Positions 1-64,000 of a stretch of DNA of 64,000 bases are shown in pieces. The stretch's first letter is position 1, and each line of letters opens with the position of its first letter. Source of the stretch: Ruminococcus champanellensis 18P13 = JCM 17042 (GTDB lineage Bacteria; Bacillota; Clostridia; Oscillospirales; Ruminococcaceae); the NCBI RefSeq assembly GCF_000210095.1, contig NC_021039.1, forward strand, positions 404,297-468,296, in the 5' to 3' direction. Below the pieces are notes generated by a model. That model was not told where the DNA came from, searched no databases, and was given only the letters and a program-made list of their open reading frames with translations. The translations under genes were made by a program, and so were the position numbers.

Positions 1-19
1 TTTTTCAGTTGGTTTCTGT

Positions 20-130
20 TATAATGAGCACAGTGAAGATAGCATATACAAACTGCCACCGGGTAGTACAGCATTCCCGCACATCGTTAGGTCTTGGAAG
101 ATGTGCCGGGGTGCTTATTTTTTTGGAGGG
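20..130 (+). promoter_or_regulatory. pnuC promoter and terminator-type leader (candidate riboswitch/attenuator)
   Basis: A TATAAT -10 box lies at 20-25; its -35 would fall on or before the window start. The expected leader (about 32-136) holds a short hairpin (CTGCC 53-57 with GGTAG 62-66) and then a long stem (positions 72-85 pairing with 100-113, one bulged C) followed directly by a T-rich run (115-123) just before the pnuC ribosome binding site. This has the layout of a transcription attenuator. CCGG/CCCG pairing between 59-63 and 76-79 would compete with the terminator stem. pnuC genes in other Firmicutes are known to carry NAD+-type riboswitches, but I could not match this leader to a known consensus; the ligand is unknown. 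Confidence 0.5.
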
Positions 131-136
131 AAGTCT

Positions 137-841
137 ATGAAGCAATCCATCGCAGCGTATTTCTCCAAGGGGGAGTGGCTCCTGTGGGGCGGCTCCGTGT
201 GCGGCATTCTGCTGGCGTTCCTGGCATTCGACCGGGAAAGCTGGATGACCCTTGCCGCCTCCCTGATCGGGGTCACCTCCCTGATCTTCAACGCAAAGGG
301 CAATCCGGCAGGGCAGGCGCTCATTATCCTGTTCAGCCTGCTGTACGGCGCCATCTCCTACTCCTTTGCCTACTACGGGGAAATGATTACCTACCTGGGC
401 ATGAGCGCCTCCATGGCGGTGTTCGCCCTGATCTCCTGGCTGCGGCATCCTTACCAGGGGAATCGGTCACAGGTGCAGGTGAATCAGATCACCCGGAACG
501 AGGTGCTCTGCATGCTTCTGCTGACCGGGGCGGTGACGCTGCTGTTCTACTTCATTCTCCGGTATTTCCACACCGCCAACCTGCTGCCCAGCACGATCTC
601 CGTCACCACCAGCTTTCTGGCGGTGTACCTGACCTTCCGGCGCAGCCCCTGGTTCGCTCTGGCTTATGGGGCAAATGATGCCGTACTGATCGTGCTGTGG
701 ACTCTTGCCGCCCGGCAGGATCCATCCTACCTGTCAGTGGTGGTGTGCTTTGTCATGTTCCTGGTGAACGATCTGTACGGGTTCTATAGCTGGTGCCGCA
801 TGGCGAAGCGGCAGGCAGAAGCGACTCCGGATGCGGCATAG
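137..841 (+). CDS. pnuC: nicotinamide riboside/NMN transporter PnuC
   Basis: This 234-residue polytopic membrane protein is a PnuC-family facilitator that imports nicotinamide riboside for NAD+ synthesis. About seven hydrophobic segments are visible, with the family-typical W..SLIGV.SLIFNAKG region near residues 40-58 and a C-terminal NDLYGFYSW segment close to the substrate-binding signature of the family. The ATG at 137 is preferred over an upstream in-frame start because GGAGGG (125-130) sits seven bases before it. It is monocistronic, behind a leader with an apparent attenuator. Thiamine or other vitamin specificity within the PnuX group cannot be excluded from sequence alone. Confidence 0.9.
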   Translation: MKQSIAAYFSKGEWLLWGGSVCGILLAFLAFDRESWMTLAASLIGVTSLIFNAKGNPAGQALIILFSLLYGAISYSFAYYGEMITYLGMSASMAVFALISWLRHPYQGNRSQVQVNQITRNEVLCMLLLTGAVTLLFYFILRYFHTANLLPSTISVTTSFLAVYLTFRRSPWFALAYGANDAVLIVLWTLAARQDPSYLSVVVCFVMFLVNDLYGFYSWCRMAKRQAEATPDAA

Positions 842-883
842 GGCGGCACGGCACAAAGCATATCGAAAAATTTGAAAAAGGGC

Positions 884-914
884 TTGACTCTGACGCAGCG
901 TTATAGTTTATACT
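884..914 (+). promoter_or_regulatory. MerR-type promoter with 19-bp spacer and central operator
   Basis: The -35 TTGACT (884-889) and -10 TATACT (909-914) are separated by 19 bp, the over-long spacing that MerR-family activators correct by DNA distortion. The spacer is filled by an imperfect inverted repeat, 886-896 against 898-908, with 8 of 11 positions complementary. It lies directly upstream of the MerR/TipA gene, so autoregulation is the simplest reading. Confidence 0.8.
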
Positions 915-932
915 AGCAATGGAGGTGGTTTT

Positions 933-1658
933 ATGATGACGGTTCACCAGGTTAGTCAGCGCACCGGTGTCAGCATCCGTACCCTGCAATATTACGACAG
1001 GATCGGACTGCTGCCCCCCACCGCATACTCCGAAGCCGGCTATCGGTTGTATGACGAAGGGGCGCTGGAGCATTTGCAGCAAATTCTGCTGTTCCGGGAA
1101 CTGGAGTTCTCTCTGAAGGAGATCCGAAGGATCCTGCAAAGCCCGGATTTTGACCGGGAGCTGGCATTGCAGCAGCAGATCCGGCTGCTGACCCTGAAGC
1201 GGGAGCACCTGGATCATTTGATCACCTTCGCCCGTGGATTACAATCGACTGGAGGTAGGAATATGGATTTTACAGCGTTTGACACAGCGAAGCTGGATGC
1301 TTATGCAAAACAGGCAAAGGAACAGTGGCAGGATACGGCGGCTTACCAGGAATTCTCCGAAAAAAGCAAGGGTCGCTCCAAGGAAACGGAGCAGGGACTT
1401 GCACAGGGATTGATGGATATTTTCCGGGAATTTGGGACATGCCGGGATCAGGATCCGGGCGCCGAAGCCCCCCAGGCTCTGGTACAGCGTTTGCAGGGGT
1501 ATATTTCGGAGCATTACTATACCTGTACACGGGAGATCCTGGGCTCCCTGGGGGAGATGTACGGGGCAGGCGGCGCATTCACCGGGAACATTGACAAGGC
1601 GGGGGGCAAGGGCACCGCAAGCTTTGCCCGGGAAGCCATCCGGATCTTCTGCGGATAA
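933..1658 (+). CDS. MerR-family regulator with TipAS effector domain
   Basis: This 241-residue protein has an N-terminal MerR winged helix (residues 3-70, with the TGVSIRTLQYYDRIGLL signature), a dimerisation helix to about residue 105, and a C-terminal TipAS-type domain (about 112-241, ending FAREAIRIFCG as in the family). TipA-class proteins activate promoters when the TipAS part binds a drug-like ligand, classically thiopeptides; the ligand here is unknown. The ATG at 933 follows GGAGGTGG. A second strong site, GGAGGT at 1251-1256, precedes an in-frame ATG at 1263 (Met111), exactly at the start of the TipAS domain, as in Streptomyces tipA which makes both long and short forms. No obvious target gene is co-transcribed downstream. 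Confidence 0.9.
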   Translation: MMTVHQVSQRTGVSIRTLQYYDRIGLLPPTAYSEAGYRLYDEGALEHLQQILLFRELEFSLKEIRRILQSPDFDRELALQQQIRLLTLKREHLDHLITFARGLQSTGGRNMDFTAFDTAKLDAYAKQAKEQWQDTAAYQEFSEKSKGRSKETEQGLAQGLMDIFREFGTCRDQDPGAEAPQALVQRLQGYISEHYYTCTREILGSLGEMYGAGGAFTGNIDKAGGKGTASFAREAIRIFCG

Positions 1659-1736
1659 GAGAAGCAGGGCTGTCTGGAGGAATCCACAAGAAACCAACGA
1701 AAATCATGAAGAATTTATAAAATTTACACAAACACC

Positions 1737-1765
1737 TTGCATCTTTTCGTCCAATGTGCTATAAT
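1737..1765 (+). promoter_or_regulatory. sigmaA promoter for the small NrdD-tail-like gene
   Basis: TTGCAT (1737-1742) and TATAAT (1760-1765) are separated by 17 bp, about 30 bp upstream of the start codon. Confidence 0.75.
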
Positions 1766-1794
1766 AATACCATCAAGAAAAGGAGGGTACGGTC

Positions 1795-2061
1795 ATGATT
1801 GAAGTACATGTCATCAACGGGGATCTGTCCGAGCCGGAAATTGACGCATACATTGCTTACGGCAGAGAAAAGTATCCGGACAGGGAGATCTGTGGGGTGG
1901 ACATCCGGCTGGACGGTGAATTTGTGGATCTGAAGTATTACTTTCGGCCCCGGTTTCAGCATGTGTACCGTGCCACGGATTATCTGGTCAAGACCCTGGA
2001 TGTGCTCAACGACGCCAAGCGGGCGGAGTACCGGGACAAGGTCATGCACCCGGTGTATTGA
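1795..2061 (+). CDS. small protein resembling the C-terminal tail of anaerobic ribonucleotide reductase
   Basis: This 88-residue soluble protein starts at an ATG eight bases after AGGAGGG. Its second half (FQHVYRATDYLVKTLD followed by LNDAKRAEYRDKVMH) resembles the extreme C-terminal region of class III ribonucleoside-triphosphate reductase (NrdD), where similar ITGYL...FN.AKRAE..DRV.H strings occur. The four zinc cysteines and the glycyl-radical loop of NrdD are absent, so it cannot be a reductase. Stand-alone proteins of this type occur in gut Clostridia. A regulatory or partner role with NrdD is only a guess. It has its own sigmaA promoter and ends at the bidirectional hairpin at 2090-2124. 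Confidence 0.55.
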   Translation: MIEVHVINGDLSEPEIDAYIAYGREKYPDREICGVDIRLDGEFVDLKYYFRPRFQHVYRATDYLVKTLDVLNDAKRAEYRDKVMHPVY

Positions 2062-2085
2062 GACAGCATCCCCATCGCACCACGC

Positions 2086-2124
2086 AAAAAACCGCCCGAT
2101 TCCGGTATCCGGAGTCGGGCGGTT
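2086..2124 (-). terminator. intrinsic terminator of the cyclophilin-like gene
   Basis: An AACCGCCCGA/TCGGGCGGTT stem (2090-2124, with inner TCCGG/CCGGA pairing) is followed on the minus strand by six T. It can also fold in transcripts of the convergent plus-strand gene. Confidence 0.85.
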
Positions 2125-2127
2125 CTG

Positions 2128-2985
2128 TTATTCTGCGGCGGTTGTAGTTGTTGTGGCAGTGGTACTGCCCGGTGCGTCCGTGCCGGTGGTGACCGGGGCA
2201 GGCGCTTTTTCATAGGTGGTGATCTCCACCGTCCGGATCCGGATCTCCTCTGCCGGGGTCTTGTGGTTCTCCTCCCCGGTGGTGGCTGCTTCCGTAATGG
2301 CGTCCAGCACATCAAAGCCTGCATAGGTCTGACCAAAAACGGTCATCTGCTGGGAGTAGTTGGGCACGCCCCCTAGCTGCTCAAAGGCTCTCGCCACCTT
2401 GTTGTCCGGATTGTCCCCGTACATCTCCTTGATGAGGTCGTCGGTAAATTCAATGGAGTCCACCAGAATGAACCGACTGCCGTTGTAGTATTTCACCTTG
2501 TCCAGGAACATCTTCCAGAAGCCCGTGTCGGATTTGGTGGTCAATGCGCACAGTGCCCCCCGGAAGGGCCACAGATTGTCGGAGATCTCCCGTTCGATGG
2601 ATTCATGCTCCTCCTGGTAGGCGTCCCCCAGCTCTCCGTCCGGGGTCTTGCTGCCGGCGGCGAAATATACCTTGGGTTCCAGCTGGAACACATAGGTGTC
2701 ATCGTAGAATCCGGCGTTGGCAAGCTCCTCAAAGTTTTTCACCGCATTGGGTGCTTCCTCCGGGAACAGCCGCACGGAGATATCCCCCATGCTGGTGCGG
2801 ATCACCGCCACCGGATCCTCCGGCTCCGGCTCCTCCAGCTGTACCAGATCCACCTTTGACAGATCCACCGTAGAGGTGTAGCCGTTCATGGACATACAGG
2901 CGTACAGGCTGGTACACACCGTGGCGGAGATCAGGGAGATCAGCAGGCCGATTTTCAGGATCCTGCCGGTGGTTGCTCTTTTCAT
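2128..2985 (-). CDS. membrane-anchored cyclophilin-like protein (divergent PPIase)
   Basis: The 285-residue product has an N-terminal membrane segment (about 11-30), a linker rich in acidic and proline residues, a cyclophilin fold (about 60-255) and a threonine/alanine-rich tail. Family landmarks are VIRTSMGDISVRLFPEEAPNAV at the start and FGQTYAGFDVLDAI near the end. The catalytic region is degraded: the usual FHR motif reads YVFQLEP and the GFMIQGG motif reads VYFAAGS, so the catalytic arginine seems missing. It is probably an extracytoplasmic folding factor or binding protein of the peptidylprolyl isomerase family rather than a fully active isomerase. The gene lies 15 bp after cysS, on the same strand, so it may be the last gene of the T-box operon. 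Confidence 0.8.
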   Translation of the reverse strand: MKRATTGRILKIGLLISLISATVCTSLYACMSMNGYTSTVDLSKVDLVQLEEPEPEDPVAVIRTSMGDISVRLFPEEAPNAVKNFEELANAGFYDDTYVFQLEPKVYFAAGSKTPDGELGDAYQEEHESIEREISDNLWPFRGALCALTTKSDTGFWKMFLDKVKYYNGSRFILVDSIEFTDDLIKEMYGDNPDNKVARAFEQLGGVPNYSQQMTVFGQTYAGFDVLDAITEAATTGEENHKTPAEEIRIRTVEITTYEKAPAPVTTGTDAPGSTTATTTTTAAE

Positions 2986-3000
2986 AAACGTCCCTTTCCC

Positions 3001-4395
3001 TTACAGCTTGGTGATTTCCACGCCCTGGCGTGTTTCCTTGACCGCATACCCCAGGGCGGCGATCTCGTCCCGGAGCCGGTCAGCCTCGGCAAAATCCTTT
3101 GCCTTCCGTGCAACTGTCCGGGCATCCACCAGCTCCTGCACCTGTGCCGGAATCTCATTCCCCTGCTTCCGGTTGTACAGCAGCCCCAGCACCCCGGTCA
3201 GCTCATCGAACAGCCTGGCGCCGGCAGTGAGGGTATCCTTCGTGGTGGCAGGGTCATTGCTCCGGGTGTTCAGATCCCGCACCAGGTCAAACAATACGGA
3301 CACCCCGTCCGCCGTGTTCAGGTCATCGTCCATGGCGGTGATGAACGCCTGCTTTCTCTGGTCAAACAGTGCCAGGGAATCCGGATCCGCTGCTCCGGCA
3401 GGCGCATTGGCAATGGCACGATCCAGGGTATCCCGGCAGGTGTACAGCCGCTCCAGGGATGCCTTGCATGCGTCCAGCAGCTCCACGCAGTAGTTGATGG
3501 GGCTGCGGTAGTGGGCCTGCACCATCATGTAGCGAACCACTTCATAGCCGTACTTCTCTGCGACCTCCCGGGCGGTGAAGAAATTTCCCAGGGACTTGGA
3601 CATTTTCTTGTTGTCCACGTTGATATAGCCGTTGTGCATCCACAGGTTGGCAAGGGGCTTGCCGGTGACGGATTCGCTCTGTGCGATCTCGTTTTCGTGG
3701 TGGGGGAAGATCAGATCCTGTCCGCCGCAGTGGATATCCAGGGTATCCCCCAGATACTTCCGGCTCATGGCGGAGCACTCAATGTGCCAGCCGGGGCGAC
3801 CCTTGCCCCAGGGGGAGTCCCAGTAGGGCTCCCCGGGCTTTGCCGCCTTCCATACGGCGAAATCCAGAGCGCTTTCCTTCCGTTCATCCACCCCGATCCG
3901 GGCGCCTGCCTGTAAATCCTCCATGGAATTCTTGGACAGCTTGCCGTATTCCGGGAAGCTGGCAGTGCGGAAGTATACATCTCCGTCCGCCTCATAGGCA
4001 TGACCGGAGTCCACCAGTGCCTTTACAAAGTCAATGATGTCCTGCATGCAGGTGGTGACCTGGGGGTGTACGTCTGCGTCCATCACGTTCAGCCCGTGGG
4101 CATCGGTCTTGTACTCGGCGATATACTTCTCCGCCACCTGTGCGGCGGAACTGCCCTCCTCGTTGGCACGCTTGATGATCTTGTCGTCCACGTCGGTGAA
4201 ATTCTGCACATACTTGACCGTATAGCCCCGCCAGGTCAGATACCGGCGCAGCACGTCAAAGGCACAGATGGGTCTGGCGTTGCCGATGTGGATAAAGTTG
4301 TATACGGTGGGGCCGCAGGCGTAGATGTTCACCTGCTTGCCCTGTTGGGGGAGAAGCTCCTCCTTTTTACGACTCATGGTGTTGTACAGGTACAT
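3001..4395 (-). CDS. cysS: cysteinyl-tRNA synthetase
   Basis: This 464-residue class I aminoacyl-tRNA synthetase charges tRNA-Cys and has the normal length for CysRS. It shows the zinc-binding Cys27 in the CGPTVYN motif, HIGN at 36-39 and the KMSKS loop (KKMSKSLGN). The open frame extends upstream, but the correct start is the ATG at 4395: AAGGAG lies about ten bases before it, and the extra 94 residues are antisense-quality sequence inside cysE. The first 29 bases overlap the 3' end of cysE, so the two genes are translationally coupled and share the cysteine T-box leader. Confidence 0.97.
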
Positions 4396-5053
4396 ATTCC
4401 TCATTCTCCTTTTCCTGGCTGTCCGGCTGTACCGACAGCATTTCTTCCAGCTTTTCGATCCGCACGGTGAGCCGGCAAAGCTCCTGTGCCACCGGATCCG
4501 GGATGTGGATCTGGTCAAGATCCGGACACACACGCTGCCCGTTCCGGCGCACCACCCGTGCAGGCACGCCCACGGCGGTACAGTCCGGCGGGACTTCCTC
4601 CAGCACCACCGCCCCGGCAGCGATCTTGGCGTTGTCCCCCACATAAAAGGAGCCCAGCACCTTTGCCCCGGAGCCAACGATCACGTTGTTGCCCAGGGTA
4701 GGGTGCCGCTTGCCCTTGTCCTTGCCGGTGCCTCCCAGGGTGACCCCCTGGTAGATCAGGCAGTTGTCCCCGATTTCCGTGGTCTCCCCGATCACCACCC
4801 CCATGCCGTGGTCGATGAACAGCCCCTTGCCGATCTTCGCCCCCGGATGGATCTCAATGCCGGTAAAGAAGCGGCTCATCTGGGAAATGATCCGGGCGAT
4901 GGTAAAGCACTTGTGCTGGTAGAACCAGTGGGCACGGCGGTAGCTGTGTACCGCATGGAGCCCGGAATAGGTCAGGATGATCTCAAAGGCACTCCGTGCC
5001 GCCGGATCCCGTTCCTTGATCAGCGCAATATCCTCCCGCAGTCGTTTGAACAA
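4367..5053 (-). CDS. cysE: serine O-acetyltransferase
   Basis: This 228-residue enzyme makes O-acetylserine, the precursor of cysteine, from serine and acetyl-CoA. It has the N-terminal helical domain and then a left-handed hexapeptide beta-helix with the family motifs GIEIHPGAKIGKGLFIDHG, VIGETTEIGDN and GTGKDKGKRHP. I choose the TTG at 5053: AGGAGG (5060-5065) precedes it by seven bases and the protein then starts MFKRLREDI, like its relatives. ATGs at 5071 and 5098 lie before the ribosome binding site and cannot be the start. Being first in a T-box operon with cysS, it links cysteine synthesis to charging of tRNA-Cys. Confidence 0.96.
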   Translation of the reverse strand: MFKRLREDIALIKERDPAARSAFEIILTYSGLHAVHSYRRAHWFYQHKCFTIARIISQMSRFFTGIEIHPGAKIGKGLFIDHGMGVVIGETTEIGDNCLIYQGVTLGGTGKDKGKRHPTLGNNVIVGSGAKVLGSFYVGDNAKIAAGAVVLEEVPPDCTAVGVPARVVRRNGQRVCPDLDQIHIPDPVAQELCRLTVRIEKLEEMLSVQPDSQEKENEEYVPVQHHES

Positions 5054-5072
5054 TTGGCAGCCTCCTATCATC

Positions 5073-5300
5073 AAAAACGCCCCCGGATGCCGAAGCATCC
5101 AGAGGCGAAAAGTCGCGGTTCCACTCTGATTTCTGACTCAAGCCCTTTAACGCAGGAATACGGGAGGCGATACTGGGCGCAAGCTGTTCCCACCTCCGGC
5201 TGGCAGCCGCACTTCACCAATGGCTGTTGCATGCCCTTTTCAGCATCCGGGCACTCTCTGCTGCAACCCACCGCAGGCTACTCTTGCTGTTACGCCTTTC
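5073..5300 (-). promoter_or_regulatory. T-box leader (predicted tRNA-Cys) of cysE-cysS
   Basis: The minus strand holds the T-box sequence AGAGTGGAACCGCG (about 5115-5128), followed by a GC-rich terminator stem with a T run (5073-5106). Upstream is a stem I with the AGTA-type bulge and a GGTTGCA/TGCAAC helix. A TGC triplet at 5209-5211, in GGTGAAGTGCGG, is the likely specifier and reads cysteine, matching the genes controlled. In known T-boxes, uncharged tRNA binding stabilises the antiterminator and allows transcription. Confidence 0.92.
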
Positions 5301-5306
5301 TATTTT

Positions 5307-5335
5307 ATTATACGCAAATCCGGGGATTTTGTCAA
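5307..5335 (-). promoter_or_regulatory. sigmaA promoter of the T-box operon
   Basis: On the minus strand a consensus TTGACA (5330-5335) and a consensus TATAAT (5307-5312) are separated by 17 bp, placing transcription start near 5300, just before T-box stem I. Confidence 0.92.
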
Positions 5336-5354
5336 CCCCCGTGCAGCCGTTCCC

Positions 5355-5942
5355 TTACGCCTCCGGGTCGATGAACTTCCAGTAGCCCCGCAGGTAGATC
5401 CATCCGGAGATCACCGTCAGACCGGCGCTGATCCATACCAGACCGGTGAGGATCCAGCCGCACACCCGGTCAATGGTGTCCGCACAGGCAAGGGAGAAGC
5501 TGTTGAAGTCTCCGGAAAAGCTCAGATACACCAGAATGGCGATGATGGTCACCATGGTGAAGGCGGTTTTCAGCTTGCCCCAGAAGCCGGCGGCGATCAC
5601 CGTGCCGCTGTTGGCGGCAACCAGCCGCAGCCCGGATACCATAAACTCCCGCATCATGATAATGAGAAAGGGGATCACCCCGATCATCTGATTGTCCACG
5701 AAGCATGCCAGGGCGGTCATCACCAGCACCTTGTCCGCCAGGGGATCCAGGAATTTGCCGAAATTGGTGACCAGATTGTGCTTCCGGGCAAGATGCCCGT
5801 CCAGAGCGTCCGTGATGGAGGCGGCAATGAACACGATCATTGCCAGCAGGTAGTGACAGGGGATGCCGGGGATCAGGAAAAACACCAGGAATACCGGAAT
5901 CAGCAGTACCCGCATCAGGGTCAGCTTATTGGGCAGATTCAT
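5355..5942 (-). CDS. pgsA: CDP-diacylglycerol--glycerol-3-phosphate 3-phosphatidyltransferase
   Basis: This 195-residue membrane enzyme makes phosphatidylglycerol phosphate, the committed step to anionic phospholipids. The CDP-alcohol phosphotransferase signature D..DG..AR........G...D...D is intact (DALDGHLARK through GKFLDPLADK, about residues 45-70), and several hydrophobic segments surround it. The ATG at 5942 follows GGAGAGGTGG; a longer open frame upstream is out-of-frame rimO sequence. Its first 17 bases overlap the rimO end, the usual rimO-pgsA order of Firmicutes, so the pair is co-translated. Confidence 0.95.
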   Translation of the reverse strand: MNLPNKLTLMRVLLIPVFLVFFLIPGIPCHYLLAMIVFIAASITDALDGHLARKHNLVTNFGKFLDPLADKVLVMTALACFVDNQMIGVIPFLIIMMREFMVSGLRLVAANSGTVIAAGFWGKLKTAFTMVTIIAILVYLSFSGDFNSFSLACADTIDRVCGWILTGLVWISAGLTVISGWIYLRGYWKFIDPEA

Positions 5943-7269
5943 CCGTGACCACCTCTCCCACAAAATCGTAATCCAGCACCTCGTCCAGCCGGACGGTAAC
6001 GTAGTCCCCGATATGCAGCGGGGTCTCGCTGCGGATAAAGACCTTGCCGTCAATGTCCGGCGCATCCGCCGCCGTGCGTCCGAACCAGCATTCCGCCCAC
6101 CGGTCGTAGCCCTCGATGACGGCGGTGCATACCTGCCCCAGTCTGGCGTTGTTCTTTTCCTCCACGATCAGCTGCTGCTGCTCCATGAGAATGTCCGCCC
6201 GGTGCTGCCGCACATCCTCCGGCACCTGATCCGGAAATTCCGCCGCCCTGGTGCCCTCCTCCTGGGAGTAGGCAAAGCAGCCCAGCCGATCGAACCGCTG
6301 CGCCTGGATAAATTCTGCAAGCTCCGTGAACTGGGCTTCCGTTTCTCCGGGGAAGCCGGTAATCAGCGTGGTTCGCAGGGTGATATCCGGGATCATCTGC
6401 CGGATCTTGTTCAGCAGGGCTGCCAGGGTGCCTGCATCCCCCTGCCGGTTCATGCGCCGGAGAATGTCCCCGTTGCAGTGCTGGATGGGGATATCCAGAT
6501 ACTTGACCAGCTTTTCCTCCCGTGCCATGACCTCCAGCAGCTTATCAGTGATCCGCTCCGGATAGCAGTACAGCACCCGGATCCAGCGGATGCCCTGGAT
6601 CCGGCATAGCTGCTCCAGCAGCTCCGGCAGGCGGCTTTCCCCGTACAGATCCTCCCCGTACCGGGTGGTATCCTGGGCAATGACGGTCAGCTCCGTGACC
6701 CCATGCTCCGTCAGCCACCTGGCCTCCTCCAGCACATCCTCCATGGGCACGGAGCGGAAGCCGCCCCGGATCATGGGGATGGCGCAGTAGGTACAGCAGT
6801 TGTTGCAGCCCTCTGCGATTTTCAGATACGCAAAGAAGGGCAGGGTGGACAGCACCCGTCTGCCGGACATGGGCACATCCAGCTTGGAGCAGAAATGCAC
6901 CATCCGCTCGTTGGCAAGCACATGGTCGATCACGTCAATGATCTGCCCCTGATCCCCGATGCCTATTACAGCGTCCACCTCCGGGAATTCGTCCGCTGCC
7001 TCCTGCCGGTAGCGCTCTGCCAGACATCCGGTCATAATGATCTTCCGGATGGAGCCCTCCGCCTTTAGCTGGCACAGCTCCAGGATCGTGTCGATTGCTT
7101 CCTCCTTGGCGGACTGGATAAAGCCGCAGGTGTTTACCACCACCACGTCCGCATCCCCCGGCTCGGTGACCAGTTCATAGCCCCGCTGCCGGATCAGATG
7201 GAGCATACGCTCCGAATCCACCAGATTCTTGGCACAGCCAAGGGATACCATTCCCACTTTAATGGACAT
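5926..7269 (-). CDS. rimO: ribosomal protein S12 methylthiotransferase RimO
   Basis: This 447-residue radical-SAM enzyme adds a methylthio group to the conserved aspartate of ribosomal protein S12. The N-terminal UPF0004 domain carries three cluster cysteines (SLGCAKN, VNTCGFI, MTGCLAE). The radical-SAM centre has the CNNCCTYC motif (CX3CX2C), and a TRAM domain ends the protein. The ATG at 7269 is used because AAGGAGAC precedes it; an earlier in-frame start has no ribosome binding site. The SLGCAKNLVDSE motif separates RimO from the related tRNA enzyme MiaB. Confidence 0.95.
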   Translation of the reverse strand: MSIKVGMVSLGCAKNLVDSERMLHLIRQRGYELVTEPGDADVVVVNTCGFIQSAKEEAIDTILELCQLKAEGSIRKIIMTGCLAERYRQEAADEFPEVDAVIGIGDQGQIIDVIDHVLANERMVHFCSKLDVPMSGRRVLSTLPFFAYLKIAEGCNNCCTYCAIPMIRGGFRSVPMEDVLEEARWLTEHGVTELTVIAQDTTRYGEDLYGESRLPELLEQLCRIQGIRWIRVLYCYPERITDKLLEVMAREEKLVKYLDIPIQHCNGDILRRMNRQGDAGTLAALLNKIRQMIPDITLRTTLITGFPGETEAQFTELAEFIQAQRFDRLGCFAYSQEEGTRAAEFPDQVPEDVRQHRADILMEQQQLIVEEKNNARLGQVCTAVIEGYDRWAECWFGRTAADAPDIDGKVFIRSETPLHIGDYVTVRLDEVLDYDFVGEVVTDESAQ

Positions 7270-7288
7270 GCTTGTTGTCTCCTTTGCT

Positions 7289-7316
7289 CGGGCAATCCAC
7301 ACCCTGGGGATTGCCG
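7289..7316 (-). other. hairpin between recX and rimO
   Basis: GGCAATCC (7291-7298) and GGATTGCC (7308-7315) form an 8-bp stem in the 50-bp recX-rimO gap. There is no T run, so it is more likely a processing or stability hairpin than a terminator. Confidence 0.4.
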
Positions 7317-7319
7317 TGA

Positions 7320-7934
7320 TTATTCCGAAAAATAGTCTTCCAAAGCGCAGCGGATGGCGTCATAGCCATACCCCCGCCGCACCAGTGCCGCCTTCACCCG
7401 GTTGATCCGCTTCTGATCCGTGGGATCCTGAAGGTCTGCGGCATATTTTCGCTCCAGCAGGGCTGCCAGTTGGGCATCGGTTTCCTCCTCGTAATCCGCC
7501 AGGGCTTCGTCGATCAGTTCATCGTCCAGCCCCTTCCGGCGCATTTCCTGCTTCGCCCGGTACAGCCCGTAGTGCTTTATCGTTACATACTTTTCCGCCA
7601 GGGAGGCGGCATACCGCCGGTCGTTGATCATCCCCAGCCTGACCAGCCGCCGGAGGACATGGTAGCAAACGTCCTCCTCATAGTTCTGCTCCAGCTTTTC
7701 AAACAGCTCCGCAAAGCCGTATGCCCGCACATCCAGCAGATACAGGGCACGTTCATAGGCACGCCGCCGCTGGGAGGCGATATGGATCTGTTCCACCGCC
7801 CCCTCCGGCAGCTCCAGCCCCGGCGCCAGGTGAAAATCCGCCGCAATGTCCCGGTGGATGAACAGGGGGTCTGCACCCTCCAGATCGATTTGCAGCACGC
7901 TGCCCTTATAAGGCGTAATATCGGTAATTTTCAT
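7320..7934 (-). CDS. recX: RecA regulatory protein RecX
   Basis: The 204-residue product matches RecX, which binds RecA filaments and tunes their activity. Repeated three-helix units are visible: RRRAYERALYLLDVRAYGFAELFEKL, DVCYHVLRRLVRLGMINDRRYAASLAEKY, and a C-terminal KAALVRRGYGYDAIRCAL unit. It starts at an ATG five bases after the recA stop and so is translated with recA. Length and domain order are typical for Firmicutes. Confidence 0.92.
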   Translation of the reverse strand: MKITDITPYKGSVLQIDLEGADPLFIHRDIAADFHLAPGLELPEGAVEQIHIASQRRRAYERALYLLDVRAYGFAELFEKLEQNYEEDVCYHVLRRLVRLGMINDRRYAASLAEKYVTIKHYGLYRAKQEMRRKGLDDELIDEALADYEEETDAQLAALLERKYAADLQDPTDQKRINRVKAALVRRGYGYDAIRCALEDYFSE

Positions 7935-7939
7935 ATTGC

Positions 7940-9175
7940 TTATTCAGCCGGCGTGAATTCTTCAAAGTCATCCTCTGCGTTCACCAGGGGACTGATGTCC
8001 GCCCCGTAGGATTCTGCCGCATCTGCCGGCGCTTCCTCCGGTGCATCCTCCACAATATCCTCCGTATCCGCCAGCGCCTCATCCGCCGCCTTTTTCAGGT
8101 CAGCAGACTTCTTGGACTTTTTGGATACCAGCAGCAGCTTATCCTTCTGTTCCAGGATCTGTGCCTCGATCTCCTTCATCAGCTCCGGATCATTGGCGAG
8201 GATCTCCTTCACTTTGTCACGGCCCTGTCCCAGCTTCTGATCCTTATAAGAGAACCAGGAACCGCCCTTCTTCACGATATCCAGATCCACCGCCAGATCC
8301 AGCACCTCTCCCACCCGGGAGATGCCCTGTCCGAACATAATGTCGAACTCGCATTCCTTGAAGGGGGGCGCCACCTTGTTCTTGACGATCTTCACCCGGG
8401 TTCGGTTGCCGATGATCTGGGAGCCGTTCTTGATAGCTTCCGCCTTGCGCACCTCCATCCGCACGGAGGCGTAGAACTTCAGTGCCCGTCCGCCGGGGGT
8501 GGTTTCCGGATTGCCGTACATAACGCCGATCTTCTCCCGGATCTGGTTGATGAAAATGGCGACGCAGTTGGATTTTGCAATGACGGAGGTGAGCTTCCGC
8601 ATGGCCTGGGACATGAGCCGGGCAAGCTGTCCCACATGGTTGTCTCCCATATCCCCGTCGATCTCCGCCTTGGTGGTCATGGCAGCCACCGAGTCCAGTA
8701 CGATCACGTCAATGGCACCGGAGCGTACCAGTGCCTCTGCGATCTCCAGTGCCTGCTCGCCGCTGTCCGGCTGGGATACCAGCAGGTTGTTGATGTTGAC
8801 CCCCAGCTTTTCCGCATACACCGGATCCAGGGCGTGCTCCACGTCGATGAAGGCTACCTCGCCCCCCAGCTTCTGCGCCTCTGCAATGATGTGCAGCGCC
8901 ACCGTGGTCTTACCGGAGCTTTCCGGCCCGTACAGCTCCACGATTCTGCCCCGGGGGACTCCCCCGATGCCCAGTGCCAGATCCAGGGTCATGGAGCCGG
9001 TGGGGATGGCGTCCACATTCAGCGCCTTGGTCTGCCCCAGCTTCATGACCGCCCCGGCGCCGTACATTTTCTCGATGTGGGCGATGGCGCTTGCCAGTGC
9101 CTTTTTCTTTTCCTCGGCGGTGGTGAGCTTCACAGGCGCCGCCACGGACTTCTTTTTCAGTTCTGCCTTTGCCAT
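7940..9175 (-). CDS. recA: recombinase RecA
   Basis: This 411-residue recombinase catalyses strand exchange and triggers LexA-type self-cleavage. The Walker A box GPESSGKTT is at residues 83-91, followed by MAW-type signature stretches such as [14 protein letters not shown] and the [20 protein letters not shown] loop. The start follows GGAGGT. It is about 60 residues longer than usual RecA: an added lysine-rich stretch ([11 protein letters not shown]) and a long acidic, alanine-rich tail. prmC ends 4 bp upstream and recX starts 5 bp downstream. Confidence 0.98.
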
Positions 9176-9179
9176 TGTA

Positions 9180-10046
9180 TTACCTCCGTGCCCCGGCAGG
9201 ACGCATGCCGCTTACCACACGGCTGATCCCTGCAAGATCGGGGAAACTCTCAATATTTTCATACCCTGCATGGGTCAGAAAGCTGCTGACTGCCGCCTCC
9301 TGCCCCATGCCGATTTCAAACAGCAGCCTGCCACCCGGGTTCAGGCTCTCCTGCCACAGTGCCGGGAGCTCCCGGTAAAACAGCAGTCCGTCCTGCCCCC
9401 CGTCCAGGGCGGCTCTGGGTTCAAACTGTACCTCTTTTTGCAGGGCGGCAAGATCCGCCTCTGTCAGATAGGGGGGATTGCTGACGATCACGTCCACTCC
9501 CCGGATGCTTTCTGCCAGTGCCGGATCCAGCACGTCCCCCTTCACGATATGCAGGGGCGTACGATTCAGCGCCGCATTCTCCTGCAGGTACCGGAGGGCA
9601 TCCGCCGACTGCTCCACCGCTGTGACCCGGCCATGGGGCAGACAGTGGGCAAGGGCAATGCCGATGCAGCCGCTGCCGGCGCAAAGATCCAGGATCTTCG
9701 GGGCGGACATGCCCTCTGCCGCCCGGAGCGCACATTCCACCAGGGTCTCCGTGTCCTGCCGGGGGATCAGCACGCCGGGACCCACCCGGAAGGGCAGCCC
9801 GTAAAATTCCCACTCCCCCAGCAGATACTGCAAGGGCTCGCCTGCCAGCCGCCGCCGGGTCAGAGCATGCAAAGCGGCAGCCTGTTCCCCGGTCAAAGGC
9901 TCCTCCAACTGCTGCCGGGTCATGAGCCGACAGGATGCCCCCAGCACATGCTCCAGCAGGCACGCCGACTCAAAGTCCGGGCTTTCCAGCCCCCCCTTCC
10001 GGAGCTGCTGCCGGAGTGCCAACCGGGCTTCCCGGCGGCTTACCAC
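9180..10046 (-). CDS. prmC: release factor glutamine methyltransferase PrmC
   Basis: This 288-residue SAM-dependent enzyme methylates the GGQ glutamine of peptide-chain release factors. It has the helical N-terminal domain, the SAM-binding motif [13 protein letters not shown] (about 120-132) and the substrate-binding NPPY motif at 190-193. The start is a GTG at 10046 that overlaps the end of yqhQ by seven bases; no better start with a ribosome binding site is present, consistent with translational coupling. The yqhQ-prmC order is common in Clostridia, although prfA, often next, is not here. Confidence 0.94.
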
Positions 10047-11002
10047 TGATCGTCCGCCAGATCCTGGGGGATGCAGGGGGTGATGGCGGCGATGGCAACT
10101 TCAATCTGTTTGTCATCCGGCTCCCGGGTGGTGATCCGCTGCAATTGCAGCCCCGGTGCGGACAGGATCCTGGTAAAGGGATTGGTGTATCTGCCGGCAA
10201 GCCGGATGAACTCATAGGAAATACCCACCACCAGGGGCAGCATCCCCAGGCTGCACAGCACACGCTGCCACACCACGAACCGGGCGGGAATGAAGCATGC
10301 CGCAAAGATCCCCACGATCAGCACGATAAAGATAAAGCTGGTGCCGCAGCGGGGGTGGAACCGGGTCATTTTTTTCACATGCTCCACTGTCAGAGGCAGA
10401 TGCGCCTCATAGCAGGCAATGGTCTTATGCTCCGCTCCGTGGTATTCGTATGTACGCCGGATGTCCTTCATGCAGGAGGTCACCGCCATATATCCTACAA
10501 ATACCGCAATTTTCACAATGCCCTCCGCAATGCTCCGGACAATGTGGTTGCCGGTCAGAGGATCGATCAGACCCACCACCCACTTGGGCAGGTACAGAAA
10601 CAGCAGGAAGGCGAACACCGTGCTGATCAATGCGCTGACCACCATCAGAGCCTTCATGAATTTCTCTCCCAGGTGATCCGTCAGCCATTGCTCAAACCGG
10701 TTCAGCTCCTCCTCCTCGTCATCGTCCTCCACCTGCTTTTCGGCGGATTTCATCAGACACCGGTATCCGTCCTTCATGGACAGCACAAAGTTGACGCAGC
10801 CCCGCACCAGGGGCACACGCCGGTACCAGGGGGGATTCTTTCCGTTTTTCTCCTCCCAGATTTCTACGTCAATGGTGCCGTCCGGCAGGCGGCACGCCAT
10901 GGCTCCCTTCAGGGGGCCCTTCATCATCACGCCTTCGATCAGCGCCTGTCCGCCGATCTTGCTTTTGTGCAGCGCCTTCTGCGCCTTTGTTTCCTCTGCC
11001 AT
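10040..11002 (-). CDS. yqhQ: DUF1385 membrane protein (YqhQ family)
   Basis: This 320-residue protein belongs to DUF1385. Family landmarks are the N-terminal IGGQALIEGVMMKGP, the EYHGAEHKTIACYEA block and the HPRCGTSFI block. Four or five hydrophobic segments lie between about 115 and 275, with a very acidic stretch (VEDDDEEEE) before the first. The biochemical role is not established. The ATG at 11002 follows AAGGAG. It sits 11 bp after the histidine-kinase gene and overlaps prmC. Confidence 0.9.
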   Translation of the reverse strand: MAEETKAQKALHKSKIGGQALIEGVMMKGPLKGAMACRLPDGTIDVEIWEEKNGKNPPWYRRVPLVRGCVNFVLSMKDGYRCLMKSAEKQVEDDDEEEELNRFEQWLTDHLGEKFMKALMVVSALISTVFAFLLFLYLPKWVVGLIDPLTGNHIVRSIAEGIVKIAVFVGYMAVTSCMKDIRRTYEYHGAEHKTIACYEAHLPLTVEHVKKMTRFHPRCGTSFIFIVLIVGIFAACFIPARFVVWQRVLCSLGMLPLVVGISYEFIRLAGRYTNPFTRILSAPGLQLQRITTREPDDKQIEVAIAAITPCIPQDLADDQW

Positions 11003-11013
11003 AGCTGCTCCTT

Positions 11014-12432
11014 TTACGCTTTCCCATGCCCGGCGGCGGGAATGTCAATGGTCACCGTGGTGCCCACGCCCTCCGCACTGGCGATCTCCAGCCTGCCCCC
11101 ATGCTGCCGGATGATCTCGTCCGCCACTCCAAGCCCGATGCCGGATCCCCGGCGGCTGTGGTTGGCTTTGTAGAATTTGGTTTTGATCTTGGGAAGATCC
11201 GAGGCTTTGATGCCTACCCCCTGATCCTCCACCACAATGCACACCGTTTTCCCCTCGTCCTTCTGGGTGGCGGTGATCTGTACCTTGCCCCCCGGGTTGG
11301 AGTATTTGATGGCGTTGTCGATGATATTGATAAACACCTGCCGGATCCGGTTCTTGTCCCCGTATACGATGGGCAGAAACTCCGGCTCATTGTAGAGAAT
11401 TTCGATATGCTCCCGTCTTGCACGCTCCGTGTAGATGAGCACCGCCTCTCCCAGCTCCGCCAGCACGTCCATTTTGTCCATCTGCATGGTGAAATGGCCG
11501 CTCTGCATCCGGGAAAAGTCCAGAAGCTCCTCCACCATCCGGGAAAGCCGCTCGGTTTCGTTGGTGATGACCCGAATGCCCTTGTGCATGGTTTCCATAT
11601 CCCCTCCGGCGTTCAGGGTCTCCGCCCAGCCCTTGATGGCGGTCAGCGGCGTCCGCAGCTCGTGGGATACGGAGGAAATGAACTCGTTTTTCATGGTCTC
11701 CGTGGCGGAAAGCTCGTCCGCCATATGGTTGATGGCGGTGCAGAGATCCCCGATCTCGTCCTTGCCGGAGGCGGCGATCCGCACGGAGAAATCCCCCTTT
11801 GCGAATTTTTCCGCCGTGGCGCTGATCTGCCGGATGGGGAACACGATGGAGCGGATAAAGTACATGCCGGACAGAGCAAGCAGCAGGAACACCCCGATGC
11901 ACAGCAGGGTCATGGCAACGGAAAAGGTGAGGATGTTGGCGTCGATCTCCGTCAGGGAGATGACCATCCGCACAGCGGTGTACTCGTCGGACAGATCCTC
12001 AATGGGATAGGTCACCGCCATCACATGCTCCCCGCTGCGGAGCCTGCCTACCGTGTAGCTGTAGGCGTTCCGATCCCCCTCCATCGCCATATCATAGTCC
12101 GGCATGCTGACCCGTTCGTCCGGGGAGAAGCCGGAGGAGGTCAGAACCACATGCCCCCGGACGTCAATGGCCATCAGCTCGATCTTGTCCTTGTCGCTGA
12201 AGTTCTCCAGGGTATTCCGGATCTCTGCGGAAAAGCTGGCGGGGCTGTCCTCCGCATACCGGCTCAGAACGCCGGATACCGCATTCATTTTCGACAGCAG
12301 GTACTGCTGTGCGCCGCCGTAGTAGTAATTCTGGATGGCGTAAATGAACCCCAGCTCCACCGTCAGCAGCACCAGCAGCACCACGCACAGATTGTTCAGG
12401 ATCCACCGCTTGGTGATGGTTTGCCTTGCCAT
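11014..12432 (-). CDS. membrane sensor histidine kinase
   Basis: The 472-residue kinase has membrane segments at about 12-33 and 168-192 flanking an extracytoplasmic sensor region of about 130 residues, then a HAMP linker (about 193-245), a HisKA domain with the phosphorylated His257 (SSVSHELRTPL), and a HATPase domain with N, G1 (DQGVGI) and G2 (GSGIGLGVA) boxes. It is therefore an OmpR-type two-component sensor, similar to WalK/ResE-class kinases; its signal is unknown. Its gene follows the response-regulator gene by 23 bp and the upstream lipoprotein gene may encode an accessory sensor. Confidence 0.93.
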   Translation of the reverse strand: MARQTITKRWILNNLCVVLLVLLTVELGFIYAIQNYYYGGAQQYLLSKMNAVSGVLSRYAEDSPASFSAEIRNTLENFSDKDKIELMAIDVRGHVVLTSSGFSPDERVSMPDYDMAMEGDRNAYSYTVGRLRSGEHVMAVTYPIEDLSDEYTAVRMVISLTEIDANILTFSVAMTLLCIGVFLLLALSGMYFIRSIVFPIRQISATAEKFAKGDFSVRIAASGKDEIGDLCTAINHMADELSATETMKNEFISSVSHELRTPLTAIKGWAETLNAGGDMETMHKGIRVITNETERLSRMVEELLDFSRMQSGHFTMQMDKMDVLAELGEAVLIYTERARREHIEILYNEPEFLPIVYGDKNRIRQVFINIIDNAIKYSNPGGKVQITATQKDEGKTVCIVVEDQGVGIKASDLPKIKTKFYKANHSRRGSGIGLGVADEIIRQHGGRLEIASAEGVGTTVTIDIPAAGHGKA

Positions 12433-12455
12433 GTTACATTCCCCCGGCAGCGCCC

Positions 12456-13154
12456 TCAGGCGTCATTCCACTTGTAGCCGTAGCCCCAGATGGTGATGAT
12501 GTACTGGGGGTTGGAGGGCTCATCCTCGATCTTCATGCGGATCCGCCGGATGTTCACGTCCACGATCTTGTCGTCTCCGAAGTAGCTGTCTCCCCAGATG
12601 TGACTGAGAATGCTGGAGCGATCCAGGGCGGTGTTCTTGTTGTTCATAAAATACTCCAGGATCTGGTATTCCACCTGGGTCAGATCCACCGGCTTGCCGT
12701 TTTTGGACACGGTGCGGCTCTTGAGGTTCAGCAGGAAGGGGCCGGATTCGATCACCGGGTTGTTCTCGTTCTTGATGAAGCTCATGCACACCCGCCGGTA
12801 AATGGCGTCCACCCGGGCGGTCAGCTCCGAGGGGGAAAAGGGCTTGGTGATGTAATCGTCCGCCCCGATCATCAGACCGCTGACCTTGTCCATTTCCTGC
12901 GCCTTGGCGGTGAGCATAATGATCCCCAGGGTGGAGCTGCGCTCCCGCAGCTTCTTGCAGACGGTGAATCCGTCGATGCCGGGCATCATAATGTCCAGCA
13001 GCACAATATCGAAGTTTCCATGCTCTGCGTCAAAGGTTTTCAAGGCTTCTTCGCCGCAGTTTACGTCGGTTACATCGTAGCCGGCACGTTTGAGGTTGAT
13101 GACCACGAAATCACGGATCACATCCTCGTCCTCGCATACAAGAATTCGTTTCAA
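12456..13154 (-). CDS. OmpR/PhoB-family response regulator
   Basis: The 232-residue regulator has a receiver domain (1-115; phosphorylated Asp54 in VLLDIMMPG, Lys in the KPFSPSEL motif) and a C-terminal winged helix that binds DNA (about 130-232, ending YIITIWGYGYKW). The likely start is the TTG at 13154, giving MKRILVCEDED: AGGAAGG lies just before it, while the upstream in-frame ATG at 13178 precedes that ribosome binding site and has none of its own. Partner kinase is the gene directly downstream. Confidence 0.93.
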   Translation of the reverse strand: MKRILVCEDEDVIRDFVVINLKRAGYDVTDVNCGEEALKTFDAEHGNFDIVLLDIMMPGIDGFTVCKKLRERSSTLGIIMLTAKAQEMDKVSGLMIGADDYITKPFSPSELTARVDAIYRRVCMSFIKNENNPVIESGPFLLNLKSRTVSKNGKPVDLTQVEYQILEYFMNNKNTALDRSSILSHIWGDSYFGDDKIVDVNIRRIRMKIEDEPSNPQYIITIWGYGYKWNDA

Positions 13155-13183
13155 GTTCCGGTTCCTTCCTTTCTGCATTGTGA

Positions 13184-14485
13184 TCAGGCGTGAAACAGCA
13201 GGATTGCTTCACTGACGGTAAGTCCCAGGGGATCCGTCGTTTCCGGTACCTGCGCCAGGTACCGGAGTCCGTTTTTGGAGCAAAGCAGGACATAGCCGTT
13301 GTCCAGCCGATCCTGAAGGGTGTCGGCGCTGTCGGTGATGCACAGCCGCAGCAGAGGCAGGGTACTGTCCTCCAGGCTCCTGCCCAGCTTGTAAAACACC
13401 AGTTCCTCCGCCAGAGCATCCTGCTTGACCGTTACCTTCCGCTCCCACCGCCGGGGCAGGACGAAGGAGAATTGCTGATCCGGACTGTAATAGCCGGAGC
13501 ATTTGCGCATCAGGCTGCCGCCCCGGCACTCGTACCAGCTTGTCATCCGGATCTGCTCGCTTTCCGTGGCGTCCGTATATCCGGGGAACAGGGTGTTTAC
13601 CGGGATCTCCGCAATGCCGTCCCCGTCCAGGTCACAGGTCAGATACCCGCTTTGCCGGCTGGTACGGATGCCGGAGTCCCCATCGGTGTATACCAGGGTG
13701 AGCACCCCCTCCTGCATGGTCAGCGCCTGGGTCTGAATGGTGGAGGAGCCGGTCATGCCGTCCAGCCACACACAGGGGATCCCATCCGCCGTATTTCCGT
13801 ACAGAAGATTTGCAAAGTCCGTAAAGCCCTCGTTCAGTGCTGTCCGGGATTCGTAATAGCTGCCGTCCCGGGCAAGCACATAGGTGACGGCACGGGCGGA
13901 CTGGGACACAGTCTGCCCGCAGACGATCAGCAGCTCGTTTTCCCCGTTCTGATCCAGGTCGCATACATCCGCCAGGGAGTAGCTGCTGTTCAGAGTCTCC
14001 GTCAGCGCCCCGTCCCGGTAGTCGTATACGCTGAGCACCCGTTCCCCCCGGTTCACCATGCTGTAGCCCACGATGATGTTGGTGCGGCTGTTGCTGCCCA
14101 GCCGGGAGATCATGACCTTTTCCACCTCGGCACCCCCTGCCGCCAGATCATACACCGATCGCCAACTGCCGTTGATCTGATCCAGCACATTGAGCCGCAG
14201 GGCGTTCTCCTCGCTTTGCAGCAGGTTTTTTTCGTAAAATACCAGAGCCTCATCCTCTCCGTCTCCGTCAATATCGCTGACGATAAAAGCGGACAGGTAG
14301 TCCCCGGTCTTGGGATATTTCAGACTGATGTTGCTGCCTGCCGCCCGGCGAAGTGCTTCATAGATCTGCTCCTGCTCCACGCTGAGCTTCGGGGGGGACA
14401 GCAGTCCGTCAATGCTGGTGCTGAAGGTGCAGCCGGACAGCAGCGTCACCGCCGCCGTGCAGGCTGCAAGCAGCCGTGCTTTCAT
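13184..14485 (-). CDS. lipoprotein with calcium-binding-like repeats
   Basis: The 433-residue product starts with a lipoprotein signal peptide (lipobox LSGC, Cys19) and would sit on the outer face of the membrane. Three DxDGDG-type segments (DIDGDGEDEA, DLDQNGENEL, DLDGDGIAEI) spaced along the chain recall EF-hand-like or FG-GAP/VCBS propeller repeats. I do not recognise a named family. The ATG at 14485 follows CGGAGGAA. Its place directly before a response-regulator/kinase pair suggests a role in sensing by that system, which is inference. Confidence 0.75.
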   Translation of the reverse strand: MKARLLAACTAAVTLLSGCTFSTSIDGLLSPPKLSVEQEQIYEALRRAAGSNISLKYPKTGDYLSAFIVSDIDGDGEDEALVFYEKNLLQSEENALRLNVLDQINGSWRSVYDLAAGGAEVEKVMISRLGSNSRTNIIVGYSMVNRGERVLSVYDYRDGALTETLNSSYSLADVCDLDQNGENELLIVCGQTVSQSARAVTYVLARDGSYYESRTALNEGFTDFANLLYGNTADGIPCVWLDGMTGSSTIQTQALTMQEGVLTLVYTDGDSGIRTSRQSGYLTCDLDGDGIAEIPVNTLFPGYTDATESEQIRMTSWYECRGGSLMRKCSGYYSPDQQFSFVLPRRWERKVTVKQDALAEELVFYKLGRSLEDSTLPLLRLCITDSADTLQDRLDNGYVLLCSKNGLRYLAQVPETTDPLGLTVSEAILLFHA

Positions 14486-14499
14486 GGGCTTCCTCCGGT

Positions 14500-15858
14500 T
14501 CAGTCCCGATCGTCCAGCGGCACATAGGCACGCTCCTTGGCGATGGCCTTGTATGCGGGGCGGATGATCCGCTTGCCGGTGATGGTCTCCTCCATCCGAT
14601 GGGCTGCCCATCCGGCGATCCGGGAAATGGCAAACATGGGCGTGTACAGATCTGCCGGGATCCCCAACATTTTGTATACCAATCCGGAGTACATGTCCAC
14701 GTTGGCGCAGATGGCCTTGTCACTGGTCTTGAAATCACGGAAGATCTCCGGGGTCAGCCGCTCGATGGTGTCCAGCAGCCGGAACTCTGCCTCGATGTCC
14801 TTGCCGTGGGCAAGCTCCATTGCCTTGCGCTTGAGGATCACCTCTCTGGGGTCGGACAGGGTGTATACCGCATGCCCCATGCCGTAGATCAGACCGGAGC
14901 CGTCCCCGGCTTCCTTCCGCAGGATCTTCCGCATATGGTCAGCCACCTGCCCCTCGTCCTCCCAGTTCTTCACGTTTTCCTTGAAGGAATCCAGCATCTG
15001 CATCACCTTGATGTTGGCACCGCCGTGCCGGGGACCCTTCAGTGCCCCGATGGCTGCCGCATAGGCGGAGTAGGCGTCCGTGCCGGAGGAGGTCAGCACC
15101 CGGCAGGTAAAGGTGGAGTTGTTGCCGCCGTGCTCTGCATGCAGGGTCATGAGCGTATCCAGCAGATGGGCTTCCGCATCCGTATACTGCCGGTCGTTCC
15201 GCAGCAGGGACAGTACGGTCTGGGCGGTGTTTTCCTCCGGCCGCAGGGGATGCATGATCATGCTCTCTCCGTCAAAGTGGCTGCGCTTGACCTGGTATGC
15301 GGATGCCATGATCACCGGCAGCTTTGCCACCAGACTGATGGCGGTGCGCAGCTCGTTTTCAATGCTCTTGGTCTCGCACTCCGCATCGTAGGAATACAGC
15401 GCCAGCACGGAACGTGCCATCTTGTTCATGATGTTGTTGGAGGGCGCCTTGAGGATCATGTCCACCACGAAATTCTCCGGCAGGGGCCGGCAGGCGGACA
15501 GATGCCGGGTAAAGGCGTCCAGCTCCTGCCGGTTGGGCAGATCCCCCAGCAGTAGCAGGTATACGGTTTCCTCAAAGCCGAAGCGCCCCTCCTGCTCCGC
15601 ATGGGACACCAGGTCATTGATCTGATAGCCCCGGTAGATCAGCTCGCCGGGAATGGGGTCGATCTCCCCTTCGTTGACCACATAGCCGTGTACGTTGCAG
15701 ATCTTGGTGATCCCGGCAATGACGCCGGTGCCGTCGCTGCGGCGCAGACCACGCTTCACATGGAATTTCTCGTACAGCTGGGGATCGATCCGGGAGCCGG
15801 CGATCAGCTTGTCACACAGGGGCTTCAGATTCATCATATTTTCGTTCTGCTGATTCAT
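14500..15858 (-). CDS. citrate synthase
   Basis: This 452-residue enzyme condenses oxaloacetate and acetyl-CoA to citrate and supplies 2-oxoglutarate for glutamate in anaerobes with a partial TCA path. The conserved active-site stretches are present: GPRHGGANIKV and YGMGHAVYTLSDPR, each with a catalytic histidine, and the C-terminal FAISRIAGWAAH region. The N-terminal half contains PGELIYRGYQIND, also typical. The ATG at 15858 follows AAAGGCGG. It is the first gene of a long minus-strand run. The downstream lipoprotein gene starts 14 bp later. Confidence 0.95.
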   Translation of the reverse strand: MNQQNENMMNLKPLCDKLIAGSRIDPQLYEKFHVKRGLRRSDGTGVIAGITKICNVHGYVVNEGEIDPIPGELIYRGYQINDLVSHAEQEGRFGFEETVYLLLLGDLPNRQELDAFTRHLSACRPLPENFVVDMILKAPSNNIMNKMARSVLALYSYDAECETKSIENELRTAISLVAKLPVIMASAYQVKRSHFDGESMIMHPLRPEENTAQTVLSLLRNDRQYTDAEAHLLDTLMTLHAEHGGNNSTFTCRVLTSSGTDAYSAYAAAIGALKGPRHGGANIKVMQMLDSFKENVKNWEDEGQVADHMRKILRKEAGDGSGLIYGMGHAVYTLSDPREVILKRKAMELAHGKDIEAEFRLLDTIERLTPEIFRDFKTSDKAICANVDMYSGLVYKMLGIPADLYTPMFAISRIAGWAAHRMEETITGKRIIRPAYKAIAKERAYVPLDDRD

Positions 15859-15877
15859 GGGATTCCGCCTTTCTGTA

Positions 15878-15911
15878 CCGGCGGCACGCACAGGGACAGC
15901 CTGTCCGCCGG
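15878..15911 (-). promoter_or_regulatory. strong hairpin in the citrate synthase leader
   Basis: CCGGCGG (15878-15884) pairs with CCGCCGG (15905-15911), with ACAGG/CCTGT pairing inside. The stem ends six bases before the ribosome binding site of the citrate synthase gene. It could affect translation or mRNA stability; no ligand-binding motif was recognised. Confidence 0.5.
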
Positions 15912-15965
15912 ACTCGCATTCATAGGCGTCTGCGGGTTCTATGCGCTAGCCTACACTTATATTTT

Positions 15966-15994
15966 ATTATACTATAGCCCGGATTGCTTGTCAA
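15966..15994 (-). promoter_or_regulatory. sigmaA promoter of the citrate synthase run
   Basis: Consensus TTGACA (15989-15994) and TATAAT (15966-15971) with a 17-bp spacer on the minus strand. Transcription would start near 15959. Confidence 0.9.
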
Positions 15995-16028
15995 TGGGTC
16001 ATTCCATGAAATGCCGGTGAAACCGGGG

Positions 16029-16059
16029 TTTGACAAGGGGTATGTCCAAAGCGTATAAT
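16029..16059 (+). promoter_or_regulatory. promoter of the NERD-domain gene
   Basis: TTGACA (16029-16034) and TATAAT (16054-16059) on the plus strand with a long 19-bp spacer; divergent from the citrate synthase promoter 35 bp away. Confidence 0.65.
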
Positions 16060-16094
16060 AGGAAGCAGCAAAGGATACGGAAAGGAGTGGGCAT

Positions 16095-16712
16095 ATGCCC
16101 GGATTACAGATGGCGGCGTGGATCGCCGCAGGGCTTGTGGGCTTGTTCCTGCTGCTCTGGATGGGCAACCGGTGCGCCAAGCACCGGGGCAGGGTGGGAG
16201 AACGGATGGTGGCAGCACAGCTACGCCGGTTTGCCCGGAAGCATGGGGGAAAGGTGTGCAGCAACGTGTACCTGCCCCTGTATGCGGGCACCTGCGAGAT
16301 CGACCACCTGCTGTTCGGCAGCTTCGGGGTGCTGGTGGTGGAAACCAAGCATGTGGGCGGCGAGATCTCCGGCAACGGCAGTCAACTGCGGCAGGTGATG
16401 GGCAGCAAGACCCACCAGCTATACAATCCCCAGCTGCAAAACAAGACCCATGTGGACAATGTGCGGCATCATCTGCGGAAGGCGGGGCTGGAACGGATCC
16501 CGGTGCAGGGACTGGTGGTGTTCTCCAATCCCCGGGCGGTGCTGCATACCCAGGCAGGGATTCCCCTGTCCCGGCTCCAGGATACCCTGTGCAGACTGCC
16601 GGATGCCCGTCAGCCCTGGAAGCAGGCATACGCCGCGCTCCGGGCGGTGCAGGTGCGCAATCCCCTGCGGCAGCTGTGGCACGACTGGAAGCCCCATCGG
16701 AAAAAGCGGTAA
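16095..16712 (+). CDS. NERD-domain protein
   Basis: This 205-residue protein has one N-terminal membrane segment (5-23) and then a nuclease-related (NERD) domain (about 33-140). The EIDHLL...VVETKH arrangement gives the D...ExK pattern of PD-(D/E)xK-like nucleases. The C-terminal part is basic. NERD proteins are thought to act on DNA or RNA, but no function is established for this type. The ATG follows AAAGGAG. It is a single-gene unit between its own promoter and the perfect hairpin at 16716. Confidence 0.85.
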   Translation: MPGLQMAAWIAAGLVGLFLLLWMGNRCAKHRGRVGERMVAAQLRRFARKHGGKVCSNVYLPLYAGTCEIDHLLFGSFGVLVVETKHVGGEISGNGSQLRQVMGSKTHQLYNPQLQNKTHVDNVRHHLRKAGLERIPVQGLVVFSNPRAVLHTQAGIPLSRLQDTLCRLPDARQPWKQAYAALRAVQVRNPLRQLWHDWKPHRKKR

Positions 16713-16715
16713 CAG

Positions 16716-16749
16716 AAAACGGATCCGGAATATTCCGGATCCGTTTTTT
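16716..16749. terminator. bidirectional terminator
   Basis: A perfect 14-bp-plus palindrome built on CGGATCCGGAA/TTCCGGATCCG with an A run before and T run after serves both convergent genes (NERD, plus; YfhO, minus). Confidence 0.92.
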
Positions 16750-16760
16750 GATGCCTTACA

Positions 16761-19751
16761 TTACTTTGTCCTGCGCTTTGCACGGCGCTTGGTGATGTAT
16801 TCCGCCTGTGCCTGCCGACGGGCTGCAACCGCTGCCAGCAGCGCCTTGTTGTGCTTGTGGTCGTACAGCCCCAGCCCTACGCATGCGGCGATGCCAAGGA
16901 GCATCAGCATAAGACCCTGGGTAAAGCCGTTGGGCAGGAAGCTCATTTCCACCTCGTGGGTACCGGGGGAAAGCTGTACGCCGATCATGGCGTTGAACAG
17001 CACGATGGGTTCCACCTTCTTGCCGTCCACCTTTACAGTCCAGCCCTCCTCGTAGGGGATGGAGGTCATCATCACCTGACCCTCCTGGGCGGTGATGGTA
17101 CCCTTGAACCAGCGCTCGCTGTGGTCGGTGATCTCCCACTGCTGCTGCTTGAGCTTTGCAATGTCCTCCTCAAACTTTGCCTGGTTGAAGTGGTAGAAGA
17201 ATGCGTTCTGGAAGATGGTGTATTCCTTGGTGACGGTCATCCGGATGGTGAACTCCTGTCCTGCCGGCAGAGAGCCAAGACTGACGATCCGGTAATCGTC
17301 CCCTTCAAAGTAATAGGTGAGGAATTCCCCGTCCAGGAACTCGCCCTCCTTGTTCCAGAAGGGACTGTACCACAGGTTCACCTGCCGCTGATTCTCGGTC
17401 TTGAAGAAGAAGTAGATGGGATCATCGGACAGCGCCTTGAACTTCATGTCGATGGTGTGATCCCCCTCGCCGCTGACATCGTAGCAGGTCTGCACACCGT
17501 AGGGACGGGCGGTCAGATTGTTGAGGATCGGCTCCCCCTCCTGGGGAATGGGGTAGAAGTATTCGGTGTTTCCGGTGATGGCACCGGTGGTGGGATCGAA
17601 GGTGGTGCTGCCGCAAATGGTGCTCATCATCACGTTCTGGCTGTTGAAGGGGTTGTCGTTGCCAAGACCGGTGATCCGGCGGGCGGTGTTGCTGACCATG
17701 TAGCCGATGGACATGGCGTTGGGGTTTTCGTAAACCGTCACCAGCTGTTCCTTCTGATCCTGCTTCTTGCACATCTGGCTGAATACCTCATGGTAGCCTT
17801 CGTTCACGTTGTCGGACTGATCCAGCACATACTTGATGCCCAGCAGACTGTCGGAAATGGGAGTGGACCCGTTGTACTTGGTGTAGTAGCTGTGGCAGGT
17901 GTAGCCCATTGCCTCGATGAACTTGATGATCCGGGTGTTCATAACGGAGCTGGAGTGGGTGATGCCCCGCAGCCCGAACGCCAGGTCATCGTTCACCATC
18001 CGGTGGTAGGTCTTGTCTGCCCGGTAGAAGGATTTGTCGTAGTCGTAGAGCCGGTCGGTGATCTCCCTGCCGCTCTGAATGTAGGAAATATAGGTGCGGC
18101 GCTCGGAGTATGCCACTTCCTTGTCGGTGGATTTCATGGTATCCAGGGCATTGTAAGTCAGCTCGCCGCCGATCAGCAGCATTATGAGGATGGGCAGCAC
18201 CTTTTTGCTGTTCTTTTTCTGCTGGATGAACAGCAGGATGGTGTAAGCCCCAAACAGACCTACGGATACCCAGATGGCGCCCTTGGTATCCAGATAATCA
18301 AATTCCCCATGCTTGTTCTTCTCGTACAGCACCAGCATCAGGAACATGAACCACACAAAGAAGCTGCCGTAAATGGCGGCGGGCTTGGTTTCCTTCAGCT
18401 CCTTGAACGCCATGGCAGCCATGGTGAGGATCACGAAGGAGAAAATGAAGGAGTACCGGAAGGGCAGCCAGTTGGGCATCTGACCGCCGTGCCACATCAT
18501 ATCCACCGGACGGATGTACATGCTGGTGAACAGTGCCGCTGCCAGCAGACCCATGCCGATCTTCTTGCGCAGGGGGATCTTGCTGTTCAGGAAGAACAGG
18601 GGCAGCAGCAGGGCGGTGATCAGACCGCAGTAGATCTCCGGCATACCCTGGACGTTGACGGAATTGTACTGTGCCACAGAGGCGATCTGGGCAAAGAAGT
18701 CAATGGGGGTGAACTGGAGCTTGAAGGAGTAATCCGGGTTGGCGGTAAAATTGAATTTACCAAGCGCCAGTGCGTTGTATACCGGCAGAACCAGTACCGC
18801 CGCTATCATCAGAGCCACCACCGTGCACAGGAACATCCGCAGGATGCTGTAGCCGTATGCCTTCAGATCCTTGCTCTTCATGCGGAAATGCTTGAGCTTG
18901 TCGGAGCCGGCAAACAGGTAGTAGGCGAAGTACAGGGCGGTGAAGATGCAGATCATGAAGCCGATGTAGAAGTTTGCGAAGCACATCAGCGCCAGGGGGA
19001 TGATGTAGTTGATCTTTCTGCCGTCGTCGATCAGATACTCCACGCCCAGGCAGATCAGGGGCAGGAACACCAGACCGTCCAGCCACATGGGGTCGATCAA
19101 CTGGGTGATGGCATACGCCATCATGGCGTACATCATGGAGAACAGCAGGGCGTGCAGGGGCTTGAGCTTCCGGGATTTTTGCAGGAAGTAGCAGAAGGTG
19201 ACCGCTGCGGTGCCCAGCTTGCAAAGCTGCATGATGAGCAGACTGCCCAGGATCATGGTGCGGGGCAGGAGAATGACGATCAGAGTAAAGGGACTTGCCA
19301 GATAGTAGCCGATGATGCCGAAGAACTCACCGGACAGGTTCCGGGACCAGTTGTAGAAAATACTGCCGTCCCCCCAGAACGCATCCCGGATGGCTTCAAA
19401 GTAGTACACATACTGTCCGTTCAGATCCAGGCACAGAACCGATTCCGGGCCAAAGGGATACATGCCGAACAGGGCATATGCCAGATAGGTCAGTGCTACG
19501 GGAATGAAGAACGCCAGGATGTAGATATAATTCCGGGCGCACCAGCACTGGAGCCGCTCAAAGAACCCGATCTTGCCCAGAGGGGGCAGCTTGACCTGGG
19601 TCTTGGGAGCAGCCTTCATGGGCTTGTCCCCCTGGGTCTGCTCCGGCTGGGGCGCAGCCTGTGCCTGGGCTTCCGCCTTTGGCTCTGCCTGGGGCGCATG
19701 CTGCTTGGCAGCCATCTGCTTGCGCTTTGCCTTGGATGGTTTGGATGACAT
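16761..19751 (-). CDS. YfhO-family membrane protein
   Basis: The 996-residue protein is a YfhO-type (PF09586) polytopic membrane protein, a GT-C-fold group linked to glycosylation of cell-wall teichoic acids in other Firmicutes. It has a basic, Ala/Gln/Pro-rich cytosolic N-terminus (1-70), about a dozen membrane segments (75-540), and a large extracytoplasmic beta-rich part (about 545-960) before a last membrane segment and a basic tail. The acidic LDLNGQYVYYFE stretch in the first loop fits a GT-C catalytic loop. The donor and acceptor are unknown. The ATG follows AAGGAGG. Confidence 0.88.
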   Translation of the reverse strand: MSSKPSKAKRKQMAAKQHAPQAEPKAEAQAQAAPQPEQTQGDKPMKAAPKTQVKLPPLGKIGFFERLQCWCARNYIYILAFFIPVALTYLAYALFGMYPFGPESVLCLDLNGQYVYYFEAIRDAFWGDGSIFYNWSRNLSGEFFGIIGYYLASPFTLIVILLPRTMILGSLLIMQLCKLGTAAVTFCYFLQKSRKLKPLHALLFSMMYAMMAYAITQLIDPMWLDGLVFLPLICLGVEYLIDDGRKINYIIPLALMCFANFYIGFMICIFTALYFAYYLFAGSDKLKHFRMKSKDLKAYGYSILRMFLCTVVALMIAAVLVLPVYNALALGKFNFTANPDYSFKLQFTPIDFFAQIASVAQYNSVNVQGMPEIYCGLITALLLPLFFLNSKIPLRKKIGMGLLAAALFTSMYIRPVDMMWHGGQMPNWLPFRYSFIFSFVILTMAAMAFKELKETKPAAIYGSFFVWFMFLMLVLYEKNKHGEFDYLDTKGAIWVSVGLFGAYTILLFIQQKKNSKKVLPILIMLLIGGELTYNALDTMKSTDKEVAYSERRTYISYIQSGREITDRLYDYDKSFYRADKTYHRMVNDDLAFGLRGITHSSSVMNTRIIKFIEAMGYTCHSYYTKYNGSTPISDSLLGIKYVLDQSDNVNEGYHEVFSQMCKKQDQKEQLVTVYENPNAMSIGYMVSNTARRITGLGNDNPFNSQNVMMSTICGSTTFDPTTGAITGNTEYFYPIPQEGEPILNNLTARPYGVQTCYDVSGEGDHTIDMKFKALSDDPIYFFFKTENQRQVNLWYSPFWNKEGEFLDGEFLTYYFEGDDYRIVSLGSLPAGQEFTIRMTVTKEYTIFQNAFFYHFNQAKFEEDIAKLKQQQWEITDHSERWFKGTITAQEGQVMMTSIPYEEGWTVKVDGKKVEPIVLFNAMIGVQLSPGTHEVEMSFLPNGFTQGLMLMLLGIAACVGLGLYDHKHNKALLAAVAARRQAQAEYITKRRAKRRTK

Positions 19752-19810
19752 GATGATCCTCCTTCTTTGTTATGGGCGCATACTGCACCCGAATTTCCAT
19801 ATACTTTTCT

Positions 19811-19839
19811 ATTATACACGATGCCAGTGCTTTTTTCAA
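19811..19839 (-). promoter_or_regulatory. sigmaA promoter of the YfhO gene
   Basis: TTGAAA (19834-19839) and TATAAT (19811-19816), 17-bp spacer, minus strand. Confidence 0.85.
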
Positions 19840-19867
19840 CCCTTCCGGTGAATTTTCCGCTGGTTTC

Positions 19868-19896
19868 TTGCGGTGGGAGCAAAAGTATGCTATACT
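19868..19896 (+). promoter_or_regulatory. promoter of the rhomboid gene
   Basis: TTGCGG (19868-19873) and TATACT (19891-19896), 17-bp spacer, plus strand, divergent from the YfhO promoter. Confidence 0.7.
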
Positions 19897-19926
19897 AAGT
19901 TTATATGTGCAAAAGGAGGAGTGGCT

Positions 19927-20685
19927 TTGCAGAGAAAACAACTGATCGGCCTGGGTATGGTTGGTCTGGGCGGACTGCTGATGTACGGGCTGTTACGCTG
20001 GCAGCCGGAGGGCGTATTCGGGTTTCTGCTGATGCTGACAGGGGCATTGCTGCTGGTGCTGGGGGCGGGCATGTGGGTGCTGACGCCCGGTCCGGCTCAT
20101 GCAGAGCCGTCCCCCTCCTTACAGGAATCCCCCTCCCGTCCCTGGATCTCCTGGGGCATCGCCCTGGTGTGCCTCGGCGTGTTCCTTGCAGTACAGCAGT
20201 ACCCCAAGCTGCCTGCTGCCCTGGGGCTTCGTGTCGGATCCATCCGTGCCGGGGAATACTGGCGGTTCGTGACCTACGGCTTTACCCACCGGAGATGGAT
20301 GCACCTGGCAGGAAATCTGCTGTCTTTGCTGATATTGGGCACAAGGCTGGAAAACCAGTACGGCAGGCTCCGGTTCTGCATGGTCTATCTGCTGGGGATG
20401 CTGGGCGGCGGCTTTGCCTTTCTGGCATTTGACGGGGTAGGTACCTGCATCGGGGCAAGCGGCGCTTTGTACGGAGTCATGGGGTTTTTGCTTTCCGTCG
20501 GCATCGCAGACCGGGCAATGATGGGGCGCTTTCTGTACGAGTATCTGATCCCCCTGGCATTGGTAGGGGCGGCGGAAAGCCTGTTTTCTCCGGGGGTGTC
20601 CGGCTGGTGCCATGCGGGCGGCTTCCTGCCGGGGCTTCTGTTCGGGCTGGGCTATCTGCTGCACCGGGCGCTGTCATCAAAGTGA
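19927..20685 (+). CDS. rhomboid-family intramembrane serine protease
   Basis: This 252-residue membrane protein cleaves substrates inside the bilayer. The catalytic serine is Ser178 in IGASGALYG and the paired histidine is His229 in WCHAGGFLPG; the HxxxN of the second helix (His126, Asn130) is also present. Two extra hydrophobic segments precede the six-helix core. I choose the TTG at 19927 because AGGAGG (19914-19919) lies seven bases upstream; the GTG at 19921 is too close to it. Followed after 16 bp by the CLC gene. Confidence 0.9.
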   Translation: MQRKQLIGLGMVGLGGLLMYGLLRWQPEGVFGFLLMLTGALLLVLGAGMWVLTPGPAHAEPSPSLQESPSRPWISWGIALVCLGVFLAVQQYPKLPAALGLRVGSIRAGEYWRFVTYGFTHRRWMHLAGNLLSLLILGTRLENQYGRLRFCMVYLLGMLGGGFAFLAFDGVGTCIGASGALYGVMGFLLSVGIADRAMMGRFLYEYLIPLALVGAAESLFSPGVSGWCHAGGFLPGLLFGLGYLLHRALSSK

Positions 20686-20701
20686 AAGGTCGTATCAAAC
20701 A

Positions 20702-21958
20702 ATGGAAACACAAAACCGCACCTGGCTGAGTCACAGTCTGTTTTCCGCCCGGTGCTTCTGTAAATGGGGGCTGTTGGGGCTTGCCATGGGCGGCGTGGTC
20801 GGTCTGGTGGGCACCGGCTTCTCCTGGGCGGTGGATTCCGTGACCGCACTGCGGCAGGTACATAGCTGGCTGCTGTATCTGCTGCCTGTGGCAGGGGTGC
20901 TGATCGTGGGATTGTACCACCTGTTTGGCATCTACACGGACAAGGGTACCAATCTGGTGCTGCTGGCAGTCCGGGAGCACGGGAAAATGGATCTGCGGAA
21001 TATGATCTGCATCTTTACCGCCTCCGTGCTGACCCATTTATGCGGCGGCTCCAGCGGCAGAGAAGGCGCTGCCCTCCAGATCGGCGGCAGCATGGGCGCC
21101 ACCTTCTCCAAGGTGCTGAAGCTGGACGAGGCGGACAGCCGGATTCTGGTGATGTCCGGCATGAGCGCCTGCTTCGCCGCCCTGTTCGGCACTCCCGTAT
21201 CCGCCGCCTTTTTCGCCATGGAGGTCATCAGCATCGGGGTGCTGCACTACTCCGCCCTGCTGCCCTGTATGACCGCCGCCGTCACCGGCAGTGCCGTATC
21301 CCGGTTCTTCGGCATGGGTCCCATGTCCCCCCAGGTGCTGGTGCCCGGGTTTAGCTGGCTCTCCTTCGGCAAGGCGGCAGCAGTGGCGCTGGTGTGCGGT
21401 CTGCTGAGCTTTGTGTTCTGCGCCGGGATCCACTGGGCGGCAAAGGGTTACCAGCGGTTTCTGAAGAATCCCTACCTGCGGGCAGCAGCAGGCGGCGGAC
21501 TGGTGGTGCTGTGCAGTCTGCTGCTGGGCACTCGGATGTACAACGGCGCAGGCACGGAAACCATCCTTGCCGCCTTTACCCAACAGCAGGCATGGTATGT
21601 ATTCCTGTTGAAGCTGCTGCTGACCGCACTGACCCTGGGGGCAGGCTTCAAGGGGGGCGAGATCGTCCCCGTATTCTTCGTGGGCTCCACCTGCGGCAGT
21701 GCCCTGTCTGGGCTGCTGGGGCTGGATCCCTCCTTTGCCGCCGCCATTGGCATGATCTCCCTGTTCTGCGGTGTGACCAACTGCCCTCTGACCACCCTGT
21801 TCCTCAGCGTGGAGCTGTTCGGCGGGGAGGGCGCTCCCTTCTACGGTGCGGCTGTGGCTGTGGCGTACATTTCCTCCGGGTATGCAGGGCTGTACAGCGA
21901 ACAAAAGATCCTCTACTCCAAATTCAAGCCCCAGTTCATTGATAAAAAGGTGGGGTAA
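20702..21958 (+). CDS. CLC-family anion transporter, CLC-F (fluoride)-like
   Basis: This 418-residue polytopic protein belongs to the CLC chloride channel/antiporter family. The GREG motif with the gating glutamate is at 119-122 (Glu121). The filter regions read GGSSGREGAALQIGGS and FKGGEIVPVFFVGS, unlike the GKEGP and GIFAP of chloride-type CLCs and closer to the fluoride/proton antiporters (CLC-F). Fluoride export is therefore inferred. No fluoride riboswitch is visible; the gene lies 16 bp after the rhomboid gene, with a weak ribosome binding site, and ends before the hairpin at 22095. Confidence 0.85.
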   Translation: METQNRTWLSHSLFSARCFCKWGLLGLAMGGVVGLVGTGFSWAVDSVTALRQVHSWLLYLLPVAGVLIVGLYHLFGIYTDKGTNLVLLAVREHGKMDLRNMICIFTASVLTHLCGGSSGREGAALQIGGSMGATFSKVLKLDEADSRILVMSGMSACFAALFGTPVSAAFFAMEVISIGVLHYSALLPCMTAAVTGSAVSRFFGMGPMSPQVLVPGFSWLSFGKAAAVALVCGLLSFVFCAGIHWAAKGYQRFLKNPYLRAAAGGGLVVLCSLLLGTRMYNGAGTETILAAFTQQQAWYVFLLKLLLTALTLGAGFKGGEIVPVFFVGSTCGSALSGLLGLDPSFAAAIGMISLFCGVTNCPLTTLFLSVELFGGEGAPFYGAAVAVAYISSGYAGLYSEQKILYSKFKPQFIDKKVG

Positions 21959-22094
21959 TGCGCACTTTGCACAAAAAGTTCACAAAACTGTGTGGAAATT
22001 GACACATACTTGTGGTATACTAAAGATGTAGAAAAACCTCTTCCATGATTCCATTTTGTCCCCAATGCGTCCCCTGAAAAACTCCTCACAACCG

Positions 22095-22134
22095 AAAACG
22101 CTCCGCTGTGATAATAACCGCAGCGGAGCGTTTT
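22095..22134. terminator. bidirectional terminator hairpin
   Basis: A perfect 14-bp stem (22095-22108 with 22121-22134, core CGCTCCGCTG) with a 12-base loop and short T/A runs. It can end the CLC transcript on the plus strand and the candidate ncRNA on the minus strand. Confidence 0.85.
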
Positions 22135-22298
22135 CATGTAACATATAGGAGAAGATTTTAGATTCTGTGCGGATGGGGAACCGTACAGAATGCATTTGGG
22201 GGTCTCCCGGCAGCGAAGCAGTCGGGGTAAACCGCTCCGCCCGAAGCAAACACTGCGGCTTGGGGGTACCGCTGCTGTTCGTATCTCTTCCGGGAACA
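22095..22298 (-). ncRNA. candidate structured small RNA (unassigned)
   Basis: The 420-bp gap 21959-22378 between convergent genes has no supported ORF. Its minus strand carries TATACT (22304-22309), then about 200 nt that fold as a unit: a closing helix pairs 22283-22291 with 22148-22156 (8 of 9 pairs), GCAGCG/CGCTGC pairs 22270-22275 with 22210-22215, AAGCCGC/GCGGTTT pairs 22255-22261 with 22229-22235 capped by an inner TTTGC/GCGGA stem, and ATTCTGTACGG pairs with CCGCACAGAAT (22181-22191 with 22162-22172). A strong terminator hairpin follows. No -35 box at a normal distance is clear. I could not assign it to 6S RNA or another known family. Confidence 0.5.
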
Positions 22299-22378
22299 AC
22301 TATAGTATAAAAGCCCATTGTGAAAAACAGGTGACAATTTTATGAATTGCGGCGGAAAACCTGCATTTTCCCGTTCTG

Positions 22379-24028
22379 TCAGAAGGTCATGGTAATGGTC
22401 GTGCCCTTATCCAGCTCGCTTTCCAGCGCAAGGGTGGCGCCGTGGTATGCTGCCCCGTGCTTGACGATGGACAGCCCCAGCCCCGTGCCGCCGATCTCCT
22501 TGGAATGGCTCTTGTCCACCCGGTAGAACCGCTCGAACACCCGTTCCCGGTCGCTCTGGGGGATGCCGATGCCCGTATCCGCCACGGACAGGAACACCGC
22601 TCCCCGGGGATCCCGGCTGACGGTGATATCCACCCTGCCTCCCTCTACGTTATACTTGATGGCGTTGTCGCACAGGTTCAGCACCATTTCATCCAGGATC
22701 TGGGGTACGCCGCTGACCGTTTCGTGGCTGCCGTGTACCGCCAGGGTAATATGCTTTTTCGCCGCCTCATGGGCAAGCCGCTCACGGACGGAATCAGCGA
22801 TTTCCCGGAGATCCACCGGCTCCTTCCCCACGGGAATGGAGTTTTCATCCATCTGGGACAGCTTGATGATATCCCCCACCAGGGTAATGAGCCGCTGTGC
22901 CTCAGCGTAAATATTGGAGGCAAAGTGGGTGATATCCTCCGGCTTGGCAAGACCGCTCAGAATGATCTCCGCAAAGCCGGAAATGGAGGTCAGGGGCGTT
23001 TTCAGCTCGTGGGATACGTTCGCCGTAAATTCCCGGCGCAGGTTCTCCCGCTGATCCTTTTCCGTCACGTCCAGGATAATCAGCACCGCACCGATGATCT
23101 CCTCCTCCTGGTGCACCGGGTTGGCGATCAGATGGTAGTGGCAGTCGTCATGGTTCATGGTGCGCTCGTAATGCTCCCCGGCAATGGAGCGTTCCACCGC
23201 ATGCCGGAAGCTGCGGCTGGCGTTCAGCTTCAGCACGCTTTGCCCCAGCACGGCATCGTCCGCCCCCAGCAGCCGCAGGGCACTGGTGTTGTAGGACAGC
23301 ACGTTGGTGTCCCGATCCAGAATCAGAAAGCCCTCCTGCATGTTCTCGGTGATGGCGGCAAATTCCTGCTGCTTCCGGCGCAGCTCCCGGATCTGCTCAT
23401 CGATCTGTCCGCTTTGGGAGGACAGCCGATCCAGCAGGGGGGTCAGCTCCGTGTAGATCTTGGTTTTGTCCGGATGCTCCGGATCCATCTGGTTGATGGG
23501 CCGCACGATGCTCCGGGTCAGCTTGGAGGCAAGGAACAGGGACAGCAGCACCACCGTGACCACAATTAAGATCAGAGGCTTTGCCAATGTGCGCAGCACG
23601 CTGATCATGGTAAAGTCCCCGGCGGAGATCCGCAGCACCCTTCCATCCTCCAGCCGCAGGGCATAGTTATACGTCCGCTCCGACAGGGTGGCGGAATACC
23701 GGCTGCTTTCTCCGGAGCCGTTTTCCAGTGCCTGCTGCACCTCCTGCCGCTGACTGTGGTTTTCCGCATGCTCCGTGCCTGCGGAATCGTACAGCACGGT
23801 GCCGTCCTGGTCGATGAGGGTGATCCGGCTGGAGGCAGAGGACAGGGAGCGGAGAAACTCCACGCCCCCTGTTTCCAGCCCGGCTGCCGCATAGGCAGCC
23901 TCGTCCCGGAACTGCTGCCGGTACCGCTGGGTAAAGGCGGACTGGATCACCCCCAGAATCAGCAGCAATGCCGCCAGCAGCGCCACCCCGGCGGCGGTCA
24001 TGATGGACAGGAAGATCCGCCGGGTCAT
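22379..24028 (-). CDS. PhoR-like sensor histidine kinase with PAS domain
   Basis: The 549-residue kinase has membrane segments at 8-31 and about 150-168, an extracytoplasmic region between them, a linker, a PAS domain (about 222-320), a HisKA domain with His340 (ANVSHELKTPL) and a HATPase domain (DTGIGIP, GGTGLGLSIVKH). This is the domain order of PhoR/WalK-class kinases. The start overlaps the regulator gene end by four bases (ATGA-type coupling). Phosphate sensing is suggested by family likeness only; no pst genes are nearby. Confidence 0.93.
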   Translation of the reverse strand: MTRRIFLSIMTAAGVALLAALLLILGVIQSAFTQRYRQQFRDEAAYAAAGLETGGVEFLRSLSSASSRITLIDQDGTVLYDSAGTEHAENHSQRQEVQQALENGSGESSRYSATLSERTYNYALRLEDGRVLRISAGDFTMISVLRTLAKPLILIVVTVVLLSLFLASKLTRSIVRPINQMDPEHPDKTKIYTELTPLLDRLSSQSGQIDEQIRELRRKQQEFAAITENMQEGFLILDRDTNVLSYNTSALRLLGADDAVLGQSVLKLNASRSFRHAVERSIAGEHYERTMNHDDCHYHLIANPVHQEEEIIGAVLIILDVTEKDQRENLRREFTANVSHELKTPLTSISGFAEIILSGLAKPEDITHFASNIYAEAQRLITLVGDIIKLSQMDENSIPVGKEPVDLREIADSVRERLAHEAAKKHITLAVHGSHETVSGVPQILDEMVLNLCDNAIKYNVEGGRVDITVSRDPRGAVFLSVADTGIGIPQSDRERVFERFYRVDKSHSKEIGGTGLGLSIVKHGAAYHGATLALESELDKGTTITMTF

Positions 24029-24708
24029 CGTGCCCCCTCCGGCTCGCTGAGCTTATAGCCGATGCCCCGGACGGTTTCGATCACATCCGCATACTCTCCC
24101 AGCTTCTGCCGCAGGGAACGGATGTGTACGTCCACCGTCCGGCTCTCCCCGTCAAAGGCATAGCCCCACACCTTGTTGAGCAGTTGATCCCGGGTCAGCA
24201 CCACGTTCCGGTTTTCCAGGAATACGCACAGCATCTCAAACTCCTTGAGGGTCAGGGACACCGGTTCCCCGTCCACGGTGACGATGTGCTTTGCCGGGCA
24301 CACATACAGCCCCCGGATGGTATGCTCCGGCTGGGGATCCTTTCGCTCCGTCCGGCGCAGCAGCGCCTTGACCCTGGCGATCAGCTCCATCATGCCGAAG
24401 GGCTTGGGGACGTAGTCGTCGGCACCGCAGTCCAGACCGATGACCTTGTCGTATTCGCTGCCCTTGGCGGTCAGCATCAGAATGGGCAGCTTCCGGGTGG
24501 GGGGATTGCTCCGGAGCTTTTTGAGAATCGAAAGCCCGTCCTCCTCCGGCAGCATAATATCCAGCAGTACCAGATCCGGCTGCTCCTGTTCCATGCCCCG
24601 CCAGAAATCCGAGGGCTTTTCAAAGCCCCTGGTTTCCAGCCCGGAATTGTTCAGCGAATAGGTAACAAGCTCCCGGATGCTGTTGTCATCCTCCAGCAAG
24701 TAAATCAT
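24025..24708 (-). CDS. PhoB-like response regulator
   Basis: The 227-residue OmpR-family regulator has a receiver domain (Asp50 in LVLLDIMLPEEDG, Lys in PKPFGMMEL) and a winged-helix DNA-binding domain (about 128-225, with the VWGYAFDGESRTVDVHIRSLRQKLG signature). The ATG at 24708 follows GGGAGG; a longer in-frame TTG start lacks a site. It lies 14 bp after the flippase gene and overlaps the kinase gene, so all three may share a transcript. Confidence 0.93.
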   Translation of the reverse strand: MIYLLEDDNSIRELVTYSLNNSGLETRGFEKPSDFWRGMEQEQPDLVLLDIMLPEEDGLSILKKLRSNPPTRKLPILMLTAKGSEYDKVIGLDCGADDYVPKPFGMMELIARVKALLRRTERKDPQPEHTIRGLYVCPAKHIVTVDGEPVSLTLKEFEMLCVFLENRNVVLTRDQLLNKVWGYAFDGESRTVDVHIRSLRQKLGEYADVIETVRGIGYKLSEPEGAR

Positions 24709-24722
24709 AGCGTCCTCCCGAA

Positions 24723-26141
24723 TCAACGTTTGAGAATTTTCTTGGCAGTGACAATGATTGCCTCATAGTTCAGTGCGAGGATCAGCCCCACGCCGCATAC
24801 CAGATACAGCACATAGCGCTGGGGCATTTTGATAATGGCGGTGCTCATGCCCAGCAGGATCACATTGTTTGCCGCAAACAGCAGGTGATTGACCCGAAAG
24901 GGCACATACCGGCGGGCGTCCACGATCCGGACGATGTAGCACAGCAGATAGCTGATGTAGGTGGCGGCAATGGCACCGTACACCCCCCATTTGGGGATCA
25001 TCAGCAGGTTCAGCGGCAGATTCGCCCCGGCGGCGATCAGACTGGTCCAGAAGGAGTTCCGGGTATGCTGGGTGGCGGTGTAGATGCTGCTTAAAAACTG
25101 GTTGAAGCACATGAGCAGTACGGACACCACCAGCACCGGCGTATACCGGAAGGCGGCTTCATAGGCAGTATCCAGCTTGTTGCTGATGAGCACGTTGGAC
25201 AGGGGCTGCACCAGGGCAATGAGGAAGGCGGCGGCGATGCAGAGAATGGACTGATACGCTCCGAAGATCCGCTGGTAGAATTGATTCCGGCCGGCGGAGT
25301 CGTTTTCCGTAATGGCGGAAATGTTCCATGCCTGGAAAAAGATCGTGGAAACCATGGAGATCAGGTTGGGGATCTTGGACGCCGCCCCGTATACCCCGGC
25401 GGCGCTTTTGCCAACCAGCCCCTCCGGCCCCTGCATGATGCCGATAAAGAACCGATCCGCAAAGCCAGTAAAGATCCACAGCACGGCGGTGGGGATCAGA
25501 GGCACGGAAAACGCCAGCATCCGGCGCAGCAGCTTCTTGTCCACATACCGGAAGGAGAAGAACCGGGGAATGCCGGACACGATGCACAGGAACACGCCGC
25601 TGCAAAAATCCGAGCAGATCACCGACAGCATGAAGCCCCGGACGCCCATGCCCAGGACGGAAATGAAGATCACGTTGAACAGGTACAGGGTCAGAGCGGT
25701 GAGGATCCCATCCACGGAGTACAGCTTCAGCAGTCCCCTTGCCCGGACGAACTGGGCGCAAAGCTGCCGGAAGGAGGAGGTGCAGATATAGACGATCAGC
25801 AGTGCCAGGAATCCATCCGTAAAGGAGAACAGTCCGATCAGCGGGGTGCACAGCAATAGCAGCACCAGCCCTCCAAGCTCTGTGACCACCGCATTGGAGA
25901 ATACCTGCCGCTTGTCATACGCCCGGTCGATGCCGTAGCGGATCACAGCCTCCGCAATGGAGAAGGTGAACACGGGGATCAGGAAATTTGCCGTGATCTC
26001 CAGCATCTCCTTGGTGTTCAGATTGTCGGAAATGATGTTCCCCGTATACAGCCGGGTCAGGAAAAACAGCAGGATCTTGGAGCCGAAGCTGCCGACTGCG
26101 AAGATCACCGTGTTCAGGGCAAGGGTTTTGTATTTATCCAT
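24723..26141 (-). CDS. MATE/Wzx-like polysaccharide flippase
   Basis: This 472-residue protein has about 12-14 membrane segments and resembles the oligosaccharide flippase group of the MOP superfamily (LNTVIFAVGSFGSKILLFFLTRLYTG at the start, KIPNLISMVSTIFFQAWNIS in the middle). It probably moves a lipid-linked sugar unit across the membrane; no glycosyltransferases are next to it. The ATG at 26141 follows AAAGGAAG; upstream in-frame ATGs precede that site. Confidence 0.85.
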   Translation of the reverse strand: MDKYKTLALNTVIFAVGSFGSKILLFFLTRLYTGNIISDNLNTKEMLEITANFLIPVFTFSIAEAVIRYGIDRAYDKRQVFSNAVVTELGGLVLLLLCTPLIGLFSFTDGFLALLIVYICTSSFRQLCAQFVRARGLLKLYSVDGILTALTLYLFNVIFISVLGMGVRGFMLSVICSDFCSGVFLCIVSGIPRFFSFRYVDKKLLRRMLAFSVPLIPTAVLWIFTGFADRFFIGIMQGPEGLVGKSAAGVYGAASKIPNLISMVSTIFFQAWNISAITENDSAGRNQFYQRIFGAYQSILCIAAAFLIALVQPLSNVLISNKLDTAYEAAFRYTPVLVVSVLLMCFNQFLSSIYTATQHTRNSFWTSLIAAGANLPLNLLMIPKWGVYGAIAATYISYLLCYIVRIVDARRYVPFRVNHLLFAANNVILLGMSTAIIKMPQRYVLYLVCGVGLILALNYEAIIVTAKKILKR

Positions 26142-26183
26142 AGCATTCTTCCTTTTCGCGTTGCTGATACTCATACAGATTTC

Positions 26184-26189
26184 ATTATA
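26184..26189 (-). promoter_or_regulatory. -10 box for the flippase operon
   Basis: Consensus TATAAT on the minus strand, about 40 bp upstream of the start. The -35 region at the right distance (TTTTCT) is poor, so activation may be needed. Confidence 0.5.
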
Positions 26190-26222
26190 CCAAATTTCCG
26201 GCAAAAAGAAAAGCCCCAACAC

Positions 26223-26250
26223 AAAAAACAGGGCATCCGGGGATGCCCTG
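26223..26250 (-). terminator. intrinsic terminator of rnr
   Basis: CAGGGCATCC and GGATGCCCTG (26229-26238, 26241-26250) form a perfect 10-bp stem followed on the minus strand by six T. Confidence 0.93.
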
Positions 26251-26260
26251 CCTGTAAAGG

Positions 26261-28465
26261 CTAGTCTGTAACCAGAGAAAAGTCGATGTTGCCGCTGTTC
26301 ACGTCCGCCTTGTCGCAGCGTACCCGGACAGCCTGTCCCACGGTGTACACCGTATTGGAGCGCTGCTCCGTCAGATGAATCGCCCCGTCGCAGGTATACT
26401 CCCCCTCCGGCAGGGAGCCCACATGCACCAGACCCTGCACGGTGGAGGGCAGCTCCACATAGAAGCCGAAATCCGTCACACTGGCGATCACAGCGTCAAA
26501 TTCCTCCCCGATGTGGGCAAGCATATACTCCGCCTTGTAGCAGTCCTCGCAGTCCCGCTCTGCGGTCATGGCACGGAGCTCTGCGGCGCTGGAGCGCTCG
26601 GAGGCATGCTGTACGAAGGCGGCATACCGCTTGTCGAACCAGTCCTTGCTGTACCCCAGCACCACGTCCGACAGGATCCGGTGGATGGCAAGATCCGGGT
26701 ACCGGCGGATGGGGGAGGTAAAGTGGGTGTAGTCCGCCAGGGCAAGACCGAAATGGCCGACGGGGGTGGGGGCATACTTTGCCTTTGCCATGGAGCGGAG
26801 CAGCAGATTGTTCAGTGCCGGCAGCAGGGGACTGTCCTTTGCGTTCTTCAGAATCTGGGCAAAGTGACAGGGGCGCACCTCGTCCAGCACCGGGTGGGGG
26901 ATGTTCATCCGGTTCAGCACCTCCTCCAGCCGTTCCAGCTTTTCCGGAGAGGGGTTCTCGTGTATCCGGTACACAAAGGGAATGGACTTTTCCCGTGCCA
27001 CCCGGGCGGCGGATTCATTGGCAAGGAGCATGAACTCCTCGATCAGCAGCTCGCTGCGGCCTCTGGTTCTGGGCTGTACATCCACACAGACCCCATCCTC
27101 GTTGAGGATCAGCTTGCTTTCCGGCGCATCCAGGGAGGGCGCTCCCCGCCGATCCCGATCCGCCAGCCGCTTGTCCGCCAGCTCGTTCATCAGCAGCAGG
27201 GATTCCGTCACCTCTGCATACTTTTCTGCAATTTCCGGAGTCTGGGTACCTGCCAGAATGGTGTTGATTTCCTTATATACCCCCTTGACCCGGGAACGGA
27301 TCACGGACTTGTGGAAGGAGTAGGCACGGAGCTGCCCTTCCTTGTCCAGATCCATAATGGCGGAAAAGGCGAGCCGATCCTCCCCCGGATTCAAAGAGCA
27401 GATGCCGTTGGACAGGCACTTGGGCAGCATGGGGATCACCTTGTCCGCATAATACACACTGGTGCCCCGGTGCAGCGCCTCCATATCCAGGGGGGTATTT
27501 CCCCGCACATAGTGGGATACGTCCGCAATGTGTACCCCCAGCCGGTAGCCCTCTCCCCGGCGCTGGATGGATACAGCGTCGTCCAGATCCTTGGATTCTG
27601 CCGAATCGATGGTGAAGATGCACTCCTCCCGCAGATCCATCCGGTGCACCAGATCCGCCGGCTGTACCCCGGCAAGCGCCAGCTTTTCCGCCTGGGTGAT
27701 GACCTCCTCCGGAAATTCGGTGGGGATGCCGCTGACGGCGATCACCGCCTCCGCGCAGCTTGCCGCCTGCTGGGCGCAGCCGTAGCTGAACAGGATCCGG
27801 GCACGGTGCTCCGCATGCCGGGTGCCCCGGTGGGAGATCTGTGCCAGCACCTTATCACCGGGAGCGAAGGCGCAGTTGCCGCTGTGGGCGATAGAGATCC
27901 GGCTTTTGGACATGGTGTCCGGCAGCAGATAGCAGTGCTTGTCCTCCTCCACGATCATGCCGGTGAGCTGGGCAGGGCTTTCCACCAGAATGGAAACCAC
28001 TTCCCCCTCCGGCTCTCCGGTGCGGGAGGGGATGGGGCGCATCAGCACCTGATCCCCGGGCATTGCCCCCAGCAGAAACTTACCCGGTACGAAAAATTCG
28101 GTTTCATCCTCCAGCCGCTTGCAGAAGCCGAAGGTGCGGCTGAGCCGGGTGACCTCTGCCTTGAAGCAGCCGCTTTCCGCTGCACCCACATAGGTGTGCT
28201 TCCGCTCCACCACCTCTCCGGATGCCACCAGTGCCCCCAGGGCGGCAGCATAGGCGTCGCTTGCGCCACGCTGGCTCCGGCATTTCGCCGCAAGCTCCTT
28301 TGCACCGATAGGCTTTTTTCCGCACCGGGTCAGAGCAGCACGGATCTTTTCCGTATAATACGCTGCATCGAACTTTTCCTTTCCTGCATGCTTGCCGCTC
28401 CGTGCCTTGGCATTGCCCGCCTTGCTGCGGATTTGCTTTTCCTGCTTGAATTCACGCTTTTTCAT
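26261..28465 (-). CDS. rnr: ribonuclease R
   Basis: This 734-residue 3'-to-5' exoribonuclease degrades structured RNA. It has a basic N-terminus (1-40), a helix-turn-helix-like region (41-95), two cold-shock/OB folds, the RNB catalytic domain with the metal-binding SKDLDDAVS motif (about residue 290) and the FTSPIRRYPDLAIHR motif, and a C-terminal S1 domain (GEEFDAVIASVTDFGFYVEL). Start ATG follows GTGAGGAA. The secG-rnr order is the usual Firmicutes arrangement, but here a repeat and a hairpin separate the two. Confidence 0.95.
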   Translation of the reverse strand: MKKREFKQEKQIRSKAGNAKARSGKHAGKEKFDAAYYTEKIRAALTRCGKKPIGAKELAAKCRSQRGASDAYAAALGALVASGEVVERKHTYVGAAESGCFKAEVTRLSRTFGFCKRLEDETEFFVPGKFLLGAMPGDQVLMRPIPSRTGEPEGEVVSILVESPAQLTGMIVEEDKHCYLLPDTMSKSRISIAHSGNCAFAPGDKVLAQISHRGTRHAEHRARILFSYGCAQQAASCAEAVIAVSGIPTEFPEEVITQAEKLALAGVQPADLVHRMDLREECIFTIDSAESKDLDDAVSIQRRGEGYRLGVHIADVSHYVRGNTPLDMEALHRGTSVYYADKVIPMLPKCLSNGICSLNPGEDRLAFSAIMDLDKEGQLRAYSFHKSVIRSRVKGVYKEINTILAGTQTPEIAEKYAEVTESLLLMNELADKRLADRDRRGAPSLDAPESKLILNEDGVCVDVQPRTRGRSELLIEEFMLLANESAARVAREKSIPFVYRIHENPSPEKLERLEEVLNRMNIPHPVLDEVRPCHFAQILKNAKDSPLLPALNNLLLRSMAKAKYAPTPVGHFGLALADYTHFTSPIRRYPDLAIHRILSDVVLGYSKDWFDKRYAAFVQHASERSSAAELRAMTAERDCEDCYKAEYMLAHIGEEFDAVIASVTDFGFYVELPSTVQGLVHVGSLPEGEYTCDGAIHLTEQRSNTVYTVGQAVRVRCDKADVNSGNIDFSLVTD

Positions 28466-28487
28466 AGTCGATTCCTCACTTTACAAC

Positions 28488-28538
28488 AAAAGCCCTGCAA
28501 CCCGCCCTGCCGCAAACACGGCAGCCGGATCACAGGGC
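28488..28538 (-). terminator. terminator-like hairpin between secG and rnr
   Basis: GCCCTG (28533-28538 read on minus) pairs with CAGGGC (28492-28497), with CTGCCG/CGGCAG inside, followed by four T. It lies just upstream of the rnr ribosome binding site, so it may end secG transcripts or attenuate rnr. Confidence 0.6.
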
Positions 28539-28560
28539 GTCAGCTTCCTGCTCAATCAAG

Positions 28561-28731
28561 GTGACATCGCACAAAGCCCACCTGGCGGCTTTGCACAGCA
28601 TCTGCTGACGAATTTTCCGTCATATTACGCAGAAACCCCTTGCAATATGCCAGTATTCCAGCGCCAATTCTGTGCAATCTGACGAAAAATCTGTTGACAC
28701 ATCTACTGTACAGCCTTTATGCGGTGTTGCC
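28561..28731. repeat. palindromic repeat element, long copy
   Basis: A 171-bp intergenic element with imperfect terminal inverted repeats (GTGACATCGCACAAAG at one end, CTTTATGCGGTGTTGCC at the other). Its internal GGCGGCTTTGCAC..CATCTGCTG segment matches the reverse complement of the copy at 51318-51396. It abuts the secG stop codon. Confidence 0.7.
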
Positions 28732-28992
28732 TTAGAACTTGATATACACCGGAAGAATGTTCACCAGCAGTGTGGCTACAAAGAAGATGATGAGCAGAAC
28801 CCAGGTGAATCTGGAAAGGATGGCTTCCTTCGTTCTGCCGGCATTCTTCCCGTAGAAGGAATCGTTGCTGGCGCCGGTGATGGCGGATGTCATGTTCTGA
28901 TCCTGGTTCTGATCCTGCATCATGCAGAGAACGGTGGCCAGTACAACTGTAATCAGCAGCAGAATGCCGCCGATCAGTTCAAGAATATTCAT
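28732..28992 (-). CDS. secG: preprotein translocase subunit SecG
   Basis: The 86-residue protein has the SecG layout: a first membrane helix (about 4-22), a hydrophilic loop rich in Q/D/N, and a second helix (about 62-83). The loop contains GKNAGRTKEAILSR, close to the conserved GRTKEALLSR-type stretch before helix two. SecG stabilises the SecYE channel. The ATG at 28992 follows AGGAGGAG; a longer frame upstream lacks a site. Confidence 0.9.
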   Translation of the reverse strand: MNILELIGGILLLITVVLATVLCMMQDQNQDQNMTSAITGASNDSFYGKNAGRTKEAILSRFTWVLLIIFFVATLLVNILPVYIKF

Positions 28993-29041
28993 ATTTGTTT
29001 CTCCTCCTGTATCTGATTGGATCTTGTTTTTATGCATAGTA

Positions 29042-29118
29042 CGGATGCCGGATAGCTGTGCTTTCTGTGGGCATCCGAGTTTCTAATCAAGTATATCACA
29101 TCCGGCGAAAAAATGCAA
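29042..29118 (-). promoter_or_regulatory. secG promoter and leader hairpin
   Basis: TTGCAT (29113-29118) and TATACT (29090-29095) with a 17-bp spacer on the minus strand. The leader begins with an 8-bp stem, CGGATGCC/GGCATCCG (29042-29049, 29070-29077). Confidence 0.75.
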
Positions 29119-29213
29119 GACCTTTTTGTAAATTTTCCAAATTTTCATGCGCCTATCTCGTTTTGAGCATATTTACCAAAAAAGATGGACAAATTTAAAA
29201 CACATTGTACATG

Positions 29214-29242
29214 TTGACAAAGCGCAGGTTCGGTGCTATACT
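29214..29242 (+). promoter_or_regulatory. sigmaA promoter of the CAP-domain gene
   Basis: TTGACA (29214-29219) and TATACT (29237-29242), 17-bp spacer. Confidence 0.88.
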
Positions 29243-29286
29243 AAAAGTAATGAATGGAATCCGACTGGTCGATGGGGGTGTTGAGC

Positions 29287-30117
29287 ATGATGGGTTTGCA
29301 GAAAGGGCTGGCAGCAGGCCTTGCGCTGCTGCTTCTGACTGCCGCCGGATGCGGCGCAATGGACAACAGGAAACAGACTGCACAGGTGTCTCCGCCAGTG
29401 TCCGTGGCACAGGCACGGGCTGAGAATACCGGGGTGTACCGGGCACCGAGGGCTCCTGCTGCCACCGCTGCGGCAACAGAGGCGCCGCTCCAGACAACTG
29501 CGCCTGTTCAGATCACCACTGCCAGGATCACCACCACGGCTTTGCCGCCGGAAACCACTGCCCCGGCGGAGGAGGAGACCACTGCGCCCCCTCCGGCGGA
29601 GACACAGCCACCCCGGACTGCCCGGCGGGAGCCTGTCAAGACCATGGCTGCCCCGGAACCGGAGCCTGTACCGGTGACAAAGCCGCCGCAGACATCTGTC
29701 ACGCAGCCGGAGCCGGAGCCTGGCCCGGAGCCGGAAACACCGGTGAATGTTCCGACGTATGCCTCTCAGATCCTGGAGTTTGTAAACCAGGAGCGGGCGG
29801 AGTATGGGCTTGCGCCCCTGGAACTGCATACGGAACTGCTGAAGGCGGCGGACATCCGTGCCCGGGAGATCGCACAGGTGTTCAGTCACAATCGGCCGGA
29901 TGGCTCCTCCTGCTTTACCGTGCTGGAGGAATGCGACCTTGCGTATATGACGGCGGGGGAGAACATTGCCCAGGGCTATACCAGCCCCCAGGAGGTCATG
30001 AATGGCTGGATGAGCTCCGAAGGACACCGGGCGAATATCCTCAACGGCGGCTTTTCCATGCTGGGCGTAGGGTATGATTCCGCCACCCGGAGCTGGGTAC
30101 AGGTCTTTGCCGGATAG
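29287..30117 (+). CDS. CAP-domain (YkwD/SCP-like) lipoprotein
   Basis: The 276-residue product starts with a lipoprotein signal peptide (TAAGC, Cys22), then a low-complexity Thr/Pro/Ala/Glu linker (about 60-155), then a CAP domain (160-276) with FVNQERAEYGLAPL, FSHNRPDG, AGENIAQGY and SSEGHRANIL. CAP proteins of this YkwD type are surface or spore associated; enzymatic function is not established. Two adjacent ATGs (29287, 29290) follow a GGGGGTG site. The long linker would hold the domain away from the membrane across the wall. Confidence 0.9.
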   Translation: MMGLQKGLAAGLALLLLTAAGCGAMDNRKQTAQVSPPVSVAQARAENTGVYRAPRAPAATAAATEAPLQTTAPVQITTARITTTALPPETTAPAEEETTAPPPAETQPPRTARREPVKTMAAPEPEPVPVTKPPQTSVTQPEPEPGPEPETPVNVPTYASQILEFVNQERAEYGLAPLELHTELLKAADIRAREIAQVFSHNRPDGSSCFTVLEECDLAYMTAGENIAQGYTSPQEVMNGWMSSEGHRANILNGGFSMLGVGYDSATRSWVQVFAG

Positions 30118-30157
30118 CCGGATATAAAAATGAATATACCCTAATATGCGATTTTTC

Positions 30158-30188
30158 AGGAGGCTTTCTGCGGGAAAGCCTCCTTTTT
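30158..30188 (+). terminator. intrinsic terminator of the CAP-domain gene
   Basis: AGGAGGCTTTC/GAAAGCCTCCT stem with a 5-base loop and five T. Confidence 0.93.
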
Positions 30189-30254
30189 CGTGGTTTTGCC
30201 AAGAAAACGGCTGGGACAAGCCGTTATTTTATTCACAATCATGCAAGAATTATA

Positions 30255-30283
30255 TTGACTTTTGGCATAAAACGCGCTATAAT
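30255..30283 (+). promoter_or_regulatory. sigmaA promoter of serC-serA
   Basis: TTGACT (30255-30260) and TATAAT (30278-30283), 17-bp spacer. The leader of about 78 nt contains a GTCCG/CGGAC hairpin; no known riboswitch recognised. Confidence 0.88.
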
Positions 30284-30367
30284 GATTATATGTTATGTAC
30301 TGTGGGCGGTCATGCGTCCGTCCTGGGCGGACAGTGGCCCCATCAAATTCAACGGAGGTTATCTACA

Positions 30368-31459
30368 ATGAGCAGAGTTTACAATTTCAGCGCAGGTCCG
30401 GCGACCCTTCCTGAGGAAGTTCTCAAGCGCGCAGCCGATGAGCTGCTGGAATACGGCGACAGCGGTCAGTCCGTTATGGAAATGTCCCACCGTTCCAAGG
30501 AATACCAGGCAATCATTGATGACTGCGAGGCAAGACTGCGCAAGGTGATGTCCATTCCCGACAACTATAAGGTACTGTTTCTCCAGGGCGGCGCATCCTC
30601 TCAGTTTGCGATGATCCCCCTGAATCTGATGAACAAGACCGGCAAGGCGGATTTCGTCATCACCGGTCAGTGGGCAAACAAGGCATACTCTGAGGCTGCA
30701 AAGCTCTGCGGCGCAGAAAACTGCAACATTGTCGCTTCCTCCAAGGATAAGACCTTCTCCTACATTCCGGAGCTTGACAAGTCCAAGTTCAACCCCACCG
30801 CAGATTACTTCCACATCTGCCAGAACAACACCATCTACGGCACCCGGTTCGCTGAACTGCCGGATACCGGCAATGTGCCCCTGGTGGCTGACCTGTCCTC
30901 CTGCATCCTGTCCGAGCCGGTTGACGTAAGCAAGTACGGCATGATCTACGCAGGCGCACAGAAGAACATGGGCCCTGCCGGTCTGACCGTTGTCATCATC
31001 CGTGAGGATCTGATCGGCAATGCCAAGGAAGGCACTCCCACCATGTTCGACTACAAGACCCATGCAGACAACGGCTCCATGTACAATACACCTCCCACCT
31101 ACGGCATCTACATTCTCAAGCTGGTGCTGGAATGGATTGAGAAGATGGGCGGTCTGACCGCTATGAAGGAGCACAACGAGAAGAAGGCTGCCATTCTGTA
31201 CAGCTTCCTGGACAGCTCCAAGCTCTTCAAGCCCACCGTACAGGGCAAGGACCGCTCCCTGATGAACGTGCCCTTCGTAACCGGCGATGCCGACCTGGAC
31301 GCAAAGTTCGTGGCAGAGGCAAAGAAGAACGGCTTCATCAACATCAAGGGTCACCGGAGCGTGGGTGGTATGCGTGCTTCCATCTACAACGCAATGCCCA
31401 TCGAAGGCGTGGAGAAGCTGGTTGCATTCATGAAGAAGTTCGAGGCTGAAAACGCCTAA
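30368..31459 (+). CDS. serC: phosphoserine aminotransferase
   Basis: This 363-residue PLP enzyme converts 3-phosphohydroxypyruvate to phosphoserine in serine synthesis. It begins with the family hallmark VYNFSAGPATLPEEVL; the PLP lysine is in YGMIYAGAQKNMGPAG, and the C-terminal GHRSVGGMRASIYNAM is also diagnostic. The ATG at 30368 follows GGAGG; the longer frame upstream runs through the promoter. serA follows after 26 bp, so the two steps of the pathway are co-transcribed. Codon use is more biased (few rare codons) than in neighbours, as expected for a highly expressed gene. Confidence 0.97.
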   Translation: MSRVYNFSAGPATLPEEVLKRAADELLEYGDSGQSVMEMSHRSKEYQAIIDDCEARLRKVMSIPDNYKVLFLQGGASSQFAMIPLNLMNKTGKADFVITGQWANKAYSEAAKLCGAENCNIVASSKDKTFSYIPELDKSKFNPTADYFHICQNNTIYGTRFAELPDTGNVPLVADLSSCILSEPVDVSKYGMIYAGAQKNMGPAGLTVVIIREDLIGNAKEGTPTMFDYKTHADNGSMYNTPPTYGIYILKLVLEWIEKMGGLTAMKEHNEKKAAILYSFLDSSKLFKPTVQGKDRSLMNVPFVTGDADLDAKFVAEAKKNGFINIKGHRSVGGMRASIYNAMPIEGVEKLVAFMKKFEAENA

Positions 31460-31485
31460 GGATACACGGAAACAGGAGGGTTATC

Positions 31486-32649
31486 ATGTTTCAGATTCAG
31501 ACACTCAATAAAATTTCCAAGGTAGGCACCTGCCGCCTGGACGCTGCAAAGTATGCCATTGCTGACGCACCGGAGAATCCGGATGCAATCATGGTTCGTT
31601 CCGCCGCTATGCACGATATGGAATTCGGCAGCAATCTGCTTGCCATTGCCCGTGCAGGTGCCGGCGTGAACAATATTCCCGTTGACAAGTGCGCAGAGCA
31701 GGGCATTGTTGTATTCAACACGCCCGGCGCAAACGCAAACGCTGTAAAGGAGCTGGTAGTCGCAGGACTGCTGCTGTCCTCCCGGAAGATCTCCGAGGCT
31801 ATGGCTTGGGTTCCCTCCCTCAAGGAGGAGGGCGACAACGTAGGCAAGCTGGTGGAGAAAGGTAAGAGCCAGTTCGCAGGGCCGGAGATCAAGGGCAAGA
31901 CCCTGGGTATCATCGGTCTGGGCGCCATCGGCGCACTGGTTGCAAACGTTGCCATTGACCTGGGCATGAAGGTCATCGGCACAGACCCGTTCCTGTCCGT
32001 TGGGGCTGCACTCCGTCTGTCCCCGGCAGTACAGGTTGCCAAGTCTGCGGATGAGGTACTGGCTGCGGCAGATTATCTGACCCTGCACGTTCCCTGCAAT
32101 GCAGACACCAAGGGCTTTATCAACGCCGCTGCCATTGCCAAGATGAAGGACGGCGCAAGAGTGCTGAACTTCGCAAGAGGCGAGCTGGTCAACGATGCTG
32201 ACATGATCGCAGCACTGGAAGCCGGCAAGATCGCTTGCTATGTGACCGACTTCCCCAACGCCAATACCATCGGCGTAAAGAATATCATTGCGATCCCCCA
32301 CCTGGGTGCCTCCACCCCGGAGAGCGAGGACAACTGCGCTATGATGGCTGCGGATGAGCTGTCCGCATACCTGGAGCAGGGCAATATCATCAACTCCGTT
32401 AACTTCCCCAACGCAGAAATGCATGCAAACGGCACCAAGCTGTGCGTGCTGCACAAGAATGTGCCCACCATCATTGCACAGATCACTTCCGCTCTGGGCG
32501 ATGCAGGCAAGAACATTGACAACATGGTCAACGCCAGCAAGAAGGACAACGCTTACACCATGATCGACGTTGCCGGCGATGTAGCCGACAGCATTGTTGA
32601 CACCGTAAAGGCAATTGACGGTGTCATCCGTGTGCGTGTGATCGCATAA
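31486..32649 (+). CDS. serA: D-3-phosphoglycerate dehydrogenase
   Basis: The 387-residue enzyme oxidises 3-phosphoglycerate, the first step of serine synthesis. It has the D-isomer 2-hydroxyacid dehydrogenase fold with NAD-binding GIIGLGAIGALVANVA, catalytic arginine in MVRSA and NFARGELV regions, the catalytic histidine in IPHLGASTPES, and a C-terminal ACT domain (about 315-387) that may sense serine. Starts after AGGAGGG and ends before a strong terminator. Confidence 0.96.
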   Translation: MFQIQTLNKISKVGTCRLDAAKYAIADAPENPDAIMVRSAAMHDMEFGSNLLAIARAGAGVNNIPVDKCAEQGIVVFNTPGANANAVKELVVAGLLLSSRKISEAMAWVPSLKEEGDNVGKLVEKGKSQFAGPEIKGKTLGIIGLGAIGALVANVAIDLGMKVIGTDPFLSVGAALRLSPAVQVAKSADEVLAAADYLTLHVPCNADTKGFINAAAIAKMKDGARVLNFARGELVNDADMIAALEAGKIACYVTDFPNANTIGVKNIIAIPHLGASTPESEDNCAMMAADELSAYLEQGNIINSVNFPNAEMHANGTKLCVLHKNVPTIIAQITSALGDAGKNIDNMVNASKKDNAYTMIDVAGDVADSIVDTVKAIDGVIRVRVIA

Positions 32650-32666
32650 TCCCTTCCGGATATACC

Positions 32667-32703
32667 AAGCGCCCGTTCCCTGAATTGGGAACGGGCGCTT
32701 TTT
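32667..32703 (+). terminator. intrinsic terminator of serC-serA
   Basis: AAGCGCCCGTTCCC/GGGAACGGGCGCTT perfect 14-bp stem followed by T's; may also serve the convergent gene. Confidence 0.94.
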
Positions 32704-32716
32704 GTGTTGCCCTTGC

Positions 32717-35437
32717 TTACGGATTGATCCGGACGCTCTTTCTGCCTCCCTGGGTGGATACGCTGCCGCTACGGGTGCCTACGTCAATGACGCTGGCTGC
32801 CAGCATGGTCATATCCAGCTCCGCATCCTTCAGCAGAATGGAGCCTGCCCCCTTGGGATCCCCGATGCCGGCGATTTCCGAGCCTTCACAGTTCAGGGCG
32901 ATGTTGGCACCGTCCACCACCGTGTTGATGCTGCCGTCAATGGTGCCGATGGCGGAGCAGAACCGGGCGTTGATGGCCATGCTCACGGAGGCGTCCCGGA
33001 TGTCGATACTGCCGACGCCCTTTTCCAGGGAGCCGATGCCCACGGATTTGTTGCCGGTGCCCCGGAAATCCACCCGGGCGTTGACTGCGATGTCCACGCT
33101 GCCCCGGAAGGAGCCGATGCCCACGGCACTTGCCGCATCCGCCGTCAGCGCCAGGTCACAGTCGGATACCTCTACCTGGGCGTTCCCCTCCCGGCTGCCT
33201 ACGCAGATGCCTGCGATGCCGGAGGTGATGATGCTGATCTCTCCGGACAGCAGCCGGATCCGGGAGCCGGATTCATTCAGACCGCCCCCGATGCCTACGC
33301 ACTGTTCCCCGTTGGTGTTCAGCGTTACCTTTCCCCCGGTGGCAAGGGTAATATTGCCGTAGCCGTGCTCCAGGTCATTGCCGATGCCGAAGCTGTTGGA
33401 GCGGTCTGTGTTGATGGTCAGATCCCCGTCCCCCACAATGGTGATGGAGGAGCCCTCCGGCACATAGATGCCAATATGCTCCAGCGTATTGGTACCCTCC
33501 AGCACCAGGGTCAGACTGCACATCTCTCCCAACTGGATGCAGGGACTGTCCACCCCACGCAGGTTCACATCCTGCAGGGTCAGGGTACAGTCCAGTCCGT
33601 CCTCGATCTTCAGCACCATGTTGGAGGTATGTGCCGCTTCTCCCACAATGGTCAGGCACTGCTCCCGGATGAGGATATCCGTGTAATGCTCCAGCGCCAG
33701 CCGGATCAGCTCCACGCTTTCGTCGCTTTTGGCGGTGTAGCTGCGGCTGGCAAAGGTGCGGGTCTCCAGATTGAAGCTGATGATCTCGTTCTGGACGGTT
33801 TTGGAAATCTGCCGCAGCAGCACGGGCTTGGGCCGGGAGGTGTAGAACCCCTGGATCAGATCCGCCCCCAACTGGATCACCGTCCGCAGCTCCTGCCGGG
33901 TCTCCACGCATTCCGCAATGACGGAAATGCCATTTTCGTGGGCAAAGCTGATGATATCCGACACCAGCCGCTGCTTTTTGGAGTCGTTCTCGATGCCGCT
34001 GATGAGGGCACGGTCGATCTTCACATAATCCGGCATCATCAGCAGCAGACCGGAGGTGTTGGAGTAGCCTGCCCCGTAGTCGTCAATGGCGAACTGGCAC
34101 CCCAGGGTGGTACACCGTGCCTTCAGCGTGTCCACCAGGTCGCTGTCCACATCGCTCTGCTCCGTGACCTCGATCACGATATTTTCCAGAAGCTCCCCGT
34201 AGGTGGTATGGAGCAGGTCAAAGTCCGTTTCCGTCAGCAAATGATCCGGGATCCCGTTGATGAACAGCTTCTTGTCGGAAAGCGCCTCCTGATGCTCGGT
34301 GAAGGCGTGCATGGCGTTGAACAGGGTGGCATGCTCCACCGCATACAGCCGCTTGTTCTGCTCGGCGATCCGTAGGATCTGGGTGGCGGTCAGAGGCAGA
34401 TCCCCTGCGCGCATCAAAATCTCAAAGGCAAAGATCTCACCGGTCTTGGCGCTGACGATGGGCTGAAAGTGGTAGGTAAAGGCGTTGTCGCTGACCAGCC
34501 GCCGGAACAGCTGCAATTCCCGGAACTGGGTCTTGTCCGCCTCATACCGGGCTTTGTTGAAGGCGCAGATGTCCTTCCGCTCGTTCATAGCCTCGAATAC
34601 GGAGAAGTTGGCGTGGTTGATGAGGGCGTCCAGATCATGGCTGCCGGCGGTGCGCACCGAGTACCCCAGACTGATGGTCAGGGCGTCGCTGGCATCGATT
34701 TTCAGCACCTCGCCGAAATCGTCCGTGATGACGCAGCCGGAAATGGCAGCCCGCATGCGCTGAAAGATCGTGCCTGCCTGCTCTGCGGCACTGCCCCCTA
34801 CATATACCATGAATTCCTTGTAGGAGCGCATACCGATGATGACCTGGGGGGAGGAGAAGCTCCGGAGCGCCTGGCTGATGGCGATGACGCACCGGTCATT
34901 CTGGCTGTAGCCGTACTGCTGGGCGATCTGCTCAATGCCGTGTACATGGAGGATGGCAAGATACCCTGCCCCCGGACACTCCCGCATGCACTGCTCCGTG
35001 CGGCGGATAAAGGCGCTCCGGTGGTACAGGTGGGTCAGAGGATCGTATTCCCCTGCATCCTGGTACATGGGACAGAACCCATCGTTGTAGTGGGTAATGT
35101 CCTGGACAAAGCCCATCCAGCTCTGGGCGTCCCGTTCCACAAAGCTGAGCCGCAGCTGGAGCTGCTCGCTGCCTACGTTGTACTGGTAGACCTGGTTCTG
35201 CCGCGCCACCGGGTTTCGGGTAATGTCCTGCATCACCTGGGTGAACCGGTCGTGGGAGAGAAGCCCGTTTGCATGCTCCTTCTGGATATGCAGGATCCGG
35301 AAGGTATTGTCGTCCAGGTACGCCTCCCGGGTGGTGTGGATATATAAAAATGCGCCCATATAGGGGAACAGCTTCTGGAAGATCTCCCAGTCGTGATCCG
35401 TGGGACTGGAAGCGTGCTTGGACAGGTCAAAGATCAT
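32717..35437 (-). CDS. EAL phosphodiesterase with degenerate GGDEF and C-terminal GIG-repeat beta-helix
   Basis: The 906-residue cytosolic protein has a PAS-like N-terminal region (about 15-120), a degenerate GGDEF domain (130-300; the active site reads RSYKEF at 204-209), an EAL domain (about 315-550) and a C-terminal repeat region (about 600-906). The EAL residues needed for c-di-GMP hydrolysis are present: Glu339 (FEILMR), Asn394, Glu423, Asp452-Asp453, Lys473, Glu509, Gln529. The tail has eight GIG-like turns about 28 residues apart (near 684, 715, 745, 773, 800, 829, 857, 885), as in a right-handed beta-helix. No signal peptide or membrane segment. The ATG at 35437 follows GAGGTG; the ATG at 35464 would leave a seven-base leader. 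Confidence 0.88.
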   Translation of the reverse strand: MIFDLSKHASSPTDHDWEIFQKLFPYMGAFLYIHTTREAYLDDNTFRILHIQKEHANGLLSHDRFTQVMQDITRNPVARQNQVYQYNVGSEQLQLRLSFVERDAQSWMGFVQDITHYNDGFCPMYQDAGEYDPLTHLYHRSAFIRRTEQCMRECPGAGYLAILHVHGIEQIAQQYGYSQNDRCVIAISQALRSFSSPQVIIGMRSYKEFMVYVGGSAAEQAGTIFQRMRAAISGCVITDDFGEVLKIDASDALTISLGYSVRTAGSHDLDALINHANFSVFEAMNERKDICAFNKARYEADKTQFRELQLFRRLVSDNAFTYHFQPIVSAKTGEIFAFEILMRAGDLPLTATQILRIAEQNKRLYAVEHATLFNAMHAFTEHQEALSDKKLFINGIPDHLLTETDFDLLHTTYGELLENIVIEVTEQSDVDSDLVDTLKARCTTLGCQFAIDDYGAGYSNTSGLLLMMPDYVKIDRALISGIENDSKKQRLVSDIISFAHENGISVIAECVETRQELRTVIQLGADLIQGFYTSRPKPVLLRQISKTVQNEIISFNLETRTFASRSYTAKSDESVELIRLALEHYTDILIREQCLTIVGEAAHTSNMVLKIEDGLDCTLTLQDVNLRGVDSPCIQLGEMCSLTLVLEGTNTLEHIGIYVPEGSSITIVGDGDLTINTDRSNSFGIGNDLEHGYGNITLATGGKVTLNTNGEQCVGIGGGLNESGSRIRLLSGEISIITSGIAGICVGSREGNAQVEVSDCDLALTADAASAVGIGSFRGSVDIAVNARVDFRGTGNKSVGIGSLEKGVGSIDIRDASVSMAINARFCSAIGTIDGSINTVVDGANIALNCEGSEIAGIGDPKGAGSILLKDAELDMTMLAASVIDVGTRSGSVSTQGGRKSVRINP

Positions 35438-35477
35438 AGGGCACCTCGCTTCTGTATAGGTCATATTGTTCGCCTTT

Positions 35478-35506
35478 ATTATACTACGCTCCGGCACAAT
35501 TGTCAA
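35478..35506 (-). promoter_or_regulatory. sigmaA promoter of the EAL gene
   Basis: TTGACA (35501-35506) and TATAAT (35478-35483), both consensus, 17-bp spacer. Confidence 0.92.
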
Positions 35507-35588
35507 CGTTTCCAGTTTTATCTGGCAATGGCGGAGGAATTCGGGCAAGGCGCACAATTTTCCAGCGGAATTTCATATAGTTTGTACA

Positions 35589-35617
35589 TGGACGGTTTCG
35601 CACATCCGTGCTATAAT
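35589..35617 (+). promoter_or_regulatory. promoter of the GH5 gene
   Basis: TGGACG (35589-35594) and TATAAT (35612-35617), 17-bp spacer; divergent from the EAL promoter. Confidence 0.75.
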
Positions 35618-35658
35618 GGGGCAATATCAGACCCCGCAGAGAGAATGGAGTGTTGTAT

Positions 35659-36717
35659 ATGAACAAACAGAATCCCCCCTGCACCGGGGCACAGGCCGCC
35701 GCCCGGATGCACATCGGCTGGAATCTGGGGAACACCCTGGACAGCTTTGCTCCGGACAAGGGGCTGGCGGCGGAAACCGCCTGGTTCAATCCTCCCGTGA
35801 CCCGGCAGGTGCTGCAAGCCGTGGCGGATGCAGGCTTTGACGTGATCCGGATCCCGGTGACCTGGTCGGGGCATTTCGGCGCCGCCCCCGGATACAAGCT
35901 GGAGGAGGCATGGCTGGAGCGGGTGGAGCAGGTGCTCCGCTGGGCAATGGAGCTGGATGTGTATGTGATCCTTGACATGCATCACGATGGCTCCGCCATG
36001 CCCAGTCCCCATGCCTGGCTGGTGCCGGATGCCGCCCACATAGAGGGGGTACTGCCGGTGTTCACTGCCCTGTGGAAACAACTGGCGGAGCGGTTCGGCG
36101 CATACGGGGACAAGCTGATCTTTGAGGGCATGAACGAGCCCCATTGCGGCAGCGACTGGGTGGGGAATCCGGAGCGGTACCAGGCAGTAAACCGGCTGAA
36201 CGATGCCTTTGTCCGGACTGTCCGGGCATCCGGGGGGATCAACCAGACCCGGAAGCTTCTGCTGCCCACCTATGCCGCCTCTCCAAAGCAGGCAGCCATT
36301 GGCGCACTGGTGCTGCCGGAGGATCCCTACCTGCTGGCATCCGTTCACGCCTATATCCCCACGGAATTCTGTTTCCCTGCCCGGGAGGTGAACTGGGCTG
36401 CTCCCAGAATCCAGTGGGGCACGCCGGCGGATCACGCCCAGCTGACCGATCTGTTTGACCGGCTGGCAAAGCGGTTCCCGGAGCGAGGCATTCCCCTGCT
36501 GCTGGGGGAATTTGCGGCTGTCAGCAAGCCGGATGATGCCCAGCGGCTTGCCTGGGCGGAATACTACGTCCGGGAGGCTGCACGCCGTGGGATCCGGTGC
36601 CTGTGGTGGGATGATACCAGCGGCAGGGAGGAGTGCATGGGTCTGCTGGATCGGAACACCTGCCAGTGGCGGTATCCGGAGCTGGTACAGACTCTGATCC
36701 GGGCAGCGTATGCCTGA
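35659..36717 (+). CDS. intracellular glycoside hydrolase family 5
   Basis: This 352-residue TIM-barrel enzyme resembles GH5 endo-beta-glucanases. Visible markers are IGWNLGNTLDSF at the start, VIRIPVTWSGH, VILDMHHDG, the acid/base Glu160 in FEGMNEPH and the nucleophile Glu284 in LLLGEFAA, with WWDDTSGRE near the end. There is no signal peptide, dockerin or binding module, so it acts inside the cell, probably on imported oligosaccharides. The ATG at 35659 follows GGAG by eight bases. Confidence 0.92.
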   Translation: MNKQNPPCTGAQAAARMHIGWNLGNTLDSFAPDKGLAAETAWFNPPVTRQVLQAVADAGFDVIRIPVTWSGHFGAAPGYKLEEAWLERVEQVLRWAMELDVYVILDMHHDGSAMPSPHAWLVPDAAHIEGVLPVFTALWKQLAERFGAYGDKLIFEGMNEPHCGSDWVGNPERYQAVNRLNDAFVRTVRASGGINQTRKLLLPTYAASPKQAAIGALVLPEDPYLLASVHAYIPTEFCFPAREVNWAAPRIQWGTPADHAQLTDLFDRLAKRFPERGIPLLLGEFAAVSKPDDAQRLAWAEYYVREAARRGIRCLWWDDTSGREECMGLLDRNTCQWRYPELVQTLIRAAYA

Positions 36718-36856
36718 AAAAAGAAAGAGGACTATGCACGCAGAGCGCACATAGCCGGAAAACAAAGCAAATGATAAAATGGGGGGAATTGGGGATTTTT
36801 CAATCCATGACAAAGTATAATACATAAGTCTTAAAATAATCTTAAAAATCCAGGGC

Positions 36857-36924
36857 AAAAAAAATTGCCGTGGCATCCACGGCGAAATGATCTTTAGAGG
36901 GGGGTATGTTCATAGCATACCCCC
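36857..36924 (-). terminator. tandem hairpins ending the CPBP gene
   Basis: On the minus strand GGGGGTATG/CATACCCCC (36900-36908, 36916-36924) is followed by GCCGTGG/CCACGGC (36867-36873, 36877-36883) with a T run of eight. The second is a standard terminator. The rest of 36718-36960 is A/T-rich and holds nothing else I can name. Confidence 0.88.
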
Positions 36925-36960
36925 ATTTGCTTAAAATAATCTGAAGCCGGTTCGGCTGTA

Positions 36961-38085
36961 TCAATTTACGTTCATATACAGCAGGGCTGCGCCGATGTGG
37001 ATGGCGGCGGTGAGCACCAGGGGCCATGCTCCAATGGCGATCCTGCCGCAGCGCAGGCTCTGCCGGGGGGTATTGTCCGGCAGCCGCTCCTTGATAAGGG
37101 TGTACACGAACAGCACAGCGCCGCCCACCAGAATGATAATGGCGGTGAGCCCGGAGAATACGTTGGCAAGCTCCTGGTCAAATTCGTTCAGCAGGGAGGT
37201 GAGCATGCTGTAGGAATTGATGGTGAAATGCACCACGATACAGGGGATGATGGAATCGTGCTTGGTGGCAATGTATCCCAGAAGGATGCCCACCAGGAAG
37301 GTGAGGATGCCCTGGGCGATGTTTTCGTGGGCAAGGGAAAAGAACAGGGCGCTCATGAAGATGCCGAAGCGCTGGCTCACCCGGGACATGACCTTCAGGA
37401 AAAAGCCCCGGTACAGCAGCTCCTCGGTGATGGGCGCCACCAGGCAGGTGCTGAGGATCATGGCGGCAAGCTGCAATTTGCTGCCGGACAGGCTGAAATC
37501 CGGGGTGTAGGTGCCGTAGCCTCCCTTTACCAGCAGATCGTCCACAAAGGTGGCAAGCAGGGCGGATGCCAGTTGTAAAAACAGACCCAGCCCCATATAC
37601 CGGAGCATGGTGGGCACGGTGAGCTTTTTGGTCTGGAACAAAGAGCCCATGGGGATATTTGCCCACCGGCAGCCCAGCAGGAACAGCCCCGTATTGCCCA
37701 GCAGGAACACAAAGGCGTTCAGCGCCATGGACAGGGAGGAATTGCTGATGTAGCTGCTGACGATGGAGTCGTAATTGTCCGGCAGGGTGCCGTTCAGGTG
37801 CCGGTCCACCCCGGACAGCACCAGGGGGAAGATGGTGTACAGGATCGTGGCGATCACATTGGTGGCGACCAGGTGCAGCAGCAGGATGCCGCCTCCCAGG
37901 TTGTAGAACCGGCGGATGTTCGCACGCTCCAGCTTGGCAGGCAGCACCGGCAGTTCATATCCGGGGGCTGTGATGGGGGGGAGGATATCCGAATAGTCCA
38001 GATTATAATCACGGTTTTCCGTGGGATTGTCAAAGGGATTTCTGGGATCGAGCCCGGAAGGGGATGTGGTTTGTGGTTCCTGCAT
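36961..38085 (-). CDS. CPBP-family intramembrane metalloprotease
   Basis: This 374-residue membrane protein belongs to the CPBP (Abi/CAAX-processing) group. The motifs are EELLYRGFF (glutamates and arginine), FSLAH and HFTINSY (metal ligands), lying in the second half among about eight membrane segments. The first 50 residues are hydrophilic and proline-rich. Relatives process peptides or are immunity proteins; no bacteriocin gene is adjacent. The ATG follows AAGGAGGG. Confidence 0.9.
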   Translation of the reverse strand: MQEPQTTSPSGLDPRNPFDNPTENRDYNLDYSDILPPITAPGYELPVLPAKLERANIRRFYNLGGGILLLHLVATNVIATILYTIFPLVLSGVDRHLNGTLPDNYDSIVSSYISNSSLSMALNAFVFLLGNTGLFLLGCRWANIPMGSLFQTKKLTVPTMLRYMGLGLFLQLASALLATFVDDLLVKGGYGTYTPDFSLSGSKLQLAAMILSTCLVAPITEELLYRGFFLKVMSRVSQRFGIFMSALFFSLAHENIAQGILTFLVGILLGYIATKHDSIIPCIVVHFTINSYSMLTSLLNEFDQELANVFSGLTAIIILVGGAVLFVYTLIKERLPDNTPRQSLRCGRIAIGAWPLVLTAAIHIGAALLYMNVN

Positions 38086-38117
38086 AATGCCCTCCTTGCA
38101 TAGCTTGTGATACTTCT

Positions 38118-38146
38118 AGTATATACTTTTTTATCCCGTTCGTCAA
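38118..38146 (-). promoter_or_regulatory. sigmaA promoter of the CPBP gene
   Basis: TTGACG (38141-38146) and TATACT (38118-38123), 17-bp spacer, minus strand. Confidence 0.85.
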
Positions 38147-38159
38147 GGCGGCAGATACA

Positions 38160-38188
38160 CAAAAAGCCGGACAGCATGCGCTGTCCGG
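38160..38188 (-). terminator. intrinsic terminator of sipL-spoIVA
   Basis: CCGGACAGC/GCTGTCCGG stem (38167-38188) followed on the minus strand by C and a T run. Confidence 0.92.
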
Positions 38189-38195
38189 TATTCGT

Positions 38196-39668
38196 TCAGA
38201 GAATAAAGCAGATCAGACCGTTGCAGCCCTCGTTGATGACCCGCTCCAGTGCCTCCTGCAGCTTCATCCGGGCCTCCACCGGCATTTTGTACAGCTTGTT
38301 TTGCAGCCCCTCGTTCATCAGATCGTGGAGGGACTTGCCGAAAATGTTGGATTCCCACAGCTTTGTAGGATTCTCCTCGAATTCCTGCAGCAGATAATCC
38401 ACCAGCTCCTTGCTCTGGGCCTCGGAGCCTACGATGGGGCTGATGGTGGTATTGATGTCCGCCCGCATCAGATGCAGGGAGGGGGCGGATGCCTTCAGGC
38501 GCACCCCGTATTTGCCCCCCTGCCGGATGATCTTGGGCTCCTCCAGGGACAGCTCCGTAATATCCGGCATCACAATGCCGTAGCCGGTGGCTTCCACCTC
38601 CGCCAGGGCGCTTTCCAGCCTGCCGTATGCCTTCTTCACCCGGCTCAACTCCAGCAGCACCGGCAGCAGGTCACTTTCCGAGCCGATGTCCAGTCCGGTT
38701 GTCTCCCCCAGAATCTGATAGAACAGTCCCGGCTCCAGGCGCACCCCCACGGTGACGGAGCCGCAGCCCAGGTCAATGTCCCGGACTTTTGCGTCGGTGA
38801 TCTGGGGACAGCTGATGCGCTCGCACAGCCCCCGTGCGTCCCGGACGGTGACCAGCTCCGATGCTGCCGTCCGGATGGCGCCGAATACGGACTCCCGGAG
38901 CCAGTGATCCGGTGCCAGCTCCGTGATCCAGCCGGGCATCTCCACCCGGATCTCCTTGACCGGGAAGGCGTAGAGGATCTGGGTGATGATGCTGCGGATA
39001 TCCGTTTCCGTCAGCTCCAGACAGCTGACCGGGATCACCGCCGCTCCGTATGCCTGCCGCATCTGCTCGCACAGCGCCAGGGCGTCCTCGCTTTCCGGAT
39101 CCGTACAGTTCAGCAGCACCACAAAGGGCTTCCCCAGCTCCTGCAGCTCCCGGATCACCCGCTGCTCACACTCGGCGTACTCGCTGCGGGGGATATCCGA
39201 AATGGAGCCGTCCGTGGTGACCACCAGTCCGATGGTGGAATGCTCCGAGATCACCTTCCGGGTGCCCACCTCCGCCGCCATGTTGAAGGGTACCTCCTCC
39301 TCGAACCAGGGGGTGGCGACCATGCGGGGGTTCTCGTTTTCGATGTATCCCAGGCTGCTGGGCACGATGTACCCCACGCAGTCAATGAGCCGTACCCGGA
39401 GCCGTGCACCCTCCTCCGGGGTGATCTCCACCGCATCCTCCGGGATGAACTTGGGCTCGGTGGTCATAATGGTTTTTCCGGCGGCGGACTGGGGCAGCTC
39501 ATCCATCGCCCGCTCCCGTTTATATTCCCCCTGGATGTTGGGGATCACCAGGGTCTCCATGAACCGCTTGATAAAGGTGGATTTGCCGGTGCGCACCGGC
39601 CCCACCACTCCGATGTAAATGTCGCCGTCCGTGCGGCCCGCAATGTCTGCGTAAATATCCTGTGCCAT
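38196..39668 (-). CDS. spoIVA: stage IV sporulation protein A
   Basis: This 490-residue ATPase polymerises on the forespore surface as the base of the spore coat. The P-loop GPVRTGKST lies at residues 23-31, and the N-terminal TRAFAC-like GTPase/ATPase domain is followed by the middle domain and the conserved end CNGLICFIL that contacts the forespore membrane via SpoVM in B. subtilis. Start follows GGAGGT. Gene lies 4 bp after sipL. It is a sporulation signature gene and shows the organism can, at least by gene content, form endospores. Confidence 0.97.
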   Translation of the reverse strand: MAQDIYADIAGRTDGDIYIGVVGPVRTGKSTFIKRFMETLVIPNIQGEYKRERAMDELPQSAAGKTIMTTEPKFIPEDAVEITPEEGARLRVRLIDCVGYIVPSSLGYIENENPRMVATPWFEEEVPFNMAAEVGTRKVISEHSTIGLVVTTDGSISDIPRSEYAECEQRVIRELQELGKPFVVLLNCTDPESEDALALCEQMRQAYGAAVIPVSCLELTETDIRSIITQILYAFPVKEIRVEMPGWITELAPDHWLRESVFGAIRTAASELVTVRDARGLCERISCPQITDAKVRDIDLGCGSVTVGVRLEPGLFYQILGETTGLDIGSESDLLPVLLELSRVKKAYGRLESALAEVEATGYGIVMPDITELSLEEPKIIRQGGKYGVRLKASAPSLHLMRADINTTISPIVGSEAQSKELVDYLLQEFEENPTKLWESNIFGKSLHDLMNEGLQNKLYKMPVEARMKLQEALERVINEGCNGLICFIL

Positions 39669-39672
39669 TCGG

Positions 39673-41214
39673 TTACCTCCTGTCCACCAAGGGAATGAGG
39701 AGCATGCCGTTTTCCGTCAGCCGCTCCTGGGTCAGATCGTTCTCCTCCACAATCGCCTGGATGGAGGTGCTGTACTTTTTGGCAATGTCCCACACTGTCT
39801 CTCCTGCGGTGCCGTAATACAGCAGCAGTGCGCAGTTGTCCTTCGGGGCGATCCGCTCCTCCTGGTCGATATGCACCTCCGTCAGCAGGGGCATGGAGCG
39901 CAGCACCTGGGTATCCGCCAGGATCCGCAGCTCCGGCTGCAACACCACTGTATCCGAGCCGGTGAGGGTGTAGGAGCAGGCAGGGATCTGTACCTGCACC
40001 TGGGCGGCGGTACAGTCCTCCGGAGCAGGCAGCATCCGGGTAAAGGGGAATTCCTGTTCCAGCATCACCGGGGCGGTGCTGTCGCTCTGGGCAAGCACGC
40101 TGCACGCCAGCATGCCGCTGACCTCGATGCTGCCGCTTTCCGGCAGGACTCTTGCGCCCATGTTCCGGGGGGTACACCATACGTCATATACCCGGCGGAT
40201 CTCCCCCTCCTTGCTGACCAGGGTGCATCGCTCCGCACCGCTGTCGGATACGGGTGCGCCGCAGCCGGAAAGCCGCACGGGAGCGGCGGTATAGCTGCAG
40301 GGATGCAGGGTGGAGAATACGTCCGTGACCAGCTCCGTGACTGCGGTTTTTACCGCCGTGCATACCAGACGGATCCGCAGCTCGCACTGGATGCTCCGTG
40401 CCTCCCCGTCATTTTTCGCCGCCGGGGTGATCTCACAGCCTGCAAGCTCCGGCCGGACAGTGCAGGAAAAGGCGTCGTCGATGCCCTCCAGATCCACGAT
40501 CTGGCTGTAGGGCAGGGTAAACTGCATGGATTCCATGCCCCCCTCGCAGCTGTACAGCAGCCGCACCACTGCGTCCCCCTTTGCCGCCAGCTTTCCGGCG
40601 ATGATCCGGGCGTCTCCTCCCAGCAGCTGCACATCCGTCCGGAGGATCTGCAATGCCGCCGGCTTTGCCTCCCCCAGCTCCGCCACCTCGCTGAGGGTGA
40701 AGGTGCGTACCCCGTGGAGCCGCCGGGCGGTGTAGGTTACAGGCTCCTTCCGGGTCTGGGCGTGGAGTCCGAAGATGTCCCCGATCACCTCCTGCTGACT
40801 GCCGCAGGTGGCACGGATCCGGACGGACACCACTCCCCGCAGGTCGATGCGCCGCTGGTTCACTGCCCGGCAGTTCACATAGTCCGGCTTGGGGATCAGC
40901 TCTGCGGCGATGCCCTCGCACTGTCTGCCCAGCTCCACCGTCCGGGTGTAGCACAGCTTCTGCCGCACACAGTGTACCGCCGGGCTGTCCTGGGCGCAGT
41001 ACAGCACACAGATCTCCACGCACAGCTCGTAGGTCAGCACGCCGTCGCTGATGGCGTAGCTTTCGATCCGGGGCTCCATCCGTGCCTGGATGATCCGGAA
41101 GATCTCCGGGAAGTAATCCGGCAGAATATAATCAAGCTCCGTGCTCTGCTCCTGCACGCCGCTGTACAGCTCCTCACACACCGTAATGACTTCCCTGTTC
41201 ACCTTCAATTCCAT
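39673..41214 (-). CDS. sipL: SpoIVA-interacting coat protein (DUF3794-LysM, SipL type)
   Basis: The 513-residue protein has DUF3794/SPOCS segments in its first 420 residues (opening with ITVCEELYSGVQEQ.TELDY.LPDYFPEI) and a C-terminal LysM domain (about 455-510, ETVWDIAKKYSTSIQAIVEEND). This is the layout of Clostridioides difficile SipL, which binds SpoIVA through its LysM domain and is needed to localise the coat. The adjacent spoIVA gene supports that. ATG follows AAGGAGGT. No sigmaA promoter is seen upstream; a weak sigmaE-like pair (CATAAG at 41273-41278, ATATA near 41251) is possible. Confidence 0.9.
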   Translation of the reverse strand: MELKVNREVITVCEELYSGVQEQSTELDYILPDYFPEIFRIIQARMEPRIESYAISDGVLTYELCVEICVLYCAQDSPAVHCVRQKLCYTRTVELGRQCEGIAAELIPKPDYVNCRAVNQRRIDLRGVVSVRIRATCGSQQEVIGDIFGLHAQTRKEPVTYTARRLHGVRTFTLSEVAELGEAKPAALQILRTDVQLLGGDARIIAGKLAAKGDAVVRLLYSCEGGMESMQFTLPYSQIVDLEGIDDAFSCTVRPELAGCEITPAAKNDGEARSIQCELRIRLVCTAVKTAVTELVTDVFSTLHPCSYTAAPVRLSGCGAPVSDSGAERCTLVSKEGEIRRVYDVWCTPRNMGARVLPESGSIEVSGMLACSVLAQSDSTAPVMLEQEFPFTRMLPAPEDCTAAQVQVQIPACSYTLTGSDTVVLQPELRILADTQVLRSMPLLTEVHIDQEERIAPKDNCALLLYYGTAGETVWDIAKKYSTSIQAIVEENDLTQERLTENGMLLIPLVDRR

Positions 41215-41343
41215 CTGGGTACCTCCTTCTGCTTTTTCGCTTACGGAGCATATATATTCGGACGTGTTGGGGCTTATGTCATCCGGCGGGAATTTTTCCG
41301 CAGTAAATGTGACATTCGGTCATAGATTTCCCCCTCCCATCCG

Positions 41344-41372
41344 TTGACACCTGCCGGGAATTATGCTACAAT
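41344..41372 (+). promoter_or_regulatory. sigmaA promoter of the GH31 gene
   Basis: TTGACA (41344-41349) and TACAAT (41367-41372), 17-bp spacer. Confidence 0.85.
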
Positions 41373-41378
41373 GGTAAG

Positions 41379-41564
41379 CGATACGGCAGGGCTTTTCCGG
41401 CTGCCGGACAGAAAAAACAGGGCGGCACTGTGCAGAGCTGTGCGGTGCTGTCATCAGAACCCTGCCTGCCCCGCCGTGCAGCCAGTGTGTTCACACCGGT
41501 CTCCCAAGCGCAGCGGATCCCGGTGCATCCTCTCAGTCTGACGGCGGAGAAACGGAGTATTTCT
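41379..41564 (+). other. long GC-rich leader of the GH31 gene
   Basis: About 185 nt separate the promoter from the start codon. The region contains a hairpin GCACTGTGC/GTGCGGTGC (within 41421-41452) that resembles, in reverse orientation, the left arm of the repeat family, then GC-rich sequence without a clear terminator. No known riboswitch was recognised. Together with the promoter this accounts for the 350-bp gap after sipL. Confidence 0.45.
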
Positions 41565-43901
41565 ATGAAATTTTCTGACGGATTCTGGCTCAACCAGAGA
41601 GGCTACGAGGTGGATTACGCCGTACAGGCTTACGAGGTAACCACTACAGACCATTCCATTACGTTGCTGGTGACTCCCCAGACCATTTATAACCGTGCCA
41701 TGACCCTGGGGGGCGTGACCCTGGAGATCACCTATTCCTCCACCCAGGAAAACGTGATCCGGGTATCCATCCAGCACTTCAAAGGGGCGCTGCACAATGA
41801 GCCCAAGTTTGAACTGCATGCGGATCAGGGCTACACCCCGAAGATCACCAACGAACAGGACTATGCGGAGCTGATCTCCGGGGATACGGTTCTGCGGATC
41901 AGCAAGGGACAGAGCTGGGACGTTTCCTATACCTACAAGGGCAAGCGGCTCACCGGCGGCGCATGGCGCTCCACCTCCTACATCCAGGAAAACCGGTTCC
42001 GGGCGGAGAACCGATGCCACGCCAAGTGCGACGATACCTTCTGGAGCGATCCGGCGGATCCCCGCAGCACCTACATCCGGGAGCAGTTGACCCTCAGCGT
42101 GGGAGAATGCATCTACGGCTTTGGTGAAAAGTTCACCACCTTTGTGAAGAACGGGCAGACCGTGGATATCTGGAATGCGGACGGAGGCACCTGCAGTGAG
42201 CAGAGCTATAAATCCATCCCCTTCTACATTTCCTCCCGGGGCTACGGCGTATTCGTCAACAGCCCGGATCGGATCAGCTACGAGGTTGCGTCCGACACGG
42301 TGTCCAAGGTGTCCATCACCAAGCCCGGGGAATTTTTAGAGTATTTCCTCATCGGCGGTGAGAATCTGCAGCAGGTGCTGTCCAACTACACCACCCTCAC
42401 CGGCAAGCCCGCCCTGCCGCCGGCAAACACCTTCGGGCTGTGGCTGTCCACCTCCTTTACCACTACCTATGACGAGGAAACCGTCACCTCCTTTATTGAC
42501 GGCATGGCGCAGCGGGATATCCCCCTGCAAATGTTCCACTTTGACTGCTTCTGGATGAAGGAATACGAGTGGACAAGCTTCCGGTGGGATACCACCCAGT
42601 TCCCGGATCCGCCGGCAATGCTCAAGCGGCTCAAGGATCGGGGTCTGGGCATCTGCGTGTGGATCAACCCCTACATTGCACAGCGCTCCTGCCTGTTTGA
42701 CGAGGGCGTGGAGAAGGGCTACTTCATCAAGAACCCGGATGGAAGCGTGTTCCAGACGGATATGTGGCAGCCGGGCATGGCAATCGTGGACTTTACCAAC
42801 CCTGCCGCATGCGACTGGTTCGCTGCCGGCATCCGGAGCCTGTGTGAAATGGGCGTGACCGCCATCAAGACCGACTTCGGCGAGCGGATCCCCACCAACG
42901 TGGTGTATTACGACGGCTCCGCCCCCATCCCCATGCACAACTACTACACCTATCTGTACAACAAGACCGTGTTCAACGTGCTGAAGGATTACTACGGGGA
43001 AAACAAGGCATGCCTGTTTGCAAGAAGCGCCACCGCCGGGGGACAGCAGTTCCCGGTACACTGGGGCGGCGACTGCTCCGCAGAGTATTCCTCCATGGCG
43101 GAGACCATCCGGGGCGGTCTGTCCCTGTGCGCCTCCGGCTTCGGCTTCTTCAGTCATGACATCGGCGGCTTTGAGGCAACTGCCTCTCCGGATGTGTACA
43201 AGCGCTGGTGCGCCTTTGGACTCATGTCCACCCACAGCCGGCTTCACGGCTCCACCTCCTATCGGGTGCCCTGGCTCTTTGACGAGGAATCCGTGGATGT
43301 GCTCCGGTTCTTTACCAAGCTGAAGGGTCGGCTCATGCCCTATCTGTATGCACAGGCGGTCAAGACCGCTGCGGTGGGTGTGCCCATGATGCGTGCCATG
43401 GTCATCGACTATGCAGAGGATCCTGCCTGCCTGTATCTGGATCGCCAGTACATGCTGGGCGACAACCTGCTGTGTGCACCGGTGCTCAACGAGGAAGGCA
43501 CGGCAGAATTCTACCTGCCGGAGGGCGTCTGGACGGATATCATCACCGGAGAGGAGATCCAGGGCGGCAGATACGTCCGCCGTACATGCTCTTATCTGGA
43601 GATGCCGGTGCTGGCAAGACCCAACTCCATCATCACCTACGGCGCATTCCAGTCTGATTTTGAATACGACTACCTGACCGATGCTACTGTCACCATTTAC
43701 CAACTTTCCGACGGGGCATCCGCACAGACCTCCGTTTACGACAAGGAGGCAAACAAGCTGATGGATCTGACCGCAGAGCGTGCGGGCAGCACCATCACTG
43801 TCACATATACCAAGACAACCCAGACATTCAAAATTGCTGTTGCCGGCACGGACAAGTGCGTGACCGCTGACGGCTCCGGCAGTGTGACGATCACCCTCTG
43901 A
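41565..43901 (+). CDS. yicI: alpha-xylosidase, glycoside hydrolase family 31
   Basis: The 778-residue enzyme matches E. coli YicI in length and motifs. The nucleophile Asp437 lies in AIKTDFGERIPT, identical in key positions to YicI, and the acid/base Asp503 lies in HWGGDCSAEY, 66 residues on as in YicI. The protein has the N-terminal beta-sandwich, the barrel (about 290-640) and C-terminal beta domains. Without a signal peptide it should remove alpha-xylose from imported xyloglucan-type oligosaccharides (isoprimeverose) inside the cell. The ATG at 41565 is chosen for its YicI-like MKFSDGFW start; the frame is open for another 45 codons upstream without a site. Confidence 0.94.
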   Translation: MKFSDGFWLNQRGYEVDYAVQAYEVTTTDHSITLLVTPQTIYNRAMTLGGVTLEITYSSTQENVIRVSIQHFKGALHNEPKFELHADQGYTPKITNEQDYAELISGDTVLRISKGQSWDVSYTYKGKRLTGGAWRSTSYIQENRFRAENRCHAKCDDTFWSDPADPRSTYIREQLTLSVGECIYGFGEKFTTFVKNGQTVDIWNADGGTCSEQSYKSIPFYISSRGYGVFVNSPDRISYEVASDTVSKVSITKPGEFLEYFLIGGENLQQVLSNYTTLTGKPALPPANTFGLWLSTSFTTTYDEETVTSFIDGMAQRDIPLQMFHFDCFWMKEYEWTSFRWDTTQFPDPPAMLKRLKDRGLGICVWINPYIAQRSCLFDEGVEKGYFIKNPDGSVFQTDMWQPGMAIVDFTNPAACDWFAAGIRSLCEMGVTAIKTDFGERIPTNVVYYDGSAPIPMHNYYTYLYNKTVFNVLKDYYGENKACLFARSATAGGQQFPVHWGGDCSAEYSSMAETIRGGLSLCASGFGFFSHDIGGFEATASPDVYKRWCAFGLMSTHSRLHGSTSYRVPWLFDEESVDVLRFFTKLKGRLMPYLYAQAVKTAAVGVPMMRAMVIDYAEDPACLYLDRQYMLGDNLLCAPVLNEEGTAEFYLPEGVWTDIITGEEIQGGRYVRRTCSYLEMPVLARPNSIITYGAFQSDFEYDYLTDATVTIYQLSDGASAQTSVYDKEANKLMDLTAERAGSTITVTYTKTTQTFKIAVAGTDKCVTADGSGSVTITL

Positions 43902-43946
43902 TCCCTGCCCCAGCAGAATGTCCCACGCAGCAAAGGAGCTTTACTG

Positions 43947-44375
43947 ATGGCAAAAGAAGAGATCCAGTACGTCTGGAGCGACAAGAAGCGAACGCTGTTC
44001 GGTCTGCCCCTGTCCTTTACCCGCTACTTTCTGACGGAAACCAAGTTCATCACCCGGAAGGGCTTTTTAAGCCTGGAGGAGGATGAGCTGGAGCTGTACA
44101 AGGTGGTGGACAAGAAAATGCAGCTGCCCTTTGGTCAGCGGCTGTTTGGCTGCGGCACCATCGTGCTGTATGTGAAGGATACGGACACGCCGGTGAAGGA
44201 GGTTCTGTCCGTCAAAGCCCCCCGCCGGGTGGCGCAGCTGATCGATAAATATGTGGATCAGCAGCGTGACCGGTTCCACATCCGGGGACGGGATATGATG
44301 GGCGCAACCCATCGGGATTACCTGGATGAATCTGATGATATGGAAGATGAAGTGGAGTATGACGATGCAGAATAA
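43947..44375 (+). CDS. bacterial PH-like domain protein
   Basis: This 142-residue soluble protein has a compact beta-rich core (about 8-105: YVWSDKKRTLFGLPLSFTRYFLTETKFITRKG and LFGCGTIVLYVKD) as in bacterial PH-domain (YdbS/YvbH-like) proteins, then a charged, highly acidic tail. No enzymatic motif. The start follows AAAGGAG. Its last 11 bases overlap the next gene, pointing to coupled expression. Confidence 0.65.
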   Translation: MAKEEIQYVWSDKKRTLFGLPLSFTRYFLTETKFITRKGFLSLEEDELELYKVVDKKMQLPFGQRLFGCGTIVLYVKDTDTPVKEVLSVKAPRRVAQLIDKYVDQQRDRFHIRGRDMMGATHRDYLDESDDMEDEVEYDDAE

Positions 44376-45456
44376 CCAACAGACGGGAGCAGTGCTGCCC
44401 TTCATTCAGGAAACCCGCAGCAGCTGGGACAAGCTCAAGGAAGAACAGCGGCCCATCTTTATTTACGGCATGGGGGACGGTGCCATCAAGATCATGACCG
44501 CCATGAAGTCCTACGGCATTCCCCTTGCCGGGATCTTCGCCAGCGATGAATTCGTCCGGGGACATTCCTTCGAGGGGTACCGGGTGCATAAGCTGTCCGA
44601 GGTAGAGGAGGCGGTGGAGGATTTCGTCATCGTCCTTGCCTTTGCTGCCGGATTCCAGTCCCTGGTGGACAAGATCGTTGCCCTGTCCCAGGAGCATACC
44701 CTCATCGTGCCGGACGTGCCGGTGACCGGGGGCGGTCTGTTTACCTACGAGTACTGCCTGGAGCATGCGGAGGAGCTGCAGCAGGTATATGACCTGCTGG
44801 CGGACGATGCCTCCAGAAGGGTGTACGCCGGGATCCTCAATTTCAAGATTAGCGGCAACATCGACTATCTGACCCCTGCCACCACCCCCAAGGCGGAGAT
44901 CTACAAGGAGCTGATCCGCCCCACCACCAACGAGATCTTCGTGGATCTGGGTGCCTACAACGGGGATTCCATCCGGGAGCTGCTGGAGTTTTCACGGGGG
45001 AAGTTCAATCGGATCATTGCTTTTGAGCCGGACAAGAAGAATTTCAAGAAGCTCACCAAGTTCATCGGTCACACCCCCGCCATTGACGCCTACAACTGTG
45101 TGGCATGGTGTGTGGACACGGAGCTGCCCTTTGCTACCAAGGCAGGACGTCAGTCCGCCATCTCCAGTGACGGGAATATGACCCAGGCACGCAGCGTGGA
45201 CAGCATTCTGGACGGAGAGCGTGCCACCATCATCAAAATGGACGTGGAGGGTGCCGAGCGGGAAGCCATCTGGGGCGCAAGCCGCACCATCGCCCGGTAT
45301 TCGCCCCGGCTGATGGTATCCCTCTACCACCGGAACGAGGATATTTTCGAGCTGCCTCTGCTGATCCAGCGGATCAACCCCAAGTATAAGCTCTACATCC
45401 GGCACCAGCTGTATATCCCGGCGTGGGAAACCAACCTGTACGCCACTGTGGAGTAA
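44365..45456 (+). CDS. FkbM-family methyltransferase with N-terminal nucleotide-fold domain
   Basis: The 363-residue protein has an N-terminal Rossmann-like part (about 25-140: IFIYGMGDGAIKIMTAMKSYGIPLAGIFASDE) and a C-terminal FkbM SAM-methyltransferase domain (about 175-345: FVDLGAYNGDSIRELL, IIAFEPDKKNF, IIKMDVEGAEREAI). The acceptor is unknown; relatives methylate sugars of glycans. Similar two-part proteins occur near polysaccharide genes. The start at 44365 has GTGGAG seven bases before; overlap with the PH-domain gene is 11 bases. Confidence 0.88.
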   Translation: MQNNQQTGAVLPFIQETRSSWDKLKEEQRPIFIYGMGDGAIKIMTAMKSYGIPLAGIFASDEFVRGHSFEGYRVHKLSEVEEAVEDFVIVLAFAAGFQSLVDKIVALSQEHTLIVPDVPVTGGGLFTYEYCLEHAEELQQVYDLLADDASRRVYAGILNFKISGNIDYLTPATTPKAEIYKELIRPTTNEIFVDLGAYNGDSIRELLEFSRGKFNRIIAFEPDKKNFKKLTKFIGHTPAIDAYNCVAWCVDTELPFATKAGRQSAISSDGNMTQARSVDSILDGERATIIKMDVEGAEREAIWGASRTIARYSPRLMVSLYHRNEDIFELPLLIQRINPKYKLYIRHQLYIPAWETNLYATVE

Positions 45457-45506
45457 TTCTGTCGCATCTGCGTGAAAACGCAGGTGCGATTTCTTTTGCA
45501 AAGCAC

Positions 45507-45535
45507 TGGACAATTTCACGGAAATATGCTATACT
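45507..45535 (+). promoter_or_regulatory. promoter of the Nudix gene
   Basis: TGGACA (45507-45512) and TATACT (45530-45535), 17-bp spacer. Confidence 0.8.
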
Positions 45536-45594
45536 GAATACAGTTTTTTCTGCATCCTGTATGCAGGCATTTTTTCATGGAAAGGACGTCTGAT

Positions 45595-46008
45595 ATGCTG
45601 CATGAGAAATCCTGTGGCGCCATTGTTTACCGCAAGTCCCACGGCAACATTGAGATCCTGCTGATCAAGCATGTCAACAGCGGTCACTGGTCGTTCCCCA
45701 AGGGCCATGTGGAGGGGAACGAGACCGAGGTGGAGACGGCGGAGCGTGAGATCCGGGAAGAAACCGGCATTGAGGTCAACATTGACCCCACTTTCCGGGA
45801 GACGGTTTCTTACTCCCCCAAACGGGACACCCAGAAGGTTGTGGTGTACTTTCTGGCAAAGGCAAAGACCTTTAACTTTGTTCCCCAGGAGGAGGAGATT
45901 GCCGAGATCCGCTGGGTGGATATCGTCCACGCCGGTCATGTGCTGACCTATGAAAACGACAAGACCATCGTCACCAAGGCGAGGGCATGCATCAAGGAAA
46001 CCGGGTAA
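45595..46008 (+). CDS. Nudix hydrolase
   Basis: This 137-residue protein carries a complete Nudix box (GHVEGNETEVETAEREIREETGI, here given in parts: GHVEGNETEVE then AEREIREETGI), so it hydrolyses a nucleoside diphosphate linked to another group. The start MLHEKSCGAIVYRK and FPKGHVE context resemble MutT/Ap4A-hydrolase-type members. The ATG at 45595 is chosen because AAAGGA lies about ten bases upstream; the ATG at 45577 precedes it. Confidence 0.92.
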   Translation: MLHEKSCGAIVYRKSHGNIEILLIKHVNSGHWSFPKGHVEGNETEVETAEREIREETGIEVNIDPTFRETVSYSPKRDTQKVVVYFLAKAKTFNFVPQEEEIAEIRWVDIVHAGHVLTYENDKTIVTKARACIKETG

Positions 46009-46107
46009 GTTCTTCCTTGGATGTGTTTCATACATCAATGATTTTGCTTTTTTGTTGAAAAAGTTCATGCTTGATTTGTAAACTATGTCGAAATTGCGTC
46101 AGATGTG

Positions 46108-46136
46108 TTGACAAATGCAAGCCTTTCTGTTATGAT
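46108..46136 (+). promoter_or_regulatory. promoter of the TM2 gene
   Basis: TTGACA (46108-46113) and TATGAT (46131-46136), 17-bp spacer. Confidence 0.85.
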
Positions 46137-46167
46137 AAATCCATCATATAGGAAAGGGGTTTTCCAC

Positions 46168-46365
46168 ATGAAAAGCAAAACAACTGCAATCATTCTCTCT
46201 GTATTGGTGGGCAGTTTGGGGGTTGACCGTTTCTACCTTGGCTATACTGGTCTGGGCATCCTGAAGTTGCTGACCTGTGGCGGTCTCGGCATCTGGACTC
46301 TGATCGACCTGATCAGGATCTGCACCGGGTCTCTGAAGGCTGCGGACGGTTCCGAGCTTCAGTAA
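46168..46365 (+). CDS. TM2-domain small membrane protein
   Basis: This 65-residue protein has the TM2 layout: two membrane helices (about 7-22 and 29-52) joined by the conserved GSLGVDRFYLGYTGLG turn and ending in an aspartate-bearing LIDLIRI stretch. Function of bacterial TM2 proteins is unknown. The ATG at 46168 follows AAAGGGG; it has its own promoter and terminator. Confidence 0.9.
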   Translation: MKSKTTAIILSVLVGSLGVDRFYLGYTGLGILKLLTCGGLGIWTLIDLIRICTGSLKAADGSELQ

Positions 46366-46373
46366 GCCAAAAC

Positions 46374-46411
46374 AAAGAGCGCATGCGATGGGGTTCGCAT
46401 GCGCTCTTTTT
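46374..46411 (+). terminator. intrinsic terminator of the TM2 gene
   Basis: AGAGCGCATGCGA/TCGCATGCGCTCT perfect 13-bp stem plus T run. Confidence 0.94.
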
Positions 46412-46412
46412 A

Positions 46413-46442
46413 TGTGACACCGCACAGATCTGGTGCGGTGTG
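46413..46442. repeat. small hairpin, possible repeat-family relative
   Basis: ACACCGCA...TGCGGTGT forms a tight stem. It shares the ACCGCACA core with the larger repeats at 51318 and 63006 and lies just after the clpB stop (minus strand) in a convergent gap. Confidence 0.45.
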
Positions 46443-46454
46443 GAATTGATGCAA

Positions 46455-49061
46455 TTACGCCTCCTGCTGGGTCAGGGTCAGCTGATTGCCGTCATAGTCC
46501 ACCACTGCCACGCCGGAGGTGCGCAGCTGGTCGCCGATAATGGCACGGGCAATGAGGGTCTCCAGCTTCTGCTGAATATACCGCTTCAGAGGACGGGCAC
46601 CGTACAGCGGATCGTAGCCGCATTCGATGATGTGATCCTTTGCCTTGTCGGTGACACGCAGGGTGATCTGCTTGTCTGCCAGACGCTTCTCCAGATCCTT
46701 CAGCATCAGATCCACAATGGCACCGATCTCCGCCTTTGCCAGAGGCTTGTAGAACACGATCTCGTCCAGACGGTTCAGAAATTCCGGGCGGAACTGCCGC
46801 TTCAGCAGCGCTTCCACCTGTTCCCGTGCCTCCGGGGAGATCTGGTTGTCGGCGGTGATGCCGTTCAGGATCGCATCCGACCCCAGGTTGGAGGTCAGAA
46901 TGATGATGGTGTTCTTGAAGTCCACGGTTCTGCCCTGGCTGTCCGTGATCCGTCCGTCGTCCAGAACCTGCAGCAGAATGTTGAACACATCCGGGTGCGC
47001 CTTTTCGATCTCATCGAACAGCACAACGGAATAGGGCTTCCGGCGTACCGCCTCGGTCAGCTGACCGCCTTCGTCATAGCCCACATATCCGGGAGGCGCA
47101 CCGATCAGACGGGACACGCTGTACTTCTCCATATATTCACTCATATCGATCCGCACAATGTTCCGTTCATCGTCAAACAGCGCCTCTGCCAACGCCTTGG
47201 CAAGCTCCGTCTTGCCCACGCCGGTGGGGCCAAGGAACAGGAAGGAACCAATGGGCCGGTCCGGATCCTGGATGCCTGCACGGGAACGGAGAATGGCTTC
47301 GCTGACCTTCTCCACAGCCTCGTCCTGACCGATGACTCTCTGGTGCAGGATGGATTCCATGCCAAGCAGCTTCTGCCGTTCGCCCTCCATCAGCTTTGCC
47401 ACCGGGATGCCCGTCCACCGACAGATGATCCGGGCGATCTCCTGCTCCGTGACCTTATCCCGCAGCAGGCTTGCATCCTTCTTGGCGTTGGCGATCTTTT
47501 CTTCCTCCTCCAGCTCCTTTTGCAGCTGGGGCAGCTTGGAGTACTGCAATTCCGCCGCCTTGTTGTAATCCGCATTCCGGGTCGCCTGCTCAATCTCGCC
47601 CTTGACGGATTCCACCTCCGCCCGCAGGCTCTGCACCTTGGTAATGGCATTCTTTTCGTTCTGCCACTTTGCCTTCATTTCGTCGAACCTGGAACGCATC
47701 TCCGCCAGTTCCTTCTGGATCTGTTCCAGGTGCTCCTTGGACAGGTTATCCGTCTCCTTTTTCAGAGCGGTTTCCTCGATTTCGTGCTGCATGATCCGCC
47801 GGGACAGCTCGTCCATTTCCGTGGGCATGGACTCCATCTCGGTTTTGATCATAGCGCATGCCTCGTCCACCAGGTCAATGGCCTTATCCGGCAGGAACCG
47901 GTCGGTAATGTACCGGTTGGACAGGGTTGCCGCTGCGATCAGCGCCTGATCCTGGATCTTGACGCCGTGGAATACCTCGTACCGCTCCTTCAAGCCACGG
48001 AGAATGGAAATGGTGTCCTCTACAGTTGGCTCATTTACCATAACCGGCTGGAACCGACGCTCCAGAGCGGCATCCTTCTCAATGTACTGCCGGTATTCGT
48101 TCAGGGTGGTGGCACCGATACAGTGCAGCTCGCCCCGGGCAAGCATGGGCTTTAAGATATTGCCTGCGTCCATGGCACCGTCGGTCTTGCCTGCGCCAAC
48201 GATCAGATGCAGCTCATCGATGAACAGGATGGTCTTGCCTTCGGTCTTGCGGATCTCCTGCAATACCGCCTTCAGACGCTCCTCAAATTCGCCCCGGTAC
48301 TTGGCACCTGCCACCAGTGCGCCCATATCCAGACTGAAGATCCGGTGATCCTTCAGAGAACCGGGCACATCTCCCCGGACGATCCGGAGGGCAAGCCCCT
48401 CTGCAATGGCGGTTTTGCCCACGCCGGGCTCACCGATCAGAACCGGGTTGTTCTTGGTCTTTCTGGACAGGATCCGGATCACGTTCCGGATCTCCTCGTC
48501 TCTGCCGATGACCGGATCCAGCTTGTTGTTTTTTGCAAGCTCCACCAGATCCTGCCCGTATTTTTTCAGCACGTTATAGGTACCCTCCGGGTTGTCACTG
48601 GTGACCTTGGTGCTGCCCCGGACGGTCTGCAATACGGTCAGCAGCTTCTGCTCCGTCAGATCGTGGCTTTTCAGCAGTTGTGCCAGCTTGCCCTCTGCGG
48701 TCTGGATCAATCCCAAGAACAAATGTTCCACAGACACATATTCATCCTGCATCCGCTGGGCAGCCTTTTCCGCTGCGTTCAGCGCCTTGTCCGTACCCGG
48801 TGTTACATACACCTTGTCCGGCTCTCTGCCGCTGCCGGATACCTTCGGTAGCTGATCCACCAGGCGCTGTGCCTCGGTCTGGAGCATTTGCAGATCCGTG
48901 CCCATCTGGGGAATGATCTGGGGGATCAGTCCGTCCTGCTGGGACAGCAGTGCCAGGAACAGATGCGCCTGGTCAATCTGCTGATTGCCGTATTCCACCG
49001 CCAGACTGTTGGCGCTGCGAATCGCTTCCATGGATTTTTGGGTCAGTTTCTCTGTATTCAT
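46455..49061 (-). CDS. clpB: ATP-dependent disaggregase ClpB
   Basis: This 868-residue AAA+ chaperone rescues aggregated proteins with DnaK. It has the repeated Clp N-domain (1-145), AAA-1 with Walker [11 protein letters not shown] (near 200), the coiled-coil M-domain (about 410-525), AAA-2 with [10 protein letters not shown] (near 605) and the C-terminal domain. It lacks a ClpP-binding loop. The ATG follows AAAGGAAG. In the 212-bp upstream gap a TATGAT (-10-like) box lies about 35 bp before the start, but I found no clear CIRCE or CtsR operator, so heat-shock control is not shown by sequence here. Confidence 0.97.
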
Positions 49062-49273
49062 AAAGCCATCTTCCTTTCTGCTTGGGTGTAATCATAGCAT
49101 GGTGTTACCCCAGGTCGTGTTGACACGAAGCCTAACAACGCATCTTTTCGGCAAAATTTCACGCATCCTGCGTTAAAAAGTCTTGACAGGCGACAGCCTG
49201 CCTGCGGTTTTTTGCCTTGTCTACATAAAATTTATGCTCGAAAATCTGCATAGTATCTTAGTGTCAACACTCC

Positions 49274-49939
49274 CTAGATATGCACGATTTTTTTCGGCAG
49301 CAGCTTCCGGTATGCCGCCGTGGCTGCTTCCAGGGCTGCATCCTGTCCCTGGGGCAGGGCGGCGAAATACACCTTTAGGATGTGATCGAACAGGCGAATA
49401 TATCCGGCAATGTACTCGCCGATCTGGTCGGTGGAAAGCTCCGCCTGATCTGGAGGCAGCTGGAAGGTGCGGATAAATCTGCCCGCCTCGATCTGGTAGT
49501 GGATTCCCTCCGGCATGCCCGGCAGCAGAAACTGATGCTCCAGTGCCGCCCACAGCTTGTAAAATACCGTCAGCTCCGACAGCAACTGTGCGGACTGGGT
49601 TCGGAAGGACACCTTCAGTACCCCCAGCGTCCGCCCCGGGGAATGCACCAGCTCCAGGCTGTAGCGGATGGTGGGCTTGTACTTGTATTTCAGTGCGGAG
49701 CGGATGGACAGCATGGCGTCGGAGGGCTGGGGCTGTACCTGAAAGCAATCCCCGGTCATCCGGCTGGAAATGGTGTTGAAAATGTCGTTCATCCGCATTT
49801 GCGGGGTGGTGCAGCAGACCTTTTCCGCCAGGATCTGGTTGATAAGATTGGAGCGGCTGGTGTTCTGCTGATATGCCAGCCGGTCGATGGCTTCCACCAC
49901 CTCGTCCATCAGCACCAGGCTGTATACATGCTTGCTCAT
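49274..49939 (-). CDS. ribbon-helix-helix protein of unknown function
   Basis: The 221-residue protein opens with a ribbon-helix-helix-like segment (about 1-42: KHVYSLVLMDEVVEAIDRLAYQQNTSRSNLINQILAE), as in CopG/Arc-type DNA-binding proteins. The remaining 180 residues form an unrecognised, mostly soluble domain with mixed helices and strands. This pairing suggests a DNA-binding regulator with an added sensing or oligomerising part. The ATG at 49939 follows AAGGAGGT. A perfect 11-bp inverted repeat lies directly upstream of its promoter, fitting self-control. Confidence 0.65.
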   Translation of the reverse strand: MSKHVYSLVLMDEVVEAIDRLAYQQNTSRSNLINQILAEKVCCTTPQMRMNDIFNTISSRMTGDCFQVQPQPSDAMLSIRSALKYKYKPTIRYSLELVHSPGRTLGVLKVSFRTQSAQLLSELTVFYKLWAALEHQFLLPGMPEGIHYQIEAGRFIRTFQLPPDQAELSTDQIGEYIAGYIRLFDHILKVYFAALPQGQDAALEAATAAYRKLLPKKIVHI

Positions 49940-49969
49940 ATTCTGTTGCACCTCCTTTCTGTGATTATC

Positions 49970-49998
49970 ATTGTAGCACTGAATTCATAACTTGTCAA
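49970..49998 (-). promoter_or_regulatory. sigmaA promoter of the ribbon-helix-helix gene
   Basis: TTGACA (49993-49998) and TACAAT (49970-49975), 17-bp spacer, minus strand. Confidence 0.9.
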
Positions 49999-50003
49999 GC
50001 GGA

Positions 50004-50032
50004 TTATATAATTTTAAGCGCAAATTATATAA
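50004..50032. promoter_or_regulatory. perfect AT-rich inverted repeat, candidate operator
   Basis: TTATATAATTT (50004-50014) and AAATTATATAA (50022-50032) are exact reverse complements separated by seven bases. The site begins five bases upstream of the -35 box of the ribbon-helix-helix gene and also lies between this gene and the MFS gene end. Confidence 0.6.
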
Positions 50033-50087
50033 GTTTGTATAAAATGCCCCATATCCAATGAATACGGGACTTCGATTTGTGCAATTT

Positions 50088-51257
50088 CTACAAAATCTCC
50101 TTGGATTTTGGCACCCGGATCCGGAGCAGGAAGAAGCTCAGGCACAGCAGGAACATGGAAACCGGCAGAATCTGAATGGCGGTGCCGAAGCCCAGCCAGT
50201 CGATGATCTTGCCGAAGCAGGCGTTGAACGCCACGTCAAACAGGGTGGCGAAACCAGTGATAAAGCCGGTGGCGGTGCCGGCAAGCCCCGGGTCATAGTA
50301 TCTGCCGATCAGCAGCACGATGGTGGGCCAGAGAATGGAGAACGCCAGTCCCGAGCCGCACAGCAGCAGCATGCCCCGGCGCTCCAGCAGCATGCCGGAA
50401 ACGTACAGCACCCCGGCGGCAGCCACGAACACCCGCATGCTGCGCATAATGCCGCATTTCTGCACCAGGGGGGCGAACAGCAGCCGCCCTGCCATGATGC
50501 CGCCGAAGAAAAAGGACAGATACCGGGCAGCCTGGGGCACCGTATAGCCCAGATAATCGCTGCCGTAGGTCACCAGCCAGTTTTGCAGCCCGTGTTCGGT
50601 GATGCAGTAAAAGCCGCACAGCAGGAACAGGTATTTGCATGCCGGGTTCCGGATCACTGCGCCGTATCCTCCTGCGGAGCCTGCATCCGGCTTGGGCTGG
50701 GGCAGCTTCACGAACCACAGCAGTACCAGTCCCAAACAGCCGCATGCCAGCAGGATCAGATTCGCTCCCTTCCAGGCAGACAGGGAGGAGGCGAACCGCC
50801 CTCCCACGTTCTGGGCGGTGCTGATGCCGGCACCCTGGAGGAAGTTGAAGAAGTTCACGAAAAAGGCTGGGGCGGCGTACACCAGGGGAGTCAGGAGATT
50901 TACGGTGGTGGAAAGCATGGTGGACGCCCCAAGGCTGAAGATCATGAACACCAGCAGAGCGTAGTAATTGGCGGTGAGCAGATAGGCGGTCAGCGCCCCC
51001 ATCCACAGGAGCATGACCCCGTACATGAATTTTTTCCGGCTGATCCGGTCAACCAGCCTGCCGCCGATGCACAGAAACAGCAGGTTGCCGATGTAGCTGC
51101 ACATGATGATGGCAGAGGACTGGGATTGGGAGAGGGAAAAGCTGTCCCGGAACACCGGCAGGAACACGCCCCGCAGGGCGTCGCTGGCGCCCAGAACGAA
51201 CATCATCAGCACGCAGTACACGGTGACAATGCACTTCTGTAATCTGGATTCGGTCAT
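50088..51257 (-). CDS. MFS transporter
   Basis: The 389-residue protein has about 12 membrane segments and the MFS loop motif GGRLVDRISRKKFM between helices 2 and 3. It resembles sugar/organic-acid-type MFS carriers of Clostridia, but the substrate cannot be told. The ATG at 51257 follows GGAGGC; the upstream open frame runs through the repeat and has no start site. Transcription appears to begin near 51424, so the repeat at 51318-51396 lies in its leader. Confidence 0.88.
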   Translation of the reverse strand: MTESRLQKCIVTVYCVLMMFVLGASDALRGVFLPVFRDSFSLSQSQSSAIIMCSYIGNLLFLCIGGRLVDRISRKKFMYGVMLLWMGALTAYLLTANYYALLVFMIFSLGASTMLSTTVNLLTPLVYAAPAFFVNFFNFLQGAGISTAQNVGGRFASSLSAWKGANLILLACGCLGLVLLWFVKLPQPKPDAGSAGGYGAVIRNPACKYLFLLCGFYCITEHGLQNWLVTYGSDYLGYTVPQAARYLSFFFGGIMAGRLLFAPLVQKCGIMRSMRVFVAAAGVLYVSGMLLERRGMLLLCGSGLAFSILWPTIVLLIGRYYDPGLAGTATGFITGFATLFDVAFNACFGKIIDWLGFGTAIQILPVSMFLLCLSFFLLRIRVPKSKEIL

Positions 51258-51317
51258 AAGAAGCCTCCGGAAGCACAGCCCGTCTCCATGCCGCCTGCGT
51301 AAGCGGATGCGTTTTTC

Positions 51318-51396
51318 TATAGGCAATACCGCACAAAGATTGTGCAGCAGATGCAGTGCAAAGCCGCCGGGCGTGCTTTGTGCGGTGTTGCCTATA
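51318..51396. repeat. palindromic repeat element, complete short copy
   Basis: A 79-bp element with 21-bp terminal inverted repeats: TATAGGCAATACCGCACAAAG at 51318-51338 and its near-perfect complement at 51376-51396 (one mismatch). The middle (GTGCAGCAGATGCAGTGC..) is shared with the long copy at 28561. It would fold into a long hairpin in the MFS leader RNA. Confidence 0.8.
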
Positions 51397-51430
51397 ATAC
51401 GGGGGGACTGTGCCAAACATCGCATGGATT

Positions 51431-51459
51431 ATCATATCACAAAACCGCAGGATTGTCAA
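51431..51459 (-). promoter_or_regulatory. sigmaA promoter of the MFS gene
   Basis: TTGACA (51454-51459) and TATGAT (51431-51436), 17-bp spacer, minus strand. Confidence 0.88.
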
Positions 51460-51470
51460 GGGCATGCGGC

Positions 51471-51499
51471 TTGCATCCGGGTGGGGAATGTGGTACACT
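51471..51499 (+). promoter_or_regulatory. promoter of the histidine phosphatase gene
   Basis: TTGCAT (51471-51476) and TACACT (51494-51499), 17-bp spacer, divergent from the MFS promoter 12 bp away. Confidence 0.7.
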
Positions 51500-51529
51500 A
51501 AGGACATTACATGAAAAGGAGTGGTCAGC

Positions 51530-52237
51530 ATGCGGCTGATCTTTATCAGACATGGGGATCCGGATTACGTCCGGGATTCTCTGACGGAAAAGGGCTGGCG
51601 TGAAGCGGACTGCCTGGCGGAGCGGGTAGCCCGCTGGGATGTGACCAGGGTGTATTGCTCTCCCCTGGGACGTGCAAGGGACACTGCCTCCCGGAGCCTG
51701 GAAAAGCTGGGGATGGAGGCGGAGATCCTGCCCTGGTTGGAGGAATTCTCCCTTCCGGTGCCGGATCCGGCAGGAGGTACCCGGATCCCCTGGGATCTGT
51801 TCCCCTCCGAATGGACAAGGGAGGAACAAATGTTCGACCGGAACCGGTTCACGGAGGCGCCCCAGTATGCATCCAGCCCTCTGCCCCAGGCATACGCAGC
51901 CGTATGCGCCGGGCTGGACGGGCTGCTGGCGGCGCATGGCTATGTGCGGGACGGGGGCTTTTACCGGGCAGTGCGCCCCAATGGGGATACTCTGGTATTC
52001 TTCTGCCATTTCGGCATCACCATGACCCTGATGGGGCATCTGCTGAACCTGTCTCCGGTACCCCTGTGGCATGGGATGTTTATGGCGCCCACCGGGGTCA
52101 CCATTCTGGCATCGGAGGAGCGGCATGGGGACGAGGCATACTTCCGCTGTCAGGTTATGGGGGATACCCAGCATCTTACCGCTGCCGGAGAACCGGTTTC
52201 CCCTTCCGGGTATTTTACGGACGTATTTTCAAAGTAG
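51530..52237 (+). CDS. histidine phosphatase superfamily protein
   Basis: The 235-residue protein starts MRLIFIRHGDPDY, giving the RHG motif with the phospho-accepting histidine (His8), and has VYCSPLGRARDTA and FCHFGITMTLMG (second catalytic histidine). This is the phosphoglycerate-mutase-like phosphatase fold; the substrate is unknown. ATG follows AAGGAG. The XRE-regulator gene starts eight bases after its stop, so the two are likely co-transcribed. Confidence 0.92.
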   Translation: MRLIFIRHGDPDYVRDSLTEKGWREADCLAERVARWDVTRVYCSPLGRARDTASRSLEKLGMEAEILPWLEEFSLPVPDPAGGTRIPWDLFPSEWTREEQMFDRNRFTEAPQYASSPLPQAYAAVCAGLDGLLAAHGYVRDGGFYRAVRPNGDTLVFFCHFGITMTLMGHLLNLSPVPLWHGMFMAPTGVTILASEERHGDEAYFRCQVMGDTQHLTAAGEPVSPSGYFTDVFSK

Positions 52238-52244
52238 GTGCAGG

Positions 52245-52850
52245 ATGGAATTTCACGAAAAATTACAGGAGCTGCGAAAGCAGCGGGGCATGACCCAGGA
52301 GGAGCTGGCGACTGCCCTGTATGTATCCCGGACGGCGGTGTCCAAGTGGGAATCCGGCAGGGGATACCCCAGCATTGATTCTCTGAAAGCCATTTCCGGT
52401 TTTTTCGGTGTGTCCCTGGATCAGTTGCTGTCCAGCGAGGCGGTGCTGACCCTGGTGGAGGAGGACAGCAAGAAACAGGAAAGCCGCACCCGGAGCCTGG
52501 TGTTCGGGGCGTTGGATTGCTGCACCGGCATGCTCCTGTTTCTGCCCCTGTTCGGGCAGCGGGACAGGGAACCAATCCGGCAGGTGTCCCTGCTGTCCCT
52601 GACCGGAGTCGCCCCTTATATGAAGGGTGCATACCTGGGCATCCTTGCCGCTCTGGTGCTGTGGGGCATGCTGACCCTGGCGTTCCAGACCGGAACCCAT
52701 CCCCTGTGGCTCCGGCTGCGGCACCGGGTATCCCTGGGTCTCAGCGCTGCTGCCACCTTGATTTTTATGGCAAGTCTCCAGCCATATCCGGCAATATTTG
52801 CCTTTCTTTTTCTGGTCATCAAGGGTGTCATGCTGATAAAATGCCGGTGA
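52245..52850 (+). CDS. XRE-family regulator with membrane segments
   Basis: The 201-residue protein has an N-terminal helix-turn-helix of the Cro/CI type (residues 6-62: LRKQRGMTQEELATALYVSRTAVSKWESGRGYPSIDSL) and a C-terminal region with about four hydrophobic segments (90-200). Membrane-tethered XRE regulators of this kind are common in Firmicutes. Its target is unknown. The ATG follows AGGTGCAGG. Confidence 0.9.
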   Translation: MEFHEKLQELRKQRGMTQEELATALYVSRTAVSKWESGRGYPSIDSLKAISGFFGVSLDQLLSSEAVLTLVEEDSKKQESRTRSLVFGALDCCTGMLLFLPLFGQRDREPIRQVSLLSLTGVAPYMKGAYLGILAALVLWGMLTLAFQTGTHPLWLRLRHRVSLGLSAAATLIFMASLQPYPAIFAFLFLVIKGVMLIKCR

Positions 52851-52884
52851 CACGGATCGTATCCCCCATGTGACAGGCGGATTC

Positions 52885-52913
52885 TTGGCTTTTTTCCGGC
52901 CTTCCTTTAGAAT
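52885..52913 (+). promoter_or_regulatory. promoter of the PAP2 gene
   Basis: TTGGCT (52885-52890) and TAGAAT (52908-52913), 17-bp spacer. Confidence 0.65.
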
Positions 52914-52956
52914 GAATCCAGGCGAAAGCCGATACATTGGAAAGGATGGATGAAGC

Positions 52957-53613
52957 ATGGGAAAAAGAAGAAGGATTACGATTTGGGCAGGTCTGGGCAG
53001 TCTGGCTGCCTTTGCCCTGTGGACCTGGGCGGTGTGCCGGATCGGCGTGCAGCCCATCGGCCCCAACGGCTCCCGGGTGGGCTTTGGGGAAATGAACCAC
53101 TGGTTTCATCAGCTGACCGGGGTGCATATGGGTCTGTATACGGTGACGGACTGGCTGGGGCTGGTGCCGGTCTGCTTTGTGCTTGGCTTCGGGCTTCTGG
53201 GACTGGTGCAGCTGATCCGCCGCCGGAGCCTTCGGAAGGTGGATCCGGACATTCTGCTTCTGGGCGGGTTCTACATTCTGGTGCTGGGGGCGTACCTGCT
53301 GTTTGAGGCACTGGCGGTCAACTACCGCCCGATCCTGATCGACGGATACCTGGAGGCATCCTACCCCTCCTCCACCACCCTGCTGGCGCTGTGCGTGATC
53401 CCCACCGGCATGCTCCAGCTACATGCACGATTGCAAAGCCGGATGCTCCGGCGGAGCCTGCTGGTGCTGCTGGGTGCCTTCACCGGATTCATGGTGATCG
53501 GCAGGCTGCTGTCCGGGGCGCACTGGCTGACGGATATCATCGGGGGCGTACTGCTCAGCGCCGGATTGGTGCTGCTGTATCAGGGGCTGTCCGGACAGTC
53601 CCTGGCAAGATGA
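52957..53613 (+). CDS. PAP2-superfamily phosphatase-like membrane protein
   Basis: The 218-residue protein has about five membrane segments and resembles PAP2 lipid phosphatases. The third motif is complete (GRLLSGAHWLTDIIGG with Arg, His, Asp), the first is partial (NYRP), and the second reads YPSSTTLL where classical enzymes have PSGH, so the usual proton-donor histidine is replaced. It may act on a lipid pyrophosphate or have lost activity. The ATG follows AAGGATGG. Confidence 0.82.
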   Translation: MGKRRRITIWAGLGSLAAFALWTWAVCRIGVQPIGPNGSRVGFGEMNHWFHQLTGVHMGLYTVTDWLGLVPVCFVLGFGLLGLVQLIRRRSLRKVDPDILLLGGFYILVLGAYLLFEALAVNYRPILIDGYLEASYPSSTTLLALCVIPTGMLQLHARLQSRMLRRSLLVLLGAFTGFMVIGRLLSGAHWLTDIIGGVLLSAGLVLLYQGLSGQSLAR

Positions 53614-53621
53614 ACTGCGCC

Positions 53622-53650
53622 TTGCATTTTTTCCGGTAGGGTGGTATACT
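53622..53650 (+). promoter_or_regulatory. promoter of the Dabb gene
   Basis: TTGCAT (53622-53627) and TATACT (53645-53650), 17-bp spacer. Confidence 0.8.
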
Positions 53651-53660
53651 ACATACATAC

Positions 53661-53698
53661 TGCGGCAGCACCCCACAGGCTTTGCGGAGTGCTGTCCG
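53661..53698. repeat. hairpin in Dabb leader, possible repeat-family relative
   Basis: GCGGCAGCAC...GTGCTGTCCG forms a stem right after the transcription start. It shares the GGCA.CACC arrangement with the palindromic repeats but is diverged. Confidence 0.4.
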
Positions 53699-53717
53699 AA
53701 TAAAAGGAGCGATTGTG

Positions 53718-54023
53718 ATGATCAAGCACATTGTCATGTTCAAGCTGCTACCCCAGGCACAGAGCCGCACCGCCGCAGAAAATGCCGCACTGGCGCTTTC
53801 CATGCTGGAGCAGTTCCCGGCGCAGATCCCCACTCTCCGGGAGTTCCGGGCAGTGGTCAACGCCCCGGATGCTCCGGCGGACAACTGCGAGCTGGCGCTG
53901 ATCTGTACCTTTGAGGATATGGAAGGGCTGAACGCCTACCAGATCCACCCCACCCATAAAAATTTTGGCGCATTCATCAGCCAGGTGCGTGCCTCCAGAG
54001 CCTGCATCGACTATGAAGCATAA
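53718..54023 (+). CDS. Dabb (stress-responsive A/B barrel) protein
   Basis: This 101-residue protein is a ferredoxin-like dimeric alpha/beta barrel, recognised by MIKHIVMFKLL at the start, the LCTFEDMEGLNAYQIHPTHKNF-like block (here LICTFEDMEGLNAYQIHP) and its length. Function is not known for most members. ATG at 53718 follows AGGAG. The metallophosphoesterase gene starts 18 bp after its stop. Confidence 0.9.
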   Translation: MIKHIVMFKLLPQAQSRTAAENAALALSMLEQFPAQIPTLREFRAVVNAPDAPADNCELALICTFEDMEGLNAYQIHPTHKNFGAFISQVRASRACIDYEA

Positions 54024-54041
54024 TCCCGGAGGCGCACTGTT

Positions 54042-55151
54042 ATGATCCCTGCAATGATCCTGCTGATTTTGCTGCTTGCCGGGCTGATCGGCGTGTATTA
54101 TCACTTCTTCCTGGGGCGGCTGTTCCGGGCATTCTCCCTGCCGGAAAAGGCAAAGTGGGTTCGGTGTCTGCTGATGGTGGCGCTCACCGGATGCAGTCTG
54201 ATGGTGTTCTCCACCTTTGGCCTGCTGATGCTGCATTTTACGGTATTTTCCGCTGTCACGGATCTTCTGGCGCATCTGTATCGGCGGATCCGCCGCAGCT
54301 CCGCCCCGGAGCGACCCAACCGGATCCTCGCCTGCGGACTGGTGCCTTTGGCGCTTGTGGCATGCGTCCTCAGCTACGGCTACTGGAACATGAACCACGT
54401 CGTGGAAACAACGTATCAGATCCCCACTGACAAGCAACTGTCCCAGCCCTACCGGGCAGTGCTGATCGCAGATCTTCACTACGGCAACGGCATCACCGGG
54501 GAAAAGCTGGCGGAGCAGTGTGACCGGATCTCCGCCCAGAATCCGGATTTTGTCCTGCTGGACGGGGACATCGTGGACGAGAACACCAGCCGGACGGGTA
54601 TGCAGGAGGCATGCGCCCTGCTGGGAGGCATCCGGACCCGGTACGGTATTTATTACGTCTACGGCAACCACGATCAGAACAACTACAGCAGCGATCCGGC
54701 TTATACCTCCCAGGAACTGTATGAAACCCTGACCGGTCAGGGAATCCGGGTGCTGTCGGAGGATACGGCGGTCATCAACGGGGACATTACCCTCATCGGC
54801 AGATCGGATCCGGGCTTCTGGCCGGAGAACCGGACGGAGATCCGGGAGCTTCTGGAGAAAACCCATGCGGATCCGGACACCTTCTGGCTGGTGGAGGATC
54901 ATCAGCCCCTGGGGCTTGCCAAAAATGCGGCTGCCGGGGTGGATCTGACCGTGTCCGGTCATACCCACGCCGGGCAGATTTTCCCCATCGGCCTGCTGGA
55001 TCGGCTGGTGCAGTTCAATGAGATGAACTACGGCTGCCGGGAGCAGAACGGCATGTATGCGGTGGTCACCTCCGGTATCTGTGGCTGGGGCTATCCCATC
55101 CGCACGGAGGCGCACTCGGAATATGTGTGGCTGGAAATCGGCGGCGCATAA
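54042..55151 (+). CDS. membrane-anchored metallophosphoesterase
   Basis: The 369-residue protein has three or four N-terminal membrane segments (about 3-115) and a calcineurin-like phosphoesterase domain outside them (about 135-365): ADLHYGNG, DGDIVDE, YGNHDQN, SGHTHAGQ give the metal ligands. It is close to the YkuE/YaeI type that hydrolyses lipid-linked phosphates such as UDP-diacylglucosamine, although substrate is inferred. Start follows GGAGGC. Confidence 0.92.
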   Translation: MIPAMILLILLLAGLIGVYYHFFLGRLFRAFSLPEKAKWVRCLLMVALTGCSLMVFSTFGLLMLHFTVFSAVTDLLAHLYRRIRRSSAPERPNRILACGLVPLALVACVLSYGYWNMNHVVETTYQIPTDKQLSQPYRAVLIADLHYGNGITGEKLAEQCDRISAQNPDFVLLDGDIVDENTSRTGMQEACALLGGIRTRYGIYYVYGNHDQNNYSSDPAYTSQELYETLTGQGIRVLSEDTAVINGDITLIGRSDPGFWPENRTEIRELLEKTHADPDTFWLVEDHQPLGLAKNAAAGVDLTVSGHTHAGQIFPIGLLDRLVQFNEMNYGCREQNGMYAVVTSGICGWGYPIRTEAHSEYVWLEIGGA

Positions 55152-55189
55152 AAAGAGCCCGTCTGTACCCTTTGGTGCAGACGGGCTTT
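55151..55189. terminator. bidirectional terminator
   Basis: AGCCCGTCTG/CAGACGGGCT stem (55156-55165, 55178-55187) with T's on both strands, shared by the convergent metallophosphoesterase and GDSL genes. Confidence 0.9.
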
Positions 55190-55198
55190 GCGCTTGGT

Positions 55199-56434
55199 TC
55201 ACGGCTTTTGTATGGTGCTGTCGATCAGCGTCCGGTACTGGTTCAGGAATGCGTCCGCCGCCTTGGCACAGCCCGTATCATTGGGGTGTCCGCCGTAAAG
55301 GGCTTTGGCAGGATCCGCCGGATCCGCCAGGCATGCGGCAAAGTCAAAGTATTCTGCCCCCAGCTCCTCTGCGATCTTCGGCACGGCGGCATTGTATGCG
55401 GTGCGGATGGCTTCTGCTTCCGGCTTCAGATCAAAGGGCGGCGCATTGAACAGCACCACCCGGCAGCCTGCCTCCCGCAGGGCGGATACGATGCTGCGGA
55501 CAGAGGCTTCGATCTGCTCCGGGGAATCCGCTCCCGTGCCCCCGTACCTGCCGCTGATGATGTCGTTGGTGCCGAATGCCACCAGCACCATCTCATACGC
55601 CTTGGCACGCTCCAGCCAGTCGCCGCCCCGTGCGGCATCGCTTGCCCGGGCATAGCCAAGCCCCAGGTTCCATAGGGCGTAGTCTTCTCCCAGGGTGGCG
55701 GCAATCTGTGCCGCCCAGAATTTCCGGCCGTTGGCAGTGGTCTGACAGCCCTGGGTGATGGAATCCCCGAAGGCGGCAATTTTGGTGCCCACCTTCCGGT
55801 CACAGCCGATCAGCACCGGCATGGGCACCTCGTTGGCGTAAATGAACTGTCCGCCGGTGCTGTAGAAGGCGGGGGTCAGACCGGACATGCAGATACAGGG
55901 GATTTCCTTGCCGGTAATGGTCCACTCCCAGATCAGATAGTGATCCTCCGGCAGGGTGAGGGACACCGGGTCGCTCCAGAATGTCTCTCCGGGCGCTACC
56001 TGTCTGGACTTGCTGCCGTCAAAGGTGATCTCCGCCAGCAGCACTTCTCCGGTCATCAGAGCACTGCCGTCCGGCTGGATCTGTCCGCCGTCATACACTG
56101 CCGCTCCGGCAATGCTGTAGGCGCCGCCGGGCTGACCGCCATAGCCCAGCCTGCCGTCGTCCCAGGTGGAATCCACCGTGTTGGAGAAGTAAAAGCTGTA
56201 GTCAAAGGTGCCGTATGCCTCCAGAGGAAAGTATCCCCGGTAGGTGACGCCATCTGCCTCATCGATGCATTTGTTGTTGCCGGTGGCGATTACCGTGTTG
56301 GAAACATACTGGTCGAATTTTGTGGGCTGCCGGGCAGGGGCAGCGGATTCCGCCTGAGAGGAGGCGGTCTGTCCGCAGCCGGAGCATCCGGCAAACACCA
56401 GCACGCCCAGCAGCAATGCGCAGACTTTCTTCAT
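55199..56434 (-). CDS. SGNH/GDSL-hydrolase lipoprotein
   Basis: The 411-residue product has a lipoprotein signal (FAGC, Cys17), a beta-rich N-terminal domain (about 40-205) and an SGNH hydrolase domain (about 215-408) with Ser225 in AAFGDSITQG, the GTNDI block and the HPND catalytic pair near the end. Such enzymes remove acyl (often acetyl) groups from polysaccharides, fitting a plant-fibre or wall-glycan role. The ATG at 56434 follows GGAG; an earlier in-frame ATG at 56503 lies at the promoter. Confidence 0.9.
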   Translation of the reverse strand: MKKVCALLLGVLVFAGCSGCGQTASSQAESAAPARQPTKFDQYVSNTVIATGNNKCIDEADGVTYRGYFPLEAYGTFDYSFYFSNTVDSTWDDGRLGYGGQPGGAYSIAGAAVYDGGQIQPDGSALMTGEVLLAEITFDGSKSRQVAPGETFWSDPVSLTLPEDHYLIWEWTITGKEIPCICMSGLTPAFYSTGGQFIYANEVPMPVLIGCDRKVGTKIAAFGDSITQGCQTTANGRKFWAAQIAATLGEDYALWNLGLGYARASDAARGGDWLERAKAYEMVLVAFGTNDIISGRYGGTGADSPEQIEASVRSIVSALREAGCRVVLFNAPPFDLKPEAEAIRTAYNAAVPKIAEELGAEYFDFAACLADPADPAKALYGGHPNDTGCAKAADAFLNQYRTLIDSTIQKP

Positions 56435-56501
56435 ATCATAACACTCCATGTTCCGGAGCAGTCCTGCAAGCCCACAGGCTGCCCCTTTTTTGTTTGGGTT
56501 C

Positions 56502-56531
56502 ATTATAGCACAAACCTGTCTCAGACTGCAA
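56502..56531 (-). promoter_or_regulatory. promoter of the GDSL lipoprotein gene
   Basis: TTGCAG (56526-56531) and TATAAT (56502-56507), 18-bp spacer, minus strand; it starts inside the end of the LysR gene. Confidence 0.65.
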
Positions 56532-57423
56532 GGGCATCTGATTCTGACTGCTCCAGGATCATATGGACAAGCTCCCTGGCTGCCACGCTCAGAGGCTGCT
56601 CCTTTCGCTTGATGAGGGCAATGTGCCGTTTGGGGATCGATTCCTTCAGATCGATCTTGCAGACGCCGCTGCTGTCCTGTAAAAATTCCTCCGGCACAAA
56701 GCCCACGCCCAGATCCGCCTGTACCATGGGGAGGATCTGATCGGCGGTGAAGGCTTCAATATCCGGCTGATAGGGTAGTCCATGCTCCGTGAAAAGCCCG
56801 GAGAAAAACGCAAAGGACTTGGTATCCTTCCCCAGGGAGATCAGGGGGAAATGCACCAGATCCGCCAGACTGACCTGTCTGCCCGTCAGAGCGGTAAAGT
56901 ACGGGGAGCAGACGGCAACCTCGGTGATGGGCTTTACAAGAGTCTCCGTCAGAGAAGCCGCCTGCACGGTGGGGGTGGTGACCACGGCAATGTCCGCAGT
57001 ACCCTCCTTCAGGGCGCTGATCGCCTGGGGCGTGGAATGGTTGCTGATGCGGATGTGAATGCCAGGGTACAGCAGCCGGTATTTTTTCAGCACCGGCAGC
57101 AGCATGCACCGCAGCGCCACCTCGCTTGCCGCAATGTAGACCGTGCCGCTTTGCAGGCTGCGCTGCTCAGTGATCTCCGCTTCTCCGGCGCTGATATGCT
57201 CCATGGCTATGCGGATATGCTCGAACAGATGCTCCCCCTCCGGCGTCAGCTTCATTCCCTTTCGGGAACGGGAAAACAGAGGGCACCCCAGCTCAGCCTC
57301 CAGCTTTTTTATGGTTCTCGTCAAATTGGGTTGGTTGTTCAGCAGCAGCCTTGCCGCCTGTGAAACGTTTCCGTATCGGGCAACGTAGTAGAATACCCGG
57401 TAGTAGTCATAGCTGATGTACAT
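56521..57423 (-). CDS. LysR-family transcriptional regulator
   Basis: This 300-residue regulator has an N-terminal winged helix (1-65, with GNVSQAARLLLNNQPNLTRTIKKLEAELGCPLFSR split as in the family) and a C-terminal effector domain of two periplasmic-binding-like lobes (about 90-295). It is divergently transcribed from a two-gene membrane operon, the usual LysR arrangement, and an inverted repeat lies between. The effector is unknown. ATG follows AAGGAG. Confidence 0.94.
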   Translation of the reverse strand: MYISYDYYRVFYYVARYGNVSQAARLLLNNQPNLTRTIKKLEAELGCPLFSRSRKGMKLTPEGEHLFEHIRIAMEHISAGEAEITEQRSLQSGTVYIAASEVALRCMLLPVLKKYRLLYPGIHIRISNHSTPQAISALKEGTADIAVVTTPTVQAASLTETLVKPITEVAVCSPYFTALTGRQVSLADLVHFPLISLGKDTKSFAFFSGLFTEHGLPYQPDIEAFTADQILPMVQADLGVGFVPEEFLQDSSGVCKIDLKESIPKRHIALIKRKEQPLSVAARELVHMILEQSESDALAV

Positions 57424-57448
57424 CTGTGCAGCTCCTTTTTATATCTGA

Positions 57449-57464
57449 ATGATATCACGATCAT
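57449..57464. promoter_or_regulatory. candidate LysR operator
   Basis: ATGAT-N6-ATCAT is an inverted repeat in the divergent promoter region, 14 bp upstream of the -35 box of the plus-strand operon and just upstream of the LysR start. Confidence 0.5.
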
Positions 57465-57477
57465 ATCTAACATACAT

Positions 57478-57506
57478 TTTACATATATGTCTTCCTGTAT
57501 TATAAT
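57478..57506 (+). promoter_or_regulatory. promoter of the two-gene membrane operon
   Basis: TTTACA (57478-57483) and TATAAT (57501-57506), 17-bp spacer. Confidence 0.8.
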
Positions 57507-57527
57507 AAATACAATTCAGAAAGTCAA

Positions 57528-57566
57528 GGGCAATGCCGCACAAAGCTCATGCGGCGGACGTTGCCC
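57528..57566. repeat. palindromic repeat element, minimal copy
   Basis: GGGCAATGCCGCACAAAG followed by a short loop and GCGGCGGACGTTGCCC: a 39-bp hairpin whose left arm matches the copy at 51318 in 15 of 16 positions. It lies in the leader of the two-gene membrane operon. Confidence 0.7.
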
Positions 57567-57588
57567 AGGAAGAAAGCGGGTCTGTAAA

Positions 57589-57864
57589 ATGGAACTGGTA
57601 TTAGAGGCATTGATGTGCGTCATGTTTGATGGGGCGATGGGCTTCCTGATCCCCCGTTCCCTGCAATGTGCGCACACCGAGAAAAGGAGATACCGCATCG
57701 CAGACGGAATCTTTGCGCTGGGTTTCCTGCTGGGACTGGCTGCAAAATGTCTTGCCGGTGGCAGTTGGATCGTGCTGACTCTGCTTGCTCTGGGCTTTAT
57801 GCTTTCCTACACGGCATTTGTGCTGACATTCCCCGAAAAGAGGAAGCACTGTGAAGGGCGTTAA
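57589..57864 (+). CDS. small membrane protein of unknown function
   Basis: A 91-residue protein with three hydrophobic stretches (about 1-18, 40-55, 60-80). I do not recognise the family. The ribosome binding site is weak. Its end overlaps the likely GTG start of the DUF1275 gene, and both are divergent from the LysR gene. Confidence 0.6.
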   Translation: MELVLEALMCVMFDGAMGFLIPRSLQCAHTEKRRYRIADGIFALGFLLGLAAKCLAGGSWIVLTLLALGFMLSYTAFVLTFPEKRKHCEGR

Positions 57865-58522
57865 GCCCGTTCGGGGGCAAATGTCCGACAGTTTCCGGGC
57901 GGCGTTTTTTATCATTCTCTCCGGCGGATTTCAGGATGCATACACCTATACGTGCCGGGGGGAGGTGTTTGCCAACGCCCAGACGGGGAACATCGTGCTG
58001 CTCAGTACGGCATTGTTCCAGCGGGAGTGGCAGACTATGCTGAAATATCTGATCCCGGTTCTGGCGTTTCTGATCGGGACAGCGGTTGCAGAGTGGATTC
58101 ATATCCGGCTCAAATGCTATGAAAAGATCCACTGGCGGCAGATCATTCTGCTGTGTGAGGTGGTGCTTCTGCTTGCGGTAGGCTTCCTGCCGCCGGTTTT
58201 TGAGCCTCTTGCCAATGCGCTGGTGTCCTTTGTCTGCGCCATGCAGGTACAGACCTTTCATAAGGTACGGGGGCATGCCTACGCCAGCACCATGTGTATC
58301 GGCAATCTGCGTGCCGGAACGGAGGCGCTGTGTGCATACTTCCGTGTCCGGGACAAGGAGATCCTGCAAAAGGCGCTGACATACTTCAGCGTGATCCTTG
58401 TGTTCGGCGTGGGTGCCGGTCTTGGCAGCATTCTGACCCTTACTCTGGGCTGCCGGGCAATCTGGATCTGCTGCCTGCTGCTGTCCGTCAGCTTCGGCAT
58501 GATGTTCGTGCCGGAAAAATAA
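57851..58522 (+). CDS. DUF1275 (YoaK-family) membrane protein
   Basis: The 223-residue protein has about six membrane segments and the DUF1275 opening LSGGFQDAYTYTCRGEVFANAQTGNIV, typical of the YoaK group. Function is unknown. Two starts are possible: a GTG at 57851 with GAGGAAG six bases before, and an ATG at 57881 after CGGGGG. I report the GTG. Gene overlaps the preceding small ORF by 14 bases. Confidence 0.88.
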   Translation: MKGVKPVRGQMSDSFRAAFFIILSGGFQDAYTYTCRGEVFANAQTGNIVLLSTALFQREWQTMLKYLIPVLAFLIGTAVAEWIHIRLKCYEKIHWRQIILLCEVVLLLAVGFLPPVFEPLANALVSFVCAMQVQTFHKVRGHAYASTMCIGNLRAGTEALCAYFRVRDKEILQKALTYFSVILVFGVGAGLGSILTLTLGCRAIWICCLLLSVSFGMMFVPEK

Positions 58523-58551
58523 AGGCGATGCCGCATCTTCTGCGCAAGCGT

Positions 58552-58578
58552 GCCCGTACCAGTTCGTTACGGGCTTTT
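58552..58578 (+). terminator. intrinsic terminator of the DUF1275 operon
   Basis: GCCCGTA/TACGGGC stem with TTTT. A GGCGATGCCGCA hairpin just before it may be a diverged repeat relative. Confidence 0.8.
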
Positions 58579-58631
58579 GCCGTTCCCCGGGGGCAAAATG
58601 TGTACAAATTCCAAATAGTATGCCGGTACCC

Positions 58632-58660
58632 TTGCAATCAGCATGGAAAGGGAGTATAAT
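58632..58660 (+). promoter_or_regulatory. promoter of the diguanylate cyclase gene
   Basis: TTGCAA (58632-58637) and TATAAT (58655-58660), 17-bp spacer. Confidence 0.85.
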
Positions 58661-58742
58661 AAAGACAGCGAAATGCTGTCTTTTTCTTTTATGATGATGC
58701 AAACAATTCTGATTTCGTCTTTGCAGGTTCGGAGGATATCTG

Positions 58743-60449
58743 ATGAATACCCGTTATACACATCGTTTCTTTTTTGTTGCATATCTTGTCATGCTTGCCT
58801 GTACCCTGCTGCTGTCCGGCATCAATGCCCGGCGCACCACCGGTGAGGAAAGTCCCTACTGGGGCAGGTCTGCCCAGTCCTTTTCCCAGGGCTGGCAGGA
58901 TGAACAGGGGGATGCGGTGGATCCGGGACAGCTGAATGTGGAAAAGGATCACCCACGCTCTGAATGGTATGAGATCCATGCGGAGCTGCCCCAGGTGCTG
59001 CCGGCGGACGCAACCCTGTCCTTCCGCAGCCTGTATCTGCGGTTCACTGTCATCATAGGGGAGCATGAAATCTATTCCTACGGCATGGAGCCATCCCATG
59101 TATTCGGCAATTCCCCCGGCACTTGCTGGCACCATATTCCCCTGTCCGGTACCTATGCAGGGCAGACGCTGACCATCCGCTATGCCACTTCCTATAACGC
59201 CAGCAATGAATGCTTTGCGGATATGGAGCTTGCCGGTGGCGCCCAGCTGATCGTGGATGCGGTGCGGCAGGGTCTGCCCGGATTGATCGCCTCCGGACTG
59301 CTGCTGTTTCTGGGAGTTGTGTTCATGCTGGTGGATCTGCCTGCCAACCGGATCATGCACCGACCCAATCATGGGCTGCTGTATCTGGGGATTCTGGCGG
59401 TGGTGGTGGGGCTCTGGTCCTTCACAGAGACCCATGTGCCGGATCTGTTCGTCACCTCCCAGCAGGCGCTGAACGTGTTCTCTCTGATGCTCCTGTCTCT
59501 GACCCCCATCCCCATCGGACTGTTTCTGTTTGAATGCCTGATGATCTGGAAGGAACGTTTGTTCTATATCGGCTTTGGATTGTCGGTTCTGGAGTTTGTA
59601 GTCTGTCTCATCCTCTACATGAGCGGCGTAACGGATTATATGCGTACCCTGTTTATCACCCAGGGGCTGATCCTGTATTTCCTGATCCTGATTGTGTATA
59701 CGGTTGCCATCAACATCCGGGATCGGGAGCGCTCCCGGATGGAAAAGGGGCTGATCCTGTCCGGTATCAGCATTATGGGGGTCTGCGTAGGGGCGGATCT
59801 GATCCTCAGTAAGCTCAGCTACCACCTGGACAACGCCCGGTTCACCCGGGTGGGCATGATCCTGTTTATTCTGCTGTTCGGCGTGCTGAATATTTTACAG
59901 GCCATGACCCAGGTCAAGGAAAACAGCCAGCTGGAGCTGGTCAGTCAGCTTGCCTATAAGGACGGGCTCACCGGCATCGGCAACCGGACTGCCTTTAATG
60001 AGCGGCTTGCCGGCCTGGAAACCATGCGGCAGCAGATCGACCCGGTGAGCCTGGTGATGCTGGACGTGAACAATCTGAAAACCGCCAACGACAAGTTCGG
60101 ACACCAGCAGGGGGACATCCTCATCAAGGGCGCTTCCGGCGTCATCCACGGCGCCTTTGCCGGACTTGGCACCACTTACCGGATCGGCGGAGATGAATTT
60201 GCCGTGGTGATCTCCAGCAGCACCGGCAGGGAGGGCATCGAGTCCGCTCTGCGGATCATGCAGAAGGATACAGACCGGTTCAACGAAAACGAAATCTGCG
60301 CCGTGCCTCTGAGCATCGCCTGGGGGTATGCCTGCGCACAATCCCCGGAGGATCCCATCAGCCGGATCATGGAGGAGGCGGACGAGGCCATGTACGCCCG
60401 GAAACGGGAAATGAAGCAGAAAATGGGACAGGCACCGGTTGTCCGCTAA
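58743..60449 (+). CDS. membrane diguanylate cyclase (7TM sensor-GGDEF)
   Basis: The 568-residue protein has a signal/first membrane helix (8-26), an extracytoplasmic beta-rich sensor domain (about 30-175), a seven-helix membrane part (about 178-395) and a cytosolic GGDEF domain (about 405-568) with an intact active site GGDEF at 482-486. It should make c-di-GMP in response to an outside signal (7TMR-DISM type). The inhibitory RxxD I-site is not seen upstream of the active site. Start follows GGAGG. Confidence 0.94.
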   Translation: MNTRYTHRFFFVAYLVMLACTLLLSGINARRTTGEESPYWGRSAQSFSQGWQDEQGDAVDPGQLNVEKDHPRSEWYEIHAELPQVLPADATLSFRSLYLRFTVIIGEHEIYSYGMEPSHVFGNSPGTCWHHIPLSGTYAGQTLTIRYATSYNASNECFADMELAGGAQLIVDAVRQGLPGLIASGLLLFLGVVFMLVDLPANRIMHRPNHGLLYLGILAVVVGLWSFTETHVPDLFVTSQQALNVFSLMLLSLTPIPIGLFLFECLMIWKERLFYIGFGLSVLEFVVCLILYMSGVTDYMRTLFITQGLILYFLILIVYTVAINIRDRERSRMEKGLILSGISIMGVCVGADLILSKLSYHLDNARFTRVGMILFILLFGVLNILQAMTQVKENSQLELVSQLAYKDGLTGIGNRTAFNERLAGLETMRQQIDPVSLVMLDVNNLKTANDKFGHQQGDILIKGASGVIHGAFAGLGTTYRIGGDEFAVVISSSTGREGIESALRIMQKDTDRFNENEICAVPLSIAWGYACAQSPEDPISRIMEEADEAMYARKREMKQKMGQAPVVR

Positions 60450-60466
60450 CATGCCTTGCATGCCCC

Positions 60467-60495
60467 TTGACAATGCCGCATAGCTATGTTATAAT
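60467..60495 (+). promoter_or_regulatory. sigmaA promoter of mntP
   Basis: Consensus TTGACA (60467-60472) and TATAAT (60490-60495), 17-bp spacer. Confidence 0.92.
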
Positions 60496-60501
60496 GGAGC
60501 A

Positions 60502-60650
60502 ATTGCAAGGGAGTAGTTTGCATCACACGGATGTGGCAAGTCAACATACTGACCTTCTGGTCTGGCTTGTCTGAAAGAACGAGACTTGCGTATGGCTTCA
60601 GGCTGTGCGTAGGTCTCTGGATCGGGTACAGCGTTGTGCCCGATTTTTTT
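60502..60650 (+). promoter_or_regulatory. yybP-ykoY-type manganese riboswitch
   Basis: The leader begins GCAAGGGAGTAGT and later has a GACC/GGTC hairpin and ACGAGACTTGCG, recalling the conserved pieces of the yybP-ykoY (Mn2+) riboswitch, which controls mntP homologues in other bacteria. It ends in a terminator (ATCGGG stem 60621-60643 plus seven T), so Mn2+ binding would prevent termination. The match is by eye. Confidence 0.85.
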
Positions 60651-60678
60651 ATTGGCATCTGCCGGAAGGAGAAGGAAA

Positions 60679-61248
60679 ATGGGATTTGTAGAATTGTTTC
60701 TGATTGGCGTGGGGCTGTCCATGGATGCCTTTGCGGTATCCGTCTGCAAGGGGCTGAACATGAAGACCCTGAACCGGAAGCACGCCCTGGTGATCGGGCT
60801 GTTTTTCGGAGGCTTCCAGGGAATCATGCCCCTGCTGGGGTGGCTGCTGGGCAAGCAGTTTGAGCGGTATATCACTGCCTTTGACCACTGGATCGCCTTT
60901 GTGCTGCTGGCGTTCATCGGGGGCAAGATGGTGTGGGAGGCGCTCCACGAGGATCCGGAGGAGGTCTGTCCCCAGCCCAGGCTGGATCTGAAGGAGCTGT
61001 TCATGCTGGCGGTGGCAACCAGTATCGACGCACTGGCTGTGGGCATCACCTTTGCGTTTTTACAGGTCAACATCTGGGGTGCCGTTTCCCTCATCGCCGC
61101 CATCACCTTTGTGCTGTCCGTGATTGGGGTATGGGTGGGCAACCGGTTCGGCAGCCGGTTCCAGACCAAGGCGGAAATCGCCGGGGGCGTGATTTTGGTG
61201 CTGATCGGCTTGAAGATCCTGCTGGAGCATCTGGGCGTCCTGGGATAA
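60679..61248 (+). CDS. mntP: manganese efflux pump MntP
   Basis: The 189-residue protein has six membrane segments in two repeats, each with the acidic motif that carries Mn2+: IGVGLSMDAFAVS near the start and VATSIDALAVG near 120. This is the MntP/YebN family. ATG at 60679 follows AAGGAGAAGG. It is controlled by the riboswitch directly upstream. Confidence 0.95.
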   Translation: MGFVELFLIGVGLSMDAFAVSVCKGLNMKTLNRKHALVIGLFFGGFQGIMPLLGWLLGKQFERYITAFDHWIAFVLLAFIGGKMVWEALHEDPEEVCPQPRLDLKELFMLAVATSIDALAVGITFAFLQVNIWGAVSLIAAITFVLSVIGVWVGNRFGSRFQTKAEIAGGVILVLIGLKILLEHLGVLG

Positions 61249-61284
61249 AAAACGGCAGCACCGCAAGCTCTGCGATACTGCCGC
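61247..61284 (-). terminator. terminator of the gtrA-dus-smr operon
   Basis: CGGCAG/CTGCCG with ATCGCA/TGCGGT inside, followed on the minus strand by six T. The stem (61253-61283) resembles the palindromic-repeat arms, so a repeat may have been adopted as terminator. Confidence 0.85.
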
Positions 61285-61286
61285 AT

Positions 61287-61517
61287 TCATTTCAACTCTA
61301 AAATCGTGACCCCGTTGTTCAGCCCCAGGATCTTCCGGCTGATCCGGGGGTGCTTCAGTTCCACCCGCACATACCGCAGCAGTGCCTGACCGCTGTGGGA
61401 GCCGTGGATCACTTCGATTTCCCGGACGCTGGCGGGACAGCTTTTCAAAAGCGCCAGCATGGCACGTCGGGCTTCTGCAACGGTCATGCCGTGCAGGTCA
61501 ATGGTTCTGCTGTACAT
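61287..61517 (-). CDS. Smr-domain protein
   Basis: This 76-residue protein is almost only an Smr (small MutS-related) domain: TIDLHGMTVAEARRAM, then EVIHGSHSG and a C-terminal strand. Smr domains have endonuclease activity in larger proteins, and the IDLHG and HGxGxG-like motifs are present. The ATG at 61517 follows AGGAGG; its first 20 bases overlap the end of the dihydrouridine synthase gene. Confidence 0.88.
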   Translation of the reverse strand: MYSRTIDLHGMTVAEARRAMLALLKSCPASVREIEVIHGSHSGQALLRYVRVELKHPRISRKILGLNNGVTILELK

Positions 61518-62508
61518 GGGCATCCTCCTGTTCCTGCATGGCAAGCACGTCCCGGGCAAGCTGCTCCGCCTGTTGGTAGCTGTCCAGCCCGTAGCATCGG
61601 GAGCGGAACCCTGCCGCACCCCGAAGCCCGTGCAGGTACCATGCCGCATGCTTCCGGGCTTCCTTCATCCGCTGCGGCTCCGGCTTTCCCCTGCCGGTTT
61701 CCAGAATCATCCGGATATGCAGCAGCATGGTTTCCATCCGCTCCTCCACAGTAGGGGGCGTGTAGGGGATGCCCCGGCAGGCAGCGTCGATCTCCTGGAA
61801 GATCCATGGGTTTCCGTAGCTTGCCCTGCCTACCATCACCAGGTCACAGCCGGTTTCCCGGTACATGTTCAGGCAGTCCGCTCCGCTGCATACGTCCCCG
61901 TTGCCGATCACCGGCACGGACACTGCCTGCTTCACCGCCCGGATACAGCTCCAGTCCGCTTTGCCGCTGTACATCTGGCTCCGGGTTCTGCCGTGAATGG
62001 CAATGGCCTGCGCCCCAGCCTCCGCCATCCGGCAGGCAAATTCCACACAGTTCACCGTGTCCTCGCTCCAGCCCCGGCGGATCTTCACCGTTACCGGCAC
62101 GTCCGACGCCATCCGGGCTGCTGCCACCAGGTCGGCGGCAGTGTTCAGATCCTGCATCAGCGCAGAGCCTGCCCCGGTATTCACCACCTTGGGCACGGGA
62201 CAGCCCATGTTCAGATCGATCACATCCGGCTGAAAGGGCAGCAGCAGCTTCACCGCCTGCTGGATAAATTTCGGTTCACTGCCAAACAATTGCAGCGCCA
62301 TGGGGCGCTCCTCCGGGGTGATGGTGCAAAGCTCTGCGGTTTTGCTGTCGTTGTAGCACATACCCTTGGCGGAGATCAGCTCGCTGGTGACCATGCATGC
62401 GCCAAAGCTGCGGCACAACTGCCGGTAGGCACGATCCGCCACGGATGCCATGGGGGCAAGGGCGGCAGTCCGGGGCAGCTCCAGCCCGGCGATGGTGACC
62501 CGGTTCAT
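61498..62508 (-). CDS. dus: tRNA-dihydrouridine synthase
   Basis: The 336-residue flavoenzyme reduces uridines in tRNA. It has the Dus TIM barrel with LAPMASVADRAYR, the catalytic Cys in SAKGMCYNDSKT, LNMGCPVPKV and IPVIGNGDV-type (VPVIGNGDV) FMN-binding stretches. Which Dus class it belongs to is not certain; DusB-like is likely for Firmicutes. The ATG overlaps the gtrA stop as ATGA. Confidence 0.94.
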   Translation of the reverse strand: MNRVTIAGLELPRTAALAPMASVADRAYRQLCRSFGACMVTSELISAKGMCYNDSKTAELCTITPEERPMALQLFGSEPKFIQQAVKLLLPFQPDVIDLNMGCPVPKVVNTGAGSALMQDLNTAADLVAAARMASDVPVTVKIRRGWSEDTVNCVEFACRMAEAGAQAIAIHGRTRSQMYSGKADWSCIRAVKQAVSVPVIGNGDVCSGADCLNMYRETGCDLVMVGRASYGNPWIFQEIDAACRGIPYTPPTVEERMETMLLHIRMILETGRGKPEPQRMKEARKHAAWYLHGLRGAAGFRSRCYGLDSYQQAEQLARDVLAMQEQEDAHVQQNH

Positions 62509-62987
62509 TCCGCCTCGCCCTTCTCTTTCTTCCGGAACACCAGCAGCTTGCTGAGCACATAGTTGGCAACAAAGATCAGCACCTGGCTGACAAAGGTGAT
62601 GACGGTTTCGTTCCAGTGCATCAGATCGCAGCACAGCAGGAAGATGCCCTCCTCCAGCACGAAGGTCAGCAGCCGTGCCCCGTAGAAGGAGGCGAATACC
62701 CGGAAAAATTCCTTTGCCCCCTTGGTCTGGTTCTTGAATACATAGGCTTTGTTGGTGAAGAAGGCGAAGGTCACTGCAAAGATCCAGGACAGGGTCACAG
62801 CCAGGGTGGTGCGCCAGGGCTGCCCCTGATCCGGCACCAGGGCGAATACCGCCAGCTTGGTGACGATGGAGATCAGGGTGGTGAGTCCGCCGAAGAGTAC
62901 ATAGAGTAGCTGCTCCTCATATTTGTGGTATAGCTCCTGCAGGGGCTTGGGCAGGAAGGACAGGATTTTTTCGATCAGCTTCAGCAT
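62505..62987 (-). CDS. GtrA-family membrane protein
   Basis: This 160-residue protein has four membrane segments in the GtrA layout (YVLFGGLTTLISIVTKLAVFAL at about 29-50; FFTNKAYVFKN in the loop). GtrA proteins are thought to help flip undecaprenyl-linked sugars; no partner glycosyltransferase is adjacent. It starts after AAAGGA and overlaps dus by four bases. Confidence 0.88.
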   Translation of the reverse strand: MLKLIEKILSFLPKPLQELYHKYEEQLLYVLFGGLTTLISIVTKLAVFALVPDQGQPWRTTLAVTLSWIFAVTFAFFTNKAYVFKNQTKGAKEFFRVFASFYGARLLTFVLEEGIFLLCCDLMHWNETVITFVSQVLIFVANYVLSKLLVFRKKEKGEAE

Positions 62988-63005
62988 AGTGGAGTCCTTT
63001 CTTTC

Positions 63006-63040
63006 GGCAAAGCCGCCAGGGTGCTCTGTGCGGTGTTGCC
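63006..63040. repeat. palindromic repeat element, partial copy
   Basis: GGCAAAGCCGCCAGGGTGCT..TGTGCGGTGTTGCC (given in parts) matches the right half of the copy at 51318-51396 closely. It lies in the leader of the gtrA operon. Beyond it the 333-bp gap 62988-63320 holds only the two divergent promoters. Confidence 0.7.
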
Positions 63041-63057
63041 TTTATAGTATCCCTTAT

Positions 63058-63086
63058 ATCATAGCATTTTACAGTCGTTTTTGCAA
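63058..63086 (-). promoter_or_regulatory. promoter of the gtrA-dus-smr operon
   Basis: TTGCAA (63081-63086) and TATGAT (63058-63063), 17-bp spacer, minus strand. Confidence 0.78.
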
Positions 63087-63221
63087 GCCCCACTTTTTAC
63101 GCCTTTCCGGCATCCTGTACAGAATCTTTCCACACTGCATAAATTCCTTGCATATTTTCTATGCAAAACGCTGAAATCCGCTTCTGAAGCCGGATTGCGC
63201 TCCTTTGGCAGGCGGTTCCCC

Positions 63222-63250
63222 TTGATTATTTTCCAAAGGTATGATATTAT
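63222..63250 (+). promoter_or_regulatory. promoter of the CNNM/CorC gene
   Basis: TTGATT (63222-63227) and TATTAT (63245-63250), 17-bp spacer; overlapping TATAAT at 63248-63253 is an alternative -10. Confidence 0.6.
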
Positions 63251-63320
63251 AATCATAGCCGCATGTCTCCACCGAACCGGAATGGAGTACTGCGAAAACA
63301 GAGAAAAACAGGAGATATAA

Positions 63321-64000
63321 ATGACAGAGATCATTATCATCGTGCTTTTGATTGCCATGTCCGCATTTTTTTCCGGCAGTGAAACCGCATTTTCCACCGT
63401 CAACAAGATCCGGCTGAAAAATTACGCCGCCCAGGGCAATAAACGGGCTGCCCGGGCACTGGAGGTTGCGGATCATTTTGACGCTGCCCTGACTGCCATT
63501 CTGATCGGCAACAACGTGGTCAACATTCTTTCCGCCTCCCTGGCAACGGTGGTGTTCACCCGGTACCTGGGGGCAAGCGCCGTCGGGGTATCCACGGCGG
63601 TGATGACCGTGCTGGTGCTGCTGTTCGGGGAGATCACCCCCAAGGCATACGCCAAGGCTCACGCCGAGTCCTGCGCTCTGCTGATGAACCGACCCATTCT
63701 GGCGCTGATGTGGATTTTCCGGCCCGTCAACTGGGTGTTCCAGAAGATCCGGGGACTGAAAAAATCCGGAGAGCAGGCGCCCAGCGTCACAGAAGATGAG
63801 CTGAAGGTCATCATCGACGAGATCGAGGAGCAGGGGGTTCTGGAGGAGCAGGAAAGCGACCTGGTGCGCTCCGCTCTGGAATTTGACGAGATCCAGGTTG
63901 CCCAGATTCTGATCCCCCGGGTGAATGTGGTGGCTGTGGAGCGCTGGGAGGATGTAACCCGGATCAAGGAGCTGTTCTTTACGGAAATGTACTCCCGGCT
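63321..64000 (+). CDS. CNNM/CorC (HlyC/CorC, DUF21) transporter, 5' part
   Basis: The frame is open from the ATG at 63321 (after AGGAGA) to the window end, 226 codons, so it is cut at 64000. The visible part holds the DUF21/CNNM membrane domain (about 1-140: SAFFSGSETAFSTVNKIRLK and FGEITPKAYAK) and the beginning of the CBS-pair region (QVAQILIPRVNVVAVERWED). Family members export Mg2+ or other divalent ions; haemolysin names are historical. Confidence 0.93.
   Translation, partial: MTEIIIIVLLIAMSAFFSGSETAFSTVNKIRLKNYAAQGNKRAARALEVADHFDAALTAILIGNNVVNILSASLATVVFTRYLGASAVGVSTAVMTVLVLLFGEITPKAYAKAHAESCALLMNRPILALMWIFRPVNWVFQKIRGLKKSGEQAPSVTEDELKVIIDEIEEQGVLEEQESDLVRSALEFDEIQVAQILIPRVNVVAVERWEDVTRIKELFFTEMYSR

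Follow-up and report, generated by a model that had tools for sequence, protein, structure and literature searches.

What would a beta-helix do at the C-terminus of a predicted c-di-GMP phosphodiesterase, and is such a fusion a genuine protein type? EAL enzymes usually end with their catalytic domain and take signals from the N-terminus. The gene at positions 32717–35437 (minus strand) of the window, by which we mean the whole 64,000-nucleotide stretch of Ruminococcus champanellensis DNA that was analyzed, encodes a protein whose chain continues far beyond the EAL domain. The original prediction, made from the sequence, was an enzyme fused to a GIG-repeat beta-helix that could act as a ligand sensor, a polymerising scaffold or a platform for glycans.

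Domain organization

Counted from an ATG, the one uninterrupted frame of the gene encodes 906 residues; the frame extends upstream as far as a TTG at position 35557. The open reading frame, the Pfam matches and the structural models describe an N-terminal domain, a degenerate GGDEF domain, an EAL domain and a beta-helix. The N-terminal domain (residues 12–116; positions 35090–35404, minus strand), which is delimited from the model and has no Pfam match, may be PAS-like, judging from the order of its predicted secondary-structure elements. Its local profile also hits relatives that have two membrane segments. By hydropathy, no 19-residue stretch of the window protein exceeds the threshold of 1.75 (maximum 1.60), which agrees with the claim that the tail comes without a signal peptide; we infer that the protein is cytosolic.

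The GGDEF domain (residues 131–286; positions 34580–35047, minus strand; Pfam E-value 1.8e-10) has lost its signature. Inspection of the motif at residues 204–209 (positions 34811–34828, minus strand) reads RSYKEF in place of the GG(D/E)EF of active diguanylate cyclases, the same replacement for which the domain had been called dead. GGDEF stands at the aligned position in none of the 35 proteins of alignment A2, which holds 34 chosen relatives; the motif is retained in L071, L072 and L083.

The EAL domain (residues 311–536; positions 33830–34507, minus strand) matches PF00563 with an E-value of 1.5e-49 and 169 bits, against a curated cut-off of 31.3, and the NCBIfam matches are confined to the GGDEF-EAL part and all lie under their curated cut-offs. 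The residues E339, N394, E423, D452, D453, K473, E509 and Q529, which we take to be the catalytic and metal-binding positions of EAL domains, are all present, as originally stated. All 35 proteins of alignment A2 have them unchanged, as do all 75 tail-bearing EAL domains of the family, and they are kept in 11 of 11 proteins with EAL and helix from two other families. The domain is predicted to hydrolyse c-di-GMP. Behind it, the models place a junction alpha-helix (residues 546–558; positions 33764–33802, minus strand), about where close tailless relatives stop, and then the start of the beta-helix with its N-terminal cap and initial coils (residues 560–653; positions 33479–33760, minus strand). 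Nine GIG-like rungs, identified from the model and divided by eye, complete the chain (residues 654–906; positions 32720–33478, minus strand).

Predicted structure of the tail

The motif [GC][IV]G matches eight times in the tail (residues 600–906), against a mean of 1.4 in shuffled sequences, and eight matches were reached once in 10,000 shuffles. From residue 654 on, the rungs measure 29, 30, 30, 28, 27, 29, 28, 28 and 24 residues, with boundaries set by eye. Eight GIG-like turns about 28 residues apart had been described; the rungs number nine, of 24–30 residues, and not eight. In the AlphaFold2 model of residues 540–906, built from 76 sequences, an alpha-helix precedes a parallel beta-helix (pLDDT 94.8, pTM 0.91), which bears out the fold proposed for the tail. 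The model of the tail ends in a strand, without a capping helix.

The whole-protein model, computed from 35 sequences, has a pLDDT of 87.2 and a pTM of 0.64; because of the latter value, the geometry of the EAL domain relative to the helix is not established by it. The block mean pLDDT of the junction around residues 540–570 is 66–79 in the tail-only model and 80–92 in the whole-protein model; as the two models used different alignments, this no more than hints at a fixed joint between EAL and helix.

Sequence searches of Pfam, NCBIfam and the PDB returned no match that names the tail (best E-values in the PDB 0.07 and 0.9), and Foldseek searches with the tail model gave none at E ≤ 0.001 (best 0.1). 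Alignment of the Foldseek candidates with VIA-align retrieved beta-helices at Z 20–21, including PfbA, AlgE4, UpaB and Cthe_2159, among the 50 matches listed. These 50 include no bactofilin chain, which has no bearing on kinship with bactofilins. The fold that the tail shares with these solved beta-helices reveals no function.

Recurrence of the fusion

A search of 297 genomes of the family with 301 residues of the window tail found homologues in 62, the own genome included. It listed 83 places, of which 80 were fetched; those left out are the own locus, a place in the same open reading frame as another (G113) and G037:C136. With the window protein counted, the EAL domain directly precedes the helix in 77 of 81 proteins. 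The other four comprise L090 and L115, which are cut by contig ends, the 159-residue fragment L089 and L116, a protein of 1816 residues with no EAL. The L089 fragment (6774–7253, minus strand) is a lone piece of helix away from any contig end. Alignment A1 omits two of the 77 tail references (L090 and L113).

An early concern was that the tail might be a separate gene joined on by a sequencing, assembly or frameshift error. This explanation is rejected and its probability is negligible, since the architecture recurs in other genera with no internal stop in any tail match of the 297-genome search, and the same fusion is found in a MAG with 91% identity over the tail.

To look beyond the family, a profile of 76 tails was run over 394 genomes of the order. 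Among the candidates scored, the full-length matches came from the own family (at least 18 genomes), and at least 24 other genomes gave partial ones. Among 391 genomes of the class, full-length matches also came from the families f67 (at least eight genomes) and f52 (at least one), and the EAL domain precedes the helix in 11 of 11 of their loci. Among 398 genomes of the phylum, the best-scored candidates yielded full-length matches from f1 and f52 only. All these counts are lower bounds, with up to five candidates scored per genome for the order and the class, four for the phylum and nine for the EAL profile described below. A search of plasmids for the tail gave no match.

Dozens of related bacteria share this fusion, which makes the EAL domain with a C-terminal beta-helix a real protein type and a recurring architecture. 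It is apparently unstudied: no description was recognised among the papers listed in searches of the open PMC literature, a body of text that lies apart from most subscription papers and all preprints.

Relatives without the helix

A first tree separated 75 tail EALs from 26 tailless EALs of five genomes by a well-supported branch. The tailless set derives from 49 EAL matches, 30 of which were made into loci; three of these carry the tail and one was dropped as too short. Of the 26 proteins, 24 stop 7–26 residues after the EAL domain; L198 and L199 have about 425 residues of other sequence there. This tree suggested that the helix was an obligatory part of this EAL, a notion that was dropped once closer relatives had been included.

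An EAL profile run over the 297 genomes disclosed at least seven near and at least 27 more distant EALs (209–266 bits) without a counterpart in the tail search. The helix is absent from all 20 proteins fetched from this set, the seven near ones (L219–L225) and 13 of the 27. L219–L225 stop 13–23 residues behind the EAL domain, near the junction alpha-helix, and keep all eight catalytic-type residues; the 13 others stop 16–45 residues behind it, and one of them has G at position 453. A binding-protein-like domain was matched by Pfam in L219 and L225, the two that were scanned, and the N-terminus of L223 is shorter.

The second tree, in which 15 of the 75 tail EALs were dropped, four of the 26 tailless ones kept, and the 20 newly fetched and 11 other-family proteins added, places L219–L225 beside L056 (support 100/99), nested within the tail EALs. 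The helix is therefore not required by this EAL. The fork between the 13 distant proteins and the tail EALs is not resolved in this tree, the tail EALs form one group in 0% of 200 bootstrap trees, and the tail label needs three changes, at least two of them via well-supported branches. We read this history as one gain of the helix, probably followed by its loss in L219–L225; the 13 distant EALs may have lost it in a second event or may have branched off before it was gained. L219–L225 are natural tailless counterparts within the same EAL subfamily.

Variation, length and conservation

The N-terminal parts are of four kinds, while the EAL-helix part persists. The window's class has the N-terminal domain and the degenerate GGDEF; a second kind places two hydrophobic segments ahead of these; a third has a periplasmic-binding-protein-like domain (PF13377 in L056, L071 and L075), with or without GGDEF; and a fourth has a segment of about 40–100 residues. 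The binding-protein-like class looks cytosolic by hydropathy, with one hydrophobic stretch near residue 55 in L071 and L083. In L056, L071 and L075, the sugar-binding-protein-like PF13377 domain precedes GGDEF/EAL apparently without an export signal.

The distance from the end of the EAL domain to the end of the helix is 353.7 ± 5.5 residues (range 317–369, n = 76). The helix match covers 284–291 residues in 70 of 76 tails, a length bounded by the model, and is followed by 9–77 residues, 31 or fewer in 56 of 76 and 67–77 in 19. Taken together, the distance, the match length and the short remainder leave no room for many extra rungs. The longer post-helix stretches of L056, L057, L060, L061, L063, L080 and L105 have similar ends (e.g. 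YVYIPAGF, VYLPKKY) and are possibly a C-terminal cap.

Mean pairwise identity in alignment A2 is 49.5% for the EAL domain, 32.3% for the helix, 22.9% for GGDEF and 20.6% for the N-terminal domain. The dN/dS values of EAL and helix are 0.085 and 0.140 against L037, and 0.15 and 0.25 against L038; by this measure the helix is under purifying selection. Its conserved positions are chiefly Gly, Ile, Val and Pro, with polar ones that include Y567, Y585, N650, S776, E851 and N905. Across the 76 tails, conservation is highest in rungs one to three (entropy 2.18–2.32 versus 2.52–2.90); within the window's class, rung eight matches them in conservation (1.77). A docking face near the EAL domain was considered and is not borne out, the coils closer to it being less conserved (2.36–2.63) than the first three rungs.

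Over the leading 150 helix residues of each of 77 tails, aromatic residues make up 4.7%, versus 4.0% in helix relatives that lack EAL. Trp is rarer in the tails (three in 11,550 residues versus 0.89% in these relatives), and the EAL domain is also poor in Trp (0.1%). The helix is rich in Cys, with 3.2% versus 0.7% in the EAL domain and 0.8% in the EAL-less relatives; window residue 760 is Cys in 75% of 76 helix relatives.

Genomic context

The tail gene is divergent from a GH5 gene (positions 35650–36717, plus strand; PF00150, E-value 1.8e-55) in which no signal peptide was seen by eye, matching the intracellular GH5 neighbor that had been described. GH5 is the divergent neighbor in the three genomes of the genus, at 76% and 52% identity in the other two, and also lies near one distant tail gene, L100, at 40% identity and in a different arrangement. 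It says little about the tail family because few of the 80 fetched loci, some of which are cut by contig ends, have it. On the other side lies a convergent gene for a serA-like 2-hydroxyacid dehydrogenase with an ACT domain (positions 31486–32649, plus strand; Pfam), and such a gene adjoins the tail gene also in L037. In seven loci from two genera (L039 and six others), a GTPase gene, presumably YchF-like, sits beside the tail gene, and an ABC-type ATPase family occurs near tail genes in six genera at scattered positions. No partner gene common to tail loci in general was found among the neighbor families of the fetched loci.

The own genome has 11 GGDEF and four EAL matches, one EAL being that with the tail. 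Another GGDEF gene lies in the window itself (positions 59952–60419, plus strand; open reading frame 58743–60449). PilZ gave no match in the genome with controls working, and MshEN gave one (C1:395189–395443), in a 585-residue frame about 9 kb before the window that is possibly a c-di-GMP-binding motor ATPase. These two results make a motor ATPase of the type IV pilus type one possible effector. A search of the genome for c-di-GMP-I riboswitches gave no matches, with the controls silent as well, and an Rfam search of the 64-kb window gave none.

Possible roles of the helix

The reading that we tentatively prefer, resting on modular logic, is a cytosolic phosphodiesterase with the beta-helix as an arm for docking or assembly on its output side. 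The N-terminal domain and the inactive GGDEF would receive and relay a signal, the EAL domain would hydrolyse c-di-GMP, and the helix, of near-fixed length, would dock the enzyme on a partner or join its copies, so that c-di-GMP might be broken down at one defined location. The helix is homologous to secreted-looking GIG helices and would have been fused behind the last alpha-helix of the EAL domain. This reading draws on the confident beta-helix model with VIA-align Z about 20, the position of the helix directly after EAL at a near-constant length behind four kinds of N-termini, the invariant catalytic-type residues and the low dN/dS of the helix. The sensor end differs between members and the EAL-helix end stays constant, which makes output more likely than input. 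Yet at least one lineage (L219–L225) can dispense with the helix, no general partner gene was found beside it in the fetched loci, conservation marks no clear docking face, and glycan-binding proteins are the best-known bearers of the fold.

A constant domain could also be a constant second sensor, one that binds a soluble sugar, a metabolite or an envelope precursor and tunes the EAL domain allosterically. The role of ligand sensor is less favoured, and we consider it rather unlikely: variation of the kind expected of an input end is seen at the N-terminus, where input domains are already present, and EAL and helix stay constant. The conserved helix positions are mostly Gly, Ile, Val and Pro, with some polar ones, and Trp is rarer than in the EAL-less relatives, although sister architectures carry sugar-binding-protein-like N-terminal domains and Cthe_2159, whose rmsd is the lowest among the 50 matches listed, is reported to bind glycans (PMC6712302). 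Scarcity of aromatics was at one time held against glycan binding, an argument withdrawn since the EAL-less relatives are similarly aromatic, a similarity that is itself consistent with a sensor. The originally proposed glycan platform is neither supported nor excluded. The helix would quite improbably be an inert stabiliser or solubiliser of the EAL domain without interactions of its own: its sequence is weakly conserved beyond structural positions and one nested lineage with all catalytic-type residues lacks it, but its length is near-constant across distant members, dN/dS is well below 1, and 24 of 26 tailless EALs of the same five genomes manage without such a tail.

Bactofilins are cytosolic beta-helices. 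They are reported to form non-polar cytosolic filaments (PMC12448750), and the helix might likewise polymerise end to end into enzyme filaments or clusters. A polymerising scaffold is compatible with the short remainder behind most helix matches and with the uncapped, strand-ended model; as the main role of the helix it is nonetheless very doubtful, for the alpha-helix and EAL domain occupy its N-terminal end, 19 of 76 tails have 67–77 extra C-terminal residues, and no bactofilin profile match was found. Only the C-terminal end looks free, so pairs are allowed more readily than filaments.

Returning to the docking or assembly arm, a wider proposal may be ventured with greater reserve. An unnamed family of cytosolic beta-helices, kin to secreted-looking ones, might define a group of c-di-GMP phosphodiesterases found in Ruminococcus-type bacteria and in some others of the same taxonomic class. 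Their rod of near-fixed length would assemble the enzyme, or place it, at a single target in the cell, with variable sensors at the opposite end. The Ruminococcus-type hosts are, to go by the genus name, relatives of gut fibre degraders. If the helix is kept across a bacterial family, it would be a novel means of controlling or localising c-di-GMP breakdown.

Comparison with known systems

Bactofilin rungs are shorter than the 24–30 residues of the window protein, and the bactofilin profile is absent from the matches of the window tail at E ≤ 10, where weak ones are mostly filtered, and from those of the 76 tails at E ≤ 0.1. Closer in sequence are the EAL-less GIG beta-helix proteins of Firmicutes (e.g. 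L116, L135 and L146), whose helices are homologues of the tail (best E-value 1.1e-19, profile A1). They show shorter matches, with several per protein in some. In all 20 partial-match loci with a local profile match, no EAL was found in the stretch with 1.5-kb flanks, in which long frames are cut; L152, L164 and L168 have no such match. At least ten of the 20 proteins start, by eye, with a signal-like hydrophobic stretch, whereas the window protein, on hydropathy, has no hydrophobic segment over the threshold.

Cthe_2159 (PF14262; 4peu) has the same parallel beta-helix fold as that predicted for the tail, with Z 20.4 and an rmsd of 2.6 Å over 219 of 250 residues. Three matches among those listed exceed it in Z, PfbA being highest at 21.4, and matches whose Z values lie within 1 of each other count as tied. 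The PF14262 profile gave no support for kinship in sequence, as no Pfam family matches the window tail at E ≤ 0.1 and one of 76 relatives matches at E 0.025. Cthe_2159 is reported to bind cellulose and polygalacturonic acid (PMC6712302); unlike it, the helix of the window protein is fused to an EAL domain and has no export signal. In its catalytic part the window protein resembles the GGDEF-EAL proteins GepA, DibA and DosP, with an EAL domain that has intact catalytic-type residues behind a GGDEF domain. It differs from the usual EAL phosphodiesterases in adding, after the EAL domain, a tail of about 365 residues that contains the predicted beta-helix.
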